Under the pieces are notes generated by a model. It saw only the letters and a list, made by a program, of their open reading frames with translations. It had not been told where the DNA came from and searched no databases. Positions 1-64,000 of a stretch of 64,000 nt of DNA are shown here, piece by piece (position 1 is the first letter of the stretch; each line of letters begins with the position of its first letter). Origin of the DNA: an uncultured Bacilli bacterium. Its GTDB lineage: Bacteria > Bacillota_I > Bacilli_A > RF39 > UBA660. Location: the NCBI GenBank assembly GCA_949451605.1, contig CASTSB010000005.1, positions 65,096-129,095 on the forward strand. Reading direction: 5' to 3'. The position numbers were made by a program, and so were the translations under genes.

Positions 1-781
1 CTCTTCTTAAAGGATCAAAACTAGATAAAACTACTGCTTCAGGAGTATCATCAATTATCAAATCAACACCAGTAATAGCCTCAATTGTTCTAATATTTCT
101 TCCTTCTCTACCAATTATTCTTCCTTTCATTTCATCATTAGGAAGATTAACTACAGTAACTGTTTGGTCATTAGCAATATCAGCAGCATATCTTTGCATA
201 GAACCCACAACTAATTCTCTTGCTTTTTTATCTGCTTCTAATTTTGCTTCATTTTCTCTTTCTTTTATATATTCAGAGATTTCATGGCTCATGCTCTCAC
301 GTACTTTTTCCATTATACATTCACGAGCTTTTTCTTTACTAAAACTAGAAATTTTTTCTAATAATTCTAATTGTTCTTTTTTGATATCCTCCACTTTACC
401 TTTTTCGTTTAGGATTTCTTCTTGACGTTCTGATATTTTTTCTTCACGTTCATCTAAAATAGCTTCACGTTTTTGATACATTTCATCACGCTTATCTATA
501 TTCGCTTCTCTTTGTAATAATCTATTTTCTGATTCTTTTAACTCTGATTTTTTCTCACGAATTTCTTTTTCTAAATCCATCTTTTGTTTATGTGCTTCTT
601 CTTTTTGCTCTAATAATGCATCTCGTTTAGCTTTATCTGCTTCTTTTTTAGCATTATTAATTATTTTTTCAGCTTCTTTAGTTGCATTAGAAACCTTCAT
701 ATTATTCATTATAAATGAACTTGCAAATCCAACAACTGCACCTACAATTACAAGTAAAATGGGGAATAAAATATCCATCAT
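1..781 (-). CDS. rny: Ribonuclease Y, N-terminal part (cut by window edge)
   Basis: Endoribonuclease Y starts mRNA decay at the membrane. Only the first 260 codons are inside the window and the frame is still open at base 1. The visible order is typical: an N-terminal membrane helix (residues about 3-22), a long charged Lys/Glu coiled coil, then the KH domain with [15 protein letters not shown] near residue 217. The HD nuclease domain lies outside. Two ATGs are adjacent (781 and 778); GGAGG lies 8 bases before the first. In Bacilli rny normally sits near recA, as it does here, two genes downstream of recA and murE. Identification is firm; only truncation by the window limits it. Confidence 0.95.
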
Positions 782-869
782 TTTATATTCCTCCATTCAG
801 ACTAGATAGAACCTAATCTAATTCTATTGTAGATAATAATGCAATCTATGTCAAGAAAAAGCCAAGTTA

Positions 870-896
870 GAAAAAGATTACTAATTAAAGTAATCT
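870..896 (-). terminator. Terminator after murE
   Basis: Reading on the minus strand, the stem GATTAC/GTAATC with an 8-base loop is followed by TTTTTC. The stem overlaps the last codons of murE. Confidence 0.6.
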
Positions 897-2299
897 TTCA
901 CAACATCATAATCACAATAAGGTATTTTTTCATCTTTAATAGCCATATAATTATCTCTTCCTTTACCAAGGATTAATACAACACAACTATTTAATTTAGA
1001 AGCAAGTTCAAAAGCTTTACAAATAGCTTCTTCTCTAGAAATAATTCTTATATATTTATTATCAGATAATGAAACCATATCATCTATTATAGAATTAACA
1101 CTTTCAAATCTTGGATCGTCCATAGTAAAAATTGCGATTGTTGAATTTTCAAGAATATATTTGCCTATTTTACTTCTCTTTTCTCTTTCCCTACCACCAG
1201 CACATCCAGTAACTACAATTATGTTTTCGTAATTCTTAGCACTTTCAATTACACTAACTATACCATTATATGTATGAGCATAATCTAAAATAATATCAAA
1301 CTTATCTGTAAAATTCAATTTTTCTCTTCTACCACTCACTGGTTTCAATTTAGTAATTTGATCTATTAAATATTCAGGAGCTAATCCATAATGAAAACAA
1401 ATTAGAAAAGCTAGAGTAACATTATAAACATTATAATTGCCCATAAAAGGAGAAATAATTTTATAAGTATTACCCAAATATTTAACATTAAATATTGTCT
1501 TATTAGACACTTCTTTTACATCAGAAATTACACAATCATTCGACAAATCAAAACCATATAAGACACTATTTTTACACTTTATCGTTTTACAATTAGCACA
1601 ATCACCATTGATTATCGCAATACCATCTTCTTCTAAATAATTAAGAAGACTTTTTTTACATTCTATATAATTTTCAATAGTTTTATGCACATTTAAATGA
1701 TCCTCTGTAATATTTGTAAAACCCACAATCTTATATTTTAAGCTGTCAACTCTTTTATGAAGTAAAGCTTCACTAGACACTTCCATTACTACTTGTTTAC
1801 AATTTCTACTTTTTATAAAATTTAAATAACTATACATAGTTGAAATACAAGGAGTAGTATTGCTTGATACAATATGAGAATCCAAACATTCCACACCATT
1901 AGTACCAATATAAGCAGTAGGCTTAATATTATCTAACAAGCATTTCACAATATATGTAGTTGTAGTTTTACCATCAGTACCAGTTACCCCTATAAAAGAA
2001 AAATCAGTTGTATTAATCTCATAAAATCTAGAACAAAGTATGGGATACATTTCATCAATATTAGCTACTCTTAAAACTGGTATATCTAAATTTAATACTT
2101 CTTTATCTTCAGGAATAATTAATGCAACAGCACCATTATTTATTGCATCATCTAAAAAATCAAAATGATCAACATTAAAGCCCTTAGTGGCAACAAATAA
2201 AAATCCTTCTTTTACTTCTCTTGAGTCATCTGTAATTCCTTGAATAAGGATATCAAAATCACAATCAATTAACTCATTTAATTTTTTCAAAAACATCAC
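881..2299 (-). CDS. murE: UDP-N-acetylmuramyl-tripeptide synthetase MurE
   Basis: Cytoplasmic ATP-dependent Mur ligase that adds the third amino acid to UDP-MurNAc-L-Ala-D-Glu in peptidoglycan synthesis. The ATP loop GVTGTDGKTTTT is near residues 104-115, and the length (472 aa) is normal for the family. The specificity motif, DNPR in diaminopimelate enzymes, reads DDPR near residue 394. The later GKGHE motif reads GKGRD. I therefore cannot assign diaminopimelate or lysine from the sequence alone; the two FemABX genes at 37.8-40.4 kb make lysine plausible. The start is uncertain: GTG (2299), ATG (2296), or TTG at 2290, which is the one with AGGTGA at a normal distance. Confidence 0.93.
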   Translation of the reverse strand: MMFLKKLNELIDCDFDILIQGITDDSREVKEGFLFVATKGFNVDHFDFLDDAINNGAVALIIPEDKEVLNLDIPVLRVANIDEMYPILCSRFYEINTTDFSFIGVTGTDGKTTTTYIVKCLLDNIKPTAYIGTNGVECLDSHIVSSNTTPCISTMYSYLNFIKSRNCKQVVMEVSSEALLHKRVDSLKYKIVGFTNITEDHLNVHKTIENYIECKKSLLNYLEEDGIAIINGDCANCKTIKCKNSVLYGFDLSNDCVISDVKEVSNKTIFNVKYLGNTYKIISPFMGNYNVYNVTLAFLICFHYGLAPEYLIDQITKLKPVSGRREKLNFTDKFDIILDYAHTYNGIVSVIESAKNYENIIVVTGCAGGREREKRSKIGKYILENSTIAIFTMDDPRFESVNSIIDDMVSLSDNKYIRIISREEAICKAFELASKLNSCVVLILGKGRDNYMAIKDEKIPYCDYDVVKDYFN

Positions 2300-2334
2300 C
2301 TAAAATATCTTATTCTAAATAAAAAAGAATGAAA

Positions 2335-3378
2335 TTACTTTTCACTCTTCTTTTCTTTTGTAGCCTTTTTATCATCATCTAGAGCAATATCATAATATTC
2401 TCTTACTTTTTGTTCAATTTCTTCTTTTAACTCTGGAGTATCTTTAAGTAAAAGTTTTACATTTTCCTTTCCTTGTCCTAACTTTTCTCCTTGATAAGAA
2501 TACCAAGAACCTGTTTTATCTATAATTCCAGCTTCAGCTCCTAAATCAACAAGTTCACCTTCTCTAGAAACTCCTTCTCCATACATTATATCAACAACAG
2601 CAGACTTAAATGGAGGAGCTACTTTATTCTTAACAACTTTAACTGTAGTTTTATTTCCAACTATTCCCTCTCCCATTTTTAATTGCTCATTTCTTCTAAT
2701 TTCAAGTCTTACAGAAGAATAGAATTTCAATGCTCTTCCACCTGGCGTAGTTTCAGGATTACCAAACATAACTCCAACTTTTTCACGTAATTGATTTATA
2801 AATATACAAGTTGTATTAGTCTTATTAATAGTACCTGATAATTTTCTTAATGCTTGTGACATAAGTCTAGCTTGAAGACCTACATGAGAATCCCCCATTT
2901 CACCATCAATTTCAGCTTGAGGAACTAATGCCGCAACAGAATCTATAACAATTATACTAATTGCTTCACTTTTTACCAAAGCATCGCAAATTTCTAAAGC
3001 TTGTTCACCTGTATCAGGCTGGCTTAATAGCAATTCATCTATATTTACCCCAAGTCTTTCTGCATAAACTGGATCTAAAGCATGTTCAGCATCTATAAAT
3101 GCAGCTCTTCCACCTAATTTTTGATGCTCAGCTATTGCCTGTAATGCAAATGTAGTTTTACCACTAGATTCAGGACCATAAATTTCAATAATTCTTCCTC
3201 GAGGATAACCTCCAACACCTAAAGCTATATCTAAAGATAAACAACCACTTGAGCAAACGTCTACTTTCATATGTTTATTATCTCCAAGCTTCATAATAGA
3301 ACCTTTACCAAATTGCTTTTCTATATCATTTAATACTTGCTCTAAAGTCTTATCTTTAGAATCACTTACTGTTTTCAT
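2335..3378 (-). CDS. recA: Recombinase RecA
   Basis: DNA-dependent ATPase for strand exchange in homologous recombination and co-protease for LexA in the SOS response. It has the Walker A motif GPESSGKT near residues 68-75 and the typical RecA core ([29 protein letters not shown]), with an acidic/lysine-rich C-terminal tail. 347 aa is standard. AGGAGG precedes the ATG. An SOS-box sequence lies upstream at 3450-3463, so LexA control is likely. A weak hairpin with a T run follows the stop in the short gap before murE. Confidence 0.98.
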
Positions 3379-3412
3379 AAAAACCTCCTAGTTAAATAAC
3401 TTACAATTCAAT

Positions 3413-3439
3413 TGTATAATATACTTTAACTAAATGCAA
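3413..3439 (-). promoter_or_regulatory. Putative recA promoter
   Basis: On the minus strand TTGCAT (3434-3439) and TATACA (3413-3418) lie 15 bases apart, about 35-60 bases upstream of the recA ATG. The spacing is short, so the exact hexamers are uncertain. The SOS box lies just upstream of the -35. Confidence 0.4.
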
Positions 3440-3449
3440 GTATTTTTTT

Positions 3450-3463
3450 CGAACAAATGTTCT
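3450..3463. promoter_or_regulatory. LexA/DinR SOS box upstream of recA
   Basis: The sequence CGAACAAATGTTCT matches the Gram-positive SOS box CGAAC-N4-GTTYC at all but the last base. It lies between the pgsA terminator and the recA promoter, which is where LexA would be expected to repress recA. A lexA gene is not in this window. Confidence 0.75.
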
Positions 3464-3465
3464 TT

Positions 3466-3501
3466 GCAAATAAAAAAGAAAAAGCTCTTTATTAAGAACT
3501 T
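3466..3501 (-). terminator. Terminator after pgsA
   Basis: Stem AAGTTCTT/AAGAGCTT (one G-U pair, AATA loop) at 3482-3501, followed on the minus strand by TTTCTTTTTT. It overlaps the pgsA stop codon and separates it from recA. Confidence 0.75.
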
Positions 3502-4096
3502 AATCTTCACTTGTAAATATTATGTTTTTATTCAAAGTAAAATATTGAACACCTGAAATGATTGATAAGATAACTGCTATATATAATAAGAAATCAGCAA
3601 CACTTATTCCTAAATATTCAAATGGCAAATTATAAAAGAATGTAAGTGTAGTACCTACCATTAAGGCAGCAGTCTTAAATTTACCTGATTTAATAGCAGC
3701 AACAACTTTACCTTTTGAAGCAGCTTCCATCTTAATAGCATTAACAACAATATCACGAATAACAATAACAACTGGGATTATAGCATTTATAAATCCTTGT
3801 GCAGCTAATATTATTAAAACTGGATTAACTAAAGCTTTATCAGCAATAGCATCTAACATTTTACCAGTATCTGTAACTTGATTATTTTTTCTAGCTAAAT
3901 AACCATCTAAAAAATCAGTTAAACTAGCAATAATAAAAATAACACCAGCTATAATATATTGTACTTCAATAACTACTCCATTTAAATCAATTTTTGGAAA
4001 TTGTACTCCAACTGAATAAAATGGAAAACATAAAATAAAAATAATAAAAACTGAAAGTATTAATCTTAATACTGTTAACTTAGTAGGTAAATTCAT
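3500..4096 (-). CDS. pgsA: CDP-diacylglycerol-glycerol-3-phosphate 3-phosphatidyltransferase
   Basis: Integral membrane enzyme making phosphatidylglycerol phosphate from CDP-diacylglycerol and glycerol-3-phosphate. It carries the CDP-alcohol phosphatidyltransferase signature, visible as DFLDGYLARKNNQVTD followed by GKMLDAIADK, plus several hydrophobic helices. I choose ATG 4096 (MNLPTKLTVLRL, 198 aa) because AGGAG lies 7 bases before it; a longer frame to 4132 has no such site. The start lies inside the last codons of the RodZ-like gene (17-base overlap), which suggests coupled translation. The order rodZ-like, pgsA, recA, rny is the common Bacilli arrangement. Confidence 0.95.
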   Translation of the reverse strand: MNLPTKLTVLRLILSVFIIFILCFPFYSVGVQFPKIDLNGVVIEVQYIIAGVIFIIASLTDFLDGYLARKNNQVTDTGKMLDAIADKALVNPVLIILAAQGFINAIIPVVIVIRDIVVNAIKMEAASKGKVVAAIKSGKFKTAALMVGTTLTFFYNLPFEYLGISVADFLLYIAVILSIISGVQYFTLNKNIIFTSED

Positions 4097-4577
4097 AACT
4101 ACTCTCCTCTCCCTTATAAGATGATAACACATCTACTTTAGTAGGAACCTGATTTATACTACTTACTATAAAATATATTACAATAAAAATAATAGCAATC
4201 AATATAGCTCCTATAATAACAATTGGTAATACTTTTGACTTTCCTTTATGTTCCATAGTATAAGGAGATTTAATTTTCTTTTCGCTTACTTCTGATTTCT
4301 TTTGAGCACTTTTAATATCTTCTAAAGAAATCTTAGAAGTATGAGTAAACAAGAATCCATTAAATTCATCAATAACTTTTTCACAATCAAGTCCTAGATA
4401 TTTCGCATAAATTCTTATTTTTTCTTTTAAATCATATACATCTTTGAAAGCCTTTACATTACCAGACTCTATATTTTCTAGTTCAGTTACTGAAAGTTCT
4501 AAATCTTCTGCTGCCTCAGCCATATTTACTCCATTAGAAACTCTAGTACGTTTTAAATAAGTACCTAACTCTTTCAT
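4080..4577 (-). CDS. RodZ-like membrane protein with HTH domain, short form
   Basis: 165 aa. Residues 1-70 form an Xre/Cro-type helix-turn-helix of the RodZ type (YLKRTRVSNGVNMAEAAEDL). A charged linker follows, then one membrane helix (about 116-140) and only about 25 residues outside. RodZ links MreB filaments to the wall-synthesis machinery; the position just upstream of pgsA matches rodZ (ymfM) in Bacillus. The usual extracellular beta domain is missing, so this is a minimal version. AGGTG precedes ATG 4577. An in-frame extension to 4631 would run into the RNase P RNA and is rejected. Confidence 0.8.
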   Translation of the reverse strand: MKELGTYLKRTRVSNGVNMAEAAEDLELSVTELENIESGNVKAFKDVYDLKEKIRIYAKYLGLDCEKVIDEFNGFLFTHTSKISLEDIKSAQKKSEVSEKKIKSPYTMEHKGKSKVLPIVIIGAILIAIIFIVIYFIVSSINQVPTKVDVLSSYKGEESSYEFTY

Positions 4578-4597
4578 AAAACACCTCACTAGTAATA

Positions 4598-4951
4598 AAC
4601 AATATTTAAATAAGCCATGTTCTGTTCCCATTACTGGGCGACAAACATTTATCTACCGAATAATCGGTCCCTAACTCCGTTCAATTTCTTTGTTAGGACT
4701 CCCCTACCAATTTTGGGTTTCTAGCTCGCGGGGTTTACCACGTTTCACTCTTTCGTTTCCAAAAGCATCGTCACTGCGGCACTTTAAAGTTAAACCATAT
4801 ATAAAACTTAGGTTTATTAACCGCCGTTAGTATAAACTACTCTAGGTTATTGGTTCCCTAGACACGAACACTACACTCATCTCAGAAATGTGCTAGCATG
4901 GACTTTCCTCAAGAATCTTTAAGATTCCAGCGTTTGTCTATAAATATTGTT
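4598..4951 (-). ncRNA. rnpB: RNase P RNA, bacterial type B
   Basis: Catalytic RNA that cuts the 5' leader from pre-tRNAs together with RnpA. On the minus strand the conserved core is clear: GAGGAAAGTCCATGCT near the 5' end, AGTGCCGCAGTGACGA and GTGAAACGTGGTAAACCCC in the middle, and ACAGAACATGGCTTA at the 3' end. Its overall order follows the Bacillus (type B) RNA. An 11-bp terminal helix (AACAATATTTA at 4941-4951 with TAAATATTGTT at 4598-4608) fixes the ends as P1. It lies directly after gpsB, as in Bacillus subtilis. Confidence 0.96.
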
Positions 4952-4960
4952 AGTTAACTT

Positions 4961-5311
4961 TTATTCTTTTCTGCCACTATCATTACTATTTTTTATACCA
5001 TAAACCATTTTTTCAAGTTGTGAAACTCTACGCATAATATCAACATTAGTAACTTCTTGATTATCAGCACTTCGAGCTACTTCCATATTAAATTTAGAAT
5101 TTCTAAGTTCTTGCTTTAAAGACATTATCTCCGCAAGCAAATCAGCCTTTTCTTTTTCTAAATTATTTATAATGTTAAAAAATTGTTCATAATCACCAAT
5201 AATAATATCTAAGAATTGATCAACTTCTTTTAAGCGATATCCACGAGTATCAATTTTAAAATCTTTTTCAAGAATATCTTGTGGCATAAGAGTAATCTTA
5301 TTTTGATACAT
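4961..5311 (-). CDS. gpsB: Cell division/elongation adaptor GpsB (DivIVA family)
   Basis: 116 aa cytoplasmic coiled-coil protein. The N-terminal DivIVA-type membrane-binding part reads LMPQDILEKDFKIDTRGYRLKEVDQFLD, given here only as its two halves LMPQDILEKDFK and GYRLKEVDQFLD. A coiled coil (about 50-80) and a small C-terminal helical end follow, as in GpsB; the full-length DivIVA tail is absent. GpsB ties class A PBPs to the division site; here a PBP1A gene lies 1 kb away on the other strand. ATG 5311 is chosen because GGTGA lies 5 bases upstream. rnpB starts 10 bases after the stop. Confidence 0.9.
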   Translation of the reverse strand: MYQNKITLMPQDILEKDFKIDTRGYRLKEVDQFLDIIIGDYEQFFNIINNLEKEKADLLAEIMSLKQELRNSKFNMEVARSADNQEVTNVDIMRRVSQLEKMVYGIKNSNDSGRKE

Positions 5312-5356
5312 ATATATCACCAATCCCTTACTTATATTAATATTATTGCATTAATG

Positions 5357-5473
5357 TTATTTTTTGTCAATTGGTAACCCATTCATTATATAATACACAT
5401 CTAACTTTAGACAAGCATTATTTGTTTTATTTGTTATATTACTAAGTAATTTAAGTATTTCTACACTATTCAT
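5357..5473 (-). CDS. Small hypothetical protein, 38 aa
   Basis: Open frame starting MNSVEILKLLSNITNKTN and ending NGLPIDKK, with GGTGA 6 bases before the ATG. The ribosome binding site and position just upstream of gpsB support translation, but I do not recognise the protein. It is probably a soluble amphipathic helix. It could instead be chance, because the region is AT-rich. Confidence 0.4.
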   Translation of the reverse strand: MNSVEILKLLSNITNKTNNACLKLDVYYIMNGLPIDKK

Positions 5474-5561
5474 CTTTTATCACCAATTCTAGTCTAAATT
5501 AAATAATCAAAAAAATCATAAATACGACAAAACTAGTAAAAAAACATCAATAAGTTTTATA

Positions 5562-5590
5562 TGGAAAAATAGATTATTTTATAGTATAAT
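5562..5590 (+). promoter_or_regulatory. Putative promoter of recU-PBP1A
   Basis: TGGAAA and TATAAT spaced 17 bases apart, ending 18 bases before the recU ATG. The -10 is perfect, the -35 weak. Confidence 0.45.
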
Positions 5591-5607
5591 AAAACATAGG
5601 TGATGAA

Positions 5608-6201
5608 ATGAACTATCCTAGTGGTATAAAGAAGATAAATCGCTCTACCATTCCTATTACAACAGATACATATAAAAATAGAGGAATGAATCTAGAAGAT
5701 GAATTAAATCAATCAAATAAATTTTATAGGGATATTGATAAAGCATTTATTTATAAAAAGCCAACACCTATAAAAATAACAAAAGTAGATTACCCATCTA
5801 GAGATAGAGCTGTAATTAAAGAAGCTTTTTTTACTATACCATCAACTACAGATTATAATGGAATATATAAAGGATATTATATTGACTTTGAAGCAAAAGA
5901 AAGTAAAAGCACAACATCTTTTGCACTAAGTAACATTCACCCCCATCAAATTAAGCATTTAGAAAACATTGAAAAACATAAAGGAATTTCTTTTTTAATA
6001 ATAAGGTTTACTTCTTTAAATGAAACTTATTTATTACCAACAAAAAACTTTTTAGTTTTTCTAAAAGAATCAGAAAGAAAATCAATTCCTTTAGATTTTA
6101 TTAAGAAAAATGCATACCTTATAAAAGATGGATATAATCCTAGAATAGATTATCTTAAAATAGTAGATAAATTAATCGAAGATTTTGGAGGTACGAGATA
6201 A
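5608..6201 (+). CDS. recU: Holliday junction resolvase RecU
   Basis: 197 aa nuclease that cleaves Holliday junctions in Gram-positive bacteria. It starts MNYPSGIKKINR and carries the PD-(D/E)xK core: D82 in STTDYNGIY and E96/K98 in YIDFEAKES, followed by HPHQIKHLENI typical of RecU. AGGTGA lies before the ATG. The stop TAA shares one base with the start of the next gene (TAATG), so recU and the PBP1A gene form one coupled operon, as recU-ponA do in Bacillus. Confidence 0.95.
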   Translation: MNYPSGIKKINRSTIPITTDTYKNRGMNLEDELNQSNKFYRDIDKAFIYKKPTPIKITKVDYPSRDRAVIKEAFFTIPSTTDYNGIYKGYYIDFEAKESKSTTSFALSNIHPHQIKHLENIEKHKGISFLIIRFTSLNETYLLPTKNFLVFLKESERKSIPLDFIKKNAYLIKDGYNPRIDYLKIVDKLIEDFGGTR

Positions 6202-8840
6202 TGAAAAAAGAAACAAAAAGGAAAACTAGTAGCAAATCTAGTAATAAATCAAATTCTACTTGTGAGCAAAAAAACATAAAGCAAAGAATTACAAAGAAAA
6301 AGAAAATGAAAAACAGTATAAAGCTTGCCATAATACTTGGGTATATTGCAATAGTTTTAATCTGTAAAATGGCCTTTGGTAAATTAGCAGCAATTGCTGC
6401 CGGCTTCTTACTAGGAGTAATTTTAGTAATAGCCCTAATTATCAGGGCCTTAAGAGGAAAAAATAAAAAGAAAGTATTAACAATTCTTCTTATGTTAATA
6501 TTGGCCTTTGCTATTATTTGCCTCGCTTTGTTTGGTGCATTCTTACTTTATATTAAATCAATTGCAGATCCTATATATAAGGAAAAACAGGCAGACTTAA
6601 ATACCAAAGAAACAACAACTATTTATGATAAAGATGAAAGAGAATTTGCAAAATTAGGTTCAGAGATGCGTGAAAAAGTTTCTTATGAAAAGTTACCTGA
6701 AGTTCTAATTGATGCAATAGTAGCAACAGAAGACTCAAGATTCTTCCAACATAATGGTTTTGATGCTCCAAGATTTGTAAAAGCAACTATTGGACAAGTT
6801 CTTGGAAAACCTGGTGCTGGTGGTGCCTCAACATTATCAATGCAAGTTGTTAAAAATATTTTTACAGATGCTAGTGCTGATGAAGGTATTGCTGGAATAA
6901 TTAGAAAATTCACTGATATTTATTTAGCAGTATTTAAACTAGAAAAAAATTATACAAAAGAAGAAATTATAGAGTTTTATGTCAATAACCATTTCCTAGG
7001 AAATAATATTTACGGTGTTGAAGAAGCTAGCCAATATTACTTTGGTAAAAGTGTTACAGAACTTAACCTAAGTGAAGCAACAGTAATTGCAGGAATGTTT
7101 AAATCTCCTACATATTATAAACCTGATACTCATGCTGATAATGCCCAAGCAAGAAGAAAAACAGTATTATATTTAATGAGAAGACATGGATATATTACCA
7201 AAGAAGAAGAAGCTCTTGCTAATGCAGTGCCAGTTGAATCTTTAGTTGTAGAATCTGAAAAATCAGCTAATGAATATCAAGGATTTATTGATACCGTAGT
7301 TAAAGAAGTTAAAACCAAATATGGTGTTAATGCCTATACAACTTCACTAAAAATTTACACAACACTTGATAGATCAAGACAAGATGCAGTCAATAAAGTA
7401 CTAAACGGAGAAACATACTCTTGGATTAATGATAGAGTTCAAACTGGTGTATCAGTTCTAGATTCTGAAACTGGAGCTATTATCGCAATAGGTACTGGTA
7501 GAAATAGAAAAGGAATAAATAGTTATAACTATGCTACACAAATTAAACGTCAACCAGGTTCAACTGCAAAACCATTATTTGATTATGGACCAGGTATGGA
7601 ATATAACAACTGGTCAACATACACTCCATTTAACGATGCACCATACTCATATTCAAATGGTCGTTCTATAAAGAACTGGGACGGTGGATACTTTGGAAAT
7701 ATCACATTAAGAAGAGCATTATCTACATCAAGAAATATTCCAGCATTAAAAGCATTTCAACAAGTTGAAAATAAAAAGATTATAGAATTTGTTACAAACT
7801 TAGGAATCAAACCGGAAATTGAAAATGATAGAATTCATGAAGCTCATTCAATTGGAGCATTTACAGGAGTTTCTCCACTAGAAATGAGTGCTGCCTATGC
7901 TGCATTCTCAAATGGCGGATATTATAATGAACCATACTGTGTATCTAAAATAATCTTTAGATCAACTGGAGAAACTAAAGAACATGAAGCTGATAAGAAA
8001 AAAGTAATGTCTGACTCAACAGCATTTATGATGTCAAGTGTTCTACAAGATGTTGCATTAACTGGAGGTACTCCTAAAAATGTCGCTTGTAAAACAGGAA
8101 CAACAAACTATGATGAAAAAACTATGAGAGATTATAATATGCCAAATGATGCAATTAGAGATTCATGGGTTGTTGGATACTCAACAAAAACTGTTATTGG
8201 TATGTGGTATGGATACGATAACTTCACTAAAGATTCAATAAGAGAAGGTTACGTATTACACAATGTACCAGCTACAATACAAAAAGATAGATTATTCAAT
8301 GCTTTAGTTAATTCTGGAGCTATGGAATCAAATAGAGCTGCTTTCAATCAACCATCAAGCGTTGTTAAAGTAGGAGTTGCTCAAGGTTCTAATCCCGCAA
8401 AATTAGCAGGTCCTGGAACAGCTGCAGTATATGAATACTTTAAAAAGGGAACTGAACCAACTGAAATGGCAGAAAATACTAAAATTAATGGACCAAGTAA
8501 TTTCAAGGCAAGTTACGATGAAAAAACTAAAAAATTAACATTAACTTGGAATTCAGTTAATCCAGGCAGTTCATCAAATGAAGACTACGGAAAGTTTGGT
8601 TATAATGTTTACTTTAATGGTTCACTACTCGACTGGACTGATAAAACATCTTACACAATGGAAACATCCAATCCTTATGGAACTTATAAAATAATAGCTA
8701 CTTATAAGAGCTATACTGGAGTTCAAAGTGAAGCATCAACATATGAGTTAAAGAAACCAAAAGAGCCAGAACCTGAACCTGTGGATCCAACTACTCCAGA
8801 TCCAGTAGTACCAGATCCAACTACTCCAGAAAAAGAATAG
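6201..8840 (+). CDS. ponA: Class A penicillin-binding protein (PBP1A type) with Fn3-like tail
   Basis: Bifunctional peptidoglycan glycosyltransferase/transpeptidase, 879 aa. A Lys/Ser-rich cytoplasmic head (1-39) is followed by three hydrophobic stretches (about 40-59, 62-83, 91-118) where the family normally has one. The GT51 domain shows ATEDSRFFQHNGFD (about 174-187). The transpeptidase domain has SxxK in GSTAKP (about 454), SxN as STSRN (about 509) and KTG in CKTGTTNYDEK (about 630). A fibronectin-III-like module (about 755-855) and a Pro/Asp/Thr-rich tail end the protein. A bidirectional terminator follows. Confidence 0.95.
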   Translation: MKKETKRKTSSKSSNKSNSTCEQKNIKQRITKKKKMKNSIKLAIILGYIAIVLICKMAFGKLAAIAAGFLLGVILVIALIIRALRGKNKKKVLTILLMLILAFAIICLALFGAFLLYIKSIADPIYKEKQADLNTKETTTIYDKDEREFAKLGSEMREKVSYEKLPEVLIDAIVATEDSRFFQHNGFDAPRFVKATIGQVLGKPGAGGASTLSMQVVKNIFTDASADEGIAGIIRKFTDIYLAVFKLEKNYTKEEIIEFYVNNHFLGNNIYGVEEASQYYFGKSVTELNLSEATVIAGMFKSPTYYKPDTHADNAQARRKTVLYLMRRHGYITKEEEALANAVPVESLVVESEKSANEYQGFIDTVVKEVKTKYGVNAYTTSLKIYTTLDRSRQDAVNKVLNGETYSWINDRVQTGVSVLDSETGAIIAIGTGRNRKGINSYNYATQIKRQPGSTAKPLFDYGPGMEYNNWSTYTPFNDAPYSYSNGRSIKNWDGGYFGNITLRRALSTSRNIPALKAFQQVENKKIIEFVTNLGIKPEIENDRIHEAHSIGAFTGVSPLEMSAAYAAFSNGGYYNEPYCVSKIIFRSTGETKEHEADKKKVMSDSTAFMMSSVLQDVALTGGTPKNVACKTGTTNYDEKTMRDYNMPNDAIRDSWVVGYSTKTVIGMWYGYDNFTKDSIREGYVLHNVPATIQKDRLFNALVNSGAMESNRAAFNQPSSVVKVGVAQGSNPAKLAGPGTAAVYEYFKKGTEPTEMAENTKINGPSNFKASYDEKTKKLTLTWNSVNPGSSSNEDYGKFGYNVYFNGSLLDWTDKTSYTMETSNPYGTYKIIATYKSYTGVQSEASTYELKKPKEPEPEPVDPTTPDPVVPDPTTPEKE

Positions 8841-8845
8841 TAAAT

Positions 8846-8880
8846 AAAAACTTTAAAGATTAATTCTTTAAAGTTTTTTT
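8846..8880. terminator. Bidirectional terminator between PBP1A and nth
   Basis: Perfect 11-bp stem AACTTTAAAGA (8849-8859) / TCTTTAAAGTT (8865-8875), a T run on the plus strand and an A run before it. It serves both convergent genes; the nth stop lies in it. Confidence 0.85.
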
Positions 8881-9491
8881 CTGCATATATCTTTTAATTT
8901 ACAATTACTACATTCAGGCTTTATTGCTTTACAGTAATATCTTCCAAATAAAACCATTTGAAGATGTCTTTTAGCCCAAACTTCTTTATTAAACTTCTTT
9001 TGTAATTTCTTTTCCACTTTTAACACATCATCATTTAAATAAGCCATTCTTAATCTCTTAGATACCCTTTCAACATGAGTATCAACTGCAATAGCTGGAT
9101 AATTATAATATTCACTTAAGAAAACATTGACAGTCTTTCTTCCAACTCCTGGAAATGTTTCTAACACTTCTCTATCTGTTGGCACTTTACCATCAAACTC
9201 ATTAACTAATCTATTAGCAATCTCTTTAGTATATAAAGCTTTCTTATGAAAAGATCCTACACTTCTTATAATAGTTTCTAAATCTCCTAAATCTGCCTCT
9301 GAAAGTTCTTGAAGAGTTTTATACTTTCCAAATATAATAGGAGTTACCATATTAACTCTTTTATCTGTAGACTGAGCACTAAGCATTATCGCAATTAATA
9401 ATTCATAGTCACTATTATATAAAAGTTCACATTTAGGTTCAGGAAATAATTCATCTAAATAATCTTCTACTAATACTACATTACTATTCAT
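8868..9491 (-). CDS. nth: Endonuclease III (DNA glycosylase/AP lyase)
   Basis: Base-excision repair enzyme for oxidised pyrimidines. About 207 aa. The helix-hairpin-helix reads TFPGVGRKTVNVFL with the catalytic Lys, followed by the catalytic Asp in VDTHVERVSKRL. The 4Fe-4S loop is complete: C-x6-C-x2-C-x5-C in CKAIKPECSNCKLKDIC. ATG 9491 is preferred over TTG 9494. The start overlaps the end of the dnaD-like gene by 8 bases, the same dnaD-nth pairing known from Bacillus. Confidence 0.95.
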   Translation of the reverse strand: MNSNVVLVEDYLDELFPEPKCELLYNSDYELLIAIMLSAQSTDKRVNMVTPIIFGKYKTLQELSEADLGDLETIIRSVGSFHKKALYTKEIANRLVNEFDGKVPTDREVLETFPGVGRKTVNVFLSEYYNYPAIAVDTHVERVSKRLRMAYLNDDVLKVEKKLQKKFNKEVWAKRHLQMVLFGRYYCKAIKPECSNCKLKDICRKKL

Positions 9492-10158
9492 CAAACCAAT
9501 TCCAATCTACTATATCTAAATCAACATCATCATCAATTTTTTCTTTTTCCACTCTTCTCTTATTACGATTTTTTTCTACATCTTGAACTGTTTTTATATT
9601 ATTCTTACCCCATTCATATAGAATTCTATCTATATATCTCAAATTAGATACACCATTAAAACTAGCCTCTTTTATTGCTTCTTTTATCAAATCTTCATCC
9701 ATTCCATTATCAAGCCAGGCCTTACTAATTTCAAATTCCATCGGACTCAATGTTCTTCCAAATTCCTTTTGAATAACTTCAAATATCGTTGAATCTTCTA
9801 CATTCCTATTTTCCTCTGAAACAACTTCATCCATTGTAATTAAAGAAAGTTTATTATAAAAATCATCTAATATTAACGTTTCTTCCATAATACCCTTTTC
9901 ATTTTTAATCACTTCTACTCTTATAAGCTTTTTTTCAGATAAAGAATCTATATATCCCATAATGCTCATAAGATCCATATTTAAATCATTAGAGAACTTC
10001 TTAGGATCAAATACAATCATATTACCTAAATTATATAAATACATTAAGCAAATAAATTCATCCATACTAACATTAAATTCCTTATATCTTTTTAGAAAAT
10101 ACAAAGGAATAACAATATTTCCATCTTTAAAAACTTCAACTATTTTTGATCCTTTCAT
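9484..10158 (-). CDS. dnaD: DnaD-like replication initiation/restart protein
   Basis: 224 aa. The N-terminal half is a winged-helix-like domain (IVIPLYFLKRYKEFNVS). The C-terminal half is a DnaB_2/DnaD domain starting FEVIQKEFGRTLSPME and containing the hallmark YIDRILYEWGKNNIKT. In Bacillus DnaD helps load the helicase at oriC and restart forks. The tail is acidic (DDDVDLDIVDWNWFDE). GGAGATG precedes the ATG. It is coupled to nth downstream by overlap. Confidence 0.9.
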   Translation of the reverse strand: MKGSKIVEVFKDGNIVIPLYFLKRYKEFNVSMDEFICLMYLYNLGNMIVFDPKKFSNDLNMDLMSIMGYIDSLSEKKLIRVEVIKNEKGIMEETLILDDFYNKLSLITMDEVVSEENRNVEDSTIFEVIQKEFGRTLSPMEFEISKAWLDNGMDEDLIKEAIKEASFNGVSNLRYIDRILYEWGKNNIKTVQDVEKNRNKRRVEKEKIDDDVDLDIVDWNWFDE

Positions 10159-10197
10159 TTAATCATCTCCAGTTCTAAGATATTTTAACATATTTAT

Positions 10198-10228
10198 AAA
10201 TAAAAAGATAGAAGTTACCTTCTAATCT
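10198..10228 (-). terminator. Terminator after cca
   Basis: Stem TAGAAG/CTTCTA with a four-base loop (10209-10224), then a T-rich run on the minus strand. The stem overlaps the cca stop. Confidence 0.5.
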
Positions 10229-11319
10229 CTATAATTGCTTATAATATATTTAGTAATATTCTCTTTGTCATTTGATAATTTTCTATATAGTATTTGATAC
10301 TCAATATCATCATAAATATCTGACATATAACTACCCGGTTCTTTATTTAGAATATTCATAATTTCATCACTAGTAATATCTAATTCACTTCTACCATGTA
10401 TTGGTAAATTATTATATGATTCAGTTATATCCTTTATGTCTAATTTTTTAATATTACCAGCTACACTATTAGCATATAAACCATAAGTATATAAAGTCAT
10501 AGGATCTAAATTATTATGATCCATTGCACTACGTATCATTTCCATTAATTCTTTTTCATTATTGGAAAAAGGATATTTATCTTCGACATTTAAAATGCTC
10601 CAAATTCCTATAGAACTATTAGTTGGTCCTATCTCTTTTAATCTATCAAGCTCTAATTCTTTATCAAGTCCAAATTCAAGCATAAGAGAAATTCCCTTAT
10701 AAGCATTAGGACTTGCAAATATCTTATCTAATTCTTCTTTTTTTCTTTCATATGATAATTCTTTTAAATAGCACTTAGTTTCTTTTATCGCTTCTTTTAT
10801 CTCATCATCTAAATCAAAATCCAAAATCGTAGCAAATCTAACAGCTCTCATAATTCTTAAAGCATCTTCATCGAACTTTACCTTTGGATTTCCAACAGAT
10901 CTAATAAGTCTTTTTTTTAAGTCTTCTTGACCACGTAAATAGTCAATTACTTCTCCTTCACTATTAATGCATAAAGTATTAATAGTAAAATCTCTTCTAA
11001 GTAAATCTTGATATAAATCATCAATATATTTTATTTCAACTGGTCGCCTATGATTCTCATAACCAAATTCTTTCCTAAAAGTAGTTATTTCATACTTAAC
11101 ACCCTTATAATTTACAATTACTGAACCATAATTTTCATTAGGAGAAATCTCACTAAATATTTCTTTTATTTCTTTTGGAGTAGCATTAGTTGTAATATCT
11201 ATATCATTAGAAGGTAAATCTAATAAATAGTTACGAACAAATCCACCAACTAAATAAGCTTTATATCCATGAGCACTTATCTCATTAATAACTTTTAAAG
11301 CTGTATCTAATTCTACCAT
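10222..11319 (-). CDS. cca: CCA tRNA nucleotidyltransferase / poly(A) polymerase family
   Basis: 365 aa. Adds or repairs the 3' CCA of tRNA. The nucleotidyltransferase head is clear: YLVGGFVRNYLL (GG motif) and NDIDITTNATP (catalytic DxD), then RRDFTINTLC and the ERKKEELDKIF motif of the neck that recognises tRNA. The C-terminal half is poorly conserved, as usual. GGCGGTGA lies before ATG 11319. Class II enzymes split into full CCA-adding and A-adding forms; with one copy here I infer the full enzyme. Confidence 0.92.
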   Translation of the reverse strand: MVELDTALKVINEISAHGYKAYLVGGFVRNYLLDLPSNDIDITTNATPKEIKEIFSEISPNENYGSVIVNYKGVKYEITTFRKEFGYENHRRPVEIKYIDDLYQDLLRRDFTINTLCINSEGEVIDYLRGQEDLKKRLIRSVGNPKVKFDEDALRIMRAVRFATILDFDLDDEIKEAIKETKCYLKELSYERKKEELDKIFASPNAYKGISLMLEFGLDKELELDRLKEIGPTNSSIGIWSILNVEDKYPFSNNEKELMEMIRSAMDHNNLDPMTLYTYGLYANSVAGNIKKLDIKDITESYNNLPIHGRSELDITSDEIMNILNKEPGSYMSDIYDDIEYQILYRKLSNDKENITKYIISNYRD

Positions 11320-11364
11320 AATTCACCGCCTATTTTTTTTTACTCCTAATATAATTATAACATA

Positions 11365-11406
11365 TCTAAAAGAAAAAGAAAGAGAACCATCAATTTGGCT
11401 CTCTAT
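11365..11406 (-). terminator. Terminator after hup
   Basis: Stem AGAGAGCC/GGTTCTCT (one G-U) with an 8-base loop, then TTCTTTTTC on the minus strand. Confidence 0.75.
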
Positions 11407-11423
11407 ATTTTACAAATTTATAA

Positions 11424-11696
11424 TTAGTTTACAGAATCTTTTAAAGCAGTTCCTGCTTTGAAAGTAACAGCATTTCTAGCAGCGATTTTAACTGTTTCAC
11501 CAGTTCTAGGATTACGTCCTTCACGAGCAGCTCTTTTTGAAACACCAAATGTTCCGAAACCAACTAGTGGAACTTTATCTCCTTTTACTAAAGCTTCTGT
11601 AATTGCAGCAAAAGTAGCATCGATTGCCTTTGTTGCATCAGTTTTTGTTAATCCAGTAGCTGTAGCAACTGCTTCTACTAATTCAACTTTTTTCAT
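11424..11696 (-). CDS. hup: DNA-binding protein HU
   Basis: 90 aa histone-like dimer that bends and compacts DNA. It starts MKKVELVEAVATATGLTKTDA and contains the signature GFGTFGVSKRAAREGRNPRTG in the beta arms (cited in two parts: GFGTFGVSKR, AAREGRNPRTG). GGAGG lies upstream of ATG 11696; a longer frame to 11756 has no ribosome site. It is a stand-alone unit with its own terminator. Confidence 0.97.
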   Translation of the reverse strand: MKKVELVEAVATATGLTKTDATKAIDATFAAITEALVKGDKVPLVGFGTFGVSKRAAREGRNPRTGETVKIAARNAVTFKAGTALKDSVN

Positions 11697-11784
11697 AAAT
11701 TTATACCTCCCTATGTTTATTAAGCATGTTGTATGCTTACATACTAAATTTATCACGCTTCATTATAAATTGCAAGAAATATAG

Positions 11785-12132
11785 CTAATTTTTACTACTT
11801 TTAGATATTTTTTCATTAATAGAAGAAAGTAGTGAAACAATATGACCTAAAATATAAAATAACATACAAACTATAAAACTTATGAACCATATAAATAACA
11901 TAAGTGAAAAATTAAATTCAGTACTAAAACATCTATCAGCATAAAACTCAGAACTAGATCCACAAGCAGGAAATAAATTACCAAATAAAACACCTATAAT
12001 TAAACATATAATAAAAATAATAACAGCAATCTTTTGATAAACGTTTAAGCTCATTTTATTAACTTCATGACTAACAGACTTTAATTTAGGTAAATTCTTT
12101 TTTACTTTATCAATCTCATGAAACATATCCAT
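11785..12132 (-). CDS. Hypothetical membrane protein, two helices
   Basis: 115 aa, not recognised. A charged N-terminal part (about 1-32) precedes one membrane helix (about 33-52). A short extracellular loop with two cysteines (PACGSS, DRCFS) follows, then a second helix (about 74-100) and a Lys/Ser tail. The two cysteines could form a disulfide outside. Its start shares one base with the stop of the upstream membrane protein, so the pair is co-translated. No functional clue beyond this pairing. Confidence 0.6.
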   Translation of the reverse strand: MDMFHEIDKVKKNLPKLKSVSHEVNKMSLNVYQKIAVIIFIICLIIGVLFGNLFPACGSSSEFYADRCFSTEFNFSLMLFIWFISFIVCMLFYILGHIVSLLSSINEKISKSSKN

Positions 12133-12785
12133 TAATTTTCCACCTCCTCATTCTTTTTTAACTTTTTTACTGATTTAGAAAACTCTTTATAATCTAAATA
12201 TTCTCTATATAGATAAATATATCTAGCTAATAGTAAAACGTAAAAGCAATCGAGTATTGCAAGAAAAGCTCCATCAAAACTACTAACAAGTACTAAATTA
12301 ATCGCAAGTAATAATATTGATAAAATTACTTGAGCATTAAAATACCAATCATTATTAAACTCATCTAAAGGAAATTTAGAAATATTCAATTCTTTAAAAT
12401 AACTAGTATCTCTAAACATACTTAGTAATAGATAAAAAAACATTATTACTTTTATAGCTACAGATAACAAACTTTGTAATGAAACGGCTTGAAATACACT
12501 CAAAATAGAGGTAACCATAAATACAAAATATAAAGAAACTAGAAATATATTTAAATAATTAAAATATTTTTTTCCAGATTTAGTTTTTAAGCTTATAAAA
12601 TATACAAGTACTAAAAAATAATTAATATTATGATTAATAATATTCCTAAAAATATTTACAGTACTTAAATTATTATTAATAGCAAATGATTGGCTTAGTA
12701 TCATCATTAATAATATTAAAACAATAATTGAATTAGTAATTATATTCGCATTATCATACCATTCAACTTTCTTTGTATTATTCAT
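12132..12785 (-). CDS. Hypothetical multi-pass membrane protein
   Basis: 217 aa from ATG 12785, chosen because AAGGTGA lies 8 bases upstream (GTG 12797 is inside that site). About six hydrophobic segments cover most of the chain (for example INYFLVLVYFISL, VILSILLLAINLVLV), ending in a Lys/Glu-rich cytoplasmic tail. Not recognised. It overlaps the next, smaller membrane protein by one base and diverges from der. Confidence 0.6.
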   Translation of the reverse strand: MNNTKKVEWYDNANIITNSIIVLILLMMILSQSFAINNNLSTVNIFRNIINHNINYFLVLVYFISLKTKSGKKYFNYLNIFLVSLYFVFMVTSILSVFQAVSLQSLLSVAIKVIMFFYLLLSMFRDTSYFKELNISKFPLDEFNNDWYFNAQVILSILLLAINLVLVSSFDGAFLAILDCFYVLLLARYIYLYREYLDYKEFSKSVKKLKKNEEVEN

Positions 12786-12856
12786 ATATCTTATCACCTT
12801 CCTAATATATAGTATAACATATAGATATTACTAAAGAGACAATATTATAAAATATC

Positions 12857-12885
12857 TTTAAAATTTTACAGTTATATGTTATAAT
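12857..12885 (+). promoter_or_regulatory. Promoter of der
   Basis: TTTAAA and TATAAT with a 17-base spacer and an extended TGT before the -10; the der ATG follows 23 bases later. Confidence 0.7.
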
Positions 12886-12908
12886 ACCTGTGAATTGGAG
12901 GGGATAAT

Positions 12909-14216
12909 ATGGCTATACCTACAGTCGCATTAGTAGGACGTCCTAATGTTGGAAAAAGTACCCTATTTAATAAAATTTGTGGAAAAAAGATTTCTATCAT
13001 TGAAGATACTCCAGGAGTAACAAGAGATAGAATATATCAAGAAGCAAAATATAATAATAAGAAATTCTATTTAATAGATACTGGTGGAATAGATGCAACA
13101 AAAATGGATTTCAATGATGAAATAAAAATACAAGCTGAAATAGCCATTTCAGATGCAGATGTAGTAGTATTTGTAGTAGACGGAAAAGAAGGACTAACAC
13201 ATAATGATTTAATAGTACGAGATATTTTAAGAAAAAGTAATAAAAAAGTAATAGTTGCCATCAATAAAATAGATGTTAAAGAAGCTCAAAATAATATATA
13301 TGACTTTTATGAATTAGGATTTGATACATATTTACCTATAAGTTCTATTCATAATACAGGATATGTAGAATTAATGGATACAATTACAAATGACTTTAAT
13401 GAAAATAATACTGAAATTGATAATAGATTAAAATTTTCTATTATTGGTAGACCTAATGTTGGAAAAAGTTCCCTTATGAATGCTCTTTTAAATGAAGAAA
13501 GAGTGGTTGTTTCAAACGTTGCAGGTACAACACGTGACTCTATAGATTCAATTTTAAAATACAATAATGAAGAATATATTTTAATAGATACTGCTGGAAT
13601 GCGAAAAAAAGGTAAAGTTTTTGAATCAATAGAAAAATACAGTTTATTCAGGTCACTACAATCAATCGACAAAAGCGACATCTGCTTGGTAGTAATAAAT
13701 GCTGAAGAAGGCATAAAAGAGCACGATAAACATATAGCAGGATATGCAATTGAACGAGGAAAAGGTCTTATATTTGTAGTAAACAAATGGGATGCAGTAA
13801 AAGATACTACAATTCAAGAGTTTGAAAAATTAATGAGAGCAGAATTTCAATTCGCAACTTATGCACCTATTGTATTTTTATCTGCTCTAACGAAAAAAAG
13901 AATTCATACTTTAATGCCAGAAGTAATAAAAGTATCAGAAAATATCAAAAGAGAAATTAAAACAAGTCTTTTAAATGAAGTAATAATGGATGCATTTCAA
14001 TTAAATCCTCCACCTTCATACAAAGGAAAAAGATTAAAATCTTATTTTTCATCACAAACAGGTACAAAACCACCTAAATTTACATTAAGAGTAAATAATA
14101 AAGGTCTAGTACATTTCTCATATGAAAGATACTTGGAAAATAAAATAAGAGAAAACTTTGACTTTACTGGAACACCTATAATACTACAATTTAAAAATAG
14201 GAGTGGCGACGAATAA
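12909..14216 (+). CDS. der: Ribosome assembly GTPase Der (EngA)
   Basis: Essential GTPase for 50S ribosome maturation, 435 aa. It has the diagnostic two G domains in tandem: GRPNVGKST (residues 9-17) and GRPNVGKSS (about 181-189), each with its DTGG/DTAG and NKxD motifs (AINKID, VNKWD). The C-terminal KH-like domain is present (PPPSYKGKRLKSYF). GGAGGGG lies before the ATG. Its TAA shares one base with the next start, so the 91-aa gene downstream is co-translated. Confidence 0.97.
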   Translation: MAIPTVALVGRPNVGKSTLFNKICGKKISIIEDTPGVTRDRIYQEAKYNNKKFYLIDTGGIDATKMDFNDEIKIQAEIAISDADVVVFVVDGKEGLTHNDLIVRDILRKSNKKVIVAINKIDVKEAQNNIYDFYELGFDTYLPISSIHNTGYVELMDTITNDFNENNTEIDNRLKFSIIGRPNVGKSSLMNALLNEERVVVSNVAGTTRDSIDSILKYNNEEYILIDTAGMRKKGKVFESIEKYSLFRSLQSIDKSDICLVVINAEEGIKEHDKHIAGYAIERGKGLIFVVNKWDAVKDTTIQEFEKLMRAEFQFATYAPIVFLSALTKKRIHTLMPEVIKVSENIKREIKTSLLNEVIMDAFQLNPPPSYKGKRLKSYFSSQTGTKPPKFTLRVNNKGLVHFSYERYLENKIRENFDFTGTPIILQFKNRSGDE

Positions 14217-14491
14217 TGATAATAGGAAATAATAATTTTAATAATTCCAACAATAATTTTGAAAACAAATTTAAAAGATACAATGATAATGCTAATCTGT
14301 CAAATAACAATCAAAATAAAAATGTATTTGTTAAAAACATCCAAGATCAAAAATATACAAATCCAATGAATAATAACGATATGTATGATAAATCACTTGC
14401 TATGCTACACGAAAGATTAAGTAAAGGACTTATATCATTAGACGAATTCAATAAAAAATGTGAAATGCTTGGTAAAAAAAGATCTAAATAA
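14216..14491 (+). CDS. Small Asn-rich protein with SHOCT-like C-terminus
   Basis: 91 aa. The first 60 residues are low-complexity, rich in Asn and Lys. The end (KSLAMLHERLSKGLISLDEF) resembles the SHOCT short-C-terminal helix motif, often a oligomerisation tag. The TAATG junction with der shows translational coupling. Not otherwise recognised. It stands between der and the sporulation genes, so it could belong to either. Confidence 0.55.
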   Translation: MIIGNNNFNNSNNNFENKFKRYNDNANLSNNNQNKNVFVKNIQDQKYTNPMNNNDMYDKSLAMLHERLSKGLISLDEFNKKCEMLGKKRSK

Positions 14492-14546
14492 TTTTTATTA
14501 ACAAAATAAATCTTCTTACATATTATTTTAGTAGGAGGATTTTTTT

Positions 14547-14786
14547 ATGTTCGGTGATAGTTTTTTTAAAAAAGTAGAAAATAAAACAAACGTTAATAAG
14601 GATACAATTTTGGGGCTTGCCAAAAAATTACAAACTTCTAATATGAAAGATGAATCAACAATTAGGGAAGTTATTAATGATATCTCCAAACTAACAGGTA
14701 AAGAAGTCTCAAAAGAAAAAGAAGATAAAATTATAAAAGCAATTGTTAATGATAAAGTTCCTAAAAATATAGATAAAATGTTTTAA
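14547..14786 (+). CDS. spoVIF: Stage VI sporulation protein F (SpoVIF) homologue
   Basis: 79 aa. SpoVIF acts in late coat maturation in Bacillus. The match rests on the family pattern: MFGDSFFKKVENKTNV at the start, LAKKLQTSNMKDESTIRE in the middle and GKEVSKEKEDKIIKAIV then VPKNIDKMF at the end. Length fits the family (about 80-90). GTAGGAGG lies before the ATG and a tight hairpin terminator follows. spoIVA lies 460 bases downstream, which supports a sporulation cluster. Recognised from memory of the family, not by search. Confidence 0.8.
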   Translation: MFGDSFFKKVENKTNVNKDTILGLAKKLQTSNMKDESTIREVINDISKLTGKEVSKEKEDKIIKAIVNDKVPKNIDKMF

Positions 14787-14807
14787 AGAACACTAGTTCT
14801 TTTTTTT
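14785..14807 (+). terminator. Terminator after spoVIF
   Basis: Stem AAAGAAC/GTTCTTT with ACTA loop, followed by a run of T. Confidence 0.8.
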
Positions 14808-14830
14808 ATCGAAAAAGAATATAATTTAAC

Positions 14831-15184
14831 ATGAATAATGCATTAAACGAATTAAAAATAGAAGACTATATATGGATTATATTTATAGCACTTAGTGTAT
14901 TTAATATGATTGGAGACACTTTACAAAAAGAATATGTTAATACAAAAGATCCAGAATATCAGAAAAAAGCTAATAATATTTTTACATTTACTCTTCTATC
15001 CACTCTTTTTATATACACATATTTTTTTAAAAGAAACTATGAAGCTTTAGAAAACATAAGCGAAGAAAGAAAAAAACTATTTCAAATAAATACATTAGGT
15101 ACAGCATTTCTAATTATTGGAATACTATGCTTATTATATTTTCAAGTAAATAATAAAAACTTTATTGGTACTCCAAGTATTTAA
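14831..15184 (+). CDS. Hypothetical membrane protein between spoVIF and spoIVA
   Basis: 117 aa with three hydrophobic segments (about 13-30, 50-66, 90-106) and charged loops. No clear ribosome binding site precedes ATG 14831, so the start is doubtful. Not recognised. Its place between spoVIF and spoIVA, on the same strand, makes a sporulation role possible; that is inference only. Confidence 0.5.
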   Translation: MNNALNELKIEDYIWIIFIALSVFNMIGDTLQKEYVNTKDPEYQKKANNIFTFTLLSTLFIYTYFFKRNYEALENISEERKKLFQINTLGTAFLIIGILCLLYFQVNNKNFIGTPSI

Positions 15185-15256
15185 TTAAATAAATAATAGA
15201 ATTATGTTCTAAATTAAATTATTAATACATAGGAATTATTAGCAAGGAGAATGATT

Positions 15257-16732
15257 ATGGATAAACAAGAAATAATAAAAAATATTGCGACTAGAAGTGG
15301 TGGAGATATTTATCTAGGAGTTGTAGGCGCAGTACGTACTGGAAAATCTACTTTTATTAAAAGAGTTGTGGAAACACTAATTGTTCCAAATATTGAAGAT
15401 GAATATGAACGAAAAAGAGCTTTAGATGAAATTCCACAAAGCGCAGCTGGAAAAACAATTATGACTACTGAACCTAAATTTGTTCCAAATAATGCTGCTA
15501 AAATAAAAATAGATGATTTTACATGCAACATAAGATTAATTGATTGTGTTGGTTATATGATTGATAAAGCTCAAGGTGCAACAGATGAAAATGGTCCAAG
15601 AATGGTAAAAACGCCTTGGTATACTGAAGAAATACCTTTTGTAGAAGCAGCAGAAGTTGGCACAGAAAAAGTTATTAAAGATCATTCAACTATTGGTATT
15701 GTAATAACTACTGATGGATCAATTGGAGAATTCGAAAGATCTGACTACTTAGAAAGTGAAAAAAGAGTAATTGAAGAATTAAAAAACATAGGAAAGCCAT
15801 TTATTATTGTATTAAATACAACTCATCCAACTTTACCAGAAACTCAAAGAATTTGTGAAGATTTACAAAGAGATCATAATGTTCCAGTCTTACCAATTAA
15901 CGTTGATGCGATGAATGAAAAAGACATGTATACAATATTAAGAGAAGCTTTATATGAATTCCCAGTAATTGAAGTAAAAGTTAATATGCCAGAATGGATT
16001 GCAATTTTAAATCCAGAACATGAAATAAAAAGAAGTTATATTAACTCAATAAAAGAAAGTATAGTAGAAATAGACAAATTAAAAGATATTGAACATATTA
16101 CAAATCACTTTTTAGAAAATAAAGATATAGAAAAATGTTACTTATCAGAAGTAGATGCATCCACTGGTATTGTCACAATAAATCTAACCGCACCACCTCA
16201 TCTTTATAATAAAGCCTTAACTGAAATAATTAAAATAGATGTTAAAAATAAAGCTGACTTATTAGCTCTTTTCCAAGACTTTAATACAGCAAAAAAAGAA
16301 TATGATCAAATCAAATATGCACTAAAAATGGTAAAACAAACAGGCTATGGCGTTGCGACACCTTCGATTGAAGATATGAAACTTGATAAACCAGAAATAG
16401 TAAAACAAGGACCTAGATATGGAGTTAAATTAAAAGCAGTAGCACCATCAATTCATATGATTAGAGTAGATGTTGAATCAACGTTTGAACCAATTATCGG
16501 TAGTGAAGTTCAAAGTAAAGAACTAATTGATTACTTATTAAAAGATCAAGAAAAATCACCTGGAGAAATTTGGAAAAGCGAAATATTTGGAAGAAGCCTT
16601 GATCAAATAGTTCAAGAAGGAATTCAATCAAAAATAAATTTAATGCCAGATAATATTAGATTCAAATTACAAACTACATTATCAAAAGTAGTAAACAAAG
16701 GATCTAATAACATGATCGCAATAGTAATATAA
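15257..16732 (+). CDS. spoIVA: Stage IV sporulation protein A (spore coat ATPase)
   Basis: Mother-cell protein that polymerises on the forespore and forms the platform for coat assembly; needs ATP. The P-loop is GVVGAVRTGKST (about 21-32), followed by the SpoIVA-specific MTTEPKFVPNNAA and DCVGYMI. The C-terminus ends NNMIAIVI, like the anchoring end of SpoIVA. About 491 aa matches the 492-aa Bacillus protein. ATG 15257 is preferred because AAGGAG is 7 bases before it; ATG 15251 is too close. This is the strongest sign that the organism forms spores. Confidence 0.97.
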   Translation: MDKQEIIKNIATRSGGDIYLGVVGAVRTGKSTFIKRVVETLIVPNIEDEYERKRALDEIPQSAAGKTIMTTEPKFVPNNAAKIKIDDFTCNIRLIDCVGYMIDKAQGATDENGPRMVKTPWYTEEIPFVEAAEVGTEKVIKDHSTIGIVITTDGSIGEFERSDYLESEKRVIEELKNIGKPFIIVLNTTHPTLPETQRICEDLQRDHNVPVLPINVDAMNEKDMYTILREALYEFPVIEVKVNMPEWIAILNPEHEIKRSYINSIKESIVEIDKLKDIEHITNHFLENKDIEKCYLSEVDASTGIVTINLTAPPHLYNKALTEIIKIDVKNKADLLALFQDFNTAKKEYDQIKYALKMVKQTGYGVATPSIEDMKLDKPEIVKQGPRYGVKLKAVAPSIHMIRVDVESTFEPIIGSEVQSKELIDYLLKDQEKSPGEIWKSEIFGRSLDQIVQEGIQSKINLMPDNIRFKLQTTLSKVVNKGSNNMIAIVI

Positions 16733-16760
16733 AAATAAGGGTAATCCCCTTATTTTATTT
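16730..16760. terminator. Bidirectional terminator after spoIVA
   Basis: Stem AATAAGGG/CCCTTATT (16734-16741/16747-16754) with A/T tracts on both sides, between convergent genes. Confidence 0.8.
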
Positions 16761-17439
16761 TTTCTATTAAACTATTATAATTATTAATTAGCTCTTCAGT
16801 AGCAAATCTAATTTCGCCTTCTTCTACTTTCCAATTATCTTTATTAGCAATTAAAAAACTATAAATTTCTAAACAAGTATCAAATTTTGAATTAATGTTT
16901 TTGGAATAATCTTCTAAATATTCAGTAGATAAATTTAGCTTAGATAAAACAGACTTATCAAGCATCAAGTCATTATAAAGATTTTTAAAATATATATTAT
17001 TTGTATAGTTTTTAATATTTTGCTTAATAGATTTTTCATCACACATTTTTAAAAGATTATTTATATAAAAATTAAATCTTTTCTTAGTTTCTTCCACATT
17101 TTTAATTTCACTAGAAAAATTATCTTTGCTTTGTAAGGCTTTATATGAAATAAGATTTCTAAAGGACTCCTCATCCACTAACTTATTAATATTTTGTAAA
17201 TTAATAGAATACTCATTTAAATAATTCTTTATAGCCTTTTCAACTTTTAAATAATTACCATGAGATACAAGTTTAGTATCAAATTTATCCATAGTAATAT
17301 CTAGTTTTGATAGATTATTTATTTCTTTTCTAAGTGCATATTCTTGATAAATAAAGTTTATTAATATATAACCAAGAACTACAGAAAATATAATTAATAA
17401 ACAAAAAACAACTAATTTCATATCTTTTTTTTCTTTCAT
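16750..17439 (-). CDS. Hypothetical membrane-anchored protein
   Basis: 229 aa from ATG 17439 (GGTGA 5 bases upstream; the longer frame to 17496 lacks a site). One N-terminal membrane helix (about 7-28) is followed by a largely helical Lys/Asn/Leu-rich domain, probably outside the cell. No lipobox. Not recognised. It is convergent with spoIVA and divergent from the TIM44-like cluster. Confidence 0.6.
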   Translation of the reverse strand: MKEKKDMKLVVFCLLIIFSVVLGYILINFIYQEYALRKEINNLSKLDITMDKFDTKLVSHGNYLKVEKAIKNYLNEYSINLQNINKLVDEESFRNLISYKALQSKDNFSSEIKNVEETKKRFNFYINNLLKMCDEKSIKQNIKNYTNNIYFKNLYNDLMLDKSVLSKLNLSTEYLEDYSKNINSKFDTCLEIYSFLIANKDNWKVEEGEIRFATEELINNYNSLIEKIK

Positions 17440-17549
17440 AGAAATCACCATTGAGGTTATTCTATCACAAAAATTATTTTTTAAAAAGACATACAAATAA
17501 TTAATTGCTTCTGTTATAATTAAATTAAGATAATAAGGAAGTAATAACG

Positions 17550-18434
17550 ATGGAAAAAATGAAAAAAATAATTATTTATACTGTATTATTAACAGTATTA
17601 TTAACTTTTTATATTTGTGGAATCAAAAACGTGCATGCTGACTCTGGATTTGATACAAGCTATGACTCTGGAAGTTCGTCATCAAGTGATTTCTCCTCCA
17701 GTGACTATTCATCCAGCTCATCTGGAAGCGGAAATACAGTTTTTACTATTTCTTATGATGAAGATCCAGAAGGTTTTATTATATTTACTATTTTAGTTGG
17801 AATAATATCTCTTAGTCCATTTGTATTTACAATTATTCTTATTAAGTTCACTACTAAAAATATAATTAATCATAAACCAAAAAAATATCTTTCAGATGAA
17901 ACTATAACAGAATATATAAAGAACTATAATAAAGAAGAATTTAATTCCGAAAGGTTTAAGGACTTTGTAGAAATACAAAATGCTTGGATGGAATTTGATT
18001 TAGAAACATTAAGAAAAAAATTAACCGATGAACTATATAATCAATATGAAATGCAACTTGATACTTTAAAGGCTAAAAATGAACAAAATATAATGCATGA
18101 TTTTAAGTTTAAAGATCTATATATAACAGATATAAAAGAAGAAAATGATAATATAATATTAACTTTAGAAATGACTACATCATTCTATGATTACATTGTA
18201 GGACAAGGACAAATTGTTAGAGGCAATAAAAAAGCCAAATTACATGTAAATTATGAAATGATATTTATATGTGCTAAAGAACCAAAATATGACACTTGTC
18301 CAAACTGTGGAGCAAAAATCAATAATAAATCTTCACAAAAATGTGAATATTGCAATTCATCAATAACAGCTATAGGAAAAGACTGGGTTCTTGCAAAAAA
18401 AGAAGTTCTAAGTCAATGGATAAAGAAGGTATAA
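17550..18434 (+). CDS. TIM44-like domain, zinc-ribbon membrane protein, copy 1
   Basis: 294 aa. Signal-like helix (about 5-27), a Ser/Gly-rich stretch starting DSGFDTSYDSG, a second membrane helix (about 72-97), then a TIM44-like domain (about 110-245; VEIQNAWMEFDLETLRKKL) and a four-cysteine zinc ribbon (CPNCGAKI...CEYCNSS). TIM44-like domains bind membranes or partner proteins; no enzyme function is visible. The second copy starts directly after the stop. A TGTTATAAT extended -10 lies at 17512-17520. AAGGAAG precedes the ATG. Confidence 0.75.
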   Translation: MEKMKKIIIYTVLLTVLLTFYICGIKNVHADSGFDTSYDSGSSSSSDFSSSDYSSSSSGSGNTVFTISYDEDPEGFIIFTILVGIISLSPFVFTIILIKFTTKNIINHKPKKYLSDETITEYIKNYNKEEFNSERFKDFVEIQNAWMEFDLETLRKKLTDELYNQYEMQLDTLKAKNEQNIMHDFKFKDLYITDIKEENDNIILTLEMTTSFYDYIVGQGQIVRGNKKAKLHVNYEMIFICAKEPKYDTCPNCGAKINNKSSQKCEYCNSSITAIGKDWVLAKKEVLSQWIKKV

Positions 18435-18435
18435 T

Positions 18436-19293
18436 ATGAAGAAAAAAACTAAAATAATATTTTTAACTGTTGTTGCAATTTTAACATTAGCAATCTATTA
18501 TATTCCAAATGTTAAAGCTGACTCTGGATTTGATGCAGACTACAGTTCAAGCTCAAGTAGTTCTTCTTCAAGTGGTTTTTCATCATCAAGAGGATCATCA
18601 TCAGGTTCTTCATTTTACATTCCTATTGAGCCAGAAGTAGCAATATTGTTATTAACTATTTCTCTTATTGCTATAATTGCATACTTTACTTATGCTTTAA
18701 AATTAATAGATAAAGAAATAGAAGAATTAGAAAATGAAAAATCATCTAAAGCTGATAAATTACCTGTTGATGAAATCAAAAAATATATAAAAGATTATAA
18801 AGAAGACATATTTGAAAATGATAGATATAATGATTTCGTAGAAATACAAAAAGCTTGGATGAATTTTGACTTAGAAACATTAAGAAACAAATTAACTGAT
18901 GAACTATATAATCAATATGAAATGCAACTTGATACTTTAAAACAAAAAAATCAAAAAAATGTAATGCATGACTTTACAAAAAAAGATATATTCATTTCAG
19001 ATATAAATAAAGAAAAAAACAACCTAATCATCACAGTATATTTAAAGACTTCTTTCTATGATTATATTACTCAAGATAATAAAGTTATTAGAGGAGATAA
19101 ACAATATAAATTAAATATGTTTTATAAATTAATATTTAAATCATCTTTAGAAAACGATGAAAAACACTGTCCAAATTGTGGCGCTAAGTTAAATAAAAAT
19201 GCTTCAGAAAAATGCAAATATTGTGGTTCAATTATCAATAAATCAAATAATAATTGGGTACTTGCAAAAAAAGAAGTAAAAAAACAAAGTTAA
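18436..19293 (+). CDS. TIM44-like domain, zinc-ribbon membrane protein, copy 2
   Basis: 285 aa paralogue of the preceding gene, same order: signal-like helix, Ser-rich stretch after DSGFDADY, membrane helix (about 68-90), TIM44-like domain and zinc ribbon (CPNCGAKL...CKYCGS). The TIM44 part is close to copy 1 (identical runs such as DELYNQYEMQLDTLK), so duplication is recent or under constraint. AAGGT lies 5 bases before the ATG inside the end of copy 1, showing coupling. Function unknown. Confidence 0.75.
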   Translation: MKKKTKIIFLTVVAILTLAIYYIPNVKADSGFDADYSSSSSSSSSSGFSSSRGSSSGSSFYIPIEPEVAILLLTISLIAIIAYFTYALKLIDKEIEELENEKSSKADKLPVDEIKKYIKDYKEDIFENDRYNDFVEIQKAWMNFDLETLRNKLTDELYNQYEMQLDTLKQKNQKNVMHDFTKKDIFISDINKEKNNLIITVYLKTSFYDYITQDNKVIRGDKQYKLNMFYKLIFKSSLENDEKHCPNCGAKLNKNASEKCKYCGSIINKSNNNWVLAKKEVKKQS

Positions 19294-19304
19294 TAGGAGA
19301 AAAT

Positions 19305-19841
19305 ATGACAATAGAAGATTTAAAGATAAAAGATAAAAGTTTTTCAGAAACAGACTTTATATCTAAAGTTGACAATACTTATATCATGTTACTGTCAAGT
19401 ATAATAAATCAAAATTTAGATAGAGTTAAACATAAATTAAGTAATAAACTTTATGAAAGATATTCAATAGTTATAAAAAAACTAAAAGCTAATAATGAAA
19501 AACAATTATATGATGAATTAAATGTTAAGTCAACACAAATAATTGATATTGATGAAACAGACAATGAATATATAATTAAAGTACTTTTAATATCTAGATA
19601 TATGGACTATAAAATTGATTTAAATACAAATATGTACAAATCTGGAATCAATGACCATAGAATAGAAATAAATAACTATTTAACATTTACAAAATTTAAA
19701 AGTACAAAAAATGAAGATATAGTAAAATATTGTCCTGGATGTGGTGGAAATATAGATAGTAATAATACAGGTGTTTGCAAATATTGTGGTAGTATTTACA
19801 ACACTAAAGACTATGATTGGATTTTATCAGATTTAAAATAA
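19305..19841 (+). CDS. TIM44-like/zinc-ribbon protein, copy 3 without membrane part
   Basis: 178 aa. Begins MTIEDLKIKDKSFSE with AGGAG upstream of ATG 19305. It contains only the TIM44-like part and the zinc ribbon (CPGCGGNI...CKYCGS); the signal helix, Ser-rich stretch and second helix of copies 1 and 2 are missing. It is more diverged and would be cytoplasmic. It may modulate the two membrane copies. A bidirectional terminator follows. Confidence 0.7.
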   Translation: MTIEDLKIKDKSFSETDFISKVDNTYIMLLSSIINQNLDRVKHKLSNKLYERYSIVIKKLKANNEKQLYDELNVKSTQIIDIDETDNEYIIKVLLISRYMDYKIDLNTNMYKSGINDHRIEINNYLTFTKFKSTKNEDIVKYCPGCGGNIDSNNTGVCKYCGSIYNTKDYDWILSDLK

Positions 19842-19870
19842 AAAGAGTTGAAATTATATCAACTCTTCTA
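19841..19870. terminator. Bidirectional terminator, TIM44 cluster / engB
   Basis: Stem AAGAGTTGA/TCAACTCTT (19843-19851/19859-19867) with a 7-base loop; it contains the engB stop codon. Confidence 0.75.
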
Positions 19871-20435
19871 TTTTTCTCAAAACTTCCTTTACTCCCAATT
19901 TAGTTACGCTAGAAAATACTACTAAATCATCTCCAACAACTAAATCCATTGTTTCAAGAATTACTTTTAAATTCTTTTCCTTTTTACTACCTGGAACTTT
20001 GTCAGCCTTTGTAGCAATTACAGTTACAGGAAGATTATAATACTTTAAAAAGTTATACATTAATAAATCATCTTCAGTAGGCTTTATACGATAATCAATT
20101 AACATAAATACTCTTTTTAATTCATCTCTTTTTTCAAGATATTCTTCAATCATCATTCCAAACTTTGATTGAGTTTTTTTATCAACTGCAGCATATCCAT
20201 AACCAGGTACATCAATTAAATAAAATTTATCATTTACACCATAAAAATTAAGAGTTTGTGTTTTTCCAGGACGAGATGATGTATGAGCAAGATTCTTTCG
20301 AGAAAGAATTGCATTAATAAAACTACTCTTTCCAACATTACTACGCCCTACTAGCAAGAACTCTGCTCTACCATTATCCGGATACTGACTTCTTCTAGCA
20401 GCAATAATATCTAAATTAGCTTCTTTGATTACCAT
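19854..20435 (-). CDS. engB: Ribosome biogenesis GTPase EngB (YsxC)
   Basis: 193 aa GTPase for large-subunit assembly. G1 is GRSNVGKSSFINA, followed by SSRPGKTQTLNFY, DVPGYGYA (G3) and ATKADKV (G4), all typical of EngB/YsxC. ATG 20435 (MVIKEANL) is chosen because AGGAG lies 8 bases upstream; upstream ATG/GTG codons are too close. It follows nrnA by 11 bases. Confidence 0.95.
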   Translation of the reverse strand: MVIKEANLDIIAARRSQYPDNGRAEFLLVGRSNVGKSSFINAILSRKNLAHTSSRPGKTQTLNFYGVNDKFYLIDVPGYGYAAVDKKTQSKFGMMIEEYLEKRDELKRVFMLIDYRIKPTEDDLLMYNFLKYYNLPVTVIATKADKVPGSKKEKNLKVILETMDLVVGDDLVVFSSVTKLGVKEVLRKIEELI

Positions 20436-20446
20436 ATACATCACTC

Positions 20447-21391
20447 CTATAATACTTCATTATATTCTTTTAAATGTTCATCTAAAGCACGAATTATTTT
20501 CATAGCTTCATCAAAGCTTTTAACCTTTATTCCAGAAGCAAACTTATGTCCACCTCCGCCAAAACTCTCAGCAATCTTATTAATTTCTGGCCCTCTTGAA
20601 CGAATAGAAATCCTAATTTGATCATTCTTTAAATCTTCAGTCATAGTAACCCAAACTAAAACTTCTTTAATAAAATTAAAATTATTTATCATATTACCAG
20701 CAGATGCACTATCTACTTCAAATTGATTAATTACTTCATCAGTAATTTGAATATAGCCTAAGCCATTAGCTGTTACATTCATATTAAGAGAAATATAACC
20801 TTCTAATCTTACTTCATTCATTGGTCTTAAATATAACTTTTGATATCCTTCACTTAAACTAAATGGATACTTTTTTAAAAATTCTGAAACTAAACCAAAA
20901 GTTTCAAAAGTACAACTATCAAATAAAAATCTATTTGAATCACTAACTAAACCTAAATATAATGTTTGAGCAATTATTTCATTACATTTCAATGGACTAT
21001 TTAAAATGAAATCCATTAATATCTCGCATACGGAGCAAGCTGAATCACGAATATACTCTAAATCACAAAACTTTTCTACAAACGGATGGTGATCAATCTT
21101 AATTTTATAAGCAAATTGAGAAAAATCAACTGAATCAACTCTTTTTTGATCTGGAGTATCAGTAACAATAAGTAAAGCATTATTAACTTTTTCTAATTTG
21201 TCTAATTTTCCTAGCTTAGTAAATTTAACACTTCCAGTACCAATTGCGATAACATGTTTATTAGGGAAAGTTAATTTTATTGCATCTCTAAGAGCAATTT
21301 GACTACACAAAGCATCAGGATCTAACCCAATATGTCTAGCAATCACAATTGTATCATATTCTTCTATTTTTTTATAAATACTCTCAAACAT
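20447..21391 (-). CDS. nrnA: DHH-family nanoRNase / pAp phosphatase NrnA
   Basis: 314 aa. Degrades 2-5-nt RNAs and converts 3'-phosphoadenosine 5'-phosphate to AMP. DHH motifs: LDPDALCSQIAL, VTDTPD, IKIDHHP; the DHHA1 substrate domain ends with GGGGHKFASG. Motif I reads HIGLDPDA where many members have H-x-x-P-D-x-D; the metal-binding Asp residues remain. AGGAAA precedes the ATG. It lies 10 bases after ackA, so these may be co-transcribed. Confidence 0.9.
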   Translation of the reverse strand: MFESIYKKIEEYDTIVIARHIGLDPDALCSQIALRDAIKLTFPNKHVIAIGTGSVKFTKLGKLDKLEKVNNALLIVTDTPDQKRVDSVDFSQFAYKIKIDHHPFVEKFCDLEYIRDSACSVCEILMDFILNSPLKCNEIIAQTLYLGLVSDSNRFLFDSCTFETFGLVSEFLKKYPFSLSEGYQKLYLRPMNEVRLEGYISLNMNVTANGLGYIQITDEVINQFEVDSASAGNMINNFNFIKEVLVWVTMTEDLKNDQIRISIRSRGPEINKIAESFGGGGHKFASGIKVKSFDEAMKIIRALDEHLKEYNEVL

Positions 21392-21401
21392 TACACATTT
21401 C

Positions 21402-22586
21402 CTATCTATTTTTAATTAAATTTAAAGTATCTCTTGCTATCATTAATTCTTCATCAGTTGGAACTATATATACGTCAATTTTAGAATCATCAGTACTGAT
21501 TTTTAAAGTCTCACCACGACCATTATTTAAATCTAAATCTATTTTTACTCCAAGACAAGCTAATCTCTCACATACTTCTCTTCTAATTGGTACACTATTT
21601 TCTCCAACTCCCGCAGTAAATACAATTGCATCAGCTCCACCAAGTAAAACATAATACTGAGCTATATAATCAACTATTCTTCTAACATATTTTCCTCTTG
21701 CAGTTAAAACTTGTTCATCACCTTCATCACATTTAGAAACAATATCTCTCATGTCAGAACTAAATTCACTCATACCAAGAAGTCCACTACTTTTATTTAA
21801 GTCATCCAAAACTTCTCCAACATTTTTACCTTCTTTTTCCATAACATAAGGAATAATTGAAGGATCAATATCTCCAGAACGTGTACCCATCATAATTCCT
21901 GCAAGTGGAGTAAATCCCATTGTAGTATCAATACTCTTCATATCTTTAATAGCACAAATACTACCACCATTACCAATATGACAACTAATTAATTTAAAAT
22001 CTTCACGACCTAAAATATCTTTCATTGCATTCGCAATATATTTATGACTTGTTCCATGAAAACCATATTTTCTAACACCATATTCTTTATACCATTTATA
22101 AGGTACTGGATAAAGATAAGCTTCCTCATCCATAGTTTGATGAAATGCAGTATCAAATACAACTGCCATTGGCACATTTGGCAACACTTCTTTAAAAGCC
22201 CTAATTCCAAGAACATTAGCAGGGTTATGAAGTGGAGCAAATTCTTTATATTCCTCTAAATCAGAAATAACAGTATCATTAACTAATACTGATTCAGAAT
22301 ATTTATCTTTACCATGAACTATACGATGTCCTACTCCATCTATTTCTTCTAATGATTTAATAATTTCTAAATCAATTAATTTTTCTAATAAAACTTTAAC
22401 CGCATCAGTATGAGTATTTAGCTCTATTTCTTGTTGTAATTTTTCCCCATTAAATTTTATTGTATAAGAACTTCCTTCTATACCAATTCTTTCGAAAAGA
22501 CCACTTGCAATAACCTTTTCTTCCTTCATATCGAATAAACTAAATTTTAAGGAACTACTTCCTGTATTAATAGATATAATCTTCAT
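21402..22586 (-). CDS. ackA: Acetate kinase, copy 1
   Basis: 394 aa. Makes ATP and acetate from acetyl phosphate, the last step of fermentative acetate production. All catalytic markers are seen: N7 in INTGSSSLKF, VHGKDKYS, LAPLHNPAN, FDTAFHQTM, KYGFHGTSHKY, CHIGNGGS, MGTRSGDID, and the C-terminal DEELMIARDT. GGAGAG precedes the ATG. A second full copy lies 100 bases upstream in the same direction, separated by a terminator. Confidence 0.96.
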   Translation of the reverse strand: MKIISINTGSSSLKFSLFDMKEEKVIASGLFERIGIEGSSYTIKFNGEKLQQEIELNTHTDAVKVLLEKLIDLEIIKSLEEIDGVGHRIVHGKDKYSESVLVNDTVISDLEEYKEFAPLHNPANVLGIRAFKEVLPNVPMAVVFDTAFHQTMDEEAYLYPVPYKWYKEYGVRKYGFHGTSHKYIANAMKDILGREDFKLISCHIGNGGSICAIKDMKSIDTTMGFTPLAGIMMGTRSGDIDPSIIPYVMEKEGKNVGEVLDDLNKSSGLLGMSEFSSDMRDIVSKCDEGDEQVLTARGKYVRRIVDYIAQYYVLLGGADAIVFTAGVGENSVPIRREVCERLACLGVKIDLDLNNGRGETLKISTDDSKIDVYIVPTDEELMIARDTLNLIKNR

Positions 22587-22649
22587 TAAATTCTCTCCTT
22601 CAAATCAAATCTATTAATATTATACTACAAGGAAATAAATATTTAAAGT

Positions 22650-22680
22650 AAAAGAAAAAACTAGATAATTTCTAGTTTAT
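22650..22680 (-). terminator. Terminator between the two acetate kinase genes
   Basis: Stem AAACTAGA/TCTAGTTT (22658-22665/22671-22678), then TTTTCTTTT on the minus strand. Confidence 0.75.
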
Positions 22681-22686
22681 TAACTC

Positions 22687-23871
22687 TTAGCATAATTCAA
22701 AAGTATCTCTTGCTATCATCAACTCTTCATCAGTTGCTAAAACATATACTGGTATTTTTGAAGTATCTTTAGTAATGATTCCTTCAACACCTTTTCTTGT
22801 CATAGTATTATTATTTTTCTCTTCATCAAGTTCAATTCCTAAAGCTGATAATTTTTTTAGTACTTCTGCTCTAATAATGGAATCATTTTCTCCACCACCA
22901 GCAGTAAATACTATTGAATCAACTACTCCGCCTAATTTAACATAATATCTTGCAATATAATCAACAATTCTATTAGTATACATATCTATTGCTAATATAA
23001 CTTTTCCTTCTTTAGCTTCGAATGCTTGATCAATATCTCTTAAATCACTCATTCCAGCAATACCTTCTAAACCGCTATATTTATTAAGTCTATTTTCCAT
23101 CCATTCAAGATTTCTTTCTTCTTTTTTCATAACATAATTAAGGATAGAATAATCAATATCTCCAGAACGTGTACCCATCATAATACCTGCATTTGGAGTA
23201 AATCCCATTGAAGTATCAACACATTTACCCTCTTTTACTGCAGTTATACTACCACCATTTCCAATATGACAAATAATTAAATTTGGTTTTTTATTTAAAA
23301 CTTCAGTCATCTTTTCAGTAATAAATTTATGACTTAAACCATGAAAACCATATTTTCTTACATCATATTTTATATACCATTCATATGGAATTGCATAAAG
23401 ATAAGTTGCTTCATCCATAGTTTGATGAAATGCAGTATCAAAACATGCAATCATTTTAGCATTTGGTATACTATTTTTAAAAGCATAAATTCCTTTTAGA
23501 GCTGCCGGATTGTGAAGTGGAGCAAGCTCAGATATTCTTTCAATTTCATGTAAAACTTTATCATTAATAACTACACTTTTAGAATACTTATTTCCTCCAT
23601 GAACTACTCTATGCCCAACAGCTTCTATTTCATCTAAACTTTTAACACAACCATTTTCTACTAAAACTTTTGAAAGAATTTCCACGGCATCCTTATGATC
23701 ATTTATTGGCGCTTCTACTGTAACTTTTTCATTATTCATTCTAGTAGTATAAAAAGAACCTGTATCTCCAATACGCTCAAATGTTCCTTTAATAATTAAT
23801 TTTTCTTCAGGCATATCATATAGTCTAAATTTTAATGAACTACTACCTGCATTAATACTTAATAATTTCAT
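22687..23871 (-). CDS. ackA: Acetate kinase, copy 2
   Basis: 394 aa, same length as copy 1 and complete: N7 in INAGSSSLKF, VHGGNKYS, LAPLHNPAA, FDTAFHQTM, KYGFHGLSHK, CHIGNGGS, MGTRSGDID, DEELMIARDT. The loop around residue 280 reads GIAGMSDLRDI, one residue shorter than copy 1. The two differ enough along the chain to be an old duplication. No phosphotransacetylase gene is next to either. AAGGGATG precedes the ATG. A different short-chain acyl substrate is possible but not indicated. Confidence 0.94.
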   Translation of the reverse strand: MKLLSINAGSSSLKFRLYDMPEEKLIIKGTFERIGDTGSFYTTRMNNEKVTVEAPINDHKDAVEILSKVLVENGCVKSLDEIEAVGHRVVHGGNKYSKSVVINDKVLHEIERISELAPLHNPAALKGIYAFKNSIPNAKMIACFDTAFHQTMDEATYLYAIPYEWYIKYDVRKYGFHGLSHKFITEKMTEVLNKKPNLIICHIGNGGSITAVKEGKCVDTSMGFTPNAGIMMGTRSGDIDYSILNYVMKKEERNLEWMENRLNKYSGLEGIAGMSDLRDIDQAFEAKEGKVILAIDMYTNRIVDYIARYYVKLGGVVDSIVFTAGGGENDSIIRAEVLKKLSALGIELDEEKNNNTMTRKGVEGIITKDTSKIPVYVLATDEELMIARDTFELC

Positions 23872-23929
23872 ATATTTTCATCCCTTTCAAGTTAAGGATA
23901 AAATAACAAAAATCACTTCAAAAGTCAAT

Positions 23930-23966
23930 GAAAAAGGATAGAATATCTAACCATTCTATCCTTTTA
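23930..23966 (-). terminator. Terminator after the SASP gene
   Basis: Long stem AAAAGGATAGAAT/ATTCTATCCTTTT (23932-23944/23953-23965) ending in T on the minus strand. Confidence 0.8.
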
Positions 23967-23979
23967 ATAAATCTAATTA

Positions 23980-24240
23980 TTATTTGCTTGAAGAATTATT
24001 ACTTTTTGAACTTGAGTTTTTTGATTTATTCATACCCATTTCAACTAATCTTTTAGTAATTTCTCCACCAACACGTCCATTTTCTGCACTTGTTGCTGAA
24101 GCTCCTAAGTTTACACCAAATTCATTAGCAATTTCATATTTCATATCTTCAACAGCCTTTTTAGATCCTGGAACAGATGTTTTTGACTTAGAAGCTGCGA
24201 TTTTTGCTTTTGTTGCATTTGATTTTCTACCTCTTGCCAT
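23980..24240 (-). CDS. Small acid-soluble spore protein, alpha/beta type
   Basis: 86 aa DNA-coating protein of the dormant spore. Family hallmarks: [13 protein letters not shown] (the cut site of the germination protease GPR lies in KYEIA) and the second motif [16 protein letters not shown]. The N-terminus ([13 protein letters not shown]) is longer and more basic than in Bacillus, and the tail is a Ser/Asn/Lys run. GGAGGTG precedes the ATG. A CATTCTA at 24259-24265 resembles the -10 of the forespore factor SigG; its -35 is poor. Confidence 0.93.
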
Positions 24241-24294
24241 AATTTCACCTCCTAATGTTAGAATGCGAAATTTTTCTGTTTTAATACCTAAAAT

Positions 24295-25482
24295 TTACAA
24301 TAAATCAGAAAATTCATTATTTTCTTGTGAACTAACTTTGATTGTATTTATATTTTCAACAGCTTCATCTATTAAAGTACTATAATCAAACTTTTCTTCT
24401 TCAAATACAGCTGTATCATATTTTGGATTAATTGCAGGATGTTTAGGAACAAAAACAGTACAACAATCTTCATAAGGTAAAATACTTGTTTCATAAGTGT
24501 CAATTTTTCTCGCAATATCAATAATTTCTAGTTTATCTAAACAAGCTACTGGTCTTATTACAGGCATATTTGTAACACTATTAATTACTGACATACTTGT
24601 AAGAGTTTGAGAAGCAACTTGACCAATTGATTCTCCATTTATAATCACATATCCTTTATGCCTTTTACAAATATTTTCCATAATACGATACATCATTCTT
24701 CGCATTATTGTAATACAATAGTCACTTCTACAATTTTTATAAATTTTCTCTTGAATTTTTGTAAAATTTACAACATGTAAATTAATACTATCTGTATATT
24801 CAGCTAGTTTTTTTGTCAAATCAATAACCTTATTTCTTGCTTCTATACTTGTATGAGGGATAGCTTCAAAATACACACACTCTAACTTTACACCACGCTT
24901 CATAGCTAAATATCCAGCAACAGGAGAATCAATACCACCACTAAGCATAAGCATACCAGTTGACTGCGTTCCAACAGGATATCCACCACTTCCAAAATAT
25001 TCAGAAGAATAGATATAAGTATTATTCTCTCTAATTTCTACTTTTATTAATAAATCAGGATTATGAACATCTACTATACTTCCTGAAACATTTTTAAGTA
25101 TATGGCCTCCTAATACATTATTTACTTCATAACTATGTAAAGGAAATTCTTTATTACTTCTTTTAGTCTCTATTTTAAAAGATTTAAAATTAGCATTTTC
25201 CGCAAATTCTAAAACCGTATTTTTAATTTTTTCTATATCATTAGAAACAATAGTAGCAATATTATATTTATGAATTCCAAACACCTTATCAATACAAGAT
25301 TTTACTTCTTCTAACTCACTATCTAAAAATTCTATATACATATGTGCTCTATCTTTTCTAATTTGCACATTATATTTTTTTAATTTATTAGTAATATTTT
25401 TATATAAAGTATTTATAAAGAAATTCCTATTTCCTTTTTTTGTACTTAATTCCCCATATTTAATTAAAATAACTTTATCCAT
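24295..25482 (-). CDS. thiI: tRNA 4-thiouridine synthase ThiI
   Basis: 395 aa. Adenylates and thiolates U8 of tRNA; may also serve thiamine thiazole sulfur transfer. N-terminal ferredoxin-like and THUMP parts are followed by the PP-loop LMLSGGIDSPVAGYL (about residues 178-192) and the GESIGQVASQTL motif. No rhodanese domain is present, as in Bacillus ThiI, where a dedicated cysteine desulfurase delivers sulfur; none is adjacent here. GGAGG precedes ATG 25482; the longer frame to 25512 has no site. Confidence 0.95.
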   Translation of the reverse strand: MDKVILIKYGELSTKKGNRNFFINTLYKNITNKLKKYNVQIRKDRAHMYIEFLDSELEEVKSCIDKVFGIHKYNIATIVSNDIEKIKNTVLEFAENANFKSFKIETKRSNKEFPLHSYEVNNVLGGHILKNVSGSIVDVHNPDLLIKVEIRENNTYIYSSEYFGSGGYPVGTQSTGMLMLSGGIDSPVAGYLAMKRGVKLECVYFEAIPHTSIEARNKVIDLTKKLAEYTDSINLHVVNFTKIQEKIYKNCRSDYCITIMRRMMYRIMENICKRHKGYVIINGESIGQVASQTLTSMSVINSVTNMPVIRPVACLDKLEIIDIARKIDTYETSILPYEDCCTVFVPKHPAINPKYDTAVFEEEKFDYSTLIDEAVENINTIKVSSQENNEFSDLL

Positions 25483-25529
25483 AAAGACCTCCAAACAGAC
25501 ATATTTTAGCACAAAAATAGATTTTTATA

Positions 25530-25557
25530 AAGAAAAAAGATTGAATAATCAATCTTA
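25530..25557 (-). terminator. Terminator after the acidic protein gene
   Basis: Stem AAGATTGA/TCAATCTT with a 4-base loop (25537-25556), then TTTTCTTT on the minus strand. Confidence 0.75.
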
Positions 25558-26181
25558 AATTATTTCCTCATCATTAGTAGGAATAACAAAGCTCTCCTCA
25601 TAGGCTCCTTCAACATTAATAGGGCTATAATAATCAGTAGCACTTGATGCATTTTCCTCACTATTAACTACATTACTATATTTACTATTCTCATTTTCTA
25701 AATCATAATCAATAGATACCTCTTCATAAACCTCTTTAGGTGGCTCTTCTAAAGATTCATCTTTTTCAGTAACTGGATTATCAATTAATATATTTTGATT
25801 AAGATCTATTAAGTCATATATATCTAAATCATTCTTAGGCTTTAATTCAATTTCTGATGAATTTTCTAAAGTATTAGCTTCATTGTTATCTATAACACTA
25901 TTAGAATAATCTAAATCCATGTCTTCATTTAAAACAGGAAAAACAACTGGATCCATTTTAATTTCAATAGGAGTTGCCATCTCATTTATTATAGGTGCAG
26001 TATTAACTTCACTATTTACAATAATTTGAGGCTCTTCTCTTACAGCTTGTTCGTTATCATTTATAACATTAACAATAGAAGGCATATCTTGAAAAACATC
26101 CCCTTCACTAAAACCAGCATTATAGTTTTTATCAAAAACTGATTCTTGTAAATCATTACTTTCTAAATTATTTTGATCCAT
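25555..26181 (-). CDS. Acidic, probably disordered protein
   Basis: 208 aa, very rich in Glu, Asp, Asn and Ser, no membrane helix, no cysteine. No domain recognised; the composition suggests an unstructured linker or scaffold protein. GAGGTGAT precedes the ATG. It lies just downstream of ezrA but a terminator separates them. A role in division is only a guess from position. Confidence 0.5.
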   Translation of the reverse strand: MDQNNLESNDLQESVFDKNYNAGFSEGDVFQDMPSIVNVINDNEQAVREEPQIIVNSEVNTAPIINEMATPIEIKMDPVVFPVLNEDMDLDYSNSVIDNNEANTLENSSEIELKPKNDLDIYDLIDLNQNILIDNPVTEKDESLEEPPKEVYEEVSIDYDLENENSKYSNVVNSEENASSATDYYSPINVEGAYEESFVIPTNDEEII

Positions 26182-26244
26182 AATATCACCTCATATTTGA
26201 CTATATCCTATATTTATACTAACATAAATATTTCTAAAAACAAA

Positions 26245-26273
26245 CTAAAAAAGATGACTACATGTCATCTTTA
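26245..26273 (-). terminator. Terminator after ezrA
   Basis: Stem AAAGATGAC/GTCATCTTT (26250-26258/26264-26272), then a T run on the minus strand; overlaps the ezrA stop. Confidence 0.75.
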
Positions 26274-27970
26274 CAAACTAAACTATCAATAATATCTTTA
26301 TCAACTAAGGAAATAGCATTTAAAGAAAGATTATAAGCTTCTCTATAATCGCCCTTATAAAATATCTTCTCAGCTTCAGTAAGCATTTCATCTACTTCTC
26401 TAAAAGTTGAACGATATCTATTTGCAAATACAATTGAAAGTTCTGCATTCTTTGCATACTTAATCATATCATTTGTTGTATTATAAAGTTTTAGTACTAA
26501 ATCTCTAGCAGTATCAACACGAGTATTAAGTGTCTTTATAACTATAGGACTCTTATCAAGTTCTTTAACCACTTCTTCAATTGCTTCACTTGCCTCACTT
26601 AATTGTACAAAATACTCATCACTAATAATTGGTAATTTAAAAGAACGTATATTATATTTGCATTGCTTTAAGAAAGTTTTAATTTCTTCCAATTGTTCTC
26701 TAGCTCTTACTTCATCTTCATACATATTTCCTAAAGACTTAAGCGCAATATCAAAATCAGCTTCCATAGTATTTAATCTTATGGTTAAGTTTTCTAATTC
26801 CTCATTAACCTGAGAGTATGGCGAAGAATGATTACTGACCTTAGCAAGCATCTTATTATAGTCATCATTAATAACTACTAAAACTTTATTTACTTCATCG
26901 ATTATTTCAACATCTTTATCTTCTAAATCATACAAATTCTTAATATCATTCATTTGTAAATAAACGTTTTTAACTAACTCATTCGTCTTTATAATCTTTT
27001 TATCAAAATCATCAATTACTTCTTCATAAACTTTTCTGGATAATCTTTCCTTTTCAAAATCAATGAATAAAGCATCATAATATTCAAGCATAGTTTTTAA
27101 ATCAAACATACAGTTTTCTAGATTTAACACCTTTACTTTGTCCATAATTAAATCTATATTTTTATTTGATTCTTCAACGTTATATTCTATATTTAAATAA
27201 TCTAATGGATAACCTTCATCAATCATCTCTTTATAATTATCCATTACTTCTTTTATACGACTTGGTATTAACTGTCTAGCCATTAACAATACATCAGGCA
27301 TTTCATTAACAATTATTTCCATATGAGAAATCATTTCATCTAAAGCCTTGGTAATATGTACTACCTCATTGTAATCACTAGATTCCATAACTCTTTCAAA
27401 ATCTAAAAATCTTCTTTCAATATTTTCAAGTTGTAATTCAATGGCTTCTTGCATATCATCATACAATTGTTTATGTTCTTGAAACTCTTTATTTAGTTCA
27501 CGATACTTTGTCTTAAGTTTAATAACAATAGAACGATATTTTTCTTCACTTAAAGTTACATTTTTTATTTCTTTAAGTAAATGTTCAGCACTCTCTCTAA
27601 CTTTATAAATTTCAATTTCTATTTTTGCAATTCTATATCCACAAGTTTTATAATCCTTTTTATCTACATAAACATCTAAATCAATAAGCATATCATCTAT
27701 TTTACTTAGCCTATTTTCTTTTAAATTAGCAAACTTATCTTGCCATCTATTATACTTCTCTTCCATCTTATCATTTTTAATTATTGGCTCTACTTTAGAA
27801 AGCTCAAGTAATACTGGAGTAGAAGCTACCATATTTCTTTGAATTTCTAAATCTTTAACTTTATTTCTATAATACTTTGTTCGAAATTTTTTTATTAAGT
27901 GAAGAATAATAATTATGAAAATTAGTGTTGCTAAAACACAAGATCCAATTATAAGATACTGTCCTTTCAT
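26258..27970 (-). CDS. ezrA: Septation ring formation regulator EzrA
   Basis: 570 aa, close to the 562 aa of Bacillus EzrA. One N-terminal membrane helix (about 5-25, YLIIGSCVLATLIFIIII) is followed by long spectrin-like helical repeats rich in Glu/Lys/Leu. EzrA restrains FtsZ rings and recruits PBP1. The tail (IFYKGDYREAYNLSLNAI) matches the conserved EzrA C-terminus (Y.EAY..A). ATG 27970 is chosen with GAGGTGAG upstream; the frame continues to 28024 without a site. Divergent from rpsD, a neighbour also seen in Bacillus. Confidence 0.92.
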   Translation of the reverse strand: MKGQYLIIGSCVLATLIFIIIILHLIKKFRTKYYRNKVKDLEIQRNMVASTPVLLELSKVEPIIKNDKMEEKYNRWQDKFANLKENRLSKIDDMLIDLDVYVDKKDYKTCGYRIAKIEIEIYKVRESAEHLLKEIKNVTLSEEKYRSIVIKLKTKYRELNKEFQEHKQLYDDMQEAIELQLENIERRFLDFERVMESSDYNEVVHITKALDEMISHMEIIVNEMPDVLLMARQLIPSRIKEVMDNYKEMIDEGYPLDYLNIEYNVEESNKNIDLIMDKVKVLNLENCMFDLKTMLEYYDALFIDFEKERLSRKVYEEVIDDFDKKIIKTNELVKNVYLQMNDIKNLYDLEDKDVEIIDEVNKVLVVINDDYNKMLAKVSNHSSPYSQVNEELENLTIRLNTMEADFDIALKSLGNMYEDEVRAREQLEEIKTFLKQCKYNIRSFKLPIISDEYFVQLSEASEAIEEVVKELDKSPIVIKTLNTRVDTARDLVLKLYNTTNDMIKYAKNAELSIVFANRYRSTFREVDEMLTEAEKIFYKGDYREAYNLSLNAISLVDKDIIDSLVCKDDM

Positions 27971-28079
27971 ATTCTCACCTCTAATTCTACTATACATGAT
28001 TATTTTATCATATAAATATGACAATTTTCTACTATTTTAATAAATTTGCTTTCACTAAGGTAATAGATTACATTTTTCC

Positions 28080-28108
28080 TTGACATATCAATACTTTTAT
28101 CATATAAT
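28080..28108 (+). promoter_or_regulatory. Consensus promoter of rpsD
   Basis: Perfect TTGACA (28080-28085), 17-base spacer, perfect TATAAT (28103-28108). The best vegetative promoter in the window, as expected for a ribosomal protein gene. Confidence 0.92.
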
Positions 28109-28111
28109 TAA

Positions 28112-28225
28112 AACTGCAAATTCCTTGAAACAGCGAATTTGGAGTATCTTAAAGTGTTATTCAAATAAAAGTAACCAGGCTGTTTACGTGAAAGAAAAAC
28201 TCCCTAAGATACGACCGAATTATTT
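28112..28225 (+). promoter_or_regulatory. Structured rpsD leader, probable S4 autoregulation
   Basis: The rpsD 5' leader holds a hairpin CAAATTC/GAATTTG (28118-28141), then GGAGTATCTTA near 28140-28150 and ACTCC plus TAAGATAC near 28200-28213. GTATCTTA can pair with TAAGATAC, while GGAGT can pair with ACTCC in a crossing arrangement. Such a pseudoknot fits S4 repressor sites, which mimic 16S rRNA. In Bacillus, S4 represses its own leader. Confidence 0.65.
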
Positions 28226-28263
28226 CATTGATTTGTAATAATTAAAGAAAAGGAGAATAGATC

Positions 28264-28866
28264 ATGTCAAGATATACAGGATCAAGTTACAAACAAGCAC
28301 GTCGTGTTGGATTCTCAATTACTGAAACAGGTAAAGAATTAGCAAAACGTCCATATGGACCTGGACAACACGGTAATGCCCGTAAAGGAAAAACTTCTGA
28401 TTACGGAACACAATTAAAAGAAAAGCAAAAAGTACGTTTTATGTACGGATTAAACGAAAGACAATTTAAGAAAACTTTCGCTGAAGCTGAAAAAATGAAA
28501 GGTATTCAAGGTGTTAACTTCTTAAAATTACTTGAATCAAGATTAGATAATTTAGTTTATAGAATCGGATTCGCTAGCACTCGTCGTGGAGCTAGACAAT
28601 TAGTAAACCATGGACATGTTACAGTTAATGGTAAAAAAGTAGATATCCCATCATACAGAGTAAAAGCTGGAGATGTAATTTCATTAAAAGAAGATGACAA
28701 AAGCTTAAAAGTAGTTGCTGAAGCATTAGCTAAAGTAAACCACAGAGTTGATTTCATTACTTATGATGAAAGTAAAATGGAAGGAACTTTCGTAAGAATG
28801 CCTGAAAGAAATGAATTAAATGCTGATATCAATGAAGCATTAATCGTTGAATTCTACAATAAGTAA
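28264..28866 (+). CDS. rpsD: 30S ribosomal protein S4
   Basis: 200 aa primary 16S-binding protein. Begins [18 protein letters not shown] with the Gram-positive [17 protein letters not shown] segment; the S4 RNA-binding domain reads [20 protein letters not shown] (cited to 20 residues) then [15 protein letters not shown]. No zinc cysteines in the N-terminus (C-minus form). AAGGAG precedes the ATG. Stand-alone unit with its own leader and terminator. Confidence 0.98.
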
Positions 28867-28867
28867 A

Positions 28868-28897
28868 AAAGAGAACCTCAAAAAGGTTCTTTTTTTG
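28868..28897 (+). terminator. Terminator after rpsD
   Basis: Stem AGAACCT/AGGTTCT (28872-28878/28884-28890), then seven T. Confidence 0.9.
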
Positions 28898-28913
28898 TGT
28901 AATTTTTACTAAT

Positions 28914-29198
28914 TTATTTTTCTGATATTTCTTTAATATTTATTTCCCAATCTAATGGTTCTATTTTCAAAGTAAAGCCTAAAGGCGCCAAAAGTCTTAT
29001 CATTGTGCTAATTTGTGGAGAAGTTACAGAATTTTCAATTCTATTAATTGTTTGACGTACTATATTTGTAACCTCAGCTAATTCTTCTTGAGTAACTCTA
29101 TTTTTTCTAATAGTAGCAAACTCTTTCATAACCTCATATTCTAATTCCATTAAAAGTTCTTCTCTTACAATATACAAATCTTTATCCTTTATTTCCAT
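28914..29198 (-). CDS. Xre-family regulator, antitoxin-like
   Basis: 94 aa. An N-terminal helix (1-38) is followed by a lambda-type HTH (RVTQEELAEVTNIVRQTINR, 20 residues shown) and a beta end LGFTLKIEPL, the pattern of HigA-type antitoxins. No toxin gene is on either side. GGTGA lies 5 bases before ATG 29198. A perfect 13-bp-arm palindrome sits 16 bases upstream of the start, so autorepression is likely. Confidence 0.75.
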   Translation of the reverse strand: MEIKDKDLYIVREELLMELEYEVMKEFATIRKNRVTQEELAEVTNIVRQTINRIENSVTSPQISTMIRLLAPLGFTLKIEPLDWEINIKEISEK

Positions 29199-29213
29199 GT
29201 AAATCACCCTAAA

Positions 29214-29241
29214 CTTAATGTAACATAAATGTTACATTAAG
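29214..29241. promoter_or_regulatory. Perfect palindrome upstream of the Xre gene, likely operator
   Basis: Arms CTTAATGTAACAT and ATGTTACATTAAG separated by AA. Perfect 26 of 26 paired bases. It lies between the ribosome site of the Xre gene and the end of the upstream gene. Best read as the operator of the Xre protein. Confidence 0.65.
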
Positions 29242-29243
29242 TA

Positions 29244-29273
29244 AAGAAAAAAATACCACTTTGTAAATGGCAC
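29244..29273 (-). terminator. Terminator after the histidine phosphatase gene
   Basis: Stem TGCCATT/AGTGGTA (two G-U pairs), loop TACAA, then a run of T on the minus strand. Confidence 0.55.
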
Positions 29274-29813
29274 TTAATCCTTTATCTCAAATTCCTCACA
29301 ATATAAATTGTCTATATCCTTATCTAATAAATTACTAGTTAAGTCATGAGAAAGTAATAGATGTCTTAAAGCTCTGCAAGGGGAACCGTGAGTCACAATC
29401 AATATATCTTGATTTTTATGTTTTTCCTTAATATACTGTAAAAATTCATCACAGCGAGCAAATAAATCTTTTACTGGCTCCACTCCTCTATCACTAATAT
29501 TTTCCTCATAATTCCAATACTTTCTACTATCATAGAATTTTCTTGGCATTCCTTCAAATTCTCCTAAATCTCTTTCAATTAGTCTTTTATCAGGAATTGT
29601 TTCTACTCTATCTCCAACTAAAATAATTGCTGTTTCAACACATCTTAAAAGTGGTGACATATAACAGTAATCATAATGCTTATTTCTAAGTTGTTCTTTT
29701 AATTTTAGACACCTTCTTCTGCCATCTTCATTTAATGGGTTGTTTTTCAAACCTTGACATAAATCTAAAAAGTTAGCTTCCGTCATAGCATGTCTTACCA
29801 AAGTTATTTTCAT
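29274..29813 (-). CDS. Histidine phosphatase family protein (phosphoglycerate mutase-like)
   Basis: 179 aa. The catalytic His lies in LVRHAMTEAN (family RHG; here RHA). Supporting residues: second Arg in YMSPLLRCVETA, acid residue in ERDLGEFEGM, second His in VTHGSPCRALR. Such small enzymes dephosphorylate sugar phosphates, nucleotides or cobalamin precursors; the substrate cannot be told. GGAGTG precedes the ATG. It begins directly after the stop of the propeller-like protein gene. Confidence 0.85.
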   Translation of the reverse strand: MKITLVRHAMTEANFLDLCQGLKNNPLNEDGRRRCLKLKEQLRNKHYDYCYMSPLLRCVETAIILVGDRVETIPDKRLIERDLGEFEGMPRKFYDSRKYWNYEENISDRGVEPVKDLFARCDEFLQYIKEKHKNQDILIVTHGSPCRALRHLLLSHDLTSNLLDKDIDNLYCEEFEIKD

Positions 29814-31004
29814 TTAATTCACTCCCAAAGATTTAAGTGATGTACTAAAAAAGAAGAATTTCGCTACTACTGATAAATCTTCGCGTTGAGAATTACCAAT
29901 AACCAAATATTTACCGTCATAGTATTTGACATCATTAAAGTAAGTAGATCTATCATTAGTATACTTAACTACCGCTAATTCTTTTAAATCGCTATTATAT
30001 TTTCCAATAATCCCATCATATGAATAATCTTTTGATTCAGTTTTATTAGAAATAGTTCCAACCGCAATAACATTACCATTTTCATCAATGGTTAAACTAT
30101 TATATCTGTCATTAGAATTAGATTGATAAGTAACCTCATCAATAAGCTTGCAATCTTTATTGTACTTTAAAATAATTGCTTGTTTACTATTTCCTTCACT
30201 TTTTCCACCACATACATATAAACTATCATTATTATTTACTATAGATGTAAATCCTATACTATCAACATTACTATAATTTTCATTATAAACTAAATCTCCT
30301 TCTAAACTGAACTTAGTTATAATTCCCATATTATTACCATCTTTACCAACAGCATAAATATAATTATTATAAATAGTTAAATCATTATAAAGAGCAGATT
30401 TACTTCCACCATAGTTTTTTCTCCAAATTTCTTTACCATCTTTATCATATTTAATAATAACAGCTCCACCATTATTAGAAAGTCCAATTGTATCGTTCTC
30501 ATAAATACTTTGACCAACCACTATAAATCCATCATAAGTAGAAACTACATTAGTAAATTTAGAATTGCCTAAAACTTGAAAATCATTTTCAAAAATAACA
30601 TTTCCAGATAGATCATATTTAACAATTAAAGCAGTCCTAACCTTATTTTCACTTTCTTGTTTAGTAGACTCATAACTACCAACCGCAACATATCCATCAT
30701 CCGTACATAAAACTCCATAAAATGTACTATTGTAACCTTTATTATAAACTTTTACTAATTTCTTATTTTTAGAATTATCATAAACAGATATCTCAGCTTT
30801 TTCATAATGTTTATCATTATTATTGTTACTACCAACTACTACATATCCATCATTAGTAATCTCATATGCATTTATTCCATTAAAAAAAACATTTTCCGTT
30901 TTATTTGACTTAATATAAAAATTGATAATAAATATTTCAATACTAATTATTATCAAAGCTAAAATTGAGGCGACTTTTATTAATTTTTTCTTTTTTCTAT
31001 CCAA
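29814..31004 (-). CDS. Membrane-anchored repeat protein, beta-propeller-like
   Basis: 396 aa from a TTG start (31004) with GGGATGATT upstream. One N-terminal membrane helix (about 9-30), then at least six repeats of a pattern like DGYVVVG, DGYVAVGSYE, DGFIVVGQS, NYIYAVGKD, DSLYVCGGK, NVIAVGTI with spacings of about 45-60 residues. The repeats resemble the blades of a seven- or six-bladed beta propeller, exposed outside the cell. No enzyme motif. Function unknown; binding or sensing is possible. Confidence 0.7.
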   Translation of the reverse strand: MDRKKKKLIKVASILALIIISIEIFIINFYIKSNKTENVFFNGINAYEITNDGYVVVGSNNNNDKHYEKAEISVYDNSKNKKLVKVYNKGYNSTFYGVLCTDDGYVAVGSYESTKQESENKVRTALIVKYDLSGNVIFENDFQVLGNSKFTNVVSTYDGFIVVGQSIYENDTIGLSNNGGAVIIKYDKDGKEIWRKNYGGSKSALYNDLTIYNNYIYAVGKDGNNMGIITKFSLEGDLVYNENYSNVDSIGFTSIVNNNDSLYVCGGKSEGNSKQAIILKYNKDCKLIDEVTYQSNSNDRYNSLTIDENGNVIAVGTISNKTESKDYSYDGIIGKYNSDLKELAVVKYTNDRSTYFNDVKYYDGKYLVIGNSQREDLSVVAKFFFFSTSLKSLGVN

Positions 31005-31052
31005 TCAAATCATCCCATCCATTCAACATAATTTTATCAAAAAAACAGTATT

Positions 31053-31088
31053 AAAAAAAGAAAATTAATGAATAAATTTTCTTTTCAA
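31053..31088 (-). terminator. Terminator after tyrS
   Basis: Stem AAAAGAAAATT/AATTTTCTTTT (31056-31066/31075-31085) then TTTTTTT-type run on the minus strand. Confidence 0.65.
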
Positions 31089-31099
31089 ATTTACTTTAC

Positions 31100-32335
31100 T
31101 TAATCTTTGTAAATACCAATAAAATACTTCTTTTTACCTCTTCTTATAATTACATATTTATTATGTAAGCAATTTTCTCTACTAATAGTATATTCTAAAT
31201 CACTAACTTTTGATCCATTAACGCTAATAGAATTATTTGAAATAAATTCTCTAGCTTCTCTTTTACTTGAGCATGCTCCACTAAGAATAAGTAAATCAAC
31301 AATATTCATATCTTCATTTATATAAAATGGTGATAAACCTTTAAAAGCAGCTTCTATATCTTTTTCTGAAAAAGATTTTATATCTCCACTAAATAATGAC
31401 TCACTAATTTTAACTGCTCTATCAAAACTTTCTTTTCCATGTAAATCAGTTATTATTTCACGTGCCAAAATTTTATGAGCTTCTCTTGCACCTGGATTTT
31501 CTAAGTGACGCTTTTCAATTTCTTCTATTTCTTCTTTAGAAAGGAATGTAAATACTTTCAAATAGCTAATAACAACTTCATCATCAACATTAATTAAATA
31601 TTGATATAATTCATAGCTTGATGCCTTGTCTTCATCTAACCATAACGCATTACCTTCACTTTTACCAAATTTCTTTCCATACTTATCAGTAACAAGTGGC
31701 ATAGTAAAAGCATAAACATCCTTACCTGTCTTTTTCTTTATTAGATCTATTCCTGTTGTAATGTTACCCCATTGATCGGATCCAGCAACTTGCATCATAC
31801 AACCTTTATTCTCATTTAGCCATAAGAAATCATACCCTTGAATCAATGTATAAGCAAATTCTGCAAAAGTAATACCAGTATCAAGTCTTCTCCTAATTAT
31901 ATCTTTATCCAATAAATAGTTAACAGTTATATATTTACCGACATCTCTTAAAACATCTATATATTCATAACCCTTAAACCAGTCATAGTTATTAACAACT
32001 TCAACATTGCCATCCATAATTTTAATAACTTGTCTTTTGATACTTTCCAAATTATTATTTAATTTTTCTTTTGAAATAATCTCTCTTTCAGCTGTAGGTC
32101 TAGGATCTCCAATTAATCCAGTAGCTCCACCAACAAGTAAAATTGGATGATGTCCAGCTTTAGCAAGTCTCTTGGCCATAACTAAAGATGAGTAATGTCC
32201 TAAATGCAAACTATCAGCTGTTGGATCAGTTCCCCAATAAAAAGTTATTGAAGAATTATTTAATTTATCTTCTAAATCCTCTCCAGCTTCATCTTTAATT
32301 AAGCCTCTCCATTTTAATTCATCATATAATTTCAT
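31100..32335 (-). CDS. tyrS: Tyrosyl-tRNA synthetase
   Basis: 411 aa. Class I enzyme charging tRNA-Tyr. HIGH motif as HLGHYSSLV (about 47-55), KMSKS as KFGKSEGNALW, and an S4-like C-terminal domain (SNNSISVNGSKVSDLEYTIS, 20 residues). AGGAGG precedes ATG 32335. The frame continues into the T-box terminator, which cannot be coding. Expression should rise when uncharged tRNA-Tyr binds the T-box upstream. Confidence 0.97.
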   Translation of the reverse strand: MKLYDELKWRGLIKDEAGEDLEDKLNNSSITFYWGTDPTADSLHLGHYSSLVMAKRLAKAGHHPILLVGGATGLIGDPRPTAEREIISKEKLNNNLESIKRQVIKIMDGNVEVVNNYDWFKGYEYIDVLRDVGKYITVNYLLDKDIIRRRLDTGITFAEFAYTLIQGYDFLWLNENKGCMMQVAGSDQWGNITTGIDLIKKKTGKDVYAFTMPLVTDKYGKKFGKSEGNALWLDEDKASSYELYQYLINVDDEVVISYLKVFTFLSKEEIEEIEKRHLENPGAREAHKILAREIITDLHGKESFDRAVKISESLFSGDIKSFSEKDIEAAFKGLSPFYINEDMNIVDLLILSGACSSKREAREFISNNSISVNGSKVSDLEYTISRENCLHNKYVIIRRGKKKYFIGIYKD

Positions 32336-32351
32336 ATTATTCCTCCTAACA

Positions 32352-32535
32352 AAAAAACTACTCACCCAATAAGGACGAATAGTTCGTGGTACCACCTTAA
32401 TTTATAAGCCAAACTTAAGCAAAGTCTAAAACTTACCTCAATAATCTTAACGCGATTAAACGATTTTTCTCCTGAAATGTAATTTCAAAATAAATACCTC
32501 TTAGTTTTCACCAACCACTAAGTCTCTAAAAAAAT
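32352..32535 (-). promoter_or_regulatory. T-box riboswitch of tyrS
   Basis: On the minus strand the T-box AAGGTGGTACCACG (32384-32398) precedes a 12-bp terminator helix (AACTATTCGTCC with GGGTGAGTAGTT) and seven T. A specifier TAC (Tyr) stands at 32479-32481 between GAAAT and ATTTC, with stem I starting near 32530 (AGAGACTTAG). A TGTTATAAT extended -10 lies at 32577-32582. The 368-base gap up to the next gene holds only this leader and the two divergent promoters. Confidence 0.93.
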
Positions 32536-32703
32536 AAATATTTCTACTAATTTTCATTCACAGAAAATATAAATATATTATAACAAAAAAACAAAAAAAG
32601 TAAAGAAATTATTTGTCAATAAACAATGTAAATAAATTCTATTTTTTTTTATAATAATTTAAAAAAATAAATTATAGACTTATAATGAATATAAGGAGGA
32701 CTT

Positions 32704-33492
32704 ATGGAAGAAGAAAAAAAGGATAATAAAAAATCATTAGCAATTATTTTTTTATCTATACTTGTAATTGCCCTAGCAAGTTATATAGTTATTGATAAGA
32801 CTAATATCTTCAAAGAAAAAGAAACTGAAAAGGAAAAAGAACCTGTTATTGAAACAAAAAAAATTAGTGAAAGTGAAGCAGATTATTTATCAAAAAACAT
32901 AGAAGAAATTTACAACTATTTTCTAAAAGATTTTCCTATAGAAAATACAAACAAACTAAATAATCAAGAATTAATTCGCCTAGCTTGGCAACATAGAGAA
33001 GATAAAACTAGTTATGAACTTACACAAGATGAAGTAGACAAATTTATAAAAAAATATTTTGGTAACAATGTAACAGTTAATCATGAAGATCTACTATGCG
33101 AAATAGATAATAAACCACTATATAAATATAGTAGAACTACTAAGAAATACACTGCCAACTTTAATGAGCATGGACATGGTGGTCCTGGCGCAATATCTAA
33201 TAACAAAGTTTTATATATAGATGGTAAAGCAAAAGGAAACATTTATACAGTAAATACTAAAGTATTTGTTGGAAATTATTGTGGTGATACTTGTGGACCA
33301 AATAACGCTTATTATGAAAGTTATAATGACAGCTATAATCATAATAATCCAGTAGTAGGAGATTTTAATTCAGAAGAAGACATACAATTAACAAACGAAA
33401 TAATGAATAAAAACAAAGATAAAGTTAGAACTACTACTTACACTTTTGAAAAGCAAAATAATGGTGACTTTGCTTTAATAAGTGTAAAATAA
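32704..33492 (+). CDS. Membrane-anchored extracellular protein of unknown function
   Basis: 262 aa. Charged start, one membrane helix (about 11-30), a Lys/Glu linker, then an exported domain with two cysteines (YCGDTCGP) that could form a disulfide, and a His/Gly loop (NEHGHGGPG). Not a recognised family. AAGGAGG precedes the ATG. Single gene with its own terminator; convergent with the TasA-like gene. Confidence 0.65.
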   Translation: MEEEKKDNKKSLAIIFLSILVIALASYIVIDKTNIFKEKETEKEKEPVIETKKISESEADYLSKNIEEIYNYFLKDFPIENTNKLNNQELIRLAWQHREDKTSYELTQDEVDKFIKKYFGNNVTVNHEDLLCEIDNKPLYKYSRTTKKYTANFNEHGHGGPGAISNNKVLYIDGKAKGNIYTVNTKVFVGNYCGDTCGPNNAYYESYNDSYNHNNPVVGDFNSEEDIQLTNEIMNKNKDKVRTTTYTFEKQNNGDFALISVK

Positions 33493-33493
33493 T

Positions 33494-33526
33494 AAAAAAA
33501 CATCTATTAATAGATGTTTTTGTTTT
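33494..33526. terminator. Bidirectional terminator
   Basis: Stem AAAACATCTA/TAGATGTTTT (33497-33506/33511-33520) with TTAA loop and A/T tracts on both sides. Confidence 0.8.
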
Positions 33527-33533
33527 AATTAAA

Positions 33534-34196
33534 TTATGGAGAACTGGTAAATGGAATTTCAATATCACCAAATTCTACTGTAAATGGACCATCTGCTTTT
33601 ATATCATTTTTATTATAAAAATCTATTGTTAGCCACAAATTAATATAATCACCAGGTGCGATATTAATAGGATTGGCTGGGTGCATACATGAACTAGAAC
33701 AATACATTATATCAATAGCTATATTTTTACAGGCTTCATTAACTAAAGATTCTGTTGTTCCTTCTCCAGCAGTACACTTTATTTTAGATTCCGTACTATC
33801 AATATTATTATAAATAATATCTTTAAAACACCAATAAGCATTTAATTTTCCTATATTATGTACATAAAAATCATAATAAACTCTTTGATGACCTTGAGTA
33901 AAATTAGCCGTAAAATTGCTAATATTAAATGAACCACTTGATTGAGTAATAACTGCTGGAGTACCAGTAGGTCTAACAACTCCAGAATTAGAATAATATT
34001 TTGGATTGATAGTAGAAGAAGATAACGAAGTTGATGAATCTGAAAAAGATATTTTAAAGTTATCTGGATTAGTATTAATAGTTGTAGTACTCCTAATCAC
34101 CAATGTATTAGAAAAAGTTGCAAGTCCTATTGATAAAGCCAATACAATAATTAAAATTAATACTAAGCTTAATTTTTTATCAATTTCTATTTTCAT
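33534..34196 (-). CDS. Exported TasA/camelysin-like protein
   Basis: 220 aa from ATG 34196 (GTGGTG upstream). N-terminal hydrophobic helix (LVLILIIVLALSIGLATFS) followed by beta-rich Ser/Thr/Asn sequence starting at TTTINTNPDNFKISFS. This head (long helix, short LATFSNT, then beta strands) resembles TasA/camelysin-type biofilm fibre proteins that need SipW. Five cysteines are present (WCFKD, IKCTA, EACKN, MYCSSSCMH), unusual for that family. No sipW adjacent. Its promoter region is a TA repeat. Confidence 0.55.
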   Translation of the reverse strand: MKIEIDKKLSLVLILIIVLALSIGLATFSNTLVIRSTTTINTNPDNFKISFSDSSTSLSSSTINPKYYSNSGVVRPTGTPAVITQSSGSFNISNFTANFTQGHQRVYYDFYVHNIGKLNAYWCFKDIIYNNIDSTESKIKCTAGEGTTESLVNEACKNIAIDIMYCSSSCMHPANPINIAPGDYINLWLTIDFYNKNDIKADGPFTVEFGDIEIPFTSSP

Positions 34197-34214
34197 ATCA
34201 TACACCACATTCTC

Positions 34215-34241
34215 ATTATATATATATATATATATTTACAA
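34215..34241 (-). promoter_or_regulatory. Promoter with TA-repeat spacer, candidate phase-variable
   Basis: On the minus strand TTGTAA (34236-34241) and TATAAT (34215-34220) are separated by 15 bases that are entirely the TA repeat. One more TA unit would give the ideal 17-base spacing. It lies about 20 bases upstream of ATG 34196. Confidence 0.5.
34217..34235. repeat. Dinucleotide repeat (TA)9
   Basis: Nine consecutive TA units plus one T. Longest simple repeat noticed in the window. Such tracts slip during replication. Confidence 0.9.
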
Positions 34242-34251
34242 GCTTTTGAGT

Positions 34252-34287
34252 ACAAAAAAAAGAAATTATTTTGCTTCTAATTTCTTT
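34252..34287 (-). terminator. Terminator after the YtxH-like gene
   Basis: Stem AAAGAAATTA/TAATTTCTTT (34259-34268/34278-34287), then T8 on the minus strand; overlaps the last codons. Confidence 0.8.
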
Positions 34288-34673
34288 AATACATCTTTAG
34301 TTACGTCAATTGCTTTTAATCTAACTTGTTCAGCAGCATCTCTTAAGATTGGTGAACCTTTTTCAATTGCAAGATCAACTAAATCTTGTGCTTTATTTTT
34401 TAATTGTTCTGCTTTTTTCTTAGCAATTGCTAAAGCTTTTTCTTTATCTAAATCAGCTAATTCTTCTTTTAATTCTTCTACTTTTTTCATAAATTCAGCT
34501 TTTACTTCATTAGCATCAATTTTTTTAATTTCATCTACTAACTCACCGAATTTTCTTTTTAAATCAGCTCTTGTTTCACTACCTTTTTTAGGTGCAAATA
34601 AGATACCTAAACTAGCACCAACTAATGCACCAGCAATAAACTTTCCTACACCTGACTTATTTTCTTTACTCAT
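34266..34673 (-). CDS. YtxH-domain protein
   Basis: 135 aa. The YtxH head KFIAGALVGASLGILFAPKKGS (22 residues; key part GALVGASLGILFAPKKG) forms one short membrane helix, followed by a Lys/Glu-rich helical tail. Often annotated as stress protein; function unclear. ATG 34673 lies inside the end of the upstream gene and GGATG precedes it, so the two are coupled, like ytxG-ytxH in Bacillus. Confidence 0.85.
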   Translation of the reverse strand: MSKENKSGVGKFIAGALVGASLGILFAPKKGSETRADLKRKFGELVDEIKKIDANEVKAEFMKKVEELKEELADLDKEKALAIAKKKAEQLKNKAQDLVDLAIEKGSPILRDAAEQVRLKAIDVTKDVLKKLEAK

Positions 34674-34965
34674 CAAAATCATCCTCCATATCATTAAATT
34701 TCTTTCTATTAAATACTTTTGAAACTAGAGAAGTTACACTTCCCACAATAGTATTTCCAATGCTTACTAAACTATCTGTTGTTTTATCAATTAATGAAAA
34801 AGCAACATTTAATGAATTAATCTTTTCTTCTACATTATCAATAACTCTATCTACTTTATCTAATATACCAATTAACTTTATTCCAAGTACCATCATAATT
34901 ATTAAAACTATAATTGCTGAAATATATAATACTATTGGCAAAAATACATTTAAAAATTCTATCAT
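34666..34965 (-). CDS. DUF948/YtxG-like membrane protein
   Basis: 99 aa. N-terminal membrane helix (about 8-32), then a coiled stretch LDKVDRVIDNVEEKINSL with regular Val/Ile spacing, typical of DUF948 proteins. Ends in an acidic tail. The pairing with a YtxH-domain protein supports the assignment. GAGGTGG precedes the ATG. Confidence 0.7.
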   Translation of the reverse strand: MIEFLNVFLPIVLYISAIIVLIIMMVLGIKLIGILDKVDRVIDNVEEKINSLNVAFSLIDKTTDSLVSIGNTIVGSVTSLVSKVFNRKKFNDMEDDFDE

Positions 34966-34976
34966 CTTTCCACCTC

Positions 34977-36062
34977 TTAATTATCTTCTTGATACATAGA
35001 CTCTATCAAATCAAATAAATTATCTCCATTTTCATTATCAATATCTGAGGAATCAAACTTTTGTAGTACTGGTTCTTCTAAAAATTCATCCTTAGAGTCT
35101 TGTACTACCTCATTGTTTTCTTTTTCTTCTGGAATACTTTCTTCATTTGCAGAATCATTTATGTCAAAAGCCTTTTCTCCATCATCTTCATAATGATCCT
35201 TTACTCGCCTACCAGTTGCTTTTTCTTTACTAGCATCTTTATAGTCAACATTATACTCAAGTCCTAAATCTTGAAAATACTCCATAGCATCTCCCATAGT
35301 TACTTCTTTTATAGAAGGTTTTTCAGGAGTACTTAAATCAACTAATAAATCAGAATCATCTTCATCAACCTCAATTACTGGCTTTTGTTCTTCTTCTTTT
35401 ATTTGTTGATTATTCTCATTTAAAGAACCATAAGCCTTATTTCTAATATCATCTACATTAGCACTATCCTTTGAATAACTAGTAAGTCTTACCTCTCTTT
35501 TTTGAACAACATCTTCTTTTTTATAATTTTTATCTAATACACCATAAATAGGAGAAATTATAGGAGAAGGTCTAAAACCACTTTTTTCTTCTTTCTTTTC
35601 ATAAGCTCTACCATAATCTTGAACTAAATTTCTACTAGATTCATCTATTCCATAAGGATGCTTATCTTCAACTCTTTCTTGCCTATAAATCACTCTATTA
35701 TCATTAGGAATATAATCATCATAATTCTTCTCAAATTCTTTAGGTGATCTATCAACAACTTCATCCTGATAATGATTTTCCTCTTCAATTTTAAAATCAT
35801 CATCATCCATTACTTTAAAATCCGGCTTTTTTTCAATGATTGGTTCTTCTTTTATTTCCTCATCATCTAATTCTTCAACTTCTTCTTTAATTTGTTCACG
35901 TCTTGAAGTATTTTTATTAGCTAAAACAACCTTTTTAGCAATTGGTTTTTCCTTTGCCTCTTCACGTTTTTTTAGCTCTTTTTTAGATTTTTTAGGTTTT
36001 TCTTCAACTTCTACATATTCTTCTTCAAATAAAGCATTCTTTATTTTATCAAATACTCCCAT
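34977..36062 (-). CDS. Large charged protein with amphipathic N-terminus
   Basis: 361 aa. Starts MGVFDKIKNALFEEE, an amphipathic helix like the membrane-targeting head of SepF. Then a long Lys/Glu/Asp-rich, probably disordered chain. A more ordered patch stands near 168-190 (RPSPIISPIYGVLDKNY) and another near 255-275 (GDAMEYFQDLGLEY). No enzyme motif. May be a membrane-associated division or wall scaffold; inferred from design only. GAGGTGG precedes the ATG. Confidence 0.6.
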   Translation of the reverse strand: MGVFDKIKNALFEEEYVEVEEKPKKSKKELKKREEAKEKPIAKKVVLANKNTSRREQIKEEVEELDDEEIKEEPIIEKKPDFKVMDDDDFKIEEENHYQDEVVDRSPKEFEKNYDDYIPNDNRVIYRQERVEDKHPYGIDESSRNLVQDYGRAYEKKEEKSGFRPSPIISPIYGVLDKNYKKEDVVQKREVRLTSYSKDSANVDDIRNKAYGSLNENNQQIKEEEQKPVIEVDEDDSDLLVDLSTPEKPSIKEVTMGDAMEYFQDLGLEYNVDYKDASKEKATGRRVKDHYEDDGEKAFDINDSANEESIPEEKENNEVVQDSKDEFLEEPVLQKFDSSDIDNENGDNLFDLIESMYQEDN

Positions 36063-36078
36063 GAGTCCACCTCTTTTA

Positions 36079-36744
36079 CTAGTTATCGATATCTATTTGA
36101 CTTTCATCTTTAAATTTATCTTTATTGGCATTAGGATCATATTTATCCACAACATCCAAGAAATCTCCCTTTTCAGTAGTAGCATCAAATAATCTAAAGT
36201 TTTCTTCCTTATAACTTAAAATATTATTTCCTATTAAACTTTCTAAAACTTTATCATTAAATTCAACTGATCTTAATATAATACTCATATTATTTACAAC
36301 AGAAACTAGGTCTCTTTCTTTAACTAAGCTTTCCATTTTAGCATAATTAAACATATAATTAACTAAAAAGCTTCCATCTTCTTGCTTATCAATTTGGATA
36401 TAACCAGTTTTCTTATTGTAATCAAGTTTTCTTGAAAAATGAGACTTCTTATTTTCTTCATAAGTATTTTTTGCTTTATGATAATAACAAATTGCGTCTA
36501 CATATAAATAATATTTATTCCCAATACTATCCACAAAACTAGCATTATAATCTTCTTTATTAAGAAACCTCATGCCTTTAGGAACATAATATTTATATCC
36601 TTCAAAATATACATTATATAACTTTGCCTTTTCTGTCAATAAAGTCTTTATATTATTACCAATATCTACATTACTTAAAGTAACAACACTACATCCTGTC
36701 ATTAACAGCGTTATAGCAGAGAGTAAAACAATAATTCTTTTCAT
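36079..36744 (-). CDS. Lipoprotein of unknown function
   Basis: 221 aa. Signal peptide with lipobox LMTGC (Cys at 18), so exported and lipid-anchored. The mature part has no recognised domain; it is rich in Lys, Tyr and Asp. It ends 17 bases before the charged-protein gene, so these are one operon with YtxGH-like genes. Confidence 0.8.
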   Translation of the reverse strand: MKRIIVLLSAITLLMTGCSVVTLSNVDIGNNIKTLLTEKAKLYNVYFEGYKYYVPKGMRFLNKEDYNASFVDSIGNKYYLYVDAICYYHKAKNTYEENKKSHFSRKLDYNKKTGYIQIDKQEDGSFLVNYMFNYAKMESLVKERDLVSVVNNMSIILRSVEFNDKVLESLIGNNILSYKEENFRLFDATTEKGDFLDVVDKYDPNANKDKFKDESQIDIDN

Positions 36745-36804
36745 ATTTCACCTACTCTTATTACATTATATCAAACTTTTTTCAAATGTAAAAATAAATT
36801 AATT

Positions 36805-37449
36805 TTATTTACTATTAATAGACATACCTTTTCTAGCAACTACCGAATAAATTGGCATACCTTTTTTAGAAAATTTATCCTCATATTCTGTTGTTATTAA
36901 ATCATCTTCATCTTGATGAAGATTAAAACTAATCTCACTTAAAGTATAACCGTACTCTGAAAAGCTTTCTAATGAATAAATATACAAAGGTTGATTATCT
37001 GTTCTCATAAATATAGAACAAGTATTTTTAAATATTTTATCATATTTATTTAAAAACACTTTAGAAGAAAGTCTTCTTAAATGGTGACGACTCTTAGGCC
37101 AAGGATCTGAAAAGTTAAGATAAATTCTTTCAATTTCTTTATCAAAAATTTTATCAATTCCTAGTGCATCCAATCTAAGTATCAATAAATTGTTTAATCC
37201 GTCTGGTATTTTAGGTAAACTCCTAGCTAGAACACTATCAAATTTTTCTATTCCAATGAAATTAATATCAGGATATTTAGAAGCATTCTCTATTATGAAT
37301 TTCCCCTTTCCCATTCCGATTTCCACATAAATAGGATTATCATTATTAAATAATTTATTCCATTTTCCAATATTATCTTCAGGATTTTTTACTAAATAAT
37401 TAGAATTATTTAGTATTTCATCTTTATTTTTTACATTTCTCAAACGCAT
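36805..37449 (-). CDS. trmB: tRNA (guanine-46-N7)-methyltransferase
   Basis: 214 aa SAM-dependent enzyme making m7G46 in tRNA. Motifs: VEIGMGKGKFI (SAM loop), FIGIEKFDSV, and the TrmB hallmark NFSDPWPKSRHHLRRL. ATG 37449 (MRLRNVKNK) is chosen with GGTGGA upstream; the longer frame to 37503 is weaker and overlaps the divergent small gene promoter. Confidence 0.96.
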   Translation of the reverse strand: MRLRNVKNKDEILNNSNYLVKNPEDNIGKWNKLFNNDNPIYVEIGMGKGKFIIENASKYPDINFIGIEKFDSVLARSLPKIPDGLNNLLILRLDALGIDKIFDKEIERIYLNFSDPWPKSRHHLRRLSSKVFLNKYDKIFKNTCSIFMRTDNQPLYIYSLESFSEYGYTLSEISFNLHQDEDDLITTEYEDKFSKKGMPIYSVVARKGMSINSK

Positions 37450-37482
37450 ATATTCCACCCAGCTTTCAAGCATTATTTTATC

Positions 37483-37509
37483 ACATTTATATCTAAGTTG
37501 CATATATTA
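37483..37509 (+). promoter_or_regulatory. Possible SigE/SigK-type sporulation promoter
   Basis: AC (37483-37484), 16 bases, then CATATATTA (37501-37509), matching the mother-cell -10 CATAnnnTA. In AT-rich DNA this may be chance. Confidence 0.3.
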
Positions 37510-37532
37510 ATATCGAAGGTAAGGTAATGTTT

Positions 37533-37703
37533 ATGAATCAAAACCCATTTCCATATATGCCACCATTTCCACAAAACAATATGGACCAAAGATTGCAACA
37601 AATAGAACAAGAATTAAAAATTATTAATGACAAATTAGATAAACTAATTAAAGAAAAATCAAACTCGTACATACAAAAAGATGATAATTTATATATGCTA
37701 TGA
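37533..37703 (+). CDS. Small protein, proline/phenylalanine head and coiled coil
   Basis: 56 aa, starting MNQNPFPYMPPFPQNNMDQR and continuing as a charged coiled coil (LQQIEQELKIINDKLDKLI). AAGG lies 8 bases before ATG 37533; an in-frame ATG at 37527 is too close to it. A strong terminator directly after the stop shows a separate unit. The Pro-rich head plus short coiled coil resembles small coat-associated proteins of spore formers, but I cannot assign it. Confidence 0.65.
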   Translation: MNQNPFPYMPPFPQNNMDQRLQQIEQELKIINDKLDKLIKEKSNSYIQKDDNLYML

Positions 37704-37724
37704 ACACGATTGTGTTCTTTTTTT
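37702..37724 (+). terminator. Terminator after the small proline-rich gene
   Basis: Stem GAACAC/GTGTTC with GATT loop, then seven T. Confidence 0.88.
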
Positions 37725-37779
37725 GTTTATAAGCCATTTTTATATGGTATACTAATTTTATAGAAAGTGAGGCATTTCA

Positions 37780-39096
37780 ATGTTAAAACTTAAAAATATA
37801 GAAAAAGAAAAATTTGATGAATATATAAAAAATCATCCCACTAAATCACACTTCTTACAGTCAGTTGCTTGGGGTGAGTTATGCAAAGTAAAAAAACATC
37901 TTACTCCTTTTTATTTAGGTCTAGTAAATGAAAGTGATCAACTAGTTGGCGCAACACTTTTACTTCAAAAACATTTACCTCTAAATTATTCTTACTTTTA
38001 CGCTCCTCGTGGTTTTGTTATAGACTACAATAAAAAAGAATTAGTTAAAACAATGACTAAAAAGGTTGTAGATTTTGCTAAATCTAAAAAAGCTATTTTT
38101 GTAAAAATAGATCCAGATATTATTCTAAAATCAATAAATTATCTTAATGAAGAAAATGAATTAGGAAACAATGCAGAAGAAATATTTCAAACTTTAAAAA
38201 AATGCGGATTTAAACATCTTGGCTTTACAAAAAATTTTGAAACAATGCAACCAAGATATACATTTAGAATAGATTTAACAAATGATCTAGAAACTATAGA
38301 AGAAAGATTTTCTAAAACTACAAAACAAAGAATTGCTAAGTCTTTAAAACTAGAAACAGAAGTAGAAATAGGAACGAAAGATGATATTAAAGAATTTTAT
38401 AATTTAATGATGCTTACTGAATCTAGAAAAGATTTTGTTTCCTATAATGAGGATTATTATGAAACATTATATGAAATATTTAATGGAAACAAAAATAGCA
38501 AGGCAGACCTTTTTTTAGGAAAAGTTAATTTGGATAAAACGATTGAATCACTTGAAAAAAGCAAAAAAACAATTAATAATCAAATTTCAATAATGCCTAT
38601 AGATAATTTAAGTAAAAGTGCTAAAAATAAATTAAAAGAGTTAAATAAGCAAAAAGAAAATATTACAGAAGATATAGAAAAATATAAAAAATACAAAGAA
38701 GAATATGGAAACAATTTAACATTGAGTGCACATATGATTATTAAATATGGTAATAAAGCATGGGTTTTATATGCTGGTAATCACAACATTCTTAGTGAAA
38801 CTTACGTAAACTATAATACTTATTTTGAGCATATAAAAAACTGTAAAGAAGAAGGTATAGAAATCTATGACCAATTTGGTACAATTGGTGATTTATCCAG
38901 CAACAACCCAAGAATAGGACTACATGAATTCAAGAAAAAATTCGGAGGAGATTATATCGAGTTTTTAGGTGAATGGGATTATATAATAAATAAACCAATG
39001 TACTTTATATTCACTAAGCTAGTTCCAATTTATAGAAATATCATAAGAAAGAAAAGTAAAAAGGAGATTGAACATGAAATTAGTGAAATTAAATAA
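37780..39096 (+). CDS. FemABX peptidyltransferase, copy 1
   Basis: 438 aa. Uses aminoacyl-tRNA to add an amino acid to the side chain of peptidoglycan precursors. Two GNAT-like halves: SHFLQSVAWGELC and YFYAPRGFVIDY at the front, GIEIYDQFGTIGDL and GLHEFKKKFGGDYIEFLGEWD at the back (20 residues: GLHEFKKKFGGDYIEFLGEW). A Lys/Glu helical arm (about 245-310) is inserted, as in FemA/FemX. GTGAGG precedes the ATG. Overlaps copy 2 by 23 bases. The added amino acid is unknown. Confidence 0.9.
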   Translation: MLKLKNIEKEKFDEYIKNHPTKSHFLQSVAWGELCKVKKHLTPFYLGLVNESDQLVGATLLLQKHLPLNYSYFYAPRGFVIDYNKKELVKTMTKKVVDFAKSKKAIFVKIDPDIILKSINYLNEENELGNNAEEIFQTLKKCGFKHLGFTKNFETMQPRYTFRIDLTNDLETIEERFSKTTKQRIAKSLKLETEVEIGTKDDIKEFYNLMMLTESRKDFVSYNEDYYETLYEIFNGNKNSKADLFLGKVNLDKTIESLEKSKKTINNQISIMPIDNLSKSAKNKLKELNKQKENITEDIEKYKKYKEEYGNNLTLSAHMIIKYGNKAWVLYAGNHNILSETYVNYNTYFEHIKNCKEEGIEIYDQFGTIGDLSSNNPRIGLHEFKKKFGGDYIEFLGEWDYIINKPMYFIFTKLVPIYRNIIRKKSKKEIEHEISEIK

Positions 39097-40375
39097 AAAA
39101 GAGTTTAAAGATTTTGCTGATCAAAATCCACAAATCACTTTTCATCAAACAAAAGAATGGGCAAACTTAAAAGAAAAAAACGGCTGGATTCCATATTATA
39201 TAGGTTTAAAAGATGATAAAAACATTATCGGTGGTGCATTACTACTCGCAAAAGAAATTCCAGTAATAAAAAAGAAACTTTTTTATTCACCAAGAGGTAT
39301 TCTAATAGACTACTCTAATAAAGAGGTACTGAAAGAATTTACAAAAAAAATTAAAGAATTTCTAAAAAAAGAAAATGGTTTTCTTTTAAAGATAGATCCT
39401 TATGTTGAGTATGTTGAACATGATAATAATGGTAATATAGTTGAAGACGGAATAAATAATAAAGCATCGTTCAATAATTTATTAGATTTAGGATACAAAC
39501 ATTTCGGATTTAACTTAATGCAAGATACTCTGCAACCAAGATGGATGCACGTTATAGATATTAATGAAAGAAATGAAGAAGAAATTCAAAAAGATATGGA
39601 ATCAAAAACAAGACAAATTTTAAGAAAAAATCAAAAATGTGGTATAACAACAAGAGAAATAGAAAAAGATGAGCTTCCTATCTTTAAAGAAATAATGAAA
39701 CATACTTCTGATAGAAGAGAATTCGTTGATAGACCTCTTTCTTATTATCAAAGTATGTGGGATTCGCTACATGAATCTGGAATTATGAAAATAATGATTG
39801 CTGAAATTGACTTTGAAGTATATAAACAAAATACTAAAGATGAATTAGAAACAATAGAAAAAGAACTAAAAGATAGAATTTATAAAAAAGAAAATAATCT
39901 TTTAAAAATGAATGAAAAAAAATATCTATCAAGCAATAAACAAGACGAAGATGCAATAAAAAGATTAAATAAACAATTAGAAAAAATTGATGACTTAAAA
40001 AAAGAACATGGATCTACCGCTATACTTGGTGGTATTCTATTTCTAATATATGGCAATGAAGTTCTATCATTACATGGTGGATCATTAAAAAGTTTGATGC
40101 AATTTCAGTCAGCTTATACTCTTCACTATGCAGGTATAAAATATGCAATAGATAATGGATATAAAAAATATAACTTCTATGGCATAACAGGAGACTTTAA
40201 TGAAAACAACCCACTTTATGGCTTATATCTATTTAAAAAGAGTTTTGGTGGACATGTTGTAGAATTACTAGGTGAATTTGATTTAGTAATTTCACCATTC
40301 TGGTACCACACTTATAATATTGCATTCGCTTTTTATCATAAAGCAAAAAATCTAATTAAGCACAAAAAAAAGTAG
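39074..40375 (+). CDS. FemABX peptidyltransferase, copy 2
   Basis: 433 aa from ATG 39074, with AAGGAG 7 bases upstream. Same architecture as copy 1: TFHQTKEWANLKEK, LFYSPRGILIDY, a helical arm (about 255-310), then YNFYGITGDFNENNPLYGLY and FKKSFGGHVVELLGEFD. Diverged from copy 1, so the two probably add different residues or act in series, giving a two-residue branch. Translation is coupled to copy 1. Ends at a bidirectional terminator. Confidence 0.9.
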   Translation: MKLVKLNKKEFKDFADQNPQITFHQTKEWANLKEKNGWIPYYIGLKDDKNIIGGALLLAKEIPVIKKKLFYSPRGILIDYSNKEVLKEFTKKIKEFLKKENGFLLKIDPYVEYVEHDNNGNIVEDGINNKASFNNLLDLGYKHFGFNLMQDTLQPRWMHVIDINERNEEEIQKDMESKTRQILRKNQKCGITTREIEKDELPIFKEIMKHTSDRREFVDRPLSYYQSMWDSLHESGIMKIMIAEIDFEVYKQNTKDELETIEKELKDRIYKKENNLLKMNEKKYLSSNKQDEDAIKRLNKQLEKIDDLKKEHGSTAILGGILFLIYGNEVLSLHGGSLKSLMQFQSAYTLHYAGIKYAIDNGYKKYNFYGITGDFNENNPLYGLYLFKKSFGGHVVELLGEFDLVISPFWYHTYNIAFAFYHKAKNLIKHKKK

Positions 40376-40394
40376 ACTAACTACTTTTTTTATT
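40362..40394. terminator. Bidirectional terminator, femABX / murJ
   Basis: Stem AAAAAAAAGTAG/CTACTTTTTTT with ACTAA loop (40364-40392), between convergent genes. Confidence 0.8.
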
Positions 40395-42005
40395 TTTGAA
40401 AAATGTTTTTCCAAATATTTTTTTAATTAATCCTACTTTATACGTATACATAAAATAAATTACTGCACCAATAATTGCATATAAAGCTATAACCAAAATA
40501 TTGATCAATCTATTAGTTGACACTACCGATAAAACAAATTTAGAAATAAGAGCCAAAATAATTGTCATAAGTATAGAGCCACACAAAATATCGACAAGAT
40601 TCTTTAAAAATTCTTCGAAATTAATCTTTTTAATTACACTTAAATAAACAAAAGCAATAATAATTGAAGATAAGTATCCAACAATAGTTGCTGTTATTGA
40701 GCCATAATATCCTGGTAATCCCATTTTATAAAAGGCCATAATAAAGTTTGTATTAAAGAAAATTTTAACTAAAACTCCAACAATCAGACTAATAAATAAA
40801 CACTTATTATCCTTAAAGACTTGTAAAATTGTTACTAATATTGTAAAAACACCTGAAAATAACCCCGTAAAAATAAAGTATCCAAGTAAATGTGGACCAT
40901 ATACACTACTACCATAAAATAAATTCCAAAGTGGCTGAGCAAGAATAGTAATGCCAAGTGTCATAGGCATCATTAGAAATAAGCATGACTCAAGTGCTTT
41001 ATTTATTTTATTAGCCACATCATCAGTATCATTTGAAACAATGCTTTTAGTTAAATTTGGAATCAAACTAACAACAATACCAGTAGAAACACATGAAATT
41101 ATCATATTAAACTTAACAGCCCATGTTGATAACATACTTAAAATCATTTCAGCATCATTTACACTATAACCAGAATATTTAACTAAAGATGAAACTACTG
41201 TAAAAGTATCTACAAATCCATACATTGACTTACATACATCAATCATGATTAATGGAAAAGCATAATAAATAATTTTTCTTGTAATTTCTTTATCACTTAC
41301 TGGTATTAAATTAGAACTAGCATACTTAAATTTATTTTTGTTATTGAGCTTCTTTTTAAAAAGATACAAGTATCCAACAATTGCTCCAACAGTAGCACCA
41401 AAAACGGCTATCCCTACAGCATTTCTAACTGATGATTTAAAAACTTTTAAAACTAAAAAGCTTCCAATTAAAATAACTAAAACTCTAATAACTTGTTCAA
41501 GAACTTGAGAAATACTAGGAGGTTCCATAAATCTATGTCCTTCAAAATATCCCCTATAAACACTCAAAACAGGAACTATTAAAATAGCTGTAGAAATAAC
41601 TCGTATTACAAAAGCAACATCTTCAATAGTATTACCGCCAGTTAGATCTCCAATAATTAATCTAGCAAATAATTTTGCAAATATCATCAAAAATATAAAT
41701 GAACAAATTCCAAAGATAAAGGTTATTTTTTTACCTAAATAAAATACTCTTTCCTTAACTTTATAATTTCCCAAAGTATGATATTCAGATACCAGATTAC
41801 TAATCGCAAGCGGAATACCAGCAGTAGATATGGAAATAAAAAGTAAATAAATAGTATATGCATAACTATATAAAGCTCCTCCCTTATCACCTATTATCTG
41901 ATGAAAAGGTATAACATATAATATTCCTAATATTTTAGAGATAACAATACCTAAAGTAGCAATATATGCGCCCTTTAAAAAGGAACTTTTTTTCAACTTT
42001 TTCAT
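40377..42005 (-). CDS. murJ: MOP-family flippase, MurJ/SpoVB type
   Basis: 542 aa with about 14 membrane helices. The head KGAYIATLGIVISKILGILY and PFHQIIGDKGGALYSYAY match the YtgP/SpoVB branch of Bacilli, which flips lipid II. YRGYFEGHRFMEPPSISQVLEQ (cited partly: GYFEGHRFMEPPSISQVLEQ) is a hallmark. GGAGG precedes the ATG. Whether it is the vegetative MurJ or sporulation SpoVB cannot be told; the nearby Cse60 gene keeps the second option open. Confidence 0.88.
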   Translation of the reverse strand: MKKLKKSSFLKGAYIATLGIVISKILGILYVIPFHQIIGDKGGALYSYAYTIYLLFISISTAGIPLAISNLVSEYHTLGNYKVKERVFYLGKKITFIFGICSFIFLMIFAKLFARLIIGDLTGGNTIEDVAFVIRVISTAILIVPVLSVYRGYFEGHRFMEPPSISQVLEQVIRVLVILIGSFLVLKVFKSSVRNAVGIAVFGATVGAIVGYLYLFKKKLNNKNKFKYASSNLIPVSDKEITRKIIYYAFPLIMIDVCKSMYGFVDTFTVVSSLVKYSGYSVNDAEMILSMLSTWAVKFNMIISCVSTGIVVSLIPNLTKSIVSNDTDDVANKINKALESCLFLMMPMTLGITILAQPLWNLFYGSSVYGPHLLGYFIFTGLFSGVFTILVTILQVFKDNKCLFISLIVGVLVKIFFNTNFIMAFYKMGLPGYYGSITATIVGYLSSIIIAFVYLSVIKKINFEEFLKNLVDILCGSILMTIILALISKFVLSVVSTNRLINILVIALYAIIGAVIYFMYTYKVGLIKKIFGKTFFKNKKSS

Positions 42006-42057
42006 ATAATTACCTCCATTCTAATTAGATTATATCAGAACACAAGAATAAAATAAA

Positions 42058-42225
42058 TTAATTATAAACAATCATAGCCGAAAAACAAAAGATTTGTTCT
42101 TCACTAAACACAGATACTCCTACTTGAAACTTTATATCAACTAAATCATTAACAGTTGTTAAAAACTCATTTATTGCCTCTTCTAAATCAACTTCATCTT
42201 CACAATCAAATATTTTAACTTTCAT
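42058..42225 (-). CDS. Sporulation protein Cse60 family
   Basis: 55 aa. MKVKIFDCEDEVDLEEAINE at the start, then LVDIKFQVGVSVFSEEQIF and the end CFSAMIVYN match the Cse60 pattern (small proteins under SigE control in Bacillus). Function of the family is not known. GGTGA lies 6 bases before ATG 42225. It stands alone in the 280-base gap between murJ and fic. Confidence 0.75.
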   Translation of the reverse strand: MKVKIFDCEDEVDLEEAINEFLTTVNDLVDIKFQVGVSVFSEEQIFCFSAMIVYN

Positions 42226-42285
42226 AATAATCACCATTATAAATATAAAAATATTAATTCAAAAAAATTGTCAAAAAAAAGAAGA

Positions 42286-43176
42286 TTATTTCAACTTTTT
42301 AATCTTCCCTTTATCATTAATATTATTATCATTTTTATCATCCATATTATTAATATCTAATTCAATTATAGAATCACATATTTTATAATGATAAAACATT
42401 TTAATATCTTTATAGTCTTCAAAATCTAATGCTCTGTTCATCGCAGTTAAATATTCTTCTCTTTCTTGTGATTTAACATAGACAGAAGGAAAACCAACAT
42501 CTTCTAATAACTTATTAATAAAACATCTAATTGTTCTACCATTACCATCACTAAAAGGATGAACTTTGATTAACTTACATCCTAGCTCTACACATTTATC
42601 AAGATATACAATTCTAGCTTCAGCATTACATGAATTTTTTATAATAGGAGATAATTCTCTTAAAGTAGAAACATCACTGTCTAGCTCCAACAATCTTTGA
42701 TAAATATAAGACCAATCACATAAGTCAGATTTAACACCTGATAAATGAGCAAATTCTCTCCTAAAATTTCCACCAAATTCTGGATAAGGCGTACAAGAAA
42801 ATAACTTAGCATTTAAATCTTTTAAAGAAAATATATCAAATTCATCATTAAATTCTAAAGAATGCATAAAAATATACATTTCTTTAAATCCTTCTATTTC
42901 TTCTTTACCATGTAATGTTAAATCATTAACTCCTTCTAGTGCACTTTCATTTATTACATATTTTTTTATAAATGATTTTTTCAAATTATCAAACACAACT
43001 TCTGTCGGATTTAAATCATAATACATTTTTATAAGTTCTGTAGGTAAAGCCGTTTTATAGCCTAAAACTTCTTTATTATATTTATAGTATTCAAAACCCT
43101 CAACTATAAAATTTCTAGTATCAATAAATTTATCTATATTTCCCGCATAAGAATAATCATTAAAATAAAAGCTCAT
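42286..43176 (-). CDS. Fic-family protein (protein AMPylase-like)
   Basis: 296 aa. The Fic motif HPFSDGNGRTIR (about 203-214) is complete with the catalytic His. An N-terminal inhibitory-helix-like motif stands near 75-82 as NESALEGV; the family form is (S/T)xxxE(G/N), and here the first position is Glu, so inhibition may differ. A beta hairpin (FGGNFRREFAHL) before the core is normal. The tail is Asp/Asn-rich. AGGAG precedes the ATG. Fic enzymes transfer AMP or other nucleotides to proteins; the target is unknown. Confidence 0.88.
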   Translation of the reverse strand: MSFYFNDYSYAGNIDKFIDTRNFIVEGFEYYKYNKEVLGYKTALPTELIKMYYDLNPTEVVFDNLKKSFIKKYVINESALEGVNDLTLHGKEEIEGFKEMYIFMHSLEFNDEFDIFSLKDLNAKLFSCTPYPEFGGNFRREFAHLSGVKSDLCDWSYIYQRLLELDSDVSTLRELSPIIKNSCNAEARIVYLDKCVELGCKLIKVHPFSDGNGRTIRCFINKLLEDVGFPSVYVKSQEREEYLTAMNRALDFEDYKDIKMFYHYKICDSIIELDINNMDDKNDNNINDKGKIKKLK

Positions 43177-43232
43177 ACTTCCAACTCCTGAGGCTCATAT
43201 TATAACACAATTTATTGAAATATGCAATTTAA

Positions 43233-43269
43233 AGAAAAAATAGTTAGTGGCTTATACTAACTATTTATA
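43233..43269 (-). terminator. Terminator after leuS
   Basis: Stem AAATAGTTAGT/ACTAACTATTT (43238-43248/43256-43266), then TTTTTTC on the minus strand. Confidence 0.85.
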
Positions 43270-43271
43270 TT

Positions 43272-45665
43272 TTATTTTACAACTATATTAACAATTTTAT
43301 CTTTTATAACAATAATCTTAACTATTTCTTTACCTTCGATATGTTTTTTTACATTCTCCTCGTTTTGAGCTTTATCTTTAATAATATCTTCAGAATCATC
43401 CACATTTATCATAACTGTTCCACGTAATTTACCATTTACTTGTACAGCAATTTCTTTTTCATTTTCAACCAAAATTGATTCATCGTACATAGGATAATCC
43501 TGATTATGAATTGAGTAACTATTACCAATTCTTTCCCATAACTCTTCAGTTACATGAGGAGCAAAAGGTGCAAGCATAAGAAGTAATTGTTCAATATAAT
43601 ACTTAGGAATTCCATCTTGTTCATACTTAACTAAAATATTAGAATATTCCATAATTTTTGACATTGAAGTATTAAATTGGAACTTTTCAATATCATTTCT
43701 AATTACTTTAATTGAATAATGTAATACTTTATCTATTTCTAAAATCTTTTTATCATCTGCTGTAATAGCATCACATAATCTTTCTACTTTATGATAGAAC
43801 TTATTAATAGCAACTATACCATCATCAGTCCAAGGACCACCTTCAATATAGTTAAATCCAAACATTAAATAACCTCTTAATACATCAGAACCATATTCAT
43901 CAACTAATGGATCAGGTGCCACAGTATTACCCTTAGATTTAGACATTTTCTCTCCATCAGGTCCAAGAATTAATCCTTGATGAACTAGCGATGTAAATGG
44001 CTCATCAAAATTCAAGTATCCTAAATCTCTTAAAGCTTTAGTAAAGAATCTTGCATAAAGCAAATGCATACAAGCATGTTCTACTCCACCTACATATTTA
44101 TCAACTGGTAATAATTTATTTATTAAGTCCTTATTAAATGGTTCTTCACTATTTAAAGCATCTGGATATCTTAAATAATACCAGCTTGAACATACAAATG
44201 TATCTAAAGTATCAGCTTCGCGTCTAGCTTCACTACCACATTTAGGACAAGTACACTTCATAAAAGATTCACATTTCTTTAGTGGACTTTCTCCATCAGG
44301 AGTAAATTCAACATCCATAGGTAATTTAACTGGCAAATCATTTTCAGGAACAGGTACTATTCCACAAGTATCACAATAAACTACTGGAATAGGAGCTCCC
44401 CAATATCTTTGACGAGAAACTAACCAATCTCTAAGCTTATAAGTAGTTGTTTTTTCGCCAAAGCCTTCCTCTTCTATAAACTTATACATTTTATTTAATG
44501 CATCTTCTTTATTTAATCCATCAATGAATGAAGAGTTAATATGTACTCCATCTCCAGTAAATGCACTCTTAGATACATCTCCACCTTCTAACACAGGAAT
44601 GATTTCTAGATTAAACTTCTTAGCAAACTCATAATCCCTATCATCATGAGCAGGAACTGCCATAATAGCACCAGTACCATAACTAACCAATACATAATCA
44701 CTAATCCAAATTGGAATTCTTTTTCCATTTACTGGATTAATTGCATAACTACCAGTAAACACTCCTGTCTTTTCTTTAGTAGTATTTGTTCTTTCTATCT
44801 CACTTTGTTTACTTGCTTCTAACTTGTATGTTTCAACCTGATCTTTTTGTCCTGCTGTAACAATTGAATCAACAAGTTCATGTTCTGGAGCAAGTACACA
44901 GTAAGTTGCTCCAAATAAAGTATCACAACGAGTAGTAAAAACTTTAAATTTCTTATCAGAGTTTTCAACTTCAAAATCAACATAAGCTCCAACGCTCTTA
45001 CCAATCCAATTACGTTGTAGAGACTTAGTTCTGTCTGGCCAATCTAATTTATCCAAATCATTTAATAGTTCTTCTGCATAATCAGTAATTTTAAAGAACC
45101 ATTGGCTCATATTCTTACGTAATACTACACTGCCACATCTTTCACATTCTCCTGCAATTACCTGTTCATTAGCAAGAACTGTTTGGCATTTAGGGCAAAA
45201 ATTAACTGGTGCTTCTTTCTTATAAGCAAGTCCTGCCTTATAAAGTTGTAAAAACATCCATTGAGTCCACTTGTAATAATCTTCCTTACATGTCTTTATT
45301 TCATATCCCCAATCCCAAGAACCACCAATTCTCTCAAGTTGTCCTTCCATAGTCTCTATGTTTTTATCAGTACTAATAGCAGGATGAACTCCAGTCTTTA
45401 TAGCATAATTTTCAGCTGGAAGACCAAAAGCATCAAATCCCATAGGATGAAAAACATTAAACCCATCCATTCTTTTAAATCTTGCCCATGTATCTACTGG
45501 AGCATAATTATACCAATGTCCTAAGTGTAATTTAGCTCCACTAGGATAACTAAACATTTCTAAACAATATAATTTTTTCTTTTCGCTATTTGGATCAAAC
45601 TTATATAAATTATCTTCTGACCATTTCTTTTCCCATTTTTTTTCAATCTCAGTAAAATTAATCAT
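43272..45665 (-). CDS. leuS: Leucyl-tRNA synthetase
   Basis: 797 aa class I synthetase. HIGH motif as [15 protein letters not shown] (about 40), the zinc-like insertion [12 protein letters not shown] and CERCG, an editing domain with [11 protein letters not shown] and [12 protein letters not shown], and KMSKSKGN. The ATG lies inside the last codons of the membrane protein gene upstream (8-base overlap); AAAGGA is rather far, so translation is probably coupled. The pair is under a leucine T-box. Confidence 0.97.
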
Positions 45666-46026
45666 TTCTAATCATTCCTTTCTTTTTATAAAAAATAAAT
45701 ACCAAGTGATAACTCAAAAGAATTATCAAAAAAACACTAATAACACCAATTAATATTTCCAACACAAATATATCTGTTAAATTTATTAAGGTAACAACCA
45801 AAGCAATATCAAAAGATGACACAATAGCTATTATTTGCAATAACTGGTTATAATCAACTCTTTTCATATCGAGTTTATACCTATTAACTAAATACTTAAT
45901 CTCTACTGGATCCTTAAATTTCTTACTATTTGTATTCCTTAATCTTTTTGTTTTTGAAACCACAAAAATTTCATAAATTATTAGTACTAGTACAAAAGTC
46001 ATTAAAAATAAAATTGCTTCTTGCAT
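45658..46026 (-). CDS. Membrane protein co-transcribed with leuS
   Basis: 122 aa. One N-terminal membrane helix (about 4-22), a cytoplasmic stretch ([20 protein letters not shown], 20 residues), then two more helices (about 63-82 and 88-112) and a basic end. Not recognised. It lies between the leucine T-box terminator and leuS and overlaps leuS, so it is made only when tRNA-Leu charging falls. GGAGG precedes the ATG. Confidence 0.75.
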
Positions 46027-46035
46027 AATCCCTCC

Positions 46036-46215
46036 AAAAAAAATCGTCCTTATAAATACTATAAGGACGAATTATCGCGGTACCACCTTACTTCATAGAT
46101 CATCTATGCAGCTTTCAAAGAGATAAAGGTCTTACCCTAAATATTACTAAATCAGTCAAGTTCACAATATCTACTATCTTGTTTTCACCAAAACACAAGC
46201 TCTCTAAATTAGTAT
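46036..46215 (-). promoter_or_regulatory. T-box riboswitch, leucine type
   Basis: Minus strand: T-box AAGGTGGTACCGCGA (46076-46089), terminator TCGTCCTTATA/TATAAGGACGA with T7, stem I starting near GAGAGCTTGTG (46194-46205). The likely specifier is CTT (Leu) at 46158-46160 in GTGAACTTGAC. The downstream leuS supports the assignment. Confidence 0.93.
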
Positions 46216-46258
46216 AATAAATGCTACTACTACTAACAATATTTCAAAAACTAAACAT

Positions 46259-46287
46259 AGTATATTAGACTTTTTAAATAATTTCAA
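46259..46287 (-). promoter_or_regulatory. Promoter of the leucine T-box operon
   Basis: Minus strand TTGAAA (46282-46287), 17-base spacer, TATACT (46259-46264). Confidence 0.7.
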
Positions 46288-46325
46288 GTATTTTTTTAAA
46301 TTATGGTTTTGTTAATGAGTCAATT

Positions 46326-47108
46326 CTATATTCCTCTACTTAATATTCCTTGTTGATATTCATAATATATATTCTCTATAATTTCTGAAAAATTATCAAT
46401 TTTCTTATAAAAATTTTTCAAATGTTCTTTTCTATCTTTTATTTTTTCTATAGGCTCATTAGTTGCGTTAAAATAAATTTTAGAAGATACTTCAGTTGGA
46501 TTTACTATTTTTATATTGTGGTCATTGTAAGTATATAAGATTCCTTCAGCATAATTTAGAAGAATTCTTTTTTGACTACTACTTAATAAATTAAACTCTT
46601 CATCTGATGTTATTCTTTTCAACATCCTTAACAAAACTTCTTCATTAACGAAACTTTTTTTGAGATTTTCCACAACAGATAAAGAATTATCATAAAAATT
46701 CTCTTTATCTATATCATAAATTAATTTTAAGGCATCTTCTCCTGCATTTAAATAAATCTTAACTAATAGATCAAAATTTTCTAATAACTCATAAAGTATT
46801 AAATTATAGTCTTCTATTGGAACTATTGGAATAGAATCTGTCCAATAATTCTTATTTTTGTTATAAAAACACATATTTTGATATTTATGAACTATATTTA
46901 ATATCTTCTTTTTATCAAATACACTTTTATTTCTTAAGGTGTAATTATCAAAAACTAAATCTAAATCTCCTAAAGTAAAGTGATCAACTACTTTATCATA
47001 TAAATCCATTTCAAAGTCTAAATTAATATCATTTAAATATTTAGTCAAAACTTCACTTTTTAGTTTTTCTAGTGATTTAATTTTAAAATCAGTTATTTCA
47101 TCTAGCAA
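46326..47108 (-). CDS. Hypothetical cytoplasmic protein after the GH31 gene
   Basis: 260 aa from a TTG start (47108) with GGAGAG 7 bases upstream. Mostly alpha-helical, rich in Lys, Asn, Leu and Tyr; no membrane helix, no cysteine cluster. Not recognised. It follows the glycosidase by 12 bases and is probably co-transcribed, but this gives no clear role. Confidence 0.55.
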   Translation of the reverse strand: MLDEITDFKIKSLEKLKSEVLTKYLNDINLDFEMDLYDKVVDHFTLGDLDLVFDNYTLRNKSVFDKKKILNIVHKYQNMCFYNKNKNYWTDSIPIVPIEDYNLILYELLENFDLLVKIYLNAGEDALKLIYDIDKENFYDNSLSVVENLKKSFVNEEVLLRMLKRITSDEEFNLLSSSQKRILLNYAEGILYTYNDHNIKIVNPTEVSSKIYFNATNEPIEKIKDRKEHLKNFYKKIDNFSEIIENIYYEYQQGILSRGI

Positions 47109-47120
47109 ACTATCACTCTC

Positions 47121-49541
47121 CTAAACTTCATTAATATATTCAAGTAACTTTAAGAATAGATTTATGTAATTCTTATCTAACCCTTTCTTTTTCATTTTTC
47201 TAATTGCGATACGTCTTTTACCTATTGGCTCGTTACTAAACATTATTCCAGCAATTTCTTCTTTCATATACGTATTAATCTTTAAATCCATTAAAATGCT
47301 ATTAACGTCATCATTAATAAGTCTTACGGCATCAATTTCAATATCTTTACCCTTACAATTTATTGATAACTGACCAATAGTTGGACAATTTTTAACTTCT
47401 ACTATAAAATCATTGCCATCAACATAGGATTCAACAGGATACTGATCAGAATTAAAATAAACTACCACATCATCTGCTTGCTTAGTATTTTTAAATACAA
47501 CTTTATAATTACGTCTTTCAGGAACAATTCCACTTTTACCTTCTACAGATCTAAATATTAAAGTATAATTGTTTTTTAAATAATTATAGTCAATAGATGT
47601 TTTTAAATAATAACCTTCTTTATAAAGTGAAGTTATTCCATCATCCTCATACATAGTATAAGCATTAGAAACTCCTGGGAAGATTTGAACTTCCAAGTCT
47701 GTAGGCAAACCAGTATTATTATAATCGCTCTTATTAGATAAAGGAATTATAGAGCCAGCATGTGCAAAAACAGGATAATCAGAATCTTTAAAGAAAGATG
47801 TATACTTTTTATTACCTGGAAATTTCTTACCAGTCACAAAATCATACCAAACGCCATCTGGGATAAAGAATTTATGGATAGTTCGATTCATTGTACGATC
47901 TTTTGGATTAATGATTGGACATACTAACAATTGAGAACCAAAATAGTATTGATTTCTATAAAGCTCATCATCATAAGTCCACATATAATTATAGTAAAAT
48001 GGTTGAATAAGAGTTGTCCCCGCTTTGGTATAATTATATGCCTCAGTATATAAATAAGGGATTAATCTATGTCTAAGTCTTAAATACTCAGCAGCAATAC
48101 TCTCAGTCTTCACATCCCAAAGCCAAGGCTCTTTCTTATAGTAAGGACCTCTAGCTCCATGAAATCTAAGTATTGGAGAAAAAACACTTAATTGTAAATA
48201 TCTTATATAAAGTTCCCCATCTTCCATACCACCATGATTACCAGCTACATCGTGACTCCACCAACTTACACCTAGATTAGCAGCATTTAAGTATAAAAAT
48301 GGAATTTTCTTTAATGTATCCCAGCTAATTTCAGTAGAACCACCATACAAAACAGGATATCTGTGTGGTGCATATAAACCATTTCGTGATAGTAGCATTG
48401 GTCTTTGTGAAGTATTACGGCCACTATCTAAAAACATATAATGATTTAATATCCACAAACTATTGATATCATTTTTAGGATTTGCATCATTCCAGAAAAA
48501 ATCTACTCCTTGAGCTTCTAAAGGATGCAAAAAAACTTTAAACAAAACATCTAAAAGTTTTGGATTTAATGGATCAAACAAAATTACTTTAGAATCAAGT
48601 ACACCTAAATACTCACTAGCAGGCTTATAATAAGCCTCATGTGGATAAAATCCCTGAGTAGGATCAACGATAAGTCCACATTTTATTCCCTTACTATGTA
48701 AATTAGCTATTGTTTTTTGAGGTTCTTTAAATAAAGCATTATTAAATGTATAACCTACTTTTAAATTAGTAAACTCTCCAGCATTTCTATGATGCCAATC
48801 ATGATCAAGTAAAATAACCGATAAAGGAATTCTTTTCTTTTCAAAATTTCTAACTAATTCATTTAAACTTTTATCATCATAAGAAACATTTCTACTCCAC
48901 CAATTTCCAAGTGCATATCTAGGAATCATCGAAGGAGATCCCGTAATCTTAAAATAATCAAACAAAGCCTGTTTAAAATCTTTATCATACATAAAAACAT
49001 AAATATCTAAATGATCATTTAATGGCTCTGCTAAAGTACCATCTTTCATAATAAGCTTACTTGAACTATCATCAATTGATACAAAACCATCTAAAGAAAA
49101 CAAACCTTTTTCCATTCCTTTTGGAGTGGGAGTATCAGTAGAAACTATATTACCTTTCATATTTCTCACTTCAGGATGACCAAAATACCAATCCTTTTGG
49201 CGATCTTTTTCCCTACTTCTTAAAGTTATCTTTAAAGTTCTACATGGGTCTACTTTAGTCCCTAAAAAAGGCTGTTCTTTAACATAAGTTAAAACAAAAT
49301 ATTTAGTAGTAATCTCTAATAAATTATTATCTTGTCTAGCATTAAAATCAGGAATACCTAAATTTCTTTTTTTAATTAGCTGAGTAGGATAATCAACAAA
49401 TTGCCCATTATTAGAATATTCAAGTCTTACAACACGCTCAGATATTACAGAAATTCTATACTTACTTCCTTGTAATATACATTTACTATCTGATTTAGCT
49501 TTACTAGAATCAACTTCAAATTGTCTCCCAAGTGGATACAT
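47121..49541 (-). CDS. GH31-family alpha-glycosidase
   Basis: 806 aa, no signal peptide, so cytoplasmic. Landmarks: VILLDHDWHHRNAGEF, the nucleophile Asp in DFFWNDANPKND (about 350), SRNGLYAPHRYPVLYGG and GVSWWSHDVAGNHGG, then RLRHRLIPYLYTEAYNYTKAG (key part RHRLIPYLYTEAY). At the usual acid/base site, where many members have GD, the sequence is YGGSTEISW (about 396-404). Substrate may be alpha-glucosides or related sugars. GAGGGTG precedes the ATG. Confidence 0.9.
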   Translation of the reverse strand: MYPLGRQFEVDSSKAKSDSKCILQGSKYRISVISERVVRLEYSNNGQFVDYPTQLIKKRNLGIPDFNARQDNNLLEITTKYFVLTYVKEQPFLGTKVDPCRTLKITLRSREKDRQKDWYFGHPEVRNMKGNIVSTDTPTPKGMEKGLFSLDGFVSIDDSSSKLIMKDGTLAEPLNDHLDIYVFMYDKDFKQALFDYFKITGSPSMIPRYALGNWWSRNVSYDDKSLNELVRNFEKKRIPLSVILLDHDWHHRNAGEFTNLKVGYTFNNALFKEPQKTIANLHSKGIKCGLIVDPTQGFYPHEAYYKPASEYLGVLDSKVILFDPLNPKLLDVLFKVFLHPLEAQGVDFFWNDANPKNDINSLWILNHYMFLDSGRNTSQRPMLLSRNGLYAPHRYPVLYGGSTEISWDTLKKIPFLYLNAANLGVSWWSHDVAGNHGGMEDGELYIRYLQLSVFSPILRFHGARGPYYKKEPWLWDVKTESIAAEYLRLRHRLIPYLYTEAYNYTKAGTTLIQPFYYNYMWTYDDELYRNQYYFGSQLLVCPIINPKDRTMNRTIHKFFIPDGVWYDFVTGKKFPGNKKYTSFFKDSDYPVFAHAGSIIPLSNKSDYNNTGLPTDLEVQIFPGVSNAYTMYEDDGITSLYKEGYYLKTSIDYNYLKNNYTLIFRSVEGKSGIVPERRNYKVVFKNTKQADDVVVYFNSDQYPVESYVDGNDFIVEVKNCPTIGQLSINCKGKDIEIDAVRLINDDVNSILMDLKINTYMKEEIAGIMFSNEPIGKRRIAIRKMKKKGLDKNYINLFLKLLEYINEV

Positions 49542-49570
49542 AATAACACCCTCTTATTCTATTTTTAAAT

Positions 49571-50698
49571 CTAATTATCTAAGAATGTAGCATAGTACTC
49601 TTCAAAAGAAATCTTATTCTCATAGATATACTTTGCTACTTTTTTACCGACATACCTAAAATGCCATGGTTCTGGATTAAAACCTGTAATGGAAGCATAC
49701 TTCTTAGGAAATCTATGGATAAATCCATATTTATAAGAATTTTCAAGCATCCATTCATACTCTTTAGAATTAGCAAATACCTTACTATTTTTACTTGCTA
49801 CATCAAAAGAAAGCCCAGTTTGATGTTCTGAAAATCCTGGTTGTGCAACATAATTTTTAACATAATTATCTCCATATAAATTACGATAAACTTCACAAGT
49901 CTCTACTTGATCTTTATAACTTCTATAAGCAGAATTAATATAAATATCATATCCCTCTTTTTTAGCATCTTTATACATTCTAATAAAAGCATTAATTGCT
50001 ATTTTGCTAGCTTGCAAACCTTCTTCAGATGCATATTCTTCATCTATAATAGATAAATCATCAGGGACAAAATCTTCACCTAATTTTCGATGTTTATTAA
50101 CAAGCATAGTTGTACTAAACTCACTAACTTCTACAGCATCTACATATTGTTCTTTATCTAAATCTAAATTTACTATTAATACTGTAGTTTCTTCATCTTC
50201 CCCAGTCTCATCTGCATAGGCAATATATCTATCATAATTTTTTAGCTTAGCATATGGTATTGAAAAAAATTCTTCAATATATTTAATTTTTTCTCTTTTA
50301 GCAAACTCAGATACATCATCACTATTTCCATGAGCAAATATCATATTAATATTACTATTAGAATATCCCCTTTTTATAAGAGCATTAACATTGTTGATAA
50401 ACTTATCCTGGTTAAAATATTTAATATTTTGATATTTCTCTAAATATTCTTTTTTATAATCAGTACTTTCAAAAGCAGCATTTAATGTTTTATTTTCTCC
50501 CAAGGGAATCACATATTCTTTTAATCCATTAAAAAGAATAAATTTAGAAGCTTCCTTACTATATCCTAAATCAGTAAAAATACTAATTTGATAAGAATAG
50601 TAAAAAAATATAGCTAATAATATGCAAATAACAACCAATAAGCCTTTTAAAAGAGAAACAAAAGGTGCTTTAAGTTTTAACCTTTTTACAGTTGCCAT
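49571..50698 (-). CDS. D-Ala-D-Ala carboxypeptidase, VanY/LdcB family (M15B)
   Basis: 375 aa. One N-terminal membrane helix (about 16-38), a linker, then the zinc peptidase domain: YINSAYRSYKDQ, SEHQTGLSFDV (His and Asp ligands) and EPWHFRYVG (His ligand). Trims peptidoglycan stem peptides outside the membrane. The stretch of about 180 residues between helix and catalytic domain is unassigned. ATG 50698 with AGGTGA 5 bases upstream; the frame to 50707 starts inside that site. Confidence 0.92.
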   Translation of the reverse strand: MATVKRLKLKAPFVSLLKGLLVVICILLAIFFYYSYQISIFTDLGYSKEASKFILFNGLKEYVIPLGENKTLNAAFESTDYKKEYLEKYQNIKYFNQDKFINNVNALIKRGYSNSNINMIFAHGNSDDVSEFAKREKIKYIEEFFSIPYAKLKNYDRYIAYADETGEDEETTVLIVNLDLDKEQYVDAVEVSEFSTTMLVNKHRKLGEDFVPDDLSIIDEEYASEEGLQASKIAINAFIRMYKDAKKEGYDIYINSAYRSYKDQVETCEVYRNLYGDNYVKNYVAQPGFSEHQTGLSFDVASKNSKVFANSKEYEWMLENSYKYGFIHRFPKKYASITGFNPEPWHFRYVGKKVAKYIYENKISFEEYYATFLDN

Positions 50699-50736
50699 AT
50701 ACTTCACCTACTATAAAACAGTATATCATAGAATAA

Positions 50737-50765
50737 TTGATTTTGAATATCTTTTATGCTATAAT
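50737..50765 (+). promoter_or_regulatory. Promoter of the radical SAM gene
   Basis: TTGATT (50737-50742), 17-base spacer, TGCTATAAT extended -10 (TATAAT at 50760-50765). Confidence 0.75.
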
Positions 50766-50808
50766 TTAGTCGATTTTTACAATTATTAAAAGAATTTTGA
50801 GGTAAGTT

Positions 50809-51741
50809 ATGAATAATTTTAAATATACTAATTCAAACAAGAGATATCATACTCTAGATTATTTTTATAAAGAAAAATTTAAAAACAAAATATGCAAAAT
50901 AAGTTTAAATGCAGGCTTTACTTGTCCAAATATAGATGGTACTGTTGGATTTGGAGGATGTATATACTGTTCTAAAACAGGAAGTGGTGAATTTGCTGGT
51001 AATAAATTCGATAGTATTGAAAAACAATTCACTGAAATAAAAAAAGTAATGACTAACAAATGGCCAAACGCTAAGTTTATAGCATATTTTCAGGCAAGAA
51101 CAAATACTTATGCCCCAGTAGAAGATTTAAAAAGAATGCATGATACCGTTTTAAAGGAAAAAGATGTTGTAGGTATTAGTATTGCTACTCGTCCTGATGC
51201 TATAAGTGATGAATGTCTAGATTATTTAGAAGAGTTAAATAGAAAAACCTATTTAACAATAGAACTTGGATTACAAACTATAAATGAAAAGACAAGTAAA
51301 TTAATAAATAGATGCCATTCCCTAGAGTGCTTTAAAGAAATGGTAGAAAAACTTAATAAAAGAAATATTGATGTTGTGGTTCATATAATAAATGGTTTAC
51401 CATATGAAACTAAAGAAGATATGTTAAACACAGTTAGATATTTAAATAAATTAAATATACAAGGAATAAAAATACATATGTTAAGTATAACTAAAGATAC
51501 ACCTTTAGAAATGCTATATAAAAGCAAAGAATTTCATATTCTGTCTAAAGAAGAATATATTGATATAGTTATAGATCAATTAGAATTGTTAAGAGCAGAA
51601 ATAGTTATTCATAGAATTACTGGAGATCCTAAAATAGAAGATTTAATTGAGCCACAATGGTTAACAAAAAAATTCTGTGTCTTAAATGATATTGATAAAG
51701 AAATGGTAAAAAGAGATTCTTATCAAGGTAAAAATTTATGA
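50809..51741 (+). CDS. Radical SAM protein, YtqA type (TIGR01212)
   Basis: 310 aa. The N-terminal cysteine pattern CPNIDGTVGFGGCIYC is the hallmark of this subfamily, followed by KFIAYFQARTNTYAP, ISIATRPDAIS and YLTIELGLQT. The iron-sulfur cluster makes a 5'-deoxyadenosyl radical; the substrate is not established here. GAGGTAAG precedes the ATG. It overlaps the DUF1294 gene by 4 bases. Confidence 0.92.
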   Translation: MNNFKYTNSNKRYHTLDYFYKEKFKNKICKISLNAGFTCPNIDGTVGFGGCIYCSKTGSGEFAGNKFDSIEKQFTEIKKVMTNKWPNAKFIAYFQARTNTYAPVEDLKRMHDTVLKEKDVVGISIATRPDAISDECLDYLEELNRKTYLTIELGLQTINEKTSKLINRCHSLECFKEMVEKLNKRNIDVVVHIINGLPYETKEDMLNTVRYLNKLNIQGIKIHMLSITKDTPLEMLYKSKEFHILSKEEYIDIVIDQLELLRAEIVIHRITGDPKIEDLIEPQWLTKKFCVLNDIDKEMVKRDSYQGKNL

Positions 51742-51989
51742 TTAATTATTATTTAATTTCTATCAATTTATTAACATTTATAATATTTGTCATAGATAAA
51801 TATAAAGCTATTAATAATAAGTGGAGAATAAAAGAATTTTACTTAATTACTTTATGTTTGGGTGGAGGTAGTCTTGGAGCAATATTCGCAATGTATTTAT
51901 TTCATCACAAAACTAAAAAATTAATTTTTAAATATTTAATACCCATAATATTTCTATTTCAAATAATTATAATTTTCTATTTAAAATAA
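51738..51989 (+). CDS. DUF1294 membrane protein
   Basis: 83 aa with two to three membrane helices. DUF1294 markers: FVIDKYKAINNKWRIKE, LCLGGGSLGAIFAMYLF and HHKTKK. Function unknown. The ATGA overlap with the radical SAM gene shows coupling. Confidence 0.88.
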   Translation: MINYYLISINLLTFIIFVIDKYKAINNKWRIKEFYLITLCLGGGSLGAIFAMYLFHHKTKKLIFKYLIPIIFLFQIIIIFYLK

Positions 51990-52014
51990 AAAACCACTAA
52001 GTGGTTTTTTTTAT
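51986..52014. terminator. Bidirectional terminator, DUF1294 / slipin
   Basis: Stem AAAACCAC/GTGGTTTT around 51990-52008 with T run; A tract on the other side. Confidence 0.8.
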
Positions 52015-52902
52015 TTATTTATCTTTTTTCATTGTCTCAGATAATGTTGTACCAATAGTTGCTAAATTTTGTAAATCACTAGGAACTATAATCTTAGTAG
52101 ATTGTCCATTAGCAACATTTACTAAAGCATCATAGCTTTTTAATTTTAAAACAGCATCATCCATTTTAACATCTTTTAATAATTTAAGACCTTGAGCAGT
52201 AGCTTCTTGAATTTTAATAATCGCTTCTGCTTCACCTTCTGCTTCTCTAATTTTAGCTTCTCTTTTAGCATCAGCTCTTAAAATAGTACTTTCTTTTTCA
52301 CCTTCAGCAGTAAGTATTGCAGCCTTCTTTTCTCCTTCTGCTCTTAAAATCGCTTCACGTCTTTCACGTTCTGCTCTCATTTGTTTTTCCATAGCTTCTT
52401 GAATATCTCTTGGAGGAATAATATTTTTAACTTCTACACGATTAACTTTAATTCCCCAAGGATCAGTAGCTTCATCTAAAATAGCACGCATTTTTGTGTT
52501 AATAACATCACGACTAGTTAAAGTTTCATCAAGCTCTAATTCACCAATAATATTACGAAGAGTAGTAGCTGTTAAGTTTTCAATAGCACTAACAGGATTT
52601 TCTACTCCATAAGCATATAGCTTAGAATCTGTTATTTGAAAATAAACAACAGTATCAATTTGCATAGTAACATTATCTTTTGTAATAACTGGTTGTGGAG
52701 CAAAATCTTTAACGATTTCCTTTAAACTTACACTACTTGCTACTCTTTCAAAGAAAGGTATTACATAGTGAAGTCCTGTTTGCATTGTTCTATGATAAGC
52801 TCCAAGTCTTTCAACTACTGAAGCTCTAGATTGTGGGATAATCTTTATACCAGTTATCCCAATAAGTATAATAACAATTATTAATATTAAACCAATTTCC
52901 AT
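52015..52902 (-). CDS. SPFH/slipin (stomatin-like) protein
   Basis: 295 aa. One N-terminal membrane helix (about 4-22), SPFH/band 7 domain (IIPQSRASVVERLGAYHRTM, 20 residues; ITKDNVTMQIDTVVYFQITD), then a coiled coil of Ala/Glu/Lys with repeated AEGEK units. Such proteins organise membrane microdomains. Paired with NfeD, two bases upstream, the usual partner. Confidence 0.92.
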   Translation of the reverse strand: MEIGLILIIVIILIGITGIKIIPQSRASVVERLGAYHRTMQTGLHYVIPFFERVASSVSLKEIVKDFAPQPVITKDNVTMQIDTVVYFQITDSKLYAYGVENPVSAIENLTATTLRNIIGELELDETLTSRDVINTKMRAILDEATDPWGIKVNRVEVKNIIPPRDIQEAMEKQMRAERERREAILRAEGEKKAAILTAEGEKESTILRADAKREAKIREAEGEAEAIIKIQEATAQGLKLLKDVKMDDAVLKLKSYDALVNVANGQSTKIIVPSDLQNLATIGTTLSETMKKDK

Positions 52903-52904
52903 AA

Positions 52905-53324
52905 TTACTTTTTCTCCTTACTAACGATAAGTTTAACTCCTTCTATTTTATCAACTACTACATCTTCTCCTACTTCTAAAGTAGTATCACTTATAGCTGT
53001 CCAAATAGAACCAAGTACTTTTACTTCGCCTTTATCCTTTGGCGTAATTTTCTTAACTACCTCGCCCCTTTTTCCTATTACTCTATCAGTATTCATTGGA
53101 GTAAAATTCTTAACCTTAAGCTTTGAAACAATAGGTTTAGTAATTATTAAACTTATAAGACTTGAAACAATAAAGATTACTAATTGCCATATCCATTCTT
53201 CAATAAAAAGTGCTGCAAATAAAGAAATAATACTTCCAAACGCAAACCAAATTGTAACTAAGTTTACAGTTGCGATCTCAATAAAAATAAAGATTAGAAA
53301 TAGCATTGCCCAAACAAAAGTCAT
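52905..53324 (-). CDS. NfeD-family membrane protein
   Basis: 139 aa. Three to four membrane helices in the first 80 residues, then an OB-fold tail (VIGKRGEVVKKITPKDKGEV, IWTAISDTTLEVGEDVVVDK). NfeD proteins pair with slipins in membrane quality control. ATG 53324 is chosen with GAGG 8 bases upstream; GTG 53333 lies in that site. Confidence 0.88.
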   Translation of the reverse strand: MTFVWAMLFLIFIFIEIATVNLVTIWFAFGSIISLFAALFIEEWIWQLVIFIVSSLISLIITKPIVSKLKVKNFTPMNTDRVIGKRGEVVKKITPKDKGEVKVLGSIWTAISDTTLEVGEDVVVDKIEGVKLIVSKEKK

Positions 53325-53379
53325 TATCCTCACCTCAGCTATATTATATGTTAAGAATTACTAAATTTCAACAAAATTC

Positions 53380-53408
53380 TTGAGATTATAAATAAAGTAT
53401 AATATAAT
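53380..53408 (+). promoter_or_regulatory. Promoter of the Ig-like protein gene
   Basis: TTGAGA (53380-53385), 17-base spacer, TATAAT (53403-53408). Confidence 0.7.
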
Positions 53409-53438
53409 GAATATGATAAAGATAGGAGCTTGTGTATT

Positions 53439-54134
53439 ATGAAAACAAAAGATTTAAAAGTAATATCATTTACTTTAGCATGTTGGGGGCTTTCTTTTAT
53501 TGGTAGTGGCTTAGTTATGAATACCAAAGAAACAACAATAACACAAACTAGATATAATTTAAGTGTTACATCTAATAAAGTAGCAGAATCAAAAACAAAT
53601 GAAATTAAACTAAAAGATATGTCGCTAGAAATTAATACTCCACTTAGTGTAGATGTTAAAGACTATTTAAAAGATATAGAAAATTTAGAAACTAGTGTTT
53701 TAAAATCTTTAAAACTAGATACTTCAGAAGTAAATGTTCAAGAAGCAGGAACTTATCGATATACTATAACTTACAAAAACAAAAAGTATAATGGAACGTT
53801 TATAATAACAGAAAAAGAATTGCCTAAAGTAACACTTACACTAAAAAATTTAAAATTAGAAAAAGACAGTATTTTAGATACTAATCTTTCAACTTACATA
53901 GAAGAAAAAATACCAGAAGAAATAATTGAAAATATAGTATTAAATCTAAGTTCTGTAAAAACCAATGTAGAAGGTATATATCAATACAGTATAACTTATA
54001 ACAACAAACTATATACTGCTAATATTGAAATATTTACTCCTACTCCAAAAGCACCTACAGTAATTACACCAAATACGCCAGAAAATGATAATACAACTAC
54101 AACTCCAGAAAATAATCAAAATGAAACAAATTAA
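53439..54134 (+). CDS. Surface protein with two Ig-like repeats
   Basis: 231 aa. N-terminal membrane helix (about 7-27), then two similar modules (about 58-120 and 125-190), each running from a Lys/Leu start through VxxxGxYxYxITYxNKxYxxxxxI. They resemble bacterial Ig-like domains. A Pro/Thr/Asn tail without sorting signal follows, so anchoring is by the N-terminal helix. ATG 53439 has AGGAG 10 bases upstream; TTG 53430 is too close. Function unknown, possibly adhesion. Confidence 0.7.
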   Translation: MKTKDLKVISFTLACWGLSFIGSGLVMNTKETTITQTRYNLSVTSNKVAESKTNEIKLKDMSLEINTPLSVDVKDYLKDIENLETSVLKSLKLDTSEVNVQEAGTYRYTITYKNKKYNGTFIITEKELPKVTLTLKNLKLEKDSILDTNLSTYIEEKIPEEIIENIVLNLSSVKTNVEGIYQYSITYNNKLYTANIEIFTPTPKAPTVITPNTPENDNTTTTPENNQNETN

Positions 54135-54160
54135 AAGCATTCAAATGAATGCTTTTTTTA
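54131..54160. terminator. Bidirectional terminator, Ig-like gene / fhs
   Basis: Stem AAAGCATTC/GAATGCTTT with AAAT loop (54134-54155), T run on plus. Confidence 0.85.
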
Positions 54161-55774
54161 TGATAACCCTTCTATATTTCCATTTATAAAATCAATTTTT
54201 TCATAATTAGGATTTTTTGATAAGCCAGGCATTGTCATTATATTTCCCAAATAAATGGTTATAAACTCTGCTCCATTTAATACTTCAAGATTCTTTACCT
54301 CGATTGCAAAATTCTTAGGTACTCCTACCTTTTTAGCATCGTCAGAAAAAGAATATTGTGTCTTAGCAACACATAAAGGATACTTACTAAAAATAGTTCC
54401 TTTTAGTTGATTGATTTTAGAAATAGCTTCTTCACTATAAGTAACATCGCTAGCATGATATATTTTTTTTGACAAAGTTTCAATTTTTTCTTTGATTGTC
54501 ATCTCATTAGAATATAAAACTTTAAAATTACTAGGCTTGTTAGACTCATCTATTACTTCTTTAGCAAGATCTACAGCCCCTAAACCACCATCAGCATAAG
54601 CAGAAGAAACTTTCATAGATACGCCTAATTCTTGGCAACATTCTCTAACAATTGATATTTCACTATCTAAATCAGAATTGAAACGATTTAAACATACAAT
54701 AACATTTACTCCAAATTGTTGTAAGTTTGAAACATGTTGCTTTAAATTTTCTAAACCATTATTTAAAGCCTCATTATTTTCTAAAAATACATCTTCCTTA
54801 GAAACACCACCATGATATTTTAATGCTTTTATAGTAGCAACTAAAACAACACAATTTGGTTTCAATTCACTCTTCCTACATTTTATATCAAAGAACTTTT
54901 CAGCTCCAAGATCTGCACCAAATCCTGCTTCAGTAACAACGTAATCTGCCAAATTAAGTCCCATTTTTGTAGCTACAACGCTATTACATCCGTGAGCAAT
55001 ATTAGCAAATGGGCCACCATGTATTATTACAGGAGTTCCTTCTAACGTTTGAACTAGATTTGGATAAAAAGCATCCTTTAATAAAGTTACTAAAGACCCT
55101 TCTATATGTAAATCTTTAGCATATACATTATCTCCCTTACTATTAGTTCCAATAATTATATTACCTAAGCGTTTTTTCAAATCATCTATAGAAGAAGCTA
55201 AACAAAATAAAGCCATTATTTCACTAGCCGCAGTAATTGAAAATACTTCTTCCCTATTATCAAGTCTTACTCTTCTTAAAGCACGATCATTTACATCTAA
55301 GCATCTATGAAATCTTACTTCCTGAATATCCAATTTATTTCCAAAATAAATATGACTATCAATTGCTGCACATAATAAATCATTTGCACTAGTAATTGCA
55401 TGAAAATCCCCAGTAAAATGTAAATTTATATCTTCCATAGGAACAACCTGACTATAGCCTCCACCAGTAGCTCCTCCTTTAATACCAAATACAGGTCCCA
55501 TTGATGGCTGTCTTAATACTGCAACAGTATTTTTCTTCAAAGAACTTAAAGCATCTGCAAGTCCTATACTAACAGTAGTTTTTCCTTCTCCCAAAGGAGT
55601 AGGAGAAATAGCAGTAACTAAAATCAGTTTACCATTTATACCATCTATATTCTTCTTAATCTTAGCTTTATCATCACCATAAAGTATTAAATCTTCTTCA
55701 TTTAATTTAAGTTTCTTTGCAACTTCTTTAATATTTTGTTTTTTACAATTTCTAGCAATTTCTATATCGGTCAT
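54158..55774 (-). CDS. fhs: Formate-tetrahydrofolate ligase
   Basis: 538 aa. Makes 10-formyl-THF from formate, THF and ATP for purine and one-carbon metabolism. ATP loop TPLGEGKTTVSIGLADAL (18 residues), VLRQPSMGPVFGIKGGATGG, DINLHFTGDFHAI and EAGFGADLGAEKF are family hallmarks. Slightly shorter than the usual 556. GAGGTG precedes the ATG. Single gene. Confidence 0.97.
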   Translation of the reverse strand: MTDIEIARNCKKQNIKEVAKKLKLNEEDLILYGDDKAKIKKNIDGINGKLILVTAISPTPLGEGKTTVSIGLADALSSLKKNTVAVLRQPSMGPVFGIKGGATGGGYSQVVPMEDINLHFTGDFHAITSANDLLCAAIDSHIYFGNKLDIQEVRFHRCLDVNDRALRRVRLDNREEVFSITAASEIMALFCLASSIDDLKKRLGNIIIGTNSKGDNVYAKDLHIEGSLVTLLKDAFYPNLVQTLEGTPVIIHGGPFANIAHGCNSVVATKMGLNLADYVVTEAGFGADLGAEKFFDIKCRKSELKPNCVVLVATIKALKYHGGVSKEDVFLENNEALNNGLENLKQHVSNLQQFGVNVIVCLNRFNSDLDSEISIVRECCQELGVSMKVSSAYADGGLGAVDLAKEVIDESNKPSNFKVLYSNEMTIKEKIETLSKKIYHASDVTYSEEAISKINQLKGTIFSKYPLCVAKTQYSFSDDAKKVGVPKNFAIEVKNLEVLNGAEFITIYLGNIMTMPGLSKNPNYEKIDFINGNIEGLS

Positions 55775-55902
55775 TTAATCACCTCTTCAAAATTTATTAT
55801 ATCATAAAACTTGTTTTTTCAAAAAAGATACACTATCAGAAATAAATAATTTCTCTATAGAAAATAAAAAATTTAAAAAACAATTTAAAAGAATTAACTA
55901 AA

Positions 55903-55951
55903 TTAACGATTTGATTAAATAATTCTACGATGTTATCATCCTAATCGTTAA
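55903..55951. repeat. Inverted repeat bracketing the adhesin promoter
   Basis: Arms TTAACGATT (55903-55911) and AATCGTTAA (55943-55951) around 31 bases holding the promoter. Operator, or ends of a very small invertible segment. Confidence 0.55.
55911..55939 (+). promoter_or_regulatory. Promoter of the adhesin-sortase operon
   Basis: TTGATT (55911-55916), 17-base spacer, extended TGTTATCAT (-10 TATCAT at 55934-55939). The first T of the -35 is the last base of the left repeat arm, and the right arm lies over the expected start of transcription. Confidence 0.6.
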
Positions 55952-55971
55952 GAAAAAAAGGAGGAATTATA

Positions 55972-57399
55972 ATGAAAAAATATATAATTTTCTTAATATT
56001 ATTATGTGCAATTTTTATAGGTAAAGGAATCACAGTAAATGCAAAAGATACAAAGTTTTATGAAGCTGAATATATTGATGGCATTTGGATGAACAAATCT
56101 CCAAGTAATGATAAAAATACTATTTATTATCAAAAAGCAAGACTTTTTAGAGAAAAAGGAACAAATAAATTTGCCTATTGTATTGAGCCAGAAGCTTTCT
56201 TTAATGAATCTGAAAATTACACCTCAACTGAAAAACCTTATAATCTAAATGAAAATCAACTAAAAAGAATTAAAGCATTAGCCTTTTATGGTTATAATTA
56301 TCAGAATCATACTGATATTAAATGGTATGCAATAACTCAATTATTAATTTGGAAAGAAGCTGATCCAAATGGAATATATTATTTTACCGATAGCTTAAAT
56401 GGTAATTATATTAATATATTTAATAATGAAATAAATGAAATAGAAAACTTAGTTGAGAATCATTTTAAAGAACCAAGCTTTAAAGGACAAACTATCGAAA
56501 TTGTAAATGGAAAAACTGCAATAATAGAAGATACTAATAAAGTATTAAATAATTATAAAAATCCATGGACTGGAATTATAAAAGATAACAAACTTATTAT
56601 TGAAACAAGTTCGTTTAATGAAGGAGATCATCAATTTACTCTTGAAAGAAAAGAAAATCTTAATAATGCTCCTGCAATATTTTTTGAATCAAATAATAGT
56701 CAAAACACAATAATACCTGGATCTATTTCTAATGAAAAAATTGGGTTCAATTTAAAAACAATTAAAACTAAACTAGAAATAAATAAAATTGATTCTGATA
56801 ATAAAAATTCCTTACCTTATGGAGAAGCAACATTAAGTGGGGCAATTTTTGAGATTTTTAAAAACAATGAATCTATATGTAAAATAGAAATAGATAAAGA
56901 TGGGTATGGAAAATTAGAAGGACTGGACTTTGGAAAATATTATTTGAAAGAAATCAAAGCTGGAAAGGGATATCAATTAAATAGTAAAATCTTTGAATTT
57001 GAAATAAATAAAAATAACACAAACATAGAACTAACTATAGAAAATCAAGTAATAAAAAAGAAAATACAAATAATAAAAAAATATGGAAAAGATAGTAATT
57101 TTAAACCTGAAGAAAATATTATATTTAATATTTATGATTGTAATGAAAAATTAGTGGAGACTATAAAAACTAATAAAGAGGGTTATGCTGAAATAGTACT
57201 TCCCTATGGAAAATACACAATAAAACAGCTAACTACTACAGAAGGCTACAAAAAAGTTAATCCAATAATTATAGAAGTTAATAATAATGATGAAATACTA
57301 CTTGAACTAAAAGATTATAAAATTGAAGTTCCTAATACTAGAAAAAATTTAAATATTATAGAACTGTTATTAGAATTTATAATAAAGTTAATATGCTAA
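55972..57399 (+). CDS. Thioester-domain surface adhesin with Cna-B modules
   Basis: 475 aa. Signal peptide (1-24). Thioester domain (about 28-165): Cys70 in FAYCIEPE and Gln123 in YAITQLLIW are the pair that forms the reactive internal thioester, which lets such adhesins bind host surfaces covalently. A central stretch is unassigned. Two Cna-B/SpaA modules follow (about 260-350, 355-450); the first ends in GKYYLKEIKAGKGYQL with its Glu, the second has Gln (YTIKQLTTTEGY). Possible sorting signal VPNTR plus a short hydrophobic tail ending in Cys. Overlaps the sortase gene by 7 bases. AGGAGG precedes the ATG. Confidence 0.85.
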   Translation: MKKYIIFLILLCAIFIGKGITVNAKDTKFYEAEYIDGIWMNKSPSNDKNTIYYQKARLFREKGTNKFAYCIEPEAFFNESENYTSTEKPYNLNENQLKRIKALAFYGYNYQNHTDIKWYAITQLLIWKEADPNGIYYFTDSLNGNYINIFNNEINEIENLVENHFKEPSFKGQTIEIVNGKTAIIEDTNKVLNNYKNPWTGIIKDNKLIIETSSFNEGDHQFTLERKENLNNAPAIFFESNNSQNTIIPGSISNEKIGFNLKTIKTKLEINKIDSDNKNSLPYGEATLSGAIFEIFKNNESICKIEIDKDGYGKLEGLDFGKYYLKEIKAGKGYQLNSKIFEFEINKNNTNIELTIENQVIKKKIQIIKKYGKDSNFKPEENIIFNIYDCNEKLVETIKTNKEGYAEIVLPYGKYTIKQLTTTEGYKKVNPIIIEVNNNDEILLELKDYKIEVPNTRKNLNIIELLLEFIIKLIC

Positions 57400-57968
57400 A
57401 AAGAAGTTTAAAATATTTATTCCTATTATTATTTTTTATTATTAGCTGTCTAATAATTTATAATACTAATCAAAAAGAGGTCAAAACTAATAATGTTAAT
57501 AAACAATATAAAGTAATAAAGAAGATAAATAATAAGAAAGAAGTAATAGAAGATATACAAAATATAAATGATTCTAGCATTGGTAAACTAATAATAGATA
57601 AAATTAATATTAATTCCAAATTATATGATATAGATAGTGAATATAACAATGTTGATAAAAATATAACTATTTTAAAAGGTAGTATTGAACCATCAAATCC
57701 CGAAAGCATCATGTTTATCGCGGCACACTCAGGAAATGGATTATTTGCTTATTTTAGGAATTTAAACAAATTAAATAAAGAAGACAAAATTACTTTAATT
57801 TACAAAAACAAAACTTATTACTATCAAGTATTAGAAAGTTATGAAATTGAAAAAGACGGTACATTAGAAATAACTAAATTACCACAAAAACAACTAGTAT
57901 TAACAACTTGTAGTCCAAATAATAAAAGTAAACAACTTATAATTAATTGCACAATAAAGGAGTCATAA
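57393..57968 (+). CDS. Sortase, Arg of the active site replaced by Gln
   Basis: 191 aa. N-terminal membrane helix (about 7-24), then a sortase fold: His112 in IAAHSGNG and Cys173 in LTTCSPNN. The third catalytic residue, normally an Arg before a beta strand, is Gln181 (SKQLIINC). Sortases join surface proteins to the wall or to each other; the gene overlaps the adhesin directly upstream, its likely substrate. The class cannot be set by eye. Confidence 0.87.
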   Translation: MLKRSLKYLFLLLFFIISCLIIYNTNQKEVKTNNVNKQYKVIKKINNKKEVIEDIQNINDSSIGKLIIDKININSKLYDIDSEYNNVDKNITILKGSIEPSNPESIMFIAAHSGNGLFAYFRNLNKLNKEDKITLIYKNKTYYYQVLESYEIEKDGTLEITKLPQKQLVLTTCSPNNKSKQLIINCTIKES

Positions 57969-57982
57969 GACTCCTTTATTAT
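57951..57982. terminator. Hairpin between convergent sortase and ctpA
   Basis: 12-bp stem AATAAAGGAGTC/GACTCCTTTATT with ATAA loop (57953-57980). T tracts are short, so strength is uncertain. Confidence 0.55.
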
Positions 57983-59232
57983 TCTGCTAAAACTTTAATA
58001 GCTTCCTTTAATTGTAAATCTTCTTCACTGTCTTCACTATTTTTAATTTCAATATTTGGTTTAACTCCCTTTTCATTAATCCACTCACCGCTTGGAGTTA
58101 ACCACTTTTGAGTAGTAAATTTAATACTACTGCCACTTGATAAATCAACAGCTTTCTGAACAGTTCCCTTACCGTAAGTTGTAGTACCTATAACAGTAGA
58201 CTTCTTATAGTTTTCTTTAAAACATACTGCTAAAACTTCCGAAGCTGAGGCACTTGCTTCATTAGTTAATATAACAACTTCATATTTTCTTGAATCATTT
58301 GTTGATGAATATACTCTTTCTGCCTTACCTTTTGTTTCAATTTGATATAAAACTTTTTTCTTATCAAAGAATAATTCTAATATTTCTTTTACTTGAGATA
58401 AATGCCCACCACTGTTATCTCTAACATCTATTATTAATGACTCAATTCCATTTTTTTCTAATCTTTCAATATGCTTTTTAAATTGCTTATAAGTATTAGC
58501 AGCAAAATTATCAATAGCAATATAACCGATTTTATGATTATTTTCTGCTTTTACTTCACTAAATACTGATGGAATATCAATTTCAGCAACCTTCATTTTA
58601 AAAGTTAATTCTTTAGAATCTCTTTTAACAGTAATAGTGACTTCTTTTCCAATTTTACCAGAGATCATTTTTGCTATTTGATTTGAATCCTTTTTAGTAA
58701 CATCCTTATTATTTACTTTAATTATAATATCTCCAGCCTTTAATCCAGATTTTGCAGCAGGAGAAGATTCATACATATCTATAATAGTAGTTACTCCTTC
58801 ATAATATTGAATAGTTAATCCAATACCAATGTACTTACCATCAACCGTTGTATTAAAAGACTCAGTATTTTCCTTATCCATATAGTAAGAATATTCATCA
58901 TCTAGTGATCCAAGCATTCCTGAAATACCAGATTTAATTAATTCCTTAGAATCTACATCTTCATAGTAATTATTTTTAATATAATTATAAACACTAGTAA
59001 ACTCTAATAAATCACCATCTAGCTTAAAACCCAAAACAGATTTGCCACATAATGTTATCATACACCCTAATACTATTCCAAACATTAAAAATATAAATAA
59101 TAAAAAGCCAACTTCAAAACTAGAAAAAGTTCTTGCTCTTTTTGACTTTCTTCCAAAAAGTTTAGCTATTTTTTCTTTGTTATCTTCCTTTTTTTGTTCA
59201 TTTATATCATTTTTCTTATTTTTATTAATCAT
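57979..59232 (-). CDS. C-terminal processing serine protease (S41, CtpA type)
   Basis: 417 aa. Charged cytoplasmic head, one membrane helix (about 42-68), PDZ domain (about 125-215; GIGLTIQYYEG, PAAKSGLKAGDIIIKV), S41 protease domain with catalytic Ser in NEASASASEV and Lys in TTYGKGTVQ. Cleaves exported proteins. GAGGTGAT precedes the ATG. Downstream end of the thioredoxin-like and lipoprotein group. Confidence 0.94.
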   Translation of the reverse strand: MINKNKKNDINEQKKEDNKEKIAKLFGRKSKRARTFSSFEVGFLLFIFLMFGIVLGCMITLCGKSVLGFKLDGDLLEFTSVYNYIKNNYYEDVDSKELIKSGISGMLGSLDDEYSYYMDKENTESFNTTVDGKYIGIGLTIQYYEGVTTIIDMYESSPAAKSGLKAGDIIIKVNNKDVTKKDSNQIAKMISGKIGKEVTITVKRDSKELTFKMKVAEIDIPSVFSEVKAENNHKIGYIAIDNFAANTYKQFKKHIERLEKNGIESLIIDVRDNSGGHLSQVKEILELFFDKKKVLYQIETKGKAERVYSSTNDSRKYEVVILTNEASASASEVLAVCFKENYKKSTVIGTTTYGKGTVQKAVDLSSGSSIKFTTQKWLTPSGEWINEKGVKPNIEIKNSEDSEEDLQLKEAIKVLAE

Positions 59233-59267
59233 ATTATCACCTCAAGTATTCAAAAATATAATAACAT

Positions 59268-59296
59268 AAAAAAAGACATATTACTGCCTTTTTTAT
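59268..59296 (-). terminator. Terminator after the thioredoxin-fold gene
   Basis: Stem AAAGGCA/TGTCTTT (one G-U), 6-base loop, then T7 on the minus strand. Confidence 0.6.
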
Positions 59297-59841
59297 TCAT
59301 TATTTTCTAAATCTCCTACTAAATATTTTTCGATTTCTTTAGCTCCAGTTATATACTCCTTCACGTTACCATCTTCAAATCTAATAAGAGTTGGTCCATT
59401 AATACTTAATTCGTTTATATCTTTAGGACTTCTATTAACCTCTTTATCAGTTATATACTTCTTATTAAAAGACTTACTTAAATCACAAGTATATAAAGCA
59501 GTTGAGTCCTCTGGATCGTGATAACCAGTTACTGCACTAGTTAAAGTAGAAGTATCATCACTATCAACATCATCCATGTCAAAATATACTACTATGTATT
59601 TTTTATCTTCTCTATTAAAACTAGAACCAGCTAAAATTTCAGTAAATTGAATAATACTTTCTTCTTCCTTTTCTTCTTCCTTATTATAGTCAGACATTCC
59701 ATTAGCTATAAAGTAAAAAGAAACTAATACAACTAAAACTATTCCTACAGTCCAAAGAGCTGTTTTAAGCTCAGTACTTAATTCTATTTTTTTATTATCA
59801 ATATTTACTTTTATATGTTTTTTCACATTATTTTTTTTCAT
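59293..59841 (-). CDS. Membrane-anchored thioredoxin-fold protein without CxxC
   Basis: 182 aa from ATG 59841 (AGGGTGG upstream). Membrane helix (about 29-49), acidic linker, then a probable thioredoxin fold: YIVVYFDMDD strand, and the end NGPTLIRFEDGNVKEYITG, typical of the cis-proline region. The CxxC pair is missing; only one Cys remains (LYTCDLS). So it is not a normal redox enzyme. Lies just downstream of the YdcC-like gene. Confidence 0.65.
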   Translation of the reverse strand: MKKNNVKKHIKVNIDNKKIELSTELKTALWTVGIVLVVLVSFYFIANGMSDYNKEEEKEEESIIQFTEILAGSSFNREDKKYIVVYFDMDDVDSDDTSTLTSAVTGYHDPEDSTALYTCDLSKSFNKKYITDKEVNRSPKDINELSINGPTLIRFEDGNVKEYITGAKEIEKYLVGDLENNE

Positions 59842-59892
59842 CTTTACCACCCTGCATTCATTATATCATAATGAAAAATAAAAGGTAAAGAT

Positions 59893-60885
59893 TTATTTCA
59901 TTGTAGGTAAAACATATATAGATTGTGCAATTTCTACTAATTCATCCTGATTCAAAACATCACTGACAATATAATATTCAATACCATTAGTTACCCAAGA
60001 TAAAGAATTATCTGTCATTACTCCTAATGTATCCATTAAGTGATAAGGCTCACCATTAGTAGGTATAACAGTAAATTCATCCTCAACATTAACTGTTTCT
60101 TCTACTAATAAGAAAGGCTTATCTCCATCAAATGTCATTAAAACTCTTTCACCATTTGTCTTTGCTATCTTTTCTTCATTCGCAAGAGTTGTACCAGTAG
60201 GAAGAACTAAAGGATAAATTGCATCTTCTAATGTCATAGTCTTTTCAGCTTCATCAGTAATAGAATAAGTTTCCATTATTGTATTCAATTTAAAATAGTT
60301 CTTTTTAAACGAAGGAGAATAATCAATTTTTTTAATTTTAAACTCCATAGAAGGGATATTTTCTTTATCGTATACAGTAACTTTTTTCAATTTCAATTTA
60401 TCAGACATTATTATCTTTTGACTAACTAAATCTTTATTATTAGGATAATTAACTTTAGTAGTCAAAGTATAATTACCGTTTTCATTTTTAAATTTTATAT
60501 TAGAATCATTTTTCATATCATTAACTAAAGCACTTAATAAATAAATTTGTGAATTATTATAAGGCCAATCACTTTGAAATTTAAAGCTTCTATTTAATGA
60601 CGGAGTTAAGATATAAACACCATCTTCATTTTTTAAAATTATTTGTGTTGCATTATTTGACTTATTCTTTAAAGACACTTTATAAAATGATTTTTTTTCA
60701 TAACTTACTTCAACTGCATAATTATATATTTCATCATTATTTCTTAACTCTAAATCTCCAGATAGAAAATAAGAGTCAGCAGTATTAACTTTTTTAGTAA
60801 AATTTTTTACAACACTTTCTTTATTTACCTTAGAACAACCACTTACCAATAAAACCATAATAAATAATAAAAATATTTTTTTCAT
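59893..60885 (-). CDS. YdcC/GerS-like lipoprotein (LolA fold)
   Basis: 330 aa. Signal peptide with lipobox LLVSGC (Cys17). The body follows the YdcC pattern: VSLKNKSNNATQIILKNEDG (20 residues), YILTPSLNRSFKFQSDWPYN (20 residues), then a LolA-type beta half-barrel. YdcC is a sporulation-related lipoprotein in Bacillus and GerS acts in germination in Clostridioides. Longer than either by about 60-100 residues at the C-terminus. Role in spores here is inference. Confidence 0.8.
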   Translation of the reverse strand: MKKIFLLFIMVLLVSGCSKVNKESVVKNFTKKVNTADSYFLSGDLELRNNDEIYNYAVEVSYEKKSFYKVSLKNKSNNATQIILKNEDGVYILTPSLNRSFKFQSDWPYNNSQIYLLSALVNDMKNDSNIKFKNENGNYTLTTKVNYPNNKDLVSQKIIMSDKLKLKKVTVYDKENIPSMEFKIKKIDYSPSFKKNYFKLNTIMETYSITDEAEKTMTLEDAIYPLVLPTGTTLANEEKIAKTNGERVLMTFDGDKPFLLVEETVNVEDEFTVIPTNGEPYHLMDTLGVMTDNSLSWVTNGIEYYIVSDVLNQDELVEIAQSIYVLPTMK

Positions 60886-60937
60886 ATTTCACCTCTAAAT
60901 ATTCTAATAAATACTATGGCAAATAATTTATTTTATT

Positions 60938-60972
60938 ACAAAAAAAATAGAGTCTTATCTAGACTCTATTCA
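60938..60972 (-). terminator. Terminator after cdaR
   Basis: Stem AATAGAGTC/GACTCTATT (60946-60954/60962-60970), 7-base loop, then T8 on the minus strand. Confidence 0.88.
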
Positions 60973-60975
60973 ATC

Positions 60976-62334
60976 TTATTTTTCAGTTATAATTATTCTT
61001 ACTTTCTTAGTTTTTGAAGAATATGATAATTTTAAATCATCACCTGTTACTTCTACATCAACATCATGAGTACCAACACCATATTTTTCAAGGTCAATAT
61101 ACGCATAGATTTTAGAAGTATCAACAGAACTAATAGCTTGTTCACTACCTTTAACTACTACAGTAACTTGTCTATCTGCCTCAGTTGCTGCTTGAACTTT
61201 ATATTTAGTAGTATCTAAGTTTCTTGTTTGAATTAAAATATTATCAAAATCTTTACTAATTGAAGAATCAATAGAAACATTTACTGTAATAGTTTTTGTA
61301 CTTAGTTCAGTAATTCCTGCAGGTTTCTTAAGATTAACTTTAAATTCCTTATCTTTATCTAGCTTATCAACATCTATAACTGCTTCAATTTGTTCTATTT
61401 CGTCAACAGCTTCTTGTGTTCCATATACTGTTACAGTTGAAACACTTGTAGTCATTGATTTAATTGCCTTACCAAAGGCGATATTACCTTTTGGAACAAC
61501 CTTTATAGGAATTTCCTTACTTGGAGATGTAATTGTAAGTTTCGCAGTTACCTTAGAAGGAACAATTTCTACATCTACCATATTACCATTAGCATCATAA
61601 GCAACTAATGGAACATCTTTTAAAGTTATCTCTCCAGCTTGTTGTTTTGGTATGTCATTAACATCAACTAAAGCTTTAACAGTAGCAACCTTATTAAGCT
61701 TATATTCAGCTCCTTTAATAATTGCAGTTGTTCTATCTAATTCAACATTACTAATATATAATTTTGAATCTAAATCATCTTGATGTAAAACATCAACAGA
61801 TAAAGTTTTATTTTTACTTTTCTTTTCATAAATAGTAACTGTAACTGTTGAAGGATCTAATTTATAATCCAAAGATTTCAATTTTTGTGTATACTTCATA
61901 GTTACTTTATGATTACCAGGTTTTAAACCAGTTAAATCAACTGATACTCCTTGAGAAGGAGCCTGTTTTGCTAAAAAGATATGTCTTTTTTGACCAACTA
62001 AAGTAATATCAACTGTTTCTGGAAGACCTTCAACAACATATAACTCTTCGTTAAATATAGCAGTTACTGGTCTATCGTATAATATTTCAGCATATTGATC
62101 AATCATAACATTTGATTGTTGATCAACAATTATAAATGTACAAAAAGCAAGTAATAAACTTATTACCAATAAAGTTGACTTTTTACTAGCAAATTTGTCA
62201 ATAGTTTTAGCATTTCCCTTACAAATTTCCATTACTTTTAACATTAGTCTTGTAATTGGAGTTATTAAGAAACGGTCGAAGAATGATGCAATAGGACTAA
62301 ATAATTTTATAAAAAACTTAATTATTTTCTTCAT
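60976..62334 (-). CDS. cdaR: YbbR-domain regulator of diadenylate cyclase (CdaR)
   Basis: 452 aa. Cytoplasmic head (1-50), one membrane helix (about 53-70, STLLVISLLLAFCTFIIV), then four YbbR-type beta repeats outside (for example LPETVDITLVG, AVTVYG-like TVSTVTVYGTQEAVD). CdaR binds and tunes CdaA. ATG 62334 with GAGGAAG upstream; the start overlaps the cdaA stop by 17 bases. No glmM follows, unlike Bacillus. Confidence 0.92.
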   Translation of the reverse strand: MKKIIKFFIKLFSPIASFFDRFLITPITRLMLKVMEICKGNAKTIDKFASKKSTLLVISLLLAFCTFIIVDQQSNVMIDQYAEILYDRPVTAIFNEELYVVEGLPETVDITLVGQKRHIFLAKQAPSQGVSVDLTGLKPGNHKVTMKYTQKLKSLDYKLDPSTVTVTIYEKKSKNKTLSVDVLHQDDLDSKLYISNVELDRTTAIIKGAEYKLNKVATVKALVDVNDIPKQQAGEITLKDVPLVAYDANGNMVDVEIVPSKVTAKLTITSPSKEIPIKVVPKGNIAFGKAIKSMTTSVSTVTVYGTQEAVDEIEQIEAVIDVDKLDKDKEFKVNLKKPAGITELSTKTITVNVSIDSSISKDFDNILIQTRNLDTTKYKVQAATEADRQVTVVVKGSEQAISSVDTSKIYAYIDLEKYGVGTHDVDVEVTGDDLKLSYSSKTKKVRIIITEK

Positions 62335-63148
62335 ATATCTCTTCCTCATCTACTAATAATTCTTCTTCAACCTCTTGTTTTGGTTTTAATTCATCTATCA
62401 AAATCATTCTTGCATCATCTAAAGTTAAGTTATATAGCATATCACCTTTTAATGCAATAGAAACTCGACCAGTTTCTTCTGAAACTACAATACAAATAGC
62501 ATCTGTTTCTTCAGCAAGTCCTAAAGCAGCTCTATGTCTAGTTCCAAGTCTTCTATTTATTTTAGGACTATTACTTGTTGGAAATACAGCTCCTGCACAA
62601 GTAATTCTATCACCTTGGATAATTACTCCACCATCATGTAGTGGATTTCCTTCATAAAAGATTGCTATCAATAAATCACTTGATAAATCTGCATATAACT
62701 TCTTAGCCTTATCAATATAGTTAGCTAGACTTATATCTCGCTCTATAACAATTAAGCCACCAATTTTTTCTTTTCTTAAATAATCAATAGCATTAATTAA
62801 TTCATAAACCATTCTTTCTCTTTCATCAAGAGTTAATACTTTATGCCTTCCAAGTAATTGGCTTCTTCCTAATTGCTCCAAAATAGTTCTAATTTCAGGT
62901 TGGAAAATTACTATTAATGCAATTGGTCCCCACTGGATAACATACTCAAGAAGTAATCCTATAGTTACAAAGCCAAACACTACACTTATAACTTTTAAAA
63001 TTATTATTATAAAGACTCCTCTAAATAATAAACTTAGCTTCAAATTATTTTTAATATTTTTAAGTATATAATAAAAAATTAGCCAAACTAATAAAATATC
63101 CCCTAAATCTTGTAAAATTGATAACAACTCACTCGTTGAAATAGACAT
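62318..63148 (-). CDS. cdaA: Diadenylate cyclase CdaA (c-di-AMP synthase)
   Basis: 276 aa. Three membrane helices (about 10-90), then the DAC domain with GNPLHDGGVII (family DGA; here DGG) and the catalytic RHR in GTRHRAALG. Makes cyclic di-AMP, which controls potassium and wall balance. Ends in an acidic tail. Operon with cdaR. GGAG precedes the ATG. Confidence 0.95.
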   Translation of the reverse strand: MSISTSELLSILQDLGDILLVWLIFYYILKNIKNNLKLSLLFRGVFIIIILKVISVVFGFVTIGLLLEYVIQWGPIALIVIFQPEIRTILEQLGRSQLLGRHKVLTLDERERMVYELINAIDYLRKEKIGGLIVIERDISLANYIDKAKKLYADLSSDLLIAIFYEGNPLHDGGVIIQGDRITCAGAVFPTSNSPKINRRLGTRHRAALGLAEETDAICIVVSEETGRVSIALKGDMLYNLTLDDARMILIDELKPKQEVEEELLVDEEEIYEENN

Positions 63149-63168
63149 TACACCATCTCCTCATCTAC

Positions 63169-63525
63169 TTATTTTATTTGAGTATTATTACCTACATTAG
63201 GCTGCACACCTTGTTGTGGCAAACCTTGTACAACTTGTTGTTGAGTAACACCAGGATTGACAGTTTGTTGAACTACAGCAGGTTGATTGCTTGCAACATT
63301 AGGTTGCATACCTTGTTGCGGAATAGTCTGAGAAACACTCACCCCTGTTGAGTTACCTACACTAGTATATGTATTAGCATATTTTTCTTTTGCTTTTTTT
63401 CTATTTAATGATTGTTCTGCTAAATAACCAATGCAAGAACATATTAAAATAGAGTTGATAACTACAATAGCTATATACAAAGGACCATCTAAAACATCTC
63501 TAAAGAAAACAATAACAAAATCCAT
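63169..63525 (-). CDS. Small membrane protein with Gln/Pro repeats
   Basis: 118 aa. One membrane helix (about 14-36), a basic stretch, then a low-complexity tail rich in Gln, Val and Pro with repeats IPQQGMQPNV and LPQQGVQPNV. Not recognised. GGGGTGG precedes the ATG. 20 bases upstream of cdaA, so probably in its operon. Confidence 0.65.
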   Translation of the reverse strand: MDFVIVFFRDVLDGPLYIAIVVINSILICSCIGYLAEQSLNRKKAKEKYANTYTSVGNSTGVSVSQTIPQQGMQPNVASNQPAVVQQTVNPGVTQQQVVQGLPQQGVQPNVGNNTQIK

Positions 63526-63693
63526 TTTGCCACCCCTATTCTCATTAAATATGATAACATTTTAAATAAAAATTATCAACACTATCTAATTAATTCAAAT
63601 AAATATATTATCCCTTTTATTTTTATAGAAACAAAAAAATTTCTACATGAAAAATAATAACACGTTTAAAGTTTCTTAGTCAAATTTCAAAAA

Positions 63694-63728
63694 AATAAAA
63701 TCCTATTAAATACAAATAGGATTTTAAG
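63694..63728 (-). terminator. Terminator after rnr
   Basis: Stem AAAATCCTATT/AATAGGATTTT (63697-63707/63715-63725), then TTATTTTTTT on the minus strand. The rest of the gap 63526-63693 is AT-rich with nothing recognised. Confidence 0.85.
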
Positions 63729-63733
63729 TATTA

Positions 63734-64000
63734 TTACTTAACTTTTTTCTTTACCTTAGGAATATCTGCTCTGACATTTTCTAACTTTCGAACCACTTCA
63801 AAATCTATATCTTTTTTCTCTTTATTAGTAGATAATAACTTTAACTTTAAATAATCACCAACTGTATAATCATCTTTTTCATCTAATGATATTAATGAAT
63901 AATCACTTTCACTATAAATATAATGACCTGGTAAATTTTTTATTGAAACTCTTCCTTCAATAAAATTATCTAATTGCACAAACAAGCCTTTTTGACTAGT
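63734..64000 (-). CDS. rnr: Ribonuclease R, C-terminal end (cut by window edge)
   Basis: Last 88 codons of a gene that continues past base 64000; the frame is open there. The visible part is an S1 RNA-binding domain: KGLFVQLDNFIEGRVSI, then KKDIDFEVVRKL, the pattern of the RNase R C-terminus (GMFVEL...IEG, ERNIDFE), followed by a Lys-rich tail. RNase R degrades structured RNA 3' to 5'. The catalytic RNB domain is outside the window, so a different S1 protein is possible but less likely. Confidence 0.8.
   Translation of the reverse strand, partial: TSQKGLFVQLDNFIEGRVSIKNLPGHYIYSESDYSLISLDEKDDYTVGDYLKLKLLSTNKEKKDIDFEVVRKLENVRADIPKVKKKVK

Follow-up and report, generated by a model that had tools for sequence, protein, structure and literature searches.

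The promoter spacer of an exported-protein gene is filled by a TA-dinucleotide tract in the window, the 64,000-nt stretch from an uncultured gut Bacilli bacterium that was analysed here. Because the same device stands before many other surface proteins of related bacteria, this promoter is probably an on/off switch of the kind proven in mycoplasmas. Slipped-strand change of the spacer would be the simplest account of the comparative pattern, and the whole explanation, extended from the window gene to its relatives, is regarded as likely. We infer that slippage occurs in the population, that it affects transcription, and that cells profit by evading host immunity, phage or competitors.

The gene lies on the minus strand (33534..34196), as do all features of the window described below, and according to sequence, alignment and structure model it encodes a 220-aa exported protein from a family of about 27 paralogues. 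Its promoter sequence reads ...AAAAGCTTGTAAATATATATATATATATATAATGAGAATGTGGTGTATGATATGAAA... directly, and the longer reading of the promoter region is CTTGTAAATATATATATATATATATAATGAGAATGTGGTGTATGATATG. A -35-like hexamer, TTGTAA (34236..34241, matching TTGACA at 4/6 positions), is followed by a 15-nt spacer of alternating A/T throughout (ATATATATATATATA, 34221..34235) and a -10 hexamer, TATAAT (34215..34220); the TA tract thus sits between a -35 and a -10 that were assigned by sequence alone. The (TA)9 tract found by regular expression (34217..34234) covers the spacer and the first -10 bases. GTGGTG (34203..34208), 6 nt 5' of the ATG start codon (34196-34194), is a likely Shine-Dalgarno site, which reads GAGGTG in paralogues. 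Five paralogues have the -10 core TATAATWAGGATAATAGAGG in common, from which the window-gene version has diverged to TATAATGAGAATGTGGTG, and at the -35 position paralogues carry TTGCAA, TTGCAT, TTACAA or TTGTAT. The initial annotation had described TTGTAA and TATAAT on the minus strand with a 15-base A/T-only gap and (TA)9 in total; its coordinates and counts are correct, and the promoter stands shortly 5' of the ATG at 34196. Its further point, that one more TA unit would turn the 15-nt spacer into one of 17 nt, holds, and spacers in relatives are seen 2 nt apart, from 11 to 21 nt, with a mode of 17.

The promoter does not appear in the output of a generic promoter scan, because 15 nt falls outside the 16-18 nt range of spacers covered. 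Hexamers matching at four of six positions are equally common in shuffled sequence and carry no proof by themselves; the case is made by the tract together with its comparative context. None of 100 dinucleotide-shuffled versions of the window contained (TA)8, the second-longest TA run in the real sequence has 4 units, and under a Markov expectation (TA)9 should occur 0.002-0.006 times in the 1.33-Mb host genome (27% GC). Genome-wide, (TA)6, (TA)7 and (TA)8 are each found at just two sites, C5:99312 (the window tract) and C4:42376, and both of these sites with at least 6 TA units are promoters of one paralogue family. A chance origin of (TA)9 was rejected on the strength of the shuffles, the Markov expectation and this two-site restriction.

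The architecture recurs in related bacteria, which were compared using one genome per species. In the GTDB family, (TA)8 is present in 25 of 145 genomes, and when one tract per genome was examined without selecting for a -35, many tracts proved to be promoter spacers. Examples are TTGACA-N17-TATAAT 5' of a gene for an AYFS-type protein (L075), TTGACT with spacers of 21 and 15 nt 5' of two tandem lipoprotein genes (L088), and tract promoters preceding pilin-like genes (L083, L091) or genes for other exported proteins (L070, L087, L089); other tracts are not evidently promoters (e.g., L071, L073, L076, L081, L084, L085, L090). In 386 genomes of the family, TTGA was matched about 98 times directly 5' of (TA)7 and the reversed control 7 times, and TTGAC 5' of a TA tract gave 55 vs 0 in 395 genomes of the class, these totals being summed by hand with offset matches in one tract counted more than once. 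About half of the 55 class-level matches come from one complete genome, G494, which may be a Mycoplasma to judge by its size and gene style and in which many TTGACTTTA(TA)n...TATACT promoters were seen on contig C1 (L182, L190, L194); the sites read so far have lipoprotein-like paralogues downstream and spacers of 15 and 17 nt.

After deduplication by downstream sequence, 55 family sites with spacers of 11-23 nt were obtained, 34 of which have a start codon and a Shine-Dalgarno-like site downstream. Among these gene-linked sites, 17 nt is the modal spacer (11 cases), followed by 15 and 19 nt (5 each), 21 nt (4) and 13 nt (3); spacer length is odd in 30/34, not all of them independent. A hydrophobic N-terminus was found in 31 of the 34 downstream proteins, as against 19 among the 52 ORFs of the window (Fisher p 2e-7, p-values being guides only because paralogues are not independent). 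Two of the three exceptions are lipoprotein-like by eye, one of those having a mis-chosen start. Almost every gene-linked TA promoter in relatives stands before a gene for a lipoprotein, a pilin-like protein or another exported protein.

In sister promoters, the TA count changes more quickly than the flanking sequence. Near-identical promoters of relatives' paralogues differ in tract length: spacers are 15/17/17/21/17 nt in G027, with 0-3 differences over the following 30 bases; 19/11/15/19 nt in G181, where a 19 vs 11 pair has no change in the next 30; 21/15 nt in G131; and 13 vs 17 nt in G012, with 2 changes in the next 30. Not every set varies, as four paralogues in G300 stand at 15 nt and one at 17 nt. 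Paralogues in the host's own genome vary as well.

The G027 set occupies locus L124 (G027:C9:5800-15500), a tandem array of five AYFS-type exported-protein genes spaced at about 1.7 kb, in which a separate TTGACA-(TA)n-TATAAT promoter stands before every gene; the locus offers a compact model for read-based tests. At L140 (G181:C15:4000-12800), the four G181 spacers belong to four lipoprotein genes with one promoter type.

In the proposed mechanism, the TA tract would serve as a hypermutable promoter spacer, in which slipped-strand mispairing would gain or lose TA units and shift TTGTAA relative to TATAAT in 2-nt steps (13, 15, 17, 19...). Transcription of the surface protein would peak at spacers of about 17 nt and be low at other lengths; the 15-nt state of the assembly should be weak and the state with one more TA unit strong. 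Several family paralogues and unrelated surface-protein genes of related gut Bacilli have this device at various lengths, which would produce clonal heterogeneity of the cell surface. The poor -35 of the window promoter (4/6) and the frameshift in L024, the sole other long-tract paralogue, speak against a switch.

The main difficulty for the switch reading is posed by paralogues with short spacers (1-5 nt), which are the majority of the TA-type paralogues in the host genome. The own genome holds about 27 family genes plus fragments, scattered over many contigs and mostly 32-48% identical to the window protein. Several carry a TTGCAW-(TA)n-TATAATWAGGATAATAGAGGTGT block directly 5' of the start codon, which is common to paralogues despite widely diverged proteins, and TA-type promoters are spread across the poorly resolved protein tree with no single clade. 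Spacers of 3/5/5/5/15/15 nt were recorded, plus 1 nt (L027) and 13 nt (L019, half poly-A), both counted by eye. The second long tract of the genome, (TA)9 with a 15-nt spacer, is the L024 promoter; the spacer of L014 is 3 nt, and L005, L008 and L026 have exactly 5 nt each, with intact ORFs and far-diverged proteins. Short-spacer paralogues should be off if TTGCAA is their -35; the short forms could be stable alleles that have contracted, or in them the element could operate in another way. For L005, L008 and L026, and for the paralogues at 1 or 3 nt, the choice is between a frozen off state and a -35 other than TTGCAA.

Family members were not detected in five congeners by single-sequence search, and a single-protein search of named genomes yielded no relative; a profile search was positive for 65 of the 145 GTDB-family genomes, one congener with weak relatives among them. 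When 243 family genomes were searched for the TTGC...TATAATWAGGATA core, the matches elsewhere than in the host genome were all scattered and lacked TA tracts. By rpsD, the closest named records are MAGs of uncultured Bacilli, some of them from the gut of sheep and goats.

Three other explanations were weighed against a slippage switch. The promoter might be an ordinary, fixed AT-rich one, with the TA run an incidental expansion of the -10 region whose length has little effect or varies little. This would suit a genome of 27% GC, the short TA(4) spacing shared by several paralogues, and the fact that hexamers this good arise by chance, but every tract of at least 6 units in the genome is a family promoter, TTGAC shows a specific 5' association with tracts in many genomes, the control giving 0 matches, and TA number varies among copies while the flanks hardly do; a fixed promoter is considered unlikely. 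It is more doubtful still that the arrangement is a relic, i.e., that the family once had TA-switch promoters whose tracts are now decaying and whose genes are mostly silent or pseudogenes. Many spacers are indeed short, and four paralogues have internal stops, two have early frameshifts and two are fragments; on the other side, the ORF is intact in the window gene and in most paralogues, the cysteines and core residues being conserved, and (TA)9 would be long enough for present instability.

Lastly, transcription could start elsewhere, by read-through from the upstream gene or from another promoter, leaving the tract as a protein-binding or melting element. The upstream neighbour is a YtxH-family gene (PF12732, E 9.7e-18; 34266..34694) on the same strand. 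An A/T-rich hairpin followed by a T run overlaps the end of ytxH (34259..34287; -7.5 kcal/mol, z -1.7, which is weak) and could act as a weak intrinsic terminator between ytxH and the window gene; a GC-based scan detected no terminator. Although ytxH is kept in 5/5 congeners, it is followed by other DNA in the three with a readable flank, so a direct comparison of the TA tract at the window locus is impossible; wherever the flank can be read, then, ytxH stands without the window gene downstream. Most paralogues, moreover, are single genes, each with its own promoter-like site and RBS, and transcription from elsewhere is held to be very improbable. A bidirectional promoter like that of hif was rejected, as the other side would run antisense into ytxH, without a plausible gene.

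The product of the window gene is a surface protein by prediction only. A structure model with a mean pLDDT of 87.6, for which 22 sequences were aligned, has an N-terminal hydrophobic helix (residues 7-28) followed by a predicted beta-sandwich, and two Cys are invariant across the aligned family. The 220-aa product has no good match in Pfam, NCBIfam or PDB. A PDB fold search of the model returned no match at E<=0.001, solved TasA structures included, and the best fold matches are generic CBM/beta-sandwich proteins with TM-scores (query) up to about 0.26. The protein had initially been called TasA-like. It does share with TasA/camelysin a short N-terminal hydrophobic segment followed by a beta-sandwich and a 'GFAAFS' look at the helix end, but the TasA/camelysin profile (Peptidase_M73) matched neither the window protein nor 22 family members, and searches of Pfam, NCBIfam and PDB returned nothing at a useful score that would link it to TasA/camelysin. 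The label is therefore unsupported and membership in TasA/camelysin was rejected; for want of a profile or confident fold match, the product is best described as an anchored or secreted beta-sandwich protein that is not demonstrably TasA-like.

The mechanism itself is already known. In Mycoplasma mycoides, Vmm is switched on and off via dinucleotide indels in its promoter (Persson et al. 2002, as outlined in the review PMC2628566), and poly-TA tracts precede lipoprotein genes in the M. mycoides cluster, where switching was proposed (PMC3053259). The Vmm/Vmc-type lipoproteins resemble the present case in their promoter TA tract, surface paralogue family and AT-rich Bacilli/Mollicutes genome, and in tract lengths that differ between copies. 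In contrast, the window protein is not a lipoprotein and no profile hit suggests homology to Vmm; switching was shown for Vmm and is probable for the window locus, whose host belongs to an uncultured gut Bacilli lineage. In hifA/hifB of Haemophilus influenzae a TA repeat likewise sets the -35/-10 spacing (van Ham 1993, as quoted in PMC3899988), but hif has the bidirectional promoter of a pilus operon, while the window promoter is one-way and its gene stands alone. Vmm is thus the closer precedent. Repeat-length change in the promoters of a surface-protein family is also described for Mycoplasma hyorhinis vlp (PMC3899988). The vlp tract is homopolymeric A instead of TA, and the products are lipoproteins. 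Of the original proposal, the TA-slippage switch is probably right and well supported by comparison, through the recurrent architecture before exported proteins across the GTDB family and beyond and through TA differences between sister copies; the TasA-like label is not retained, and Vmm takes the place of hif as the precedent.

A search for an earlier report of TA-spacer switches in uncultured gut Bacilli found none, a weak negative with most subscription journals outside its reach, and the wider occurrence of such promoters in these bacteria appears to be undescribed. Variable-length tracts before many unrelated surface genes suggest that stochastic surface switching is routine in uncultured gut bacteria. 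It is somewhat short of an even bet that this uncultured, genome-reduced gut Bacilli family uses TA-slippage spacers as a general, repeatedly recruited device for randomising the surface, the targets being lipoproteins, pilin-like and AYFS-type proteins in relatives and a repertoire of roughly 27 members in the own 1.33-Mb genome. If true, commensals would employ a mycoplasma-like strategy of antigenic variation, TA-spacer switching having so far been shown in a few pathogens. Exact loci are now named for readout from existing metagenome reads.

Several further observations were made along the way. At L079 (G162:C2, about 1500 and 2562), two tandem paralogues have (TA)9-10 within the 5' part of their coding sequence, where it encodes Ile-Tyr repeats just after the start, a possible case of frameshift phase variation by TA repeat. 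In G300, some contigs start or stop near TA-tract promoters of paralogous exported proteins (L132, L134, L135), and TA repeats may interrupt assembly, so that further copies would go unseen. In the host genome, the early frameshift of L024 (G000:C4:41874-42275 and upstream) falls where the N-terminal helix ends, at a short run of T, with that of L028 close by. In the N-terminal helix, L015 (G000:C2:85410) and L022 (C4:78020) both have an in-frame TGA at one shared position that is Gly in other paralogues, which points to shared pseudogenisation or something odd.
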